Assembly (NCBI GenBank): GCA_005878985.1
Contig: VBMA01000012.1
Span: forward strand, 1 to 32,657
DNA from: Methanobacteriota archaeon
Lineage (GTDB): Archaea > Thermoplasmatota > Thermoplasmata > RBG-16-68-12
Direction of reading: 5' to 3'
DNA length: 32,657 nucleotides
Shown: in pieces, positions 1 to 32,657 of the stretch
How positions within the stretch are numbered: position 1 is the stretch's first letter
Layout: the number at the start of each line of letters is the position of its first letter
Made by a program: the position numbers and the translations under genes
Notes under the pieces: model-generated
The model's database searches: none
Told to the model about the DNA's origin: nothing
The model's input: the letters and a program-made list of their open reading frames with translations, nothing else

Positions 1-474
1 GATGAACAAGCGCCGCATGCTCCGATGGCCAAGGTCGACGCCGCCGTCGAGGCGCTCCTGACGGCGATCCAACGTTCGCGGGCCCATGGCGAGGCCACGT
101 CGGTCCACCCAATCTTCGTATTCTCCAAGTTTGATCGGGTCGATCCGGACTCGTTGCGCCTCCTAAATCTCGAGTCGGCGCCGCCGGACGTCCGCAAGAG
201 AGGGCCGCACCTAGCCTACGGCAGGGCGCTCGCAGATCGCAACATGCCGAAAACGATCGCTGCGATCAAGGCCCGCAAGGATCGAGGGCTGCGTTTCGAG
301 GCACCCGCGTATTTTTTCAGCTGGGTGCGTACAGACAATGCGGCGTCGGGGCGCGGCGAGAAAATTCGACTCCGTCACAGCGGGGCGGTCGGTTGGGAGC
401 CGGACTTTTCGAGCGACGAGTACCTCGCCTTCCTCACGTGCCTCGGAGACATCGCGGCGGACGCGCGACGCTAG
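1..474 (+). CDS. GTPase-like P-loop protein, C-terminal part (5' truncated by window edge)
   Basis: Frame 1 is open from base 1 (DEQAPHAPM...). The C-terminal half is clearly paralogous to the next gene: PIFVFSKFD/PVFVLSKFD, AYFFSWVRT/AYFLSWVRT, EPDFSSDEYLAFL/EPDFSYDEYVNFI. Confidence 0.75.
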   Translation, partial: DEQAPHAPMAKVDAAVEALLTAIQRSRAHGEATSVHPIFVFSKFDRVDPDSLRLLNLESAPPDVRKRGPHLAYGRALADRNMPKTIAAIKARKDRGLRFEAPAYFFSWVRTDNAASGRGEKIRLRHSGAVGWEPDFSSDEYLAFLTCLGDIAADARR

Positions 475-509
475 ATTGCACGGTCCGTGGGGCGTAGGTC
501 GTCGCACTC

Positions 510-1568
510 ATGATAACGTCGAGCTTAGGATTAAGTATGGATAGCGGGGCTGCACGTGATATGCCCTGTGCACTCCTAGGAGACCGAGCCTCCGGGAAGA
601 CGACGTTCTTGGGGCTCCTGTATGCCGCACAAGTGAAGTACGGTACGGGGGTCACAGATGACTTCCGTTTCCACGCGCCGATCCAGTCCCTCAACGTGAT
701 GTCGGCCGTCTACGAAGGGATGAAGGATGGACGGTTCCCCAGTGCCACCCTGAAGGAAGAGATCACGGAACTCGGTTTCGTCTTCGGCTATCTCCGGAAG
801 GTCGTCGGGAAGTTGCCCTACTACATCCGGCAGCAGAACTGGGTCCACCCATTCTCCACGCTCCGGTTCTCGGCGTACGACGTCTCGGGCGAAGACATCG
901 AAGAGTTCATCGAGACCGGGATTGCCTCAAGGCCGTTGATCCAACAGCTCCTGAAGAGCGTCGTCGTCGCGGTGTTGGTCGACTGCAGCAAGATGACCAC
1001 GGAGATCGACACGCCCGCGTACAAGAAAATGCTGCGATACGATAGCACGGTCGCCAAGCTGCTCGTCTCGTTCCAGACGTACAAGAAGCAGGAATACGAC
1101 CGGCTCAAGGACTCGGGTGTCCGGGCCGACGCCCCGAAAATCTACCCCGTCTTCGTACTGTCCAAGTTCGACACGCTTCGGGATGACGTCCTCGCGAGAC
1201 TCGGCTTGCACCGCGGGTTCCCGGAGAACAACCGGGCGCGGAAGGAATACGCGGAGGCATTGCTCCGGGTCTTCGTCCCGCAAACGCTCTCCCAGATCCG
1301 CGGCGGCAAAGTCGCCGGGGTCAGCATGGACAAGTCGGCGTACTTCCTCAGCTGGGTCCGAACGGAAACCCACGAAGGCATGGACCCGGTCGGGCAGGCG
1401 AAGATCGTGCGGACTGGCTTCGCTCCGGAGGGCGGAGGCGAACCCGATTTCTCATACGATGAGTACGTCAATTTCATCGAGCACTTCCGAGAGATCGCAC
1501 ACAAGATCCCCGACGAGATCCTCGAAGCGGAACGGTTTCAGGCTCAGGTCATGGCTCGGTCGGCCTAG
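510..1568 (+). CDS. GTPase-like P-loop NTPase
   Basis: Walker A GDRASGKT near the N-terminus, Walker B/switch-like FSAYDVSGED, and LSKFD in the place of an NKxD/TKxD G4 motif. Confidence 0.8.
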   Translation: MITSSLGLSMDSGAARDMPCALLGDRASGKTTFLGLLYAAQVKYGTGVTDDFRFHAPIQSLNVMSAVYEGMKDGRFPSATLKEEITELGFVFGYLRKVVGKLPYYIRQQNWVHPFSTLRFSAYDVSGEDIEEFIETGIASRPLIQQLLKSVVVAVLVDCSKMTTEIDTPAYKKMLRYDSTVAKLLVSFQTYKKQEYDRLKDSGVRADAPKIYPVFVLSKFDTLRDDVLARLGLHRGFPENNRARKEYAEALLRVFVPQTLSQIRGGKVAGVSMDKSAYFLSWVRTETHEGMDPVGQAKIVRTGFAPEGGGEPDFSYDEYVNFIEHFREIAHKIPDEILEAERFQAQVMARSA

Positions 1569-1579
1569 TAGGCTGCACC

Positions 1580-2443
1580 ATGGCGCCCGCAGAATCCGGT
1601 CGAGGGGCATCGGACGGAGACGTCGTCGAGTTCGACCATTGGATTTACGGTGTCGTCCCCGGGGTCGGGTACACGACGAAAGCCGTCTCCCACGGGCTCG
1701 ACGCAGGCCTGTACGATCCCTACCTCCGCGGGCATTACACGCCGATCCGCGCCGCGGCTGCGGCGACCGCGGAGGACGAAGTCGATCTCCACATGATTCA
1801 CCCGCTGAAGACCGGCCGGGAACTCCTGCTGTCTCGAATCAGCCGAGGGATTCCCGACGAAGCGGGACGACCGACCTTCACGAATCATACGGTCATCGCG
1901 CGGACGGATGTGCTCCGGTCCGGCCAGATCACGCTCGATGGGATCTTGCGTTCGATGAAAGCGTACGACGCGAAGGCGGCTGCGGACCTCCCTGCCCAGA
2001 TGCCGCTGCTCCGCGTCCCGGCGCGGCGTGAAACGGAAGGGCCGCACCGATTCGGGAACGGGATCCACAAGCACCTCACATTCCCCGCGATCGAGACCCT
2101 GGCGACCCGCATCATGACGGATCCGGCGAGCCGCACGCTACTCCTGTGCCGCAACACCACAGCCGAGGCCCGCAAGGCGACCTTGAATCTGGTGTACGAG
2201 CTCCTCGCCTGGGGCTGCGGTCTCCCGCTCATGACCGCGATCAGTGAAGCGCCGCGGTCCTCCGCGCTCAATTTCTTCAATCTGGTCGTCGCGCCACGGG
2301 GCGTCCGGGCCGACTCGACATGGGCCATTCTTGAGAGCGCGCTGAGCGAGTCGGTCTTGCCTCGCGTCCTCGATCGGGATGAGGTCTATCAGGTACTGAC
2401 CGCGACGGTCCGTCAATCCGCCGACTTGCCGCTGGCCCGATAG
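1580..2443 (+). CDS. GAP1-N-like protein (GTPase-associated protein 1 family, tentative)
   Basis: Starts 11 nt after the GTPase stop. Segments GYTTKAVSHGLD and GRELLLSRISRGIPDEAGRPTFTNHTVIA resemble the 'D..GR...H.lv' signature of GAP1 N-terminal domains as I recall it. Confidence 0.5.
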   Translation: MAPAESGRGASDGDVVEFDHWIYGVVPGVGYTTKAVSHGLDAGLYDPYLRGHYTPIRAAAAATAEDEVDLHMIHPLKTGRELLLSRISRGIPDEAGRPTFTNHTVIARTDVLRSGQITLDGILRSMKAYDAKAAADLPAQMPLLRVPARRETEGPHRFGNGIHKHLTFPAIETLATRIMTDPASRTLLLCRNTTAEARKATLNLVYELLAWGCGLPLMTAISEAPRSSALNFFNLVVAPRGVRADSTWAILESALSESVLPRVLDRDEVYQVLTATVRQSADLPLAR

Positions 2444-3813
2444 GTCCTCGCACTGCCGCCTGCATGTTCACGCACCACGGTCCATCCGTGGGCGAGTTTC
2501 CATTGGCCGTCCTTGGGCCGGTGCTCCGGCGCACCTTGACCGAGGTGCTCGAGCTCCGCTTCAAGGTAGTCCGCGTCCGTGTCGAACTCCGGCACCAGTG
2601 TGCCGGCCGAGAGGAGTTGACAGAGGATCGCCAAGCCGCTGGGTCTCCCTTTCCAGTGGACGACCAGGAAGGCCCGCCGCACGGCAGAATCGGCCAAGAC
2701 CAAGTCTCGAAGTCCGATGTACGACTCCCGATCGCGGGAGTTCTCCCGCGGGGGCGCCCCGAGCCGTTCCTTGCGTTTCTCGAGCGCCTTGAACAGCGCG
2801 AGCCACTCTTTCCTCGTCATGTCCGACCGTTCCCAGGGGGACGCGGGACTCGCCTCGTTCGGCGCCTCGTTCGAATCGCCGGATTCCCGTACCGCCCGCA
2901 CTCCGCTGTGGACCAAATCGTAGGTCGCCGCGTCGTCTTGCGTCTTCGGGGGCACCACGCGGATCGCTACCGGATCCATCCCGGGATGGAATCGCGGGTC
3001 CAGGACCATGAGGGTCCCGGTGCCCTCCTGGGAGAACAGCTCCACCAAGGTAATGTTCACTTCCGCGGTTCCGTTCCGTCGCGCGACGTCGCTCAATCGT
3101 TCCAGGGGAACCGGTTGCTTGCCGACGCAGCGACTCGATGCAAGATCGTCGAGGTACGCCTGCGCGACCTGCTGCACGTAACGCGGTCGCTTCGCGCTGA
3201 GGCCGAACTGCACCATCTTCGCCATCATCGCCGAGCCGCGAAAGATGCCGGTGACTCCCGCGCGCAGAAACGCGACGGTACCGCTCGCCTCGACGCATAG
3301 CGAGATGAGGTTCGCCATGCGGGTGGAGAGCTTCCGGCTCAGCCGGCCGCCAGGGACCCTGGACTCGTAGAAGATTCCGGCCCAGCGAAGCGGCATGGTC
3401 TCCGCCCAACCCGAGTCCGACGGACTCCGACGGACCCAGTCGAGCGTCTTGCTTCGGAGGATGGCGCTGACTAGGAGCGGGTCTTCGGTTTCGGCGCGGA
3501 CGCGGGGCAACAAGGCTTCCGCGGTCCGCAGCACATCGCGCAAGACCCGTTTGTCTCCTCGGGCCTCTTCGACGAGCACGGGTGCGTCAATCGAATTCGC
3601 CGCTTCGAGATCGAACTTCTCCTCGGGATTAAGCTGAAAGAATTTCTCGATTTCGGTGGGCCCCGACGCGGGGCTTCCCTTGACCCGGCTAGGCCCCTTC
3701 GACGAAGCCGAAGGCTTCTCCTTCTCTTCCGGCGCTGTCGACACCAGGGCCAGGAGCACCGCTGACGCTGCGAAAGGCACGCAACCCATAGATCTGGCGA
3801 AACCTAGCCACAC
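2413..3813 (-). CDS. hypothetical protein with hydrophobic N-terminus
   Basis: 466-aa ORF, convergent with and overlapping the GAP1-like gene by about 31 bp. ORF start is GTG; an internal ATG at 3789 gives MGCVPFAASAVLLALVSTA, signal-like. No family recognised. Confidence 0.6.
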   Translation of the reverse strand: MWLGFARSMGCVPFAASAVLLALVSTAPEEKEKPSASSKGPSRVKGSPASGPTEIEKFFQLNPEEKFDLEAANSIDAPVLVEEARGDKRVLRDVLRTAEALLPRVRAETEDPLLVSAILRSKTLDWVRRSPSDSGWAETMPLRWAGIFYESRVPGGRLSRKLSTRMANLISLCVEASGTVAFLRAGVTGIFRGSAMMAKMVQFGLSAKRPRYVQQVAQAYLDDLASSRCVGKQPVPLERLSDVARRNGTAEVNITLVELFSQEGTGTLMVLDPRFHPGMDPVAIRVVPPKTQDDAATYDLVHSGVRAVRESGDSNEAPNEASPASPWERSDMTRKEWLALFKALEKRKERLGAPPRENSRDRESYIGLRDLVLADSAVRRAFLVVHWKGRPSGLAILCQLLSAGTLVPEFDTDADYLEAELEHLGQGAPEHRPKDGQWKLAHGWTVVREHAGGSARTYRASGKSAD

Positions 3814-3959
3814 CGGGTTCGATAAACCCGTCGCCGGTAATTATCGGCCGTGATAGGCCGCCGTCCTCTCTTCGTCCGCAGCGTTTCCGCTTGCGGACCA
3901 CCGATCGGAGGATTCAGCGTTGCGTCCCCCTCACGCGTCGCCCGTTGGACGTCCCGCCG

Positions 3960-4985
3960 TCACTGCACCGTGACGGCAATGGCCTGCACGGCATTGTTCC
4001 CGTAACCGTATCGATTCCATCGGCCGACGTCGGGCGGCCGATTTCCTTTCGCGTCCGTCGCATAGGATCGCAGGACGTGCCGGCCCGGGTTCGTCGCGTC
4101 CCATCCGAATTCCCACGCGCGCCACGCATGCGGCGATATCGGAGGCGAGAGCGTCGCGTCCTGGGACGGCTCGACGCCGTCCACCCCGATCTGGACCCTC
4201 ACGACCACCCCCTCGCCGGACCATGCCTGGCCGCGTACGACCACGTGGCCCTGGCGCACCACGTCCCCGTCCTGGGGAGACACGATCACAGAGCGGACGC
4301 GGATCGTGCGCACCGGAGCCGGCGGGTTGCCGTCCTCGTAATCGTACACATACCGGCCGAGCTGGTAGTAACCGCGAAAAGGCTCCGAGAGAACCTCGAG
4401 CCGCTCGAGCCATTTCACGCTGGCCATGCCGTACCAGCCCGGGACGATCAGCCGGATGGGCGCTCCGTGCTCCGGGAGGATCGGCCGGCCATTCATCTGG
4501 AGGGCGAGGAGGGTGTCCGGGTCCCTCGCCTTGGCGAGCGGGAGGGACCGCGCGAACGGAATTTCGTCCGCGACGTCCGGTGGCCGTCCTCGGTCCGCGC
4601 CAATCGCGAGGACTTCGACCGCGCGTGGCCTCAGACGGGCGGATTCCAGGACGGCCCTCAAGGGGACGCCCGTCCATCGGGCTGTGCTCACCGCGCCGAG
4701 CCCCCACGGCTCGCCCGCCGGGAGCGGTTGGAATCCGGTGCGACCATTGCCTGCGCACTCGACCGTCACCGCCAAAGTGCGAGTGCCCATCGCCTCGAGG
4801 TCGGCCATGTTCAACCGCACGGGCTGCTCGACCGCACCGACGACTTCCAGAACGTGTTTGCGAGGCACCCGGTCGGGTCGGCCGAAGTGACTCCTCACAA
4901 AGAACTCGGATTCCGGTGTAAGGGTCTCTTCGAGAGCCGCGAGCGGCGTTTCCGCATTCAGTGGCTCGGCCGAGAGAATTCGCAC
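3960..4985 (-). CDS. sulfite oxidase-like molybdopterin-dependent oxidoreductase
   Basis: VTVECAGNGR (Mo-ligand Cys motif), IRLIVPGWYGMASVKWLERLEV, and a C-terminal Mo-co dimerisation-like domain with WEFGWDATNPGRHVLRSYATDAKGN. GTG start. Confidence 0.9.
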   Translation of the reverse strand: MRILSAEPLNAETPLAALEETLTPESEFFVRSHFGRPDRVPRKHVLEVVGAVEQPVRLNMADLEAMGTRTLAVTVECAGNGRTGFQPLPAGEPWGLGAVSTARWTGVPLRAVLESARLRPRAVEVLAIGADRGRPPDVADEIPFARSLPLAKARDPDTLLALQMNGRPILPEHGAPIRLIVPGWYGMASVKWLERLEVLSEPFRGYYQLGRYVYDYEDGNPPAPVRTIRVRSVIVSPQDGDVVRQGHVVVRGQAWSGEGVVVRVQIGVDGVEPSQDATLSPPISPHAWRAWEFGWDATNPGRHVLRSYATDAKGNRPPDVGRWNRYGYGNNAVQAIAVTVQ

Positions 4986-5261
4986 GCGTTCCTTCCCGGC
5001 TCCGGGAGGGCCTCCCGAGTCATTTGACTTGCGTGGCCCCCGACCAGGTACCCGTCATCCCGATCCGGGAGAAGCGAGGCGGATTGACTTGGCGCCGACC
5101 GACTCCGAGCGGTACGACCCGATGATGCCACGGAGTTTTCGAACCGACTCCGGCAGCGCGGCCAAGATTTGTGGAAAGATCGACCTTTCAACGGGAGGAG
5201 GCGCCGCCTCGACACGGACAGGAAAGCTCATCTCACGTCCAGCCTTCGCGCCGCCGGGGCG

Positions 5262-6152
5262 ATGACCGATGGTCCGAGTGCCAGCATTGCGGATGCCACG
5301 GTCCTCGGACAGCCTCTCCCGGCTTCGGTCCGAGAGCGGTTCATCGAAGCCGGAGGCGTTCGATTCCGATTTCTCCAAGGCGGCGCCACGAGTGGATTTC
5401 CGATCCTCCTGCTCCATGGGTGGCCCACCTGGGCGGAGGTTTGGATTCCGGTCGCATGGGTCCTGGGCGCCCGCCATCCGTGGATCGCGCCGGACCTCCC
5501 GTGTCAGGGCCAGAGCTCCTCGCTCCCGGGCAAGGCTCGGACCCTGACCGCGTACCGCAAAGCCATCGCTGCCTTCATCGATGCCCTCGGTCTTCCCCGG
5601 TTCGCGGTCGTCGGCAACTCGATGGGGGGCACGCTGGCCATCATGGCAGCGCTCGATCGGCCCGAGCGCGTCTCCAAAGTCGTCGTCCTCGACGCGGCCG
5701 GGCTCACGCCGAAACTCCCGGGTCGCACCGCGAGAATGTATCTGCCGTTCCTCCTCCCATGTTTCATCCGCGCACCGGGTCCAAAGAGCGTCCGGAAGCT
5801 CCTGACGAAGGCCGTCTTCCACGACCCGCGATTCGCCGATGACGCGTGGGTCAACGCAATCGTCGCCGCTTGGAAGGCCCGGGACCGACGGAAGGGGTTC
5901 ATGGCCACGGGCTTCGCCCTGAGGCGGAGCGATGCTTCGGTGGCGGCGGACCTGGGGCGCATCCACGTGCCCACGCTGGTCCTCTCCGGCCGGCATGACG
6001 TCCAGTTCCCGTGGCAATCCGCAGAAGAAGCCGCAACACGGATCCAAGGATCCCGCTTCGCCGCGATCGAAGACGCCGGGCACTTTCCGATGGTCGAGAA
6101 ACCTCGCGAGACGGCGCAACGCATCTCCGAGTTCATCGATTCGAGTGGCTGA
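5262..6152 (+). CDS. alpha/beta hydrolase
   Basis: ILLLHGWPTWAEVW, nucleophile elbow GNSMGG, VLSGRHDVQFP and DAGHFPMVEKP; start set at ATG 5262. Confidence 0.9.
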   Translation: MTDGPSASIADATVLGQPLPASVRERFIEAGGVRFRFLQGGATSGFPILLLHGWPTWAEVWIPVAWVLGARHPWIAPDLPCQGQSSSLPGKARTLTAYRKAIAAFIDALGLPRFAVVGNSMGGTLAIMAALDRPERVSKVVVLDAAGLTPKLPGRTARMYLPFLLPCFIRAPGPKSVRKLLTKAVFHDPRFADDAWVNAIVAAWKARDRRKGFMATGFALRRSDASVAADLGRIHVPTLVLSGRHDVQFPWQSAEEAATRIQGSRFAAIEDAGHFPMVEKPRETAQRISEFIDSSG

Positions 6153-6263
6153 ACCACCCGCAAATCGTCGGAACTCCCGCGAGGCGGAACGTCCGCGGAG
6201 TCGGGAGGAGTTTCTATATGACGGATGGTATCGGCCGTGCTCGGTCGTCATGGAGGCGTGCGG

Positions 6264-6899
6264 ATGAAAAGAACCGAACAGGCTGGCCAAGGCGGGCTCA
6301 AACGGTGCGAGTGGGCCCTCGGCGATCCGGCTCTCCTCGAATACCATGATGTCGAGTGGGGGGTTCCCGAGCACGACGACCGGAAGCTGTTCGAGTTCCT
6401 CGTCCTCGAAGGGGTGCAGGCCGGGCTCTCCTGGCTGACCGTCCTGAAGAAACGCGAGAACTACCGAAGGGCCTTCGACGGATTCGATCCGGAGAGGATC
6501 TCCCGGTACGATTCGAGAAAGGTCCGATCCCTCCTAGCCGACGTCGGCATCATTCGAAACCGCGCGAAAATCGCAGCCGCGATTGGAAATGCGAACGCGT
6601 TCCTCGCGGTTCAGAAGGAGTTCGGGAGCTTTGATGCGTACATCTGGCGGTTCGCGGGCGATGGACCGAAACCGAGCCGGCGGCGGACCTTGAGACAAAT
6701 CCCGGCACGGACAAAGGAATCGGACCGAATGAGCGAGGCCCTGAAGGGTCGAGGCTTCAAGTTTGTCGGGTCGACGATCTCCTATGCATACATGCAAGCC
6801 GTCGGGATGGTGAACGACCACCTGACCTACTGCTTCCGAAGCAATCCGCGTGCCGACAACCGAGATCGACCCGGGCCACGAGGCGTTGACCGGAGATGA
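6264..6899 (+). CDS. tag: DNA-3-methyladenine glycosylase I
   Basis: CEWA...YHDVEWGVPEHDDRKLFEFLVLEGVQAGLSWLTVLKKRENYRRAFDGFDP and FKFVGSTISYAYMQAVGMVNDH are diagnostic of Tag. Confidence 0.95.
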   Translation: MKRTEQAGQGGLKRCEWALGDPALLEYHDVEWGVPEHDDRKLFEFLVLEGVQAGLSWLTVLKKRENYRRAFDGFDPERISRYDSRKVRSLLADVGIIRNRAKIAAAIGNANAFLAVQKEFGSFDAYIWRFAGDGPKPSRRRTLRQIPARTKESDRMSEALKGRGFKFVGSTISYAYMQAVGMVNDHLTYCFRSNPRADNRDRPGPRGVDRR

Positions 6900-7858
6900 A
6901 GTCCAAGAGCGCGTTGGACTGGCTCCTCGAGGAGGACCAACCGTCCGTCCGCTATCTCACCCTCACCCAGTTGCTTGAAAGACCACTCGACGATCCAGAG
7001 GTCGTGGCCGCGAAGGACATGATCACGAGGAAAGGGTGGGCTCAAGAGATCTTCGCGAAGCAGGACCCGGCGGGATGGTGGGAGAGCGGGGAGAGCCTGT
7101 ATCGGCGGAAGTATCTCTCCTCAAACTGGATGCTCCTCATCCTCGCGGACCTCGGATTGACACGTGCGGATCCGCGGATCAAGAGGGCGTGCGATCTCTG
7201 GATTGAACGATTCTCCCGAGCGGACGGCGGATTCGCGATGGAAGGTTCCAAGAAAGGCCACCTTTGCACGACCGGGAACACCACGCGCGCCCTGGTGAAA
7301 TTCGGTTACGCGGACCATCCTGCCGTCCGCAGCGCGTTCGAGTGGCTCGTGACGAACCGGGACAAGAATGGCGGTTGGAGTTGTTTTGGGAGCGGTCGGA
7401 ACTTGGACTCGTGGGAGGGCATGAGTGCCTTCGCGGTGTATCCGGCGGCGAAATGGACGGAGGGCATGAAACGCGCGGTCGAACTCGGGGCCGAGTACTT
7501 CCTGGGGAAGGAACTGCACAAGCAAGGGGGGGAGTACCCGCCGTGGTACCGGTTCCACTACCCGGTCCATTATTACTATGATCTCCTCGTGGGCCTCGAT
7601 TTCATGACGGCGCTGGGGTACGGGACGGAGCCGCGAATGCGATTCGCCCTGAAGCTTCTCCGGGAGAAGAGGCGGCCGGATGGGAAGTGGAACCTCGACG
7701 CAATCCATCCGGACGTCGAGGGCGGCGTGGCTGAATGGAACGCGAAGCATCCAAAGCAGGCGCCAACGCCGTTTGGCCTCGAGAAACCCGGGGAGGCGAG
7801 CAAGCTCATCACCCTGAAGGCGATGCAAGTGCTGCATCGAGTCGACGAATCGATCTGA
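6896..7858 (+). CDS. prenyltransferase/squalene-oxidase-repeat (alpha6/alpha6 toroid) protein
   Basis: Repeated QW-like segments (ADGGFAM, KNGGWSCFG, PDGKWNLD). Start overlaps the tag stop as ATGA. No DxDD class II cyclase motif seen. Confidence 0.75.
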   Translation: MKSKSALDWLLEEDQPSVRYLTLTQLLERPLDDPEVVAAKDMITRKGWAQEIFAKQDPAGWWESGESLYRRKYLSSNWMLLILADLGLTRADPRIKRACDLWIERFSRADGGFAMEGSKKGHLCTTGNTTRALVKFGYADHPAVRSAFEWLVTNRDKNGGWSCFGSGRNLDSWEGMSAFAVYPAAKWTEGMKRAVELGAEYFLGKELHKQGGEYPPWYRFHYPVHYYYDLLVGLDFMTALGYGTEPRMRFALKLLREKRRPDGKWNLDAIHPDVEGGVAEWNAKHPKQAPTPFGLEKPGEASKLITLKAMQVLHRVDESI

Positions 7859-7932
7859 ACGAATGGACGGCCGACGAGGCTTTTGCGCATGACTTGATTA
7901 GCCACCGAGTCGTTCGGCGGGCCGGTGGGGCG

Positions 7933-8391
7933 ATGGACAAGAAGGTGAAGAAGAAAATCCTCCAGCAAATTCCATACGGCGCGTACATTGTCGGCACGCA
8001 GACCGAGGACGGAAAGGACTGGCTGATGTTCGGCACGTGGCTGATGCAGACCTCCTTCAAGCCCACCTTGGTCGCGTTCGCGTTCCGCAAAGATAGCCGG
8101 ACCCTCGCGAATGTCCGACGATCGAAATCGTTCGCCGTCTCGTTCATCCGAGAGGGCACGCAGGACGTCGCAGAACTGGTGCTCGATGGGGCGTTCGAGA
8201 AAGTGAAGACGGAGCGGACCACGTCCGGCCTCCCCGTGCTCTCGGATGGCGCTGGCTGGATCGAATGTCACGTGGTCAATCAGATTCCCGAGGGGGACCA
8301 TCCAATCGTCCTCGCGGAGGTCGCCGACGTCGGTCCGGGAAAGGGCAAGCCGATCTTTCTGGAATCGCTCGGCTGGCACTACGGGGGCTGA
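7933..8391 (+). CDS. flavin reductase-like FMN-binding domain protein
   Basis: IPYGAYIVGTQ...MFGTWLMQTSFKPTLVAFAFRKDSRTLANVRRSKSFAVSFI; short flavin-reductase architecture. Confidence 0.8.
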   Translation: MDKKVKKKILQQIPYGAYIVGTQTEDGKDWLMFGTWLMQTSFKPTLVAFAFRKDSRTLANVRRSKSFAVSFIREGTQDVAELVLDGAFEKVKTERTTSGLPVLSDGAGWIECHVVNQIPEGDHPIVLAEVADVGPGKGKPIFLESLGWHYGG

Positions 8392-8401
8392 ACGCCGTCG
8401 A

Positions 8402-9289
8402 CTAGGCGATCGTCTCGCCCCTCAGGAGCCACCGGCTCATCAGGAGATACGCGACAAACGACACGAGCATCAGGACGACGGAGTACGCGGACGCGAGTTC
8501 GAGGGAGCCGGCCTCGGCCTGCGTGAAAATGGCGATCGGTGCGGTCTTCAGGACCGCCGAGACGACAATGATTGTAGCGCCGAACTCGGCAATGCTCCGA
8601 GAGAGGACGAGGACCGACCCGGCAACGAGCCCGGGTTTCAGCTGAGGCAACGTGATCGTAAGGAAGGCGTGAACACGACTCGCTCCCAGACTGCGTGCCG
8701 CGCTCTCCAGATGGGTGTCCAGCTTGACCAGCACCGCCGCCATCGACCGGACCATGTACGGGAACGTCTCAATCATGTGCGCGAAGACGAGGATCCAGAG
8801 AGTCCACGTGAGCGAGAGCGGGTTCCCGAACAGGAACTGAGTGATCGCTCCGAAAGGACCGAACGGTCCGTAGAACGAGAGCAGGGAGAGGCCGACCACG
8901 ACGCTCGGGACGGCGATCGTGATGTTGCTGAGCGTGTCGAGCGTCTTCGCACCGAAGACCTTGGCGCGGACCGTCGAGTACGCGATGAGCGTGCCGAACA
9001 TCAATTGGAAGACGACGACGATGACCGCGATCTCGAAGCTCCGGATGAGGGGTCCGTACAGGCCCGGTTGGGAGAACAGTTGACCGTACCATCGCAGCGT
9101 GAATGTCCCCGTCCCGCTGAGGACGGACGAAGTGAAGCTGAAGGCGAAGACCGTCGCGAGCGGGCCGAGCACGAACAGGCCGAACACAAACCAGACGATG
9201 ACGGTCCAAAGCGTTTTCTCGAACGTCGTGCGCCGGAACGGCCACCTCAGCCCGATCCCCTCCCGCCGAAGATCTCGGTCATCCTCCAA
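8402..9289 (-). CDS. ABC transporter permease (Fe3+/spermidine/phosphonate-type)
   Basis: FTLRWYGQLF near the N-terminus, about 6 TM segments, EAA-type loop ESAARSLGASRVHAFLTITLPQLKPG. Confidence 0.9.
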   Translation of the reverse strand: MEDDRDLRREGIGLRWPFRRTTFEKTLWTVIVWFVFGLFVLGPLATVFAFSFTSSVLSGTGTFTLRWYGQLFSQPGLYGPLIRSFEIAVIVVVFQLMFGTLIAYSTVRAKVFGAKTLDTLSNITIAVPSVVVGLSLLSFYGPFGPFGAITQFLFGNPLSLTWTLWILVFAHMIETFPYMVRSMAAVLVKLDTHLESAARSLGASRVHAFLTITLPQLKPGLVAGSVLVLSRSIAEFGATIIVVSAVLKTAPIAIFTQAEAGSLELASAYSVVLMLVSFVAYLLMSRWLLRGETIA

Positions 9290-10235
9290 TTACGTACTTT
9301 GGCAGCGCCGACTCCAAGGTCGCCCATTGGGACCAGTCGTAGTTGAGCGTCACCGCCCCGGGCGCGGGGAGCGGAGTCCCACCGATCGGATCGGAGTACG
9401 GGGGAAGGACGGATCGGAAGTAGAACGGACCCATGTTCACGTTCGACTGAATCTCGGGCCGGAACAGGAAATCGATGAAATCCAACGCCCTCGGATTCGG
9501 ATGCCCTTTGACGAGGGCGGCCGAGAAGATGACCGGCGTCACGAACCGCTGGCCATCGAGGAGCGGGAGGTCGAAGTCGACTCGGGCACCCTGGTGTTGG
9601 TAGAACAAGGTGACGCCTTCGTAGCCCAGTGTCACCTCGAACGTATGGTCGGCAATGCCGAGGATGTTCGCGCGTGCGTTCGCCGGCTGCACGACCGTAT
9701 GGGCCAGCGCCCTCGCGCCCGCGGTCTTGGAGAGGTTCCCGAGGGCGTTCTCGAAGAACAACACGGCATAGATCCCGTTGTTGCTCAGCAGCGGATGGGG
9801 GAACCCGAACGTCCTGTTGATGAAGGTGAGATCGGGAGGCGCACCCAGGGCGGGGTCGTATACTTCGGCCAGAGGACTCCATGCGAATGCGTACCACACG
9901 TGTCCCCCGGTCACGTTGCGGCTCGCGAAGTCCGGCGGGACCGAGACGTTGGCGACCTGGAATGGCAGGAAGTAGCCCGCCGCGTACCCCTTCTCAAGGA
10001 AGAGGGGTGACGCATGGAGGAAGACATCGGCCTCAGGATGGCCTCCCGACATCCGAAGCCGGTTGTACTGCTCCCCCGCGCTGACGTATACGAGGGTGAC
10101 GTCGATTCCCGTCGCGCTCCGAAACGCGGGGACCACCAACGACTCGAGCAGACTCTGGAGTGCGGGCGTCGTGTAGACGACGAGGGCCCCCTCCTGGACC
10201 TTGTAGAGGTCCGTGAGAGACACGGCAACGCTCAC
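9279..10235 (-). CDS. ABC transporter extracellular solute-binding protein
   Basis: LVVYTTPALQSLLESLVVPAFRSATGIDVTLVYVSAGEQYNRLR...ADVFLHAS; stop overlaps the permease start. Start codon uncertain (see finding). Confidence 0.85.
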   Translation of the reverse strand: MSVAVSLTDLYKVQEGALVVYTTPALQSLLESLVVPAFRSATGIDVTLVYVSAGEQYNRLRMSGGHPEADVFLHASPLFLEKGYAAGYFLPFQVANVSVPPDFASRNVTGGHVWYAFAWSPLAEVYDPALGAPPDLTFINRTFGFPHPLLSNNGIYAVLFFENALGNLSKTAGARALAHTVVQPANARANILGIADHTFEVTLGYEGVTLFYQHQGARVDFDLPLLDGQRFVTPVIFSAALVKGHPNPRALDFIDFLFRPEIQSNVNMGPFYFRSVLPPYSDPIGGTPLPAPGAVTLNYDWSQWATLESALPKYVIGG

Positions 10236-10266
10236 CGACAGTACGAGGGCGACAATCGAGAATGCC

Positions 10267-11154
10267 CTACTTCGTATCGCCGTGCCACACCTCGATCCGC
10301 TCGGCCTCCGCTCCTTTCTTCACCATCACATGGACTTTCTCTCCCCCGCGCACACCCGGGATGTGCACCGGGATCTGTGCGCCGCCGTCGAGCGTGATGT
10401 ACGGCGATCCGTCTGGACCCATCTGCACGCTTGCCTCCGCGAATAGGACCATCTTCATGAAATCCTGGATGAACAGGTCGGGGTGCTTCATCATGCTCTC
10501 GGGGGATCCGGAGGCGACGATGCGTCCATCGTTCAGTACGATCAAGCGCCGCGCGAACATGAACGCCTCCTCCTGGTCGTGCGTAATGAACAAGGTGGTG
10601 ACCTTTTGCTGACGAATGATCGATCGAACTTCCTGTACTACCTGGGTCCGCATCGTCGCGTCGAGAGACCCGAACGCCTCGTCGAGGAGGAGAATCTTGG
10701 GCTCCACGCAAAGCGCCCGCGCGAGGGCGACCCGCTGCCGCTCGCCGCCCGAGAGCTCGTGGGGCAACCGATTCTCTTTTCCTTCGAGGTGGACCAGATC
10801 AACCATCTCCGCGATCCGGCCGCGCGCGATGCCGGCCGGAACCTTCCGCGCCCGCAATCCGTATCCGATGTTGTCGGCGACGGAGAGGTGGGGAAAGAGG
10901 GCGAAGCTCTGGTAGACGATCCCGATTCCGCGGCGCTCCGTCGGCAGCTGGCCAACCTCTTGGCCGTCGATGAGGATCTGGCCCGCCTGGGGCGTCAGTT
11001 CGCCGAGGATGCATCGGAACAGCGTTGTCTTCCCGCCGCCGGAGGGACCCAAAATCGCGGCCAATTCGCCGTCTTGCAGTCCGAAAGATACGTCCTTCAG
11101 AACCTCGTGGCCGTCGATGGACTTCTTGAGCCCTCGGACCTCGAGGGTCGGCAT
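10267..11154 (-). CDS. ABC transporter ATP-binding protein
   Basis: Walker A GPSGGGKTT, signature LSGGERQRVALARAL, Walker B ILLLDEAFGSLD, H-loop FITHDQEEA. Start placed at MPTLEVRGLKKS rather than the track's 11583. Confidence 0.95.
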   Translation of the reverse strand: MPTLEVRGLKKSIDGHEVLKDVSFGLQDGELAAILGPSGGGKTTLFRCILGELTPQAGQILIDGQEVGQLPTERRGIGIVYQSFALFPHLSVADNIGYGLRARKVPAGIARGRIAEMVDLVHLEGKENRLPHELSGGERQRVALARALCVEPKILLLDEAFGSLDATMRTQVVQEVRSIIRQQKVTTLFITHDQEEAFMFARRLIVLNDGRIVASGSPESMMKHPDLFIQDFMKMVLFAEASVQMGPDGSPYITLDGGAQIPVHIPGVRGGEKVHVMVKKGAEAERIEVWHGDTK

Positions 11155-11301
11155 TCCACCGGGCAGAAAGGGGTCAGGGTAGAAATACGTGCGGCACCCG
11201 GCCCGGGAACGCCGTGCGTGAAAGGCGGCTCCAGGTCGCGGTCGCCCCGGCCGCCGGGTCATGGTTCTTGAACCCTCGGGCGGTTCCCTCTCGGGGCGCG
11301 C

Positions 11302-11652
11302 ATGACCTATTCGGAGGCCCAAGCCGCGCGAGTCCGCAAGGCGCTCGCGGGCCGCAAGGACATCACCGAGAAGCAATTGTTCGGCGGGATCGCCTTCCTC
11401 CTGAGCGGCAACATGTGCGTCGGCATCCACGGCGACGATCTCATTGTGCGGATCGAGCCGGCCACGACCGACGCGATGTTGAAGGAACCGGGCGCGAAGC
11501 CGTTCGATCTTTCCGGGCCCCGCGCCATGGCGGGTTGGCTCCTCGTGGCGCCCGCGGGAACCCGCACAGACGCCGCGCTCCAAACTTGGGTGGCGCGCGG
11601 GGTCGGATTCGCCTCTTCGTTGCCGAAGAAACGACCCGCCCGGAAGCAGTGA
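11302..11652 (+). CDS. TfoX/Sxy N-terminal domain protein
   Basis: EKQLFGGIAFLLSGNMCVGIHGDDLIVRI...RAMAGWLLV matches TfoX-N. Confidence 0.9.
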   Translation: MTYSEAQAARVRKALAGRKDITEKQLFGGIAFLLSGNMCVGIHGDDLIVRIEPATTDAMLKEPGAKPFDLSGPRAMAGWLLVAPAGTRTDAALQTWVARGVGFASSLPKKRPARKQ

Positions 11653-11725
11653 CCCGCGCTCTGTCCTTTGGATCCGTCCAGGTGATATGGTATATTGGAT
11701 TGAGATGTCGTATGCCCATATATCC

Positions 11726-11734
11726 TTAAATATA
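11726..11734 (+). promoter_or_regulatory. archaeal TATA-like box upstream of the Fic gene
   Basis: TTAAATATA in a strikingly AT-rich stretch; about 27 bp upstream of ATG 11757, fitting a leaderless transcript. Confidence 0.6.
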
Positions 11735-11756
11735 ATGTATGGTATATGGAAAGAAT

Positions 11757-12653
11757 ATGCTGGAGGCCATACTGACCCAGCTCAGGCACGAATTGCTCAC
11801 CCGAGCTCCATTGGACACACTCCCGTCGGGCGTGTGGCGACGCACCGGGGCGCTCAACACATGGGGAACGAACGCGATTGAGGGGAACACGCTCACGCGC
11901 AAAGATGTCGAACGGATCCTGCTGGAAGGACGGAGCGTATCGAATCGATCGCTTCCGGATGTCCTCGAGACGATCCAGCATGAGCAGGCCTTCGAGAGCC
12001 TGCTCCGCCGACGTACCGATGCGATTCGGCTATCCTCGGTCCTCGACCTCCATGACACCGTGTTCCGAGGCATCAAGCCGGATGCGGGTCAGTGGAGGCA
12101 GGTGAATGTTCGCATCGCCGGCGTCCGACATGTCCCGCCTCGGATGGAGAAGGTCGTCGCCCTCATGAGCGACTGGGAGGAGTCGTATGCGAAGCAGGAA
12201 ATGGAGGGCGTCGACGTCTTCTCGCTTGGCGCGCGCATGCACTTCGAGTTCGAGTCAATCCACCCCTTCAGCGACGGGAACGGCCGGGTCGGTCGACTCC
12301 TCCTGAACCTTCACTTCCTGAAACACAACTGGCCGCCCGTGCACATCCTGCCTCCGGATCGGTCTCGATACCTCCGGTCGCTCAACGCGGGCCACACGGG
12401 AGACCTCACGGGTCTCGAGGCGTTCCTCACCGGCGCGATGGGGCGCTCCTTGCTCGACCTCCTCGACCAGGTCGGGACCGCCGAGGACGAGCTCAAGCCG
12501 TTGAGGAAGATTGCCGCGCGGGGCCCGTACTCGGCCAAGTACCTCGGTCTTCGGGCGGGACAGGAGAGGCTACCGGCCATCAAGATTGCGGGAGACTGGA
12601 ACACGAGCCCCCACGCCCTCCACCTCTATCGCCAACAGGTGGGCCGTTCATGA
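11757..12653 (+). CDS. Fic family protein (putative AMP transferase)
   Basis: HPFSDGNGRVGR matches HxFx(D/E)GNGRxxR; N-terminal TNAIEGN matches the class II inhibitory helix (S/T)xxxE(G/N). Start chosen at 11757 from promoter spacing (track gives 11739). Confidence 0.93.
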   Translation: MLEAILTQLRHELLTRAPLDTLPSGVWRRTGALNTWGTNAIEGNTLTRKDVERILLEGRSVSNRSLPDVLETIQHEQAFESLLRRRTDAIRLSSVLDLHDTVFRGIKPDAGQWRQVNVRIAGVRHVPPRMEKVVALMSDWEESYAKQEMEGVDVFSLGARMHFEFESIHPFSDGNGRVGRLLLNLHFLKHNWPPVHILPPDRSRYLRSLNAGHTGDLTGLEAFLTGAMGRSLLDLLDQVGTAEDELKPLRKIAARGPYSAKYLGLRAGQERLPAIKIAGDWNTSPHALHLYRQQVGRS

Positions 12654-12686
12654 AGGCCACCGAATCGCGCGACGCGCCGCGTCCAG

Positions 12687-12712
12687 GCCGGTGAATCACC
12701 GGCGATCGCCGG
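12687..12712. repeat. two overlapping palindromes
   Basis: GCCGGTGA-A-TCACCGGC (12687-12703) overlapping CCGGCGATCGCCGG (12699-12712). Confidence 0.8.
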
Positions 12713-12826
12713 CCCAAGAGTGATGCCCTCGGCCGCCATGTCGGGAGGCATGTGTGCCCGCGGGACAGACGCGAAAGCGATCGGTCGGCACGGAACGGTC
12801 GCCTCCGCAGCAGAGGGTGAGGTCGT

Positions 12827-14011
12827 ATGACGACACAGATGAGCTTCGCGACTCGCTCCGAAGGGCCCCTGCAGGAAGTCACGGAACGACATCCGCGCCT
12901 CGCCATCGATGCGTATCCGATGGGCCGACTCCTGCTCCTCCGCTGCTTTGGAGACGTGGATGGCCTCGACGGGGCCGCCGAGATCAACGGTTTCGGCGGC
13001 GAAGTCCTTCATAGGACGCGGACCGGGGACGAGGTCACCCTGTTGCTCGACGGCTCTGGTCGCGAAGAAGAAGTCATCGCGTCCCTCGCGGATCAGAGCG
13101 CGCACCTCATCCCGCCGATTCGTTGGCAGAATGGCGAAGCGCGGGTGACGCTGGTCCTCGAGGACGGGGCCGACCCGCAAGCCCTTCTCGATCAGTTCCC
13201 CGGTGCCCGCCTCGTTTCGAAGCGGCGCCCCATCCCGACGCGCGGAGATCGGGTCGCCTACTCGTCCCCGTTGTTCTTGCCCAAACTCACCGAGAAGCAG
13301 GCGAGGGCTCTCCTCGCGGCGTACGAAGCCGGCTACTATGAATTCCCGCGGAGGGCGACGACGGAACAGGTCAGCCTTTCTCTCGGCATCGCTCGGAGCA
13401 CATTCGAACAGCACCTGAACCGGGCCGAGCATCATGTGGTTCGTGCGATGCTCCCGATGGTCCGCGCGCGTTCCGGCCGAGAAGACGGAGAAGCGCTGGA
13501 GGTCTACTCGAAGTTCAGCCGCGAACTCGGACTGTACGTCCAGCTCGAGGTCCTGGGGGATCGCGTCGCCGCGGTGAGGCTGGCTCGCAAGGCTCCGTCG
13601 GAGACGGCGGGATCGGAGCACCCATATCTGGCCCGGATCCTCGAACATGTCCACACGGGAAAGGGCGATCTGCAGGACATTCCGCTCGCGCTCGAGGTCG
13701 CGCCCTTCGAACGAGAGGTCCTCGAGTTCTTGCGGACGATTCCCCCGGGCGAGACGATCACGTACGGGGAGATCGCCCGACGGCTCGGGCGGCCCGGAGC
13801 GAGCCGCGCCGTCGGGACCGCGTGCGCGCGAAACCCGGTGGTCATCGTCATCCCGTGCCACCGCGTGGTCCCGAAATCGGGCGGCCTCGGGAATTACTCC
13901 TCCGAAGGGGGCCCGGAAACGAAGCGGAGGCTCCTCGAACGCGAAGGCGCCCGTGTGGCACTCGAGATGAAAACCGCACCGAGCGCCCGAAGATCGCAAG
14001 TCAAGGACTAG
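12827..14011 (+). CDS. HTH_10 (bacterio-opsin activator type) regulator fused to methylated-DNA--[protein]-cysteine methyltransferase
   Basis: LTEKQARALLAAYEAGYYEFPRRATTEQVSLSLGIARSTFEQHLNRAEHHVV (HTH_10) followed in the same frame by FEREVLEFLRTIPPGETITYGEIARRLGRPGASRAVGTACARNPVVIVIPCHRVV (MGMT active site PCHRV). Confidence 0.92.
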   Translation: MTTQMSFATRSEGPLQEVTERHPRLAIDAYPMGRLLLLRCFGDVDGLDGAAEINGFGGEVLHRTRTGDEVTLLLDGSGREEEVIASLADQSAHLIPPIRWQNGEARVTLVLEDGADPQALLDQFPGARLVSKRRPIPTRGDRVAYSSPLFLPKLTEKQARALLAAYEAGYYEFPRRATTEQVSLSLGIARSTFEQHLNRAEHHVVRAMLPMVRARSGREDGEALEVYSKFSRELGLYVQLEVLGDRVAAVRLARKAPSETAGSEHPYLARILEHVHTGKGDLQDIPLALEVAPFEREVLEFLRTIPPGETITYGEIARRLGRPGASRAVGTACARNPVVIVIPCHRVVPKSGGLGNYSSEGGPETKRRLLEREGARVALEMKTAPSARRSQVKD

Positions 14012-14097
14012 CGTCAGCCGTCCTCGGGCCCGATCGCCGGCCGACTCAGATCCGCGGCCGTCAACCCTCATATCTGCAAGCGGAGCTACCGGCGGAC

Positions 14098-14598
14098 ATG
14101 AAGAAAGAAGCAATTCAGACCGACCTCCCCGCGATCGGTCTTCCCTTCTCGTGGGGCGTACGCCTCCAGAATTTCGTGTTCCTCGCGGGGCACGGACCGC
14201 TCGGCTCGGACGGTAAGGTGGTCGACGGCGATATCCGGCTCCAGACACGGAAGACGCTCGAGAACTTCCGCAAGGTCGTCGAAGCCGCGGGCTCGAGCCT
14301 CGAGCACGTCGTCTCGACCACCGTGTACCTGAAGGATCTCGAGGACTTCCGCGGGATGAACGAGGTGTACGCGGAGTTCTTCGCCGCCGAACCGCGACCG
14401 GCTCGTGCGACCGTCCGCGCCGACTTGCTCCTGGGCATGAAGGTCGAGATCCAGGGCATCGCGTACGTGCCGGGAGGCGAAAGCCTTCAATCTTCCGGGC
14501 GCATTCGGGCATCGATGGCCAAGAAGAAGAAGTCGAAGAAGGCCGCAAAGAAGAAAGCCTACTACGCGGGCCGCAAGGAAAAGAAGGCGAAGAAGTAG
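14098..14598 (+). CDS. RidA family protein with C-terminal lysine-rich tail
   Basis: NFVFLAGHGPLGSDGKVVDGDIRLQTRKTLENFRKVVEAAGSSLEHVVSTTVYLKDLEDFRGMNEVYAEFF...PARATVRADLLLGMKVEIQGIAY; ends KKKKSKKAAKKKAYYAGRKEKKAKK. Confidence 0.88.
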   Translation: MKKEAIQTDLPAIGLPFSWGVRLQNFVFLAGHGPLGSDGKVVDGDIRLQTRKTLENFRKVVEAAGSSLEHVVSTTVYLKDLEDFRGMNEVYAEFFAAEPRPARATVRADLLLGMKVEIQGIAYVPGGESLQSSGRIRASMAKKKKSKKAAKKKAYYAGRKEKKAKK

Positions 14599-14604
14599 GC
14601 GCGG

Positions 14605-15411
14605 CTAGAAACGCGGGACCGCTCGCGGATCGTTGTACCGAAACTTCGCTACGTCGCCCCGAGGGATGGGGACGACGACCCGAGAGACCATCCCGTGCAA
14701 CGAGTATGGGAGGCGGATGAGCCGCATCTCCCCGGACGTGACCCATTCGTCGATCGCGTATCGCCGCGCGAATCGAGTGGCGATGCGAGACCGCTCTTTC
14801 CGGGTCAGGCGAAACGCCTCGTCATCGAAGACGTGGACATGGAATCCGCGGCCGGAGTAGACGACCTTCAGCCGGGTCCACCGCGCGGAGAGCTCGTCGT
14901 ACAACGCCGCCGCCTGTCGACGGACCTCCTCGAACTCCCAGTCGCAGAACGAAAGGCCCTGATGGCGCTGCATCTTCTCGGCGATGTCCCCGTGGATCGG
15001 GCAGTCCAGGTTCTCCGGGTCCAGGTCGAAGGCAAGTTCCTGCCCGGCGAAGAACGGACTGCGCCATGCGTGAGAGTAATCGAGCCGGGCTTTTCGAGCG
15101 CCCTCAAGAGAGGTGTACACATTTCGATCGTAGTACAAACCTTCCGGGAGGTACTTCACGAGATAGGGACGGAGGTTCTGGACGTCGCGAACGTCGTCGA
15201 CAATCAGCGGAACGTTCTTCAGGTGTCGGAATCGCCGCGGGTAGATTCCGGAGTGCCGGCCGAGGATCAGCGCGTAGACCCGCTCGCCCCTGGAGGCGGT
15301 CATCCATTTCGCCGCGGCACGGAAGTCCATCGACCGCCGGTAGAAGCGCCGGCGATCCGCTAGGGATGCCGGGCCGAGATCATCCGGGAGTTCGTATTTC
15401 GGCCGGACCAC
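14605..15411 (-). CDS. archaeo-eukaryotic primase small-subunit (PriS)-like protein
   Basis: ELAFDLD (motif I), VVYSGRGFHVHVFD (motif II), LIRLPYSLHG (motif III region) and terminal KFRYNDPRAVPRF; only 268 aa. Confidence 0.82.
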   Translation of the reverse strand: MVRPKYELPDDLGPASLADRRRFYRRSMDFRAAAKWMTASRGERVYALILGRHSGIYPRRFRHLKNVPLIVDDVRDVQNLRPYLVKYLPEGLYYDRNVYTSLEGARKARLDYSHAWRSPFFAGQELAFDLDPENLDCPIHGDIAEKMQRHQGLSFCDWEFEEVRRQAAALYDELSARWTRLKVVYSGRGFHVHVFDDEAFRLTRKERSRIATRFARRYAIDEWVTSGEMRLIRLPYSLHGMVSRVVVPIPRGDVAKFRYNDPRAVPRF

Positions 15412-15468
15412 GATGGGGAATCGCGGCGGACGGTAAAGACTGCCCCGCTCTTTGCGGCACGCCGACCG

Positions 15469-16296
15469 TCACGGCAGGTCTTCGGGGTCCCAGGCCACGT
15501 GCGAGCTCTCGTCGAGCGAATCGAGTCGCTTCATGTCTTCGGCCTTCAGCTCGAAATCGAAGACCGCCGCATTCTCTCGAATTCGATCCGGACGGATTGA
15601 CTTTGGAATGACGACGAGCCCATGTTGCAGGCTCCAACGAATCAAGACCTGGGCCGGGGTCCGACCGTGCCTCGATGCGATCTGAGAAATGACCGGATGA
15701 TTGAGTCGATGACCGCGGGTGAGGGGGCTGTATGCTTCGAGCTGGATCTTCTGGCGCACGCAGAATTCGAGCAAGTCCTTCTGATACAGGAAGGGATGGA
15801 ACTCGACCTGGTTCACGGCGGGCGGAGCCGGTGTCCCGCGGAGCAGTTCTTCCAGGTGTCGGATCGTGAAGTTGCTCACCCCGATCGACCGCGCGAGTCC
15901 CTCGTCACGGATCTTGAGGAGCGCCTTCCACGACTCCTCTCTCAGACCCGGCACGGGCCAGTGGATGAGGTACAAGTCAACGTAGTCGAGGCCGAGCTCG
16001 CGGCGACTCTTCTCGAACGCCTGCAGCGCGGACTCGTAGCCCTGGTCGTTGTTCCAGAGCTTCGTCGTGACGAAAATCTCCTTGCGTGGGATCCCGCTCT
16101 CCCGAATCGCGGTTCCGAGGTCGCGCTCGTTCCCATACAATTTCGCGGTATCAAACAGGCGGTACCCGATCTCGAGGGCAGTCGCGACCGCGTTGCGGGT
16201 CTGCTTGCCCGAGCCGGCCTGCCACATGCCGAGCCCGAGGACCGGCATCGTGTTCCCGTCGTGGAGGGTGACGCGGGATCCGAGGGTGAGGGCCAT
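15469..16296 (-). CDS. aldo/keto reductase
   Basis: MPVLGLGMWQAG, GYRLFDTAKLYGNE, VDLYLIHWP, SIGVSNF, PKSIRPDRIRENAAVFDFEL. Confidence 0.95.
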   Translation of the reverse strand: MALTLGSRVTLHDGNTMPVLGLGMWQAGSGKQTRNAVATALEIGYRLFDTAKLYGNERDLGTAIRESGIPRKEIFVTTKLWNNDQGYESALQAFEKSRRELGLDYVDLYLIHWPVPGLREESWKALLKIRDEGLARSIGVSNFTIRHLEELLRGTPAPPAVNQVEFHPFLYQKDLLEFCVRQKIQLEAYSPLTRGHRLNHPVISQIASRHGRTPAQVLIRWSLQHGLVVIPKSIRPDRIRENAAVFDFELKAEDMKRLDSLDESSHVAWDPEDLP

Positions 16297-16343
16297 CCCG
16301 GAGCCGACGGCACGCGCGCTACTTCAACCTTGACCGCCGACCA

Positions 16344-17521
16344 TCATGATTTCGGAATGTCCTTCTTCGGGTCGACGAACGGCTTCTTCACCACGGTGGC
16401 GGCGCGGGTCCCCTTCGACGTGGACACGCGTGATCGATGCCCACGAGCGCATAGCCGATATTCTTCTCGAGCCGCGGCGAGTACGTCAACGAGGTGACGT
16501 GGCCCACCTTCCGACCGTCCGCGTGGACGTCCCAGTAGTCAGGGATCCAAGCCCCGAGGGAGGCGCCTTCGACCTCGACCCCGACGAGCTTTCGCTTGAT
16601 GCCCTCCTTCTTCATTCGAGCGAGCGCGGCCTTCCCGAGGTAGTCCGACCTTTTGTCCTCGTCCACCGTCCAACCGAGACCGACCTCGTACGGATTGTTG
16701 TCGAGCATGATGTCCGAGCTGTAATTCAGGATCCCCGCCTCGATCCGCCGGATCTCGGACGGGGCGACCGGTCGGATGTCATACTTGGCGCCCGCGCCCA
16801 TGACCGCATCCCAGAGCTTCTCGCCGAGCCGCGCGTCGCGCAAATACAGCTCGTAGCCCCGTTCGGCACTCCAACCGGTCCGCGTGATGACGAGGGGGAT
16901 TCCATCCAACTGCGTCTCCGTCAGATGGTAGTACTCGAGAGCGAGGATGTCCTCGCCGAACAAGTCCACCATCACATCCTTTGATTTCGGGCCCTGCAAC
17001 TGGAGCGGGGAGACGTCCGGCTCCCGCACGATGACATCGAGTCCGGCGTTGACCGCGACGCCTTTGCACCAGAAGAGGACGTCCCAATCGGAGAGCGAGA
17101 GCCAGAAGTGATCTTCCCCCAAGCGGAGGAGGACCGGGTCGTTGATGATCCCGCCGTCTGGAGTCGTGAGGAGCACATACTTGCACTCTCCGACCCCGCA
17201 CTTCTCCATGTCCCGCGGCGTGAGCATTTGCATGAATTCGAATCCGTCCGGGCCATCGATCTCGACCTGCCGCTCCACGCCGACGTCCCATAGGGTCACG
17301 TGGTTCACGAGATGCCAATACTCTTCGACGGGGTCCGTGTAGAGCCCCGGCATGAGCATGTGATTGTAGAGGTCGTACGCCCGAACGCCGTGCTTCGCGG
17401 CACGATGGAAGTACGGCGATTTCTGGATCCATGCCGTCTCCCGGAACCCCGGGAGGATCGGACCCGCGTAGTCGTTCGTGGTTTCCGTCAGCACGCCGTC
17501 GCGCACGTGGCCGGGCATCAT
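16344..17521 (-). pseudogene. GcvT/DmdA-like aminomethyltransferase family protein, paralog 1, C-terminal frameshift
   Basis: EEYWHLVNHVTLWDVGVERQVEI, EPDVSPLQLQGPKSKDV. The open frame ends aberrantly (ACPRRRGPAPPPW*) at 16388, while RAATVVKKPFVDPKKDIPKS* is preserved in another frame ending at 16344. Could be a sequencing error rather than a true pseudogene. Confidence 0.75.
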
Positions 17522-17608
17522 ACCACCTCCGGATTTGGGACCGGGAAGCTGGAAAGCTAGATGAGCGTTTTGGCGATGTGCGAAATCAATCGGGCATCCA
17601 ATGCGGAA

Positions 17609-18763
17609 TCAGGACTTCGGCGTTTCCTTCTTCGGATCGATGAATGGCTTCTTGACGACGATCGCCTTCCGCGAACCGGCCGGTGTCTCGATTTCGATTT
17701 CGGTACCAAGCTTCGTCAATGGAATCGGCAACCAGGCGTATCCGATATTCTTCTGGAGGCGCGGCGACATCGCGAGCGCGGTCAAGGTTCCGACCTCCTT
17801 GCCGTCCTTCCGCACGGGCCACGGATGCGGAAGCCAGGGCCGGACGACCTCGTCACCCGGGACCTCGACACCGACGAGCTTCCTCTTTACACCCTCTCTC
17901 TTGATTTTTCTCAACGCGGCACGGCCGATGAAGTCGTGTTTCTTGTCCAGGTCGACGAGCCATCCCAAACCGGCTTCGTACGGGTTGTGATTCCAATCGA
18001 TGTCCGACGGATAGTTCAGGATCCCCGCCTCGATCCGCCGGTACTCGGAGGGACCGGTGGGCCGTAGGTCGAATGGCTTCCCGGCCGCCATGACGCGGTT
18101 CCACAAATCGGTTCCTCGACTTCCGTCGCACAGATAGACCTCGTATCCGACTTCGGCGGACCATCCCGTCCTCGTGACGATCACCGGGATGCCATCGATC
18201 GTCGTTTCGAGAAAGTGGTAGTATTCCAAATTCGAGACCGATGGGCCCACGAGCGCGCGGAGAACGTCTTTCGATTTCGGTCCTTGAATCTGCATGGGGG
18301 AGACGTCGGGTTCTCGGATCTCGACGTCGAAGTCTGAGTGGTAAGAGACGCCTTTCGCCCAGAGGAGCACATCGCTATCCGCGGTGGAGAGCCAGAACCG
18401 GCTCTTCCCGAGTCGCGTGAGCACGGGGTCGTTGATGATCCCGCCTTGCTCGTCCGTCAGGACGACGTACTTCGCTTGGCCGACCGTGCACGTGGTGAGG
18501 TCCCGCGGCGTCAGGTACTCCATGAACTCGTATCCGTCCGGACCCCGAATCTCCACCTGACGTTCGCATCCGACGTCCCACACGGTCGCATGATTCACGA
18601 GGTGCCAGTATTCCTCGATGGGATCGGCGAAGTTGCTCGGAATGTACATCTTGTTGTACACGTCGTACGCGTAGCAACCGGCGTGGCGGGCCGCGTCGAA
18701 GAAAGGAGATTTCCGGTACCAGGTACCGAAGAAGAGCGTCGTTTGTCCGCCTTCGATGACCAC
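17609..18763 (-). CDS. GcvT/DmdA-like aminomethyltransferase family protein, paralog 2
   Basis: EEYWHLVNHATVWDVGCERQVEIRGPDGYEFMEYLTPRDLTTCTVGQAKYV, EPDVSPMQIQGPKSKDV, VVKKPFIDPKKETPKS. Confidence 0.9.
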   Translation of the reverse strand: MVIEGGQTTLFFGTWYRKSPFFDAARHAGCYAYDVYNKMYIPSNFADPIEEYWHLVNHATVWDVGCERQVEIRGPDGYEFMEYLTPRDLTTCTVGQAKYVVLTDEQGGIINDPVLTRLGKSRFWLSTADSDVLLWAKGVSYHSDFDVEIREPDVSPMQIQGPKSKDVLRALVGPSVSNLEYYHFLETTIDGIPVIVTRTGWSAEVGYEVYLCDGSRGTDLWNRVMAAGKPFDLRPTGPSEYRRIEAGILNYPSDIDWNHNPYEAGLGWLVDLDKKHDFIGRAALRKIKREGVKRKLVGVEVPGDEVVRPWLPHPWPVRKDGKEVGTLTALAMSPRLQKNIGYAWLPIPLTKLGTEIEIETPAGSRKAIVVKKPFIDPKKETPKS

Positions 18764-18800
18764 GGGAAATCCCCTCGAGTACCCGGCGGAATGGCGAGCG

Positions 18801-18810
18801 CTTATTTGAC
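18801..18810 (-). promoter_or_regulatory. TATA-like box for paralog 2
   Basis: GTCAAATAAG on the minus strand about 40 bp upstream of ATG 18763, with GAGGGGA near the start codon. Confidence 0.4.
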
Positions 18811-18903
18811 CGCCATCGTCGTGTGGAGGGGGAAACAGTAAGAGGGCGGGACCCTTTCCAAACTCGGAGGACCGGCCTGTCGCGTACCTATGGAAGCCAA
18901 AGC

Positions 18904-19746
18904 ATGTCGGATCCGCTCCGCACGGTCCTCGTGCGGCGGCCTGACGCCGCGTTTGGCTCGGCGAATCCGAAGCCGTGGGGATACACCGCGAAACCCGACC
19001 TCGCCGCGGCTCGGCGGGAGCACGACCGGCTCGTCGACCTGCTGAAACAATCCGGGGTCGACGTTCGATATCATGAGGACCCGCAGCGGGGGAAGGCGGA
19101 TTCGATCTTCGTGCACGATCCGGCCATCGTGACCGATCGCGGGGCGGTCATCCTCCGGATGGGAAAGGAACTCCGACGAGGCGAAGAGGAATCGATGGCC
19201 CGAACGTTCGACGCCCTTCGCGTGCCGATCCTCGCGAGGCTCCGCGGCGATGCGACGGCGGAAGGCGGCGATCTCCTCTGGGTGAATCACGGCTTGTTGG
19301 CGGTCGGCCAGGGATTCCGAACGAACGCCGAGGGCCTGACGCAGATTCGGGAGACCATGAAGGGCATCGGTGTCGAGGTAGAGGCCGTCCCGCTGCCATA
19401 CTTCCAAGGCCCGGACGCGTGCCTCCATCTGATGTCCCTCATCAGCATCGTGGATGAGGACCTCGCGGTGGTGTACCCACGCCTCTTCCCGGTCCCATTC
19501 TGGAAATCCCTCCGGGAACGCAGGTTCGAATTCGTCGAAGTCCCGGACGAGGAATTCACCACGATGGCGCCCAACGTGCTCGCGGTCGGGCCCCGCGATT
19601 GCATCGTCCTCGAAGGAAACCCAATCACCCGGAAGCGCCTCGAGGCTGCCGGGTGTCGCGTCCGGACCTACCGCGGGAAGGAGATCTCTCTCAAGGCCGA
19701 AGGCGGAGCGACCTGCCTGACGCGACCTGTCCTCCGATCGAAGTGA
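18904..19746 (+). CDS. dimethylarginine dimethylaminohydrolase / amidinotransferase-superfamily protein
   Basis: KADSIFVHDPAIVTDRGAVILRMGKELRRGEE, DACLHLMSLISIVDEDLAVVY and GGATCLTRPVLR (catalytic Cys region) match the guanidino-group-modifying enzyme fold. Confidence 0.85.
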   Translation: MSDPLRTVLVRRPDAAFGSANPKPWGYTAKPDLAAARREHDRLVDLLKQSGVDVRYHEDPQRGKADSIFVHDPAIVTDRGAVILRMGKELRRGEEESMARTFDALRVPILARLRGDATAEGGDLLWVNHGLLAVGQGFRTNAEGLTQIRETMKGIGVEVEAVPLPYFQGPDACLHLMSLISIVDEDLAVVYPRLFPVPFWKSLRERRFEFVEVPDEEFTTMAPNVLAVGPRDCIVLEGNPITRKRLEAAGCRVRTYRGKEISLKAEGGATCLTRPVLRSK

Positions 19747-19776
19747 CCTCGAACCCACTCCAAGGCCGGCCGCGCG

Positions 19777-20928
19777 CTATGATTTCGGAATCGACTTTTT
19801 CGGATCGACGAACGGCTTCTTGACGACGATGGCGTCGCGGTCTCCCGCGGAAGTCGCGATCGTGAGCCGCGTCCCGAGTTTGGCCAATCGGATCGGGACC
19901 CACGCGTAAGCGATGTTCTTCTCGAGGCGGGGAGAGTAGGTGAGGGCCGTCAAATGGCCGACCTTCTTTCCGTCCTTCGTCACGTCCCAGAACTCGGTGG
20001 CCCACGCATGGATCTGGGCACCGGGGATCTCGACGCCGACAAGCTTCCGTTTCACGCCCTGTTTCTTGATCTTCGTGAGCGCCTTCTTCCCGATGAAGTC
20101 CGCCTTCTTGCCGAGATCGACGAGCCAGCCCAGGCCGACTTCGTAGGGGTTGTTTTCGAGCGTCATGTCGGACCCGTAATTCAGGATGCCACCCTCGATC
20201 CGCCGAATCTCCGAGGGCGCGATCGGGCGGATGTCGTATTTCTTCCCCGCCTCCATGATCCGGTCCCAGAGCTCGACGCCTCGACGGCCGTCCGTCAGGT
20301 ACACCTCGTAGCCGACCTCGGCCGTCCAACCGGTCCGCGTGATGACGACCGGAATGCCGCCAATTTTGGTGCTCATGAAATAGTAGTAACCGAGGTCGAG
20401 GACCGCGCGACCCACGAGATCCTTCAAGACGTGCTTTGAATCCGGTCCCTGGACCTGGAGCGGTGAAACGTCCGGCTCGGAGATGTCCACGTCCATCCCG
20501 GAATTGACGGCGACCCCTTTCGCCCACAGCAGGGTATCCGAATTCGCGAGGCTCAACCAGAACCGGTTTTTCTCCAGGCGGATCAACACGGGGTCGTTGA
20601 TGATCCCGCCGTTTTCGTCCGTGATGACCACATACTTGCCCTGGCCGACGTCGCATTTCGTCAGGTCCCGCGGCGTGACGAGCTCCGCGAACTTCGCACC
20701 GTCCTTGCCGCTGATCTCGACCTGGCGCTCGACGCTCACGTCCCATAGGGTCACGTGGTTGATGAGATGCCAGTATTCCTCGAACGGATCGGTGTAGAGG
20801 CCGGGGAGGTACATGTGGTTGTAGATGTCGTACGCCTTCGCGCCCGCGCGCTGGGTGGCCTCGAAGAATGGAGACTTTCGGTACCAGGGTCCGAAGTACA
20901 AAGTGCTCTGGCCATCGTTGTACGGCAT
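19777..20928 (-). CDS. GcvT/DmdA-like aminomethyltransferase family protein, paralog 3
   Basis: EEYWHLINHVTLWDVSVERQVEI, EPDVSPLQVQGPDSKHV, VVKKPFVDPKKSIPKS. Start set to ATG 20928, preceded by GGAGGAAATGAC (Shine-Dalgarno), not the track's 20958. Confidence 0.92.
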   Translation of the reverse strand: MPYNDGQSTLYFGPWYRKSPFFEATQRAGAKAYDIYNHMYLPGLYTDPFEEYWHLINHVTLWDVSVERQVEISGKDGAKFAELVTPRDLTKCDVGQGKYVVITDENGGIINDPVLIRLEKNRFWLSLANSDTLLWAKGVAVNSGMDVDISEPDVSPLQVQGPDSKHVLKDLVGRAVLDLGYYYFMSTKIGGIPVVITRTGWTAEVGYEVYLTDGRRGVELWDRIMEAGKKYDIRPIAPSEIRRIEGGILNYGSDMTLENNPYEVGLGWLVDLGKKADFIGKKALTKIKKQGVKRKLVGVEIPGAQIHAWATEFWDVTKDGKKVGHLTALTYSPRLEKNIAYAWVPIRLAKLGTRLTIATSAGDRDAIVVKKPFVDPKKSIPKS

Positions 20929-20965
20929 GTCATTTCCTCCAGAGAATTGCGCCGGCAACGCGCAT

Positions 20966-20975
20966 CATTTATTTG
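20966..20975 (-). promoter_or_regulatory. TATA-like box for paralog 3
   Basis: CAAATAAATG on the minus strand about 42 bp upstream of ATG 20928. Confidence 0.45.
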
Positions 20976-20998
20976 AGGGATTCCTCACGAGAGCCCAA

Positions 20999-21958
20999 TC
21001 AGCTCGCCGCGGAATCGATTCCGAGCAACCGCATCTCATGCCGAAGCGTTTCGCGAAGACCTTCCTCCAGGGGCCGCGGCGCGAATCCCAGCTCGCGTCG
21101 GGCCTTTGCGTTGCTCCCAAGATAGGTCACACCCGCGGCAACTCGAAGCCTCTCCGAGCGAGAGATCGCCGCCATCGCACGCAGCAGACCCGGCGACGCA
21201 TGGAACCGGGGCGCCGGAATCCCGGTGATCCGCTCCGCCAGGTCGAACGCATCGATCAGGGTGTGAGGCCACCCCGCGAGCATGTACGTCTGCCCGACGC
21301 TTCCTTTCTCCATCGCGAGGAGGTGGCCACGCGCCGTATCGTCGACGTGGGCCCAACAATACGCGGTTCGTTTCGGGAGGGCTCGCAGCTTGCGCTGCAA
21401 ATATCGCACGATCAAGGGCCGGATCTCGCTCGTATCTCCCGGACCATAGTTGACTCCCGGCTGGACGATGACCAGGGGGAGGCCCGCACGGATCATCGGT
21501 TCCGCAACCTCGTAGTGGGCCACCCACTTCGTCCGGTCGTATTCCGTCAGCCATGGACCGTCGCTCCGGTACGTTTCGTCGACCAGCTCACCATGCGTGT
21601 CCGAGGACACCGCGAGCGTGCTGGTGTAGACCCCTTTCCGGATGCCGAGATCCCTCATGGCGGTCAACACGTTCCGCGTGCCCGCCACATTGATGCGCTC
21701 GCCCTCGGCGCGATCCTTCGAGCCGATCTTGTACCAGCCCGCGATGTGGAACACCCCATCGACTCCGGCCATCGGGCGGCGCAGCGAATCCGGATCCGTG
21801 ATGTCTCCCGGACGGACATCGACCCCGAGCGAGACCAGGTCCTTTGCGCGTTCCGGGTTCCGCGCAATCGCGACCACCTCTTGGCCGGCATCGACCAGCT
21901 GCCGGGTGACCCGACCGCCGATAAAGCCGGTCGCCCCCGTCACGAAGTACTTCGCCAT
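20999..21958 (-). CDS. NAD(P)-dependent epimerase/dehydratase (extended SDR)
   Basis: VTGATGFIGGRV Rossmann motif, YDRTKWVAHYE (YxxxK), QPGVNYGPGD. Confidence 0.92.
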   Translation of the reverse strand: MAKYFVTGATGFIGGRVTRQLVDAGQEVVAIARNPERAKDLVSLGVDVRPGDITDPDSLRRPMAGVDGVFHIAGWYKIGSKDRAEGERINVAGTRNVLTAMRDLGIRKGVYTSTLAVSSDTHGELVDETYRSDGPWLTEYDRTKWVAHYEVAEPMIRAGLPLVIVQPGVNYGPGDTSEIRPLIVRYLQRKLRALPKRTAYCWAHVDDTARGHLLAMEKGSVGQTYMLAGWPHTLIDAFDLAERITGIPAPRFHASPGLLRAMAAISRSERLRVAAGVTYLGSNAKARRELGFAPRPLEEGLRETLRHEMRLLGIDSAAS

Positions 21959-22129
21959 CGCCGCGCGCCGAAACGAAGCGACTCGGGCTAGATAACGCTG
22001 ACCACCGCGATGAGGTAACGCCGCTCCGTGAAATCAACCTTGTTTAAGGGTAACATCGGATCTATCACGGTTCGTACGCATCAACCTTGATAGGGTACGA
22101 GGGTCTCACCACGCGCCGGAGAAGTTTCC

Positions 22130-24061
22130 TTGGGGGAAACGCTCACCCACAAACTCATCGGTTCTCACCTCGCCGATGGCGCGATGAATCCCGGCGACGA
22201 GATCGCGCTCAGGATGGATCAGGCGCTCCTCCAGGATGCGACCGGAACGCTCGCGTGGCTCGAGTTCGAGCAGATGCGGCAGGACGCCGTCGCGATCCGC
22301 CAGGCGACGCAATACGTGGACCACAACATCCTCCAGACCGGATACGAGAATGCGGACGACCACCGCTTCCTGCGGAGCGTGTGCCAGCGGTATGGGGCGA
22401 TCTTCTCAGGACCGGGAAACGGCATCAGCCATTGGGCCCACATGGAGCGCTTCGACATGCCGGGCGAGACGATGCTCGGCTGTGACTCCCACACGCCACA
22501 AGCGGGAGCCTGCGGCATGCTCGCAATCGGTGCGGGCGGCTTCGAGGTCGCAAGCGCGATGGCGGGCGAGCCGTACCGGCTCACGATGCCCGAGGTGGTC
22601 CGTATCAAGCTCACGGGCAAGTTCAATCCGTGGGTGAGCGCGAAGGACGTGATCTTGGAACTGCTGAACCACTTCGACGTGAAGTGGGCGAAGAACAAGG
22701 TCCTCGAGTACGCAGGCCCCGCGCTGAAGGAGTTGACCGTCCCCTCCCGGGGAACGATCGCGAACATGGGAACGGAGCTCGGCGCGACCGGTTCCGTGTT
22801 TCCGGCGGACGGGATGACGAAGCAGTTCCTCACCGCCCAGGCCCGGGGGAAGGACTTCAAGTCACTCGGCGCGGACGAGGACGCCCACTACGACGACACG
22901 GTCGACATCGATCTCGGGACGCTCGAACCGCTGATCGCGTGTCCATCGAGTCCGGACAACGTGAAGCCCGTCAGCGAGGTCGCTGGGACCGAAGTCGCCC
23001 AGGTGGCCGTCGGGAGCAGCGTGAACTCGTCGTTCCGGGATCTCGGCGTCGTCGCGCACGCCCTGGACGGGAAGCACGTCGCTCCCGGCATTGCGATGGC
23101 GGTCTCCCCGGGTTCCCGGCAGACCCTCCTCCTCATGCTGACGAGCGGCCTCATGACGAAACTGATCAAGGCCGGCGTCCGCGAACTCGAAGTGGCCTGC
23201 GGCCCGTGCATCGGAATGGGATTCGCCCCGCCGACGAAAGGGGCCTCGGTCCGGACGTTCAACCGAAACTTCGAGGGGCGGAGCGGGACCGCAGACGACC
23301 TCGTCTACCTGTGCAGCCCCGAGACCGCGGCAGCAACGGCGGTTCACGGAGTCATCACGGATCCACGGGAGCTCGGCAAATATCCGGCCCTGAAGGAGCC
23401 CACGAAGTATCCCGTCGATACGTCGGGTTTCGAGTGGCCTCCGAGGGACCGATCCGCGGTCCAGGTTGTTCGCGGCCCCAACATCGCGCCGCTCCCCGTC
23501 GCCGCGCCGCCGAAAGACACGATCGAGGGCGAGGTCCTCCTTCGTCTCGGCGACAACATCTCGACGGACCACATCATGCCCGCGGGAGCGAAGATCCTCC
23601 CGCTGCGGTCGAACATCCCCGCGATCGCGGAGCACGTCTTCGAATACGTCGACCCGAGCTTCCCGGAACGCGCGAAGAAGGCGGGCGGCGGATTCATCGT
23701 CGCGGGCGAGAACTACGGCCAAGGTTCGTCGCGGGAGCACGCCGCGGTCGCACCGATGTTCTTGGGCGTGCACTTGGTCCTCGCGAAGGGGTTCGCGCGA
23801 ATCCACATGGACAACCTGGTGAACTCGGGCATCCCTCCCGTCACCTTCGCGGACCCAAAGGGTTACAACGAAATCCAGCAAGGGGACCGCCTCCGGATCA
23901 CGAAACTGCTCGCGGCGATCCGCGGACGCGGCGATGCGGTCGTGGAAAATCTCACGCGCGCCACGAAGACTGCGGTCCGCGTCGAATTACGGCCGTACCA
24001 GCGGGAGGTCCTCCTCGCCGGAGGCGGCATCCGATACGCGCAATCGCGCCGCCGTGCATGA
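22130..24061 (+). CDS. acn: aconitate hydratase
   Basis: TTG start. IALRMDQALLQDATGTLAWLEFEQM, GCDSHTPQAGACGMLAIGAGG, VACGPCIGMGFAPP, ENYGQGSSREHAAVAPMFLGV. Confidence 0.93.
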   Translation: MGETLTHKLIGSHLADGAMNPGDEIALRMDQALLQDATGTLAWLEFEQMRQDAVAIRQATQYVDHNILQTGYENADDHRFLRSVCQRYGAIFSGPGNGISHWAHMERFDMPGETMLGCDSHTPQAGACGMLAIGAGGFEVASAMAGEPYRLTMPEVVRIKLTGKFNPWVSAKDVILELLNHFDVKWAKNKVLEYAGPALKELTVPSRGTIANMGTELGATGSVFPADGMTKQFLTAQARGKDFKSLGADEDAHYDDTVDIDLGTLEPLIACPSSPDNVKPVSEVAGTEVAQVAVGSSVNSSFRDLGVVAHALDGKHVAPGIAMAVSPGSRQTLLLMLTSGLMTKLIKAGVRELEVACGPCIGMGFAPPTKGASVRTFNRNFEGRSGTADDLVYLCSPETAAATAVHGVITDPRELGKYPALKEPTKYPVDTSGFEWPPRDRSAVQVVRGPNIAPLPVAAPPKDTIEGEVLLRLGDNISTDHIMPAGAKILPLRSNIPAIAEHVFEYVDPSFPERAKKAGGGFIVAGENYGQGSSREHAAVAPMFLGVHLVLAKGFARIHMDNLVNSGIPPVTFADPKGYNEIQQGDRLRITKLLAAIRGRGDAVVENLTRATKTAVRVELRPYQREVLLAGGGIRYAQSRRRA

Positions 24062-24115
24062 GCCCCGCGGGTTTAAGTCGAGGCGCCGTTATCTCCGCGG
24101 GCGGAGGAGGCCACG

Positions 24116-25332
24116 ATGGCAATGATCGTCCGGAAGGGCACCGTGCCGTCGACCCCCCACACCGAGTTCTACGTGATCCCGAACGTCCTCGCCCGCGAGG
24201 AGATCCATGGGTCGTACGGCTTCAGCGGCGCGTGGTCGCGGAAGCTGCACGTGCGCTTCTATCCGACGGAGCAGGTGAAAGCCCCGACGAAAGGGGATTT
24301 CGATCTCGTGCCGGAGTTCCCGCCGGAGGCGGACGTCCTCCAACCGTACCACATCTTCACCGGACGGATTCCGTTTGAGGGAAATGCACTCTCCGCTCGA
24401 AAGCCCATCGTCCACGGGCCTCGGACCTCGATCTCGGTCTCGAAACCGGACGAGTCAATGCCGAAAGACACGTTCTTCCGAAACGGGGAGCGACACGAGG
24501 TGTACTTCGTCCAGGACGGTGAGGGCGTCGTGCGCTCGGAGTACGGAGACCTGAAGTTTCGCAAGGACGTCTACGTCGCAATTCCGAAAGGCACGACGTA
24601 CCGGATCGACCTCACCTCGCCGAAGGCCTGGTTCCTCATCATCGAGTCAATCTATCCGATCAACTTCGCACCGCACTACCTAAACAGGGAGGGCCAAGCC
24701 ACCCTGATGTCGCCCGTCGTCGAGACGGAAATCGAGACCCCGGAGTTGCCGCCGTTCCGGGACGAGCGCGGGGAATTCCCGATCGACGTGAAGCATAGCG
24801 GCGGGAAGTTCACGGGTGGGAAGGCGCCCTGTATCCGTTCGTCTTTGATATCAAGAGCCACCACGGCATCGCACGAGAGATCCACACGGCCCCGCCGATG
24901 CACCAGACGTTTCAGTCGGGCAACGTCCCGCAGAGCGGCTTCTCCCTCTGTTCGTTCGTCCCCGTGATGGCCGGCTGGCACCCACGGGAGGTCCCGGCCC
25001 CGTATGCGCACTTCAACGTCGATTCGGACGAGTTGATGTTCTTCTGCAACGCCTTCTACGGCGCCCGCGAAGGCGTTATCGAGGAAGGCTCGTTCACCTT
25101 CCACCCCGGGTCGACGCCGCACAGTCCCCAGGGGAACGCGGCCCAACGCTCCCTCGCGGCCCGGGGGAAGGTGCAGGCGCGCCTCGCGGTCATGCTCGAC
25201 ACGTACTTCGAGACCATGCGAATCACGACCCAAGGCTTCGCGTACCGCGATCCGGCGTACGTCCTGAGCTGGTCCGAGAACGTCCCGCGAGCCCAACCGG
25301 CGGGCGAAGGCTGGGAATCCCCCTCCGCCTGA
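24116..25332 (+). pseudogene. homogentisate 1,2-dioxygenase-like cupin enzyme interrupted by a frameshift
   Basis: Frame 2 (24116-) continues in frame 1 as VHGWEGALYPFVFDIKSHHGIAREIHTAPPMHQ..., matching the HGD 'VVGWDGYLYPFAFNI' region. Ligand-like YAHFNVDSDE...STPHSP (H, E, H) retained. The break lies near 24800-24815. May be a sequencing/assembly error. Confidence 0.8.
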
Positions 25333-25402
25333 ATCGAGGTGAGACCGTGGTCCTTCTGCAGGTTCGGATTCGAATCGGGTTCCGAGGCGCGCGGAGGCTT
25401 GC

Positions 25403-26419
25403 ATGAGGCTCGTGCGATTTTCGACGGCGGGAGGGCCACCCCGCCTGGGCGCTGTCCTCGGCCGGTGGGACCACTGGGAGAAAATCGTCGACCTCGCCGC
25501 GGTGGATTCCGCCATCCCGGCGGACACGCTCGCGTTCATCGATGCGTGTCCCGAGTTGACGGGCGACGTATGGGACCGGGCGCTCCGAGTGCTCTCCGAG
25601 GCCGAGAAGATCGAGTCCGACGCCCCCCTGTGGGCGTTTCGACCGGGCGACGTGCGGATCCATTCGCCGATTGCTCCGCGGCTGCTGCGAGACTTCCTCG
25701 CGTTTCGGGCCCATGTCGCTCGCACGCGGGCGGCCGCGTGGGCACAGATTCCGCCGGAGTGGGACGCGCTACCCGCGTACTACAACGGCAATCCATTGAA
25801 CGTCGTCGGGACGAAGGAGGCCATCCCTCCGATGCGCTTCGAGACGTTCGACGGACGGACGCCGCGGCTCGTGCCTTCGGCGAAGATGGACTACGAGGCG
25901 GAGATCGGCTTCGTCCTCGGGGAGGGCGGGCGGGACATTGACGCGGCGAAGGCCAATGCCCATCTCTTCGGCGTCACGATCTTCAACGATTTCTCGGCCC
26001 GGGACCTCCAGGCGACGGCGAGCCGCACCGGCATGGGGCCGGCTCCGGGGAAGGACTGGGCGAACGCCCTCGGGCCGTGCATCGTGACCCGCGACGAGTT
26101 CGGAGAACTGCGGGACCAAGCGATCGTCGTGCGCGTGAACAACGAGGAACGGCTGCGCGATCGGTACCGCACTCTCGTCCACGAGAACCCGTGGGTCCGC
26201 GAAGGCCAGCGAGCCCTGTGGTCGTTCCCGGAGATGCTCGAGTTCCTCTCCCGGTTCCAACCGATCCACGCGGGTGAGGTGTGGGGCAGCGGGACGATCC
26301 CCGGAGGTTGCGAGCTCGAGCGGGGCGACCGCGCTCGCTACCTCAAGCCCGGCGATCGCATTGAAATCGAGATCGAGGGAATCGGGGTCCTCGAGAATTC
26401 CATCGCGGCCTCGGCGTGA
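25403..26419 (+). CDS. fumarylacetoacetate hydrolase family protein
   Basis: MDYEAEIGFVLGEGGRDI, GVTIFNDFSARDLQ, GPAPGKDWANALGPCIVTRDE, GSGTIPGGCELE. Confidence 0.93.
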   Translation: MRLVRFSTAGGPPRLGAVLGRWDHWEKIVDLAAVDSAIPADTLAFIDACPELTGDVWDRALRVLSEAEKIESDAPLWAFRPGDVRIHSPIAPRLLRDFLAFRAHVARTRAAAWAQIPPEWDALPAYYNGNPLNVVGTKEAIPPMRFETFDGRTPRLVPSAKMDYEAEIGFVLGEGGRDIDAAKANAHLFGVTIFNDFSARDLQATASRTGMGPAPGKDWANALGPCIVTRDEFGELRDQAIVVRVNNEERLRDRYRTLVHENPWVREGQRALWSFPEMLEFLSRFQPIHAGEVWGSGTIPGGCELERGDRARYLKPGDRIEIEIEGIGVLENSIAASA

Positions 26420-26463
26420 GAGGATCATGGGCCGCGCAGCCGGCCCGACGCCCACGGATGGCT

Positions 26464-26895
26464 TCACAGGGGCGGCAGCTGGGCCCGAGCGATTTGCGAG
26501 CTGATCGCGTCGATGTAGTCCCGCATCCGGCGGACGATCGTTTGATTGCGGATCACGCCGAGGACCTGGCCGTCCTTTTCGACGAGGACCCTTCGGATCC
26601 CTTTTTCGGCCATGATTGCCGCGACTCGATCGATCCCATCGCCCGCATCGACGTAGACGAGGGGCCGCGACATCAACTCCTCGAGGCGGACCTTCGCGGG
26701 GTCTCGCCCCACCGCGACGACCTTCGCGATGATGTCCCACTCGGTGACGATGCCGACCGGCCGTCCCGCCGGCGACGACACGATGACGAACCCGTGGCGG
26801 AGGTCCGCCATCGCCTTCGCGGCTTCGAGAAGGGTCGTGTCGGGTCGCATCGAGAGGAACTCGGGTTCGAGGATGTCCTTCGCGAACAGGACCAT
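26464..26895 (-). CDS. CBS domain-pair protein
   Basis: Two CBS modules: LEAAKAMADLRHGFVIVSSPAGRPVGIVTEWDII and IDRVAAIMAEKGIRRVLVEKDGQVLGVI. Confidence 0.93.
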   Translation of the reverse strand: MVLFAKDILEPEFLSMRPDTTLLEAAKAMADLRHGFVIVSSPAGRPVGIVTEWDIIAKVVAVGRDPAKVRLEELMSRPLVYVDAGDGIDRVAAIMAEKGIRRVLVEKDGQVLGVIRNQTIVRRMRDYIDAISSQIARAQLPPL

Positions 26896-26929
26896 TGGAG
26901 GAGGTACCGCACCCGCGGCGTTTATGCCT

Positions 26930-28357
26930 TTACTCGATGCCCACCGCGTCCGCGGGCATCCGGCGCCGGATGGAAGCCGAAATCGCCCCGACCAGGCTGA
27001 TCGCCGCGATCACGTAGAAGATCTGGTGGAACGCATCCATGAACGCCCCGACTTCGAGCTGCCCCTGAGGCACGGGAAGCCCGGCGAAGATCGCTTGCAT
27101 CACGGCCAGCGGCATGCGCGACGCCATGATCGCAAACGCCAGCCCGAGGCTCACGAGGAATCCGACATTGAAGAGCGTCGACGACATGCCCGCGGCGACC
27201 CCGCGACGCACGACGGGCACCGAGTTCATGATCGACGCCACGTTCGGGGCGATGAACAGGCCGCCTCCGATGCCCGCGAGGATCATCGGCAAGACCAGGA
27301 TCGAGTACGAGGCCCCGTACGGAAGCGTCGCGAACCAGACGTACGACGCCGCGGAAATGAGAAGACCGGCCGTGGTGAAGCCACGGGGGCCGTACTTGTC
27401 CGAGAGGTAACCGCTGACGGGACCGATGCTGACGAAGGCCAGCGAGAACGGGATCAGGAGCACGCCCGCGGTCAGTGCGTCGAGGCCGAGCGCGCCTTGG
27501 AAGTAGAAGACGAGGACGAGGCCGACGGCCCCTCGAGCGGTCGACGCGAGGAGGTTGCTCACGACACCGGCGGAGAACGCCCTGTTTCGGAACAAGGCGA
27601 GGTCCATCATCGGAGACGGCACCACCCGTTCGATCGGCACGAAGGCGACGAGGCACGCGACGCCCGCGAAGAGCATGATGAGATCGATCGTCGCCCAGCC
27701 GGAAATCGCGCCCAGCGTGACCCCGAGGAGCGCGAGGGACAGGCCGCCCGCGAAGAGAAGATTTCCTGCCGGATCGAGTTTCTTGCTGCCCGGACGGGGC
27801 CCGAGTTCCTTGAGCCGGGTGTACGCCCAGATCGTGGCGAACACGCCGACGGGCACGTTGATCCAGAAAATCGATTGCCAACCCAGATACGCGGTGAGGA
27901 CGCCCCCGGCGACGAGGCCGATCAAGGCGCCGCCGGTCCCCGCCACCTGGTTCAGCCCGAGGGCCCGCCCGCGCTCGGCGACCGGAAACGCATCCGTCAG
28001 GATGGCGGCGCTGTTCGCGAAGAGGAGGCCCGCCCCGATTCCCTGGACGAGCCGGAACAGCACGAGGCTTTGGCCGTTCGGGGAGAGGCTGCAAAGCCCC
28101 GAGCCGATTGTGAAGACCGCGAAGCCGATGTTGTACAGACGGACGCGGCCGTACAGGTCCGCCAACCGGCCGATCGTCAGCAGGAGACTCGCCGTCACCA
28201 GCACGTAGCCCAAGATGATCCAGATGCCTTCGAGCGTCGTCGTGCCTGGGAGGTCGCGGATGATCGTCGGAAGGGAAATCAGGACGATGTTCGAGTCGAG
28301 CAGCGCCATGAACGTCCCGATGGTCGTGTTCGTCAGCACGACGTACTTGTATTGCAT
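26930..28357 (-). CDS. MFS transporter, DHA2 (EmrB/QacA) type
   Basis: FMALLDSNIVLISLPTIIRDL, GRLADLYGRVRLYNIG, RLVQGIGAGLLFANSAAILTDAFP; about 14 hydrophobic segments. Confidence 0.95.
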   Translation of the reverse strand: MQYKYVVLTNTTIGTFMALLDSNIVLISLPTIIRDLPGTTTLEGIWIILGYVLVTASLLLTIGRLADLYGRVRLYNIGFAVFTIGSGLCSLSPNGQSLVLFRLVQGIGAGLLFANSAAILTDAFPVAERGRALGLNQVAGTGGALIGLVAGGVLTAYLGWQSIFWINVPVGVFATIWAYTRLKELGPRPGSKKLDPAGNLLFAGGLSLALLGVTLGAISGWATIDLIMLFAGVACLVAFVPIERVVPSPMMDLALFRNRAFSAGVVSNLLASTARGAVGLVLVFYFQGALGLDALTAGVLLIPFSLAFVSIGPVSGYLSDKYGPRGFTTAGLLISAASYVWFATLPYGASYSILVLPMILAGIGGGLFIAPNVASIMNSVPVVRRGVAAGMSSTLFNVGFLVSLGLAFAIMASRMPLAVMQAIFAGLPVPQGQLEVGAFMDAFHQIFYVIAAISLVGAISASIRRRMPADAVGIE

Positions 28358-28391
28358 TCAGTCGCCCGAGGGCGGCGCCTAGACCGTCGCG

Positions 28392-28401
28392 TATTTATTT
28401 A
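28392..28401. promoter_or_regulatory. AT-rich TATA-like element shared by divergent MFS and HPPD-like genes
   Basis: TATTTATTTA in a GC-rich intergenic region; about 40 bp from the MFS ATG (28357). Confidence 0.45.
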
Positions 28402-28402
28402 G

Positions 28403-29245
28403 TTGAGTCGCAGGCCGCGGGCCAGGCGGGCCGCCGAGTCTGTCCACGGGGTTCCGTGCCACCCCGTGCCACGAAAGGGTTATCGTCCGACATTTCGATT
28501 CGCAATCGGTGAGCGAACGGCCGCCCTTCCCGCGTTCCTGAAACTCAAGGTGGACCACAAGACGGTCCTGTGCCGAGATGTCAACACCTACCGCGCGCTC
28601 CGGGACTTCCTGCTGAACAGCGGATATTCACCCGTGTATGAGACGGAACGGGTCGGCGAAGAGAAGACCGCCATGGCGACGTTTGCATGTCTGAGCCCCT
28701 TGACCGGCGAGCGGCTCGCGGTCGTGCTCGGGTTGAGCGCGCCGAATGAAGTCTCGCATGCGCAGGCGCCGTTCGCCTACGGTTTCGCGGGGAAGCCGCA
28801 GAAGGACGCGCAGACGTACATGCAGCACCTCGCGCTCCGGACGACCGATATCGAGAAGCTGAAGTCGTACCTCGAGTCGAAGGGCGCCGAGTTCCTGACG
28901 CCGATCTACAAGGACAAGGACTCGTTCGGGCCGCTGCTCCAGTCCTTCACCCGCGAGCTCTTCGATGACGAATGGTTCTTCATCGAGTTCGTGCAGCGCG
29001 ACTACGACGCCGACAAGCTCGGCGTGGGCGGGACGCAGTTCGTTCAGAACACGGTCAAGTCCCTCTACGTCTCGAAGCAAGAGGAATTCCGGGAGTGGGA
29101 GAAGACGGGCAAGAAACGAAAGTTCCTCGACGGGGTCCCGGCAAAAGAGCGGGACCAACTCCTTCGAGACATCCTAGCAGATACGGAGCCGAAAGGATAC
29201 GTGCAGACCGTCGCACCGATCTCTCGGCATGTCAAGTTGAACTGA
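28403..29245 (+). CDS. 4-hydroxyphenylpyruvate dioxygenase-like VOC enzyme (catalytic-domain only)
   Basis: KVDHKTVLC, MQHLALRTTDI and LLQSFTRELFDDEWFFIEFVQRDYD give the H...H...E metal triad. Track start is TTG at 28403; the true start is likely further in and unresolved. Confidence 0.75.
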   Translation: MSRRPRARRAAESVHGVPCHPVPRKGYRPTFRFAIGERTAALPAFLKLKVDHKTVLCRDVNTYRALRDFLLNSGYSPVYETERVGEEKTAMATFACLSPLTGERLAVVLGLSAPNEVSHAQAPFAYGFAGKPQKDAQTYMQHLALRTTDIEKLKSYLESKGAEFLTPIYKDKDSFGPLLQSFTRELFDDEWFFIEFVQRDYDADKLGVGGTQFVQNTVKSLYVSKQEEFREWEKTGKKRKFLDGVPAKERDQLLRDILADTEPKGYVQTVAPISRHVKLN

Positions 29246-29302
29246 GTCCAGACGCCCAAGCGGGGGCGACAATCTCTTAGCCCCGTTACGCCTGACCCGT
29301 TT

Positions 29303-29770
29303 GTGCCCCGGAAGATCCGAGACGCCCGCGAATGTCCGAGAGACTGGTCGCCTCTGACTAAGGAGACTCGTCACTCCCATCTTCGTGCGGTCGAGGCCGA
29401 CGTTTGCCCGAAATGCAAGGGGATCTTCTTGGACAGGAAGGAGATTCGGAAACTTACCGGGGACTGGAGTCTGAACAAGCTCCTGACCAAGTACGTTGGG
29501 CTCGAGTCAGACAGCCAGCTCGTCTGCCCCAACTGCGGCGGCCTCATGGAAATCGAGGACGCGGGCAACGTGCGCGTGGACGTGTGCCTGGACTGCAAAG
29601 GCGTCTGGCTTGACGCCGGCGAACTGGAACGCCTCGCGGCGATGGACCCGGCCGAGTTCCGCAAGTTCACCCCGGAGAAGATCGAACAGCTTCAGAAGGC
29701 CAAGGAAATCCGGGAAGATGAGCACCGTCAGGCGATTCGCAGTTTGTTCCGCGGTTTACGCAGACCCTGA
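29303..29770 (+). CDS. zf-TFIIB-type zinc-ribbon protein (two modules)
   Basis: GTG start. ECPRDWSPL...EADVCPKCKGIFLDRKEIRKL and LVCPNCGGLMEIEDAGNVRVDVCLDCKGVWLDAGELERL. Confidence 0.85.
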   Translation: MPRKIRDARECPRDWSPLTKETRHSHLRAVEADVCPKCKGIFLDRKEIRKLTGDWSLNKLLTKYVGLESDSQLVCPNCGGLMEIEDAGNVRVDVCLDCKGVWLDAGELERLAAMDPAEFRKFTPEKIEQLQKAKEIREDEHRQAIRSLFRGLRRP

Positions 29771-30403
29771 CGCATCGATCCCCCCATCACGGCGTTTGCC
29801 CTCTCCGCTCTGCCGTTCTCGCCTGGCGAGAACTTCATCCAAGTCCGCTTGAGTGTTAACGTCCAAGAAGGAGGACAAATCGGAATCGACCGCCCGAATC
29901 CGATCCGGATCGACGAAGCGACACCGGAGACGATCGACGAGCGCCGATGGAGAGGCAATCGACTCGTCGGACCGCAGGATTCGCGTGACCACCCGTCGCC
30001 GATAAATCGCCCGCAACGGATCGAAGACGGCGAACTTGGCCACGACGCATTCTTGGCGGCCCAACGACCGCAGGAAAAGCCGGTATAGCCCGGGCCGGAG
30101 GAGGGGGGCATCGCAGGGCGCGACGAGGACTCGGTCGCCGATCGCGACGTCGAATCCGCCGCGAAAGCCTTCGATCGGCCCTCGGTCGGAACGACGATCG
30201 ACCGAGAACGCGGCCTCCGGCAGGATCGGCCGCAGAGCGGAGACCATTTCGGAGGTCGCGACGGAGACCACAAGTTCTCCGGCGAGCGGACCGATCGCAT
30301 CGACCACGCAGCGAACCATCGGTTTGCCGCCTACGTCGATCAAGGCCTTCGGCCGACCAAACCGCCTCGACTCTCCTCCAGCGAGCACGAGCGCGGTGTC
30401 CAC
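29756..30403 (-). CDS. mobA: MobA-like NTP transferase (molybdenum cofactor guanylyltransferase)
   Basis: ALVLAGGESRRFGRPKALIDVGGKPMVRCVVDAI and VLVAPCDAPLLRPGL. Confidence 0.85.
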   Translation of the reverse strand: MDTALVLAGGESRRFGRPKALIDVGGKPMVRCVVDAIGPLAGELVVSVATSEMVSALRPILPEAAFSVDRRSDRGPIEGFRGGFDVAIGDRVLVAPCDAPLLRPGLYRLFLRSLGRQECVVAKFAVFDPLRAIYRRRVVTRILRSDESIASPSALVDRLRCRFVDPDRIRAVDSDLSSFLDVNTQADLDEVLARRERQSGEGKRRDGGIDASGSA

Positions 30404-30480
30404 GTCGCGAGATGACTCGGTGCCCCTAAAGCACGTGCCTCCGAAGGAAGAAAGATAAGTCGCCTCAGGATTCCGCAGAC

Positions 30481-32657
30481 GTGGTCGCGAAGCCGCGACG
30501 GAGAGGGGTCCGGCGCGTCAGCGCAGTTCCCTTTGGCCTGGGCTTCACGAAGCCCCACAACTATCGCGAAGTCCTCCGGTCCGCCTGGAACAACAAACGA
30601 CGGCCGGTCTTCACGTGGCGGATCCTCCGGGACGGCGTCTGTGATGGATGTGCGCTCGGGACCACGGGCCTCCGCGACTTCACGATGGAGGGCATCCATC
30701 TGTGCACCGTTCGACTCGATCTCCTCCCGCTGAACACGATGGGACCCCTGCGCGTCCGGCGTCTCGAGGATGTGAAGGAGTTACGTTCGAAATCCTCGAG
30801 AGATCTTCGGGAGCTCGGCCGGCTGCCGTACCCGATGATCCGTCATCGAGGGGACCGCGGGTTCCGTCGGATCTCCTGGGATGACGCACTCCAATTTGCG
30901 GCCCGACAGATCCGAGCCACGAGTCCGGACCGCCTCGCGTTCTTCATCACGTCCCGGGGGATGACGAACGAATCGTACTACGTCGCCAACAAAGCTGCGC
31001 GGTTCCTCGGCACGAACCACATCGACAATTCCAGCCGGCCCTGTCATTCGCCGAGTACGACGGGCCTGAAGGAAACCATCGGCGTCGCGGCCTCGACCTG
31101 TTCGTACTCCGATTGGATCGGGAGCGACCTGATCGTCTTCTTCGGATCCGACGTCCCGAACAACCAGCCCGTGACGACCAAGTATCTGTACTACGCGAAG
31201 AAACAGAGCACCAAGGTCGCCGTCGTGAATCCGATGCGCGAGCCTGGGCTTGAACGGTACTGGGTCCCCTCCGTGGCAGGAAGCGCGCTGTTCGGCACGC
31301 GCTTCGCGGACGAGTTCTTCACCGTCCACACGGGCGGCGACATCGCATTCATCAATGGCGTGCTCAGGCATCTCATCGAAAACCGCTGGGTCGACGAAGA
31401 CTTCATCGAGAAGCACACGACGGGCTTCTATCCGGTCCGCGTGGAAGTCTTGTCGCAAACCTGGGAGGAGCTCGAACGGCAAGCGGGCGTCTCCAAGGAT
31501 CGGATGCTCGACTTCGCCCGGATGTACCACGAGGCCAAGACCGCGATCTTCGTCTGGAGCATGGGCATCACCCACCATCGGTTCGGCGTCGACAACGTCA
31601 AAGCGATCGTGAACCTCGGGCTCGCTCGCGGGATCGTCGGACGAGCGAAGTGCGGCCTGATGCCGATCCGAGGCCACAGCGGCGTCCAGGGGGGCTCCGA
31701 GATGGGAGCGCAGCCCGCGGCCTACGGCCTCGGTTTCCCGGTGGACGACGAGAGCGCGGATCGTTTCGCGAAGCTGTGGGGGTTCCGGCCTCCGACGATG
31801 GCCGGCATGACGGCGGTCGGGATGATCGACGCGGCCCACGAACGCCGCCTGGACGTGCTCTACCTCGCGGGCGGCAACTTCCTCGAGACGCTCCCGGAAC
31901 CGGACTACGTGCGAGCCGCCCTCGGACGCATCCCGCTGCGGATCCACCAGGATCTCGTCCTCACGAGTCAGATGCTCGTCGATCCGGCCGAGACGGTCTT
32001 GTTGTTCCCCGCCCAGACTCGGTACGAGCAGCGCGGCGGGGGCACCGAGACGTCCACGGAACGTCGGGTCTACTTCTCTCCGGAGATCCCGGGCCGTCGG
32101 ATCGGCGAGAGCCGGGCGGAGTGGGAGATCTTCATGGACCTCGCCGAGCGAGCGCTCCCCGACTCGGCGCATCTGATCCACTTCGAAGACGCCGCGGCGA
32201 TCCGCAAGGAAATCGCGAAGGCCATTCCGACGTACGAAGGAATCGAGAAGCTCCGGGCAAAGGGAGATGCGTTCCAGTACGGCGGTCCCCGACTCTGCGA
32301 GGGCGGGACGTTCCCGATGCCGGACGGAAGAGCGCGCTTCTCGATCGTCAACTTGCCCGACGCGGACATCCCGCCCGGACAATTCCTGCTCAGCACGCGC
32401 CGCGGGAAGCAGTTCAACTCGATGATCCATGGGGAGGTCGACTTCCTGCTCGGGGCACGTCGCAGCGATGTCCTCATGTCCGCCGACGATGCGAAGGCGC
32501 TGGGCGTGGCCGACGACGATGAGGTCCTCCTCTCGAACGACCTTGGCTCGTATCGAGGGCACGTCCACATCGCGCCGATCCGACCGCGAAACGTGCAAAT
32601 CTACTGGCCGGAAGGCAACGTCTTGATCCGTCGCGGGATCGTCGATCCGCAGTGCGA
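30481..32657 (+). CDS. molybdopterin oxidoreductase, FdhF/YdeP-like (3' truncated by window edge)
   Basis: My own translation from GTG 30481 is open to the window end: ...[22 protein letters not shown]...[18 protein letters not shown]...[18 protein letters not shown]...[13 protein letters not shown]...[19 protein letters not shown]...[19 protein letters not shown]. Not listed in the track, presumably because it has no stop. Confidence 0.92.

Follow-up and report, generated by a model that had tools for sequence, protein, structure and literature searches.

The closest described relatives of the locus analysed here are the GAP1-N2-type DO-GTPase systems (Kaur et al. 2020, PMC7159879), and that defining paper already mentions GTPase-GAP1 systems from a few archaea. 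These systems are so far predictions only, and the literature that we found assigns GAP1 neither a fold nor an activity. Two other groups of proteins enter the comparison through their structure. TagF, a post-translational repressor of the T6SS, is encoded directly downstream of tssM, the gene for a P-loop protein, in Serratia and other T6SSs, and blocks assembly of the T6SS membrane complex (PMC6082577); in the A. tumefaciens protein, alanine changes in the GK, DW and SDR residue sets (Gly8/Lys9, Asp30/Trp32 and Ser79/Asp81/Arg85 in P. aeruginosa numbering) abolish Fha binding (PMC5995506). The longin domain of SMCR8 carries an arginine finger, Arg147, whose role has been demonstrated (PMC8213707), and longin domains have been proposed to descend from prokaryotic MglB-type GAPs (PMC3521125).

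The locus described here, from a soil archaeon, is a slimmed-down variant of this known, so far only predicted, GTPase switch family. A first-pass annotation made from the DNA sequence alone had taken it for an archaeal, reduced GAP1 system; two GTPases and a short GAP1-N2-related partner are indeed present, but an archaeal occurrence as such had already been published.

Organisation of the locus

The window, by which we mean the whole stretch of 32,657 nucleotides that was analysed (G000:C52:1-32657), starts with a tightly linked four-gene set composed of GTPase A (1..474, + strand), GTPase B (561..1568, +), a GAP1-like gene (1580..2443, +, 287 aa) and the gene for a right-hand partner protein, RN (2413..3813, - strand, 466 aa), which is convergent with the GAP1-like gene and overlaps it tail to tail by 31 nt (window:2413-2443), as it does in all the f1 and f5 loci that were checked. 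Two tandem paralogous GTPase ORFs followed by a third ORF had been annotated before, and all three are found at the positions claimed, together with the 11-nt spacing between the stop of GTPase B and the GAP1-like ORF and both of the motifs quoted from the latter; the cluster had, however, been ended one gene early, since RN belongs to it too. The left side of the locus had correctly been placed outside the window, to which we add that base 1 is the end of the contig and that the first GTPase is therefore only partial.

What is visible of GTPase A, a degenerate DO-GTPase paralogue, is the C-terminal half, in which a protein of 306 aa is represented by its residues 150-306; the missing N-terminal half was looked for in the rest of the assembly and not found. 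The full-length gene is present at 4717-5637 of a near-identical locus (L002) in a Euryarchaeota MAG (EA_10), where the GAP1-like protein is 98% identical to that of the window. To the left of GTPase A in L002 and in L003 lies a gene that, judged by eye, is dienelactone hydrolase-like, so that the module in these loci appears to begin at GTPase A. The GTPase B ORF opens at 510 and runs 510-1568 (+), and several orthologues start where the window has its ATG of position 561 (MPCALLGDRASGKTTF). Values of dN/dS of 0.03-0.11 for GTPase B, 0.08-0.24 for the GAP1-like gene and 0.25-0.45 for GTPase A indicate that all three are real genes. Beyond the set, the genes at 3963-14008 encode a Mo oxidoreductase, a hydrolase, a methyladenine glycosylase, a terpene-cyclase-like protein, a flavin reductase, an ABC transporter, a Fic/DOC-family protein (window:11739-12653; Pfam 3.5e-21) and an alkyltransferase.

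An intact GTPase and a degenerate paralogue

GTPases A and B had been called paralogous, and the relationship holds, with an E-value of 3.9e-16 over the visible part of A and about 33-37% identity over the full length. Their assignment as DO-GTPase-like is likewise borne out by Pfam profiles of that family (PF19993/PF19975): DO-GTPase2 is matched by 24 of 27 GTPase homologues (best 8.4e-10) and DO-GTPase1 by 16 of the 27, while GTPase B of the window itself reaches 8.2e-5 and 22.8 bits against DO-GTPase2 in hmmscan, under the 27-bit cut-off. By these profiles and the motifs below, the window GTPases are divergent DO-GTPases. GTPase B has an intact G1 (GDRASGKTT), G3 (DVSGED, with the Walker B Glu) and G4 (SKFD); across the family G1 takes the form G[DE]RxxGKT, the G3 motif D[VI][AS]GED, including the Walker B Glu (DxxGE), is kept in all 15 aligned proteins, and G4 [STA]KxD in 14 of them. 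Identities of 85-97% within family or order, falling to 65-69% with family f15, accompany a very strong purifying selection on this gene. Its AlphaFold2 model (pLDDT 80) matches G-alpha, MglA, atlastin, GBP1 and RagC; a search of PDB sequences with the single GTPase B sequence gave no match. Neither a CxxC motif, looked for in the 27 aligned GTPases, nor a zinc-ribbon Pfam match was found.

The pair is not symmetrical. The G3 DxxG motif is absent from all 14 GTPase A homologues and the P-loop Lys from 8 of these 14, while G4 [ST]KxD is retained by all; this loss is read from the homologues because the window's own G1 and G3 regions lie beyond the contig end. We infer that GTPase A is a pseudo-GTPase which does not hydrolyse GTP, so that of the GTPase pair first annotated two paralogues stand, but only one of them, B, appears to be active. 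In a tree the A and B proteins group imperfectly and without a clean split, and in L053 and L095 GTPase A is placed beside GTPase B of the same family (93/92), which may reflect either repeated origin of pseudo-GTPases or a long-branch effect.

The GAP1-like protein: sequence relationship and predicted fold

Against Pfam the window's GAP1-like protein gives no match, GAP1-N2 included, and only one of 18 GAP1-like homologues matches the GAP1-N2 model, at E 0.17. Because 1580-2443 thus escapes the Pfam models, the link to GAP1-N2 needs profile-profile comparison, for which the alignment of these 18 sequences (A1) served as the hhalign query. It matched genuine archaeal GAP1-N2 domains of the same class, from genome G411 (L071) and family f22 (L072-L076), with probability 87, E 3.8e-6 and score 52.2, and a set including Rhodococcus GAP1-N2 with probability 84, E 7.6e-6 and score 46.9. 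The Rhodococcus loci, our bacterial reference, came from a plasmid search with the L071 GTPase; a long archaeal GAP1, used as query against plasmids, gave no match. The best score in 100 column shuffles for each comparison (200 in total) was 24.3, and control probabilities were 0.3 for a GTPase alignment, 0.1 for an RN alignment and 0.1 for reversed alignments. The signal resides in the N-terminal domain (residues 12-135), which alone scores 43.8 and 42.6 against shuffles of at most 19.1, whereas the second domain (136-287) scores at shuffle level in the split test and shows no sequence similarity to GAP1-M; GAP1-C is absent, a 287-aa protein being too short for it. G30, P55, D93, R97 and H103 are invariant in all 17 rows of a joint alignment in which both groups are represented, yielding a conserved motif D93-x3-R97-x5-H103; one GAP1-like homologue, that of L054, has V/K at D93/R97. 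The N-terminal half of the GAP1-like protein is, by these profile comparisons, related to genuine GAP1-N2 domains. The earlier GAP1-like label for 1580-2443 is sound to this extent: the Pfam models are silent and only the N domain is held in common. Among the canonical loci themselves, L071:5630-8011 carries GAP1-N2 and GAP1-M on separate, neighbouring ORFs with just a few bases between them, either a split gene or a frameshift.

The proposed check by AlphaFold and Foldseek gave a confident model (pLDDT 86, pTM 0.86). Its top Foldseek match is TagF of Acinetobacter baylyi (9t0n; E 1.7e-6, probability 1.00, TM 0.50/0.45), the sole match under 0.001, followed by P. aeruginosa TagF (2.2e-3) and the Lst4 longin (3e-3); further weak matches are the FLCN GAP complex, C9orf72:SMCR8, GATOR1-KICSTOR and a Lokiarchaeal Roadblock-Longin protein, the eukaryotic longins ranging from E 3e-3 to 6e-2. 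The N domain is predicted to be longin-like. A PDB sequence search with GAP1-like and GAP1-N2 profiles gave nothing useful, and TagF_N was matched neither in the window's genome nor among the Pfam matches of the GAP1-like family, so the likeness to TagF is one of fold; the spacing of D81 and R85 in TagF equals that of D93 and R97 here, a correspondence by numbering only. Among the viral structures of BFVD no comparable relative of the model was found (best E 7e-3, TM 0.25).

RN and the linkage of the module across genomes

In a sample of 200 genomes of the class the GAP1-like gene occurs in 26, GTPase B in 28 and both in 25 (Fisher 2e-27), the unpaired cases being contig-edge or partial matches together with a weak f22 match. 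RN is present in 22 of the 200, in 21 alongside the GAP1-like gene (Fisher 1e-22) and in the remaining one alongside GTPase B; it is restricted to genomes with the module and is a constant neighbour in three families. RN gave no useful match to Pfam, NCBIfam, PADLOC or PDB except the PKD domains to which, with TM segments, it is fused in G173.

Gene order varies between families and the linkage persists. The order is A-B-GAP1 with RN opposite in f1, B-GAP1 with RN opposite in f5 (where the contig ends beyond B) and B-GAP1-A with RN opposite in f15, several of whose loci have an SPFH/Band-7 or flotillin-like gene directly upstream of GTPase B (L047:9699-10685, L048:5899-6825, L049:9336-10331). 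It is B-GAP1 in f17 and f24, GAP1-B-A-HEAT/ARM-kinase in f28 and B-A-GAP1 in G266, of another class; in f9, GTPase B adjoins a HerA-GAP1 fusion. The linkage is recurrent: wherever the flanking sequence is long enough, GTPase and GAP1-like genes occur together, and this holds for several families from two classes (G058, of f25, locus L050, was left out since its contig is too short). With GAP1-N2 profile similarity found as well, the refutation put forward in the first-pass annotation, namely lack of GAP1 profile similarity and of recurrent linkage, fails on both counts.

The surroundings of these relatives vary. In an unusual architecture, L052:2474-4342, next to GTPase B, encodes a HerA/DUF87 ATPase followed in the same chain by a GAP1-like domain. 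At L051:2887-5967 a 1026-aa protein of HEAT/ARM repeats plus a protein kinase is encoded after GAP1-B-A on the same strand, and a TnpB/Cas12f-like TNB-domain gene (L051:8918-10027) lies immediately upstream of the GAP1-like gene. In the other class, L093:3245-13366 around B-A-GAP1 holds an Ig-like plus FGE-sulfatase protein, an SPFH-like protein with a Zn ribbon and a HEAT-repeat protein.

Proposed mechanism and alternatives

On balance we lean towards reading the locus as a reduced archaeal DO-GTPase/GAP1-N2 system that works as a membrane-proximal switch, in which the GAP1-like protein turns off GTPase B by means of R97. GTPase B would be the nucleotide switch and GTPase A its catalytically dead partner, the two forming an asymmetric dimer. 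The GAP1-like protein would dock on the switch regions of GTP-bound GTPase B and insert R97 as a candidate arginine finger, with D93 holding the loop, in the manner of SMCR8-type longin GAPs; it is this proposed insertion that would make it the off-switch, R97 being a candidate, picked out by its conservation, for a catalytic arginine stimulating GTP hydrolysis. The polarity is a guess, since longin-type folds are also found in GEFs, effectors and scaffolds, and a less likely alternative would make the GAP1-like protein an effector or adaptor that depends on GTP. Signals would enter or leave the switch, probably at the membrane, through RN and the SPFH/Band-7, PKD-TM, HEAT/ARM-kinase or Ig-FGE neighbours of the homologues; these variable neighbours together with RN suggest a membrane-proximal role.

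A defensive function, in which the GTPases together with GAP1 would define a threshold for letting an effector loose upon infection, is suggested by the prediction of the parent family as conflict systems (PMC7159879), by effector-like neighbours in relatives (the HEAT/ARM-kinase of L051, the Ig and FGE-sulfatase protein of L093, the HerA fusion of L052) and by patchy presence across families. We nevertheless consider it improbable: the window locus shows no effector, defence gene or relevant PADLOC match (the sole one is weak, E 0.005, to the GTPase), most of the genomes sampled from the genus retain the GAP1-like gene, the evolution of GTPase B is very slow, and RN, being a constant partner, is no variable effector. 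The neighbours at 3963-14008 are, moreover, housekeeping genes, on which ground a defence-island reading was rejected. Of the earlier suggestion of an uncharacterised defence or signalling module, the first half is thus unsupported at the locus, and the second fits what looks like a conserved chromosomal signalling module.

The fold match lends itself to another interpretation, that the GAP1-like protein is a TagF-like adaptor or scaffold which, rather than catalyse hydrolysis, would bind both GTPases and keep a membrane complex from assembling. TagF is its best structural match, is encoded directly downstream of the P-loop protein TssM, prevents membrane-complex assembly (PMC6082577) and needs its Ser79/Asp81/Arg85 set, with the shared D-x3-R spacing, for binding Fha (PMC5995506). 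Yet no T6SS part was identified nearby, TagF_N is matched in neither the genome nor the family and the residues correspond by spacing only, and we regard this interpretation, too, as unlikely. That two small GTPases merely happen to lie beside an unrelated conserved hypothetical could be entertained on the ground that 1580-2443 has no Pfam family at a useful E-value; with linkage in several families under shuffled gene order and profile-profile homology far above shuffles it has become scarcely conceivable, and the linkage data already refute it.

Comparison with known systems

With the systems of Kaur et al. (PMC7159879) the locus shares paired paralogous DO-GTPases with a Walker B Glu, a GAP1 gene directly downstream, the D-x3-R...H motif in the GAP1-N2-related domain and, in relatives of the window locus, kinase and FGE-type neighbours. 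It differs in that its GAP1 has 287 aa instead of 556-925 aa and no recognisable GAP1-M or GAP1-C, in that its GTPases lack a zinc ribbon and one of them is degenerate, and in the new partner RN; FNIII was matched in neither the GTPases, the GAP1-like protein nor RN (PKD occurs on RN in one relative). The canonical loci L071-L076 have the same family of GTPases and the same N domain, but in L072-L076 GAP1 is a long protein and in L071 it is divided between two ORFs, and these loci fall outside the GAP1-like family in sequence searches, being linked to it by profile-profile comparison. The L075 GTPase carries multiple TM segments, and that of L071 has an N-terminal Cys-rich, Zn-ribbon-like part and HSP70-like neighbours.

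TagF resembles the GAP1-like protein as the top fold match over the whole chain, in being encoded directly downstream of a P-loop protein and in a D-x3-R set needed for TagF function; it differs in that sequence similarity is undetectable, no T6SS is seen at the locus and the TM-score is 0.50. With the longin-domain arginine-finger GAPs (SMCR8-C9orf72, FLCN-FNIP, NPRL2/GATOR1) and MglB/Roadblock the points in common are a longin-like domain, here a predicted one, that bears an invariant Arg, and a dedicated GTPase partner, but the fold similarity is weak, the window GTPases belong to a different TRAFAC branch and the eukaryotic complexes pair two longin proteins where one is seen here. A broader, rather doubtful idea is that GAP1-N and TagF constitute one ancient prokaryotic superfamily of longin-type regulators, whose conserved Arg would act on P-loop partners encoded immediately upstream (DO-GTPases; TssM) and which would work as, and perhaps be related to, the eukaryotic arginine-finger longin GAPs of Rag and Arf; the archaeal locus, with its active and dead GTPases, would then be a minimal form.

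The short archaeal GAP1-like protein offers a confident model, a structural lead to TagF and longins and a single invariant Arg, and what was a "GTPase-associated protein" becomes a testable claim of a GTPase-activating protein. To the known systems the locus adds an active GTPase paired with a putative pseudo-GTPase and a new constant partner; the pseudo-GTPase A, the fourth gene RN and the fold match of the GAP1-like model are what is new here.
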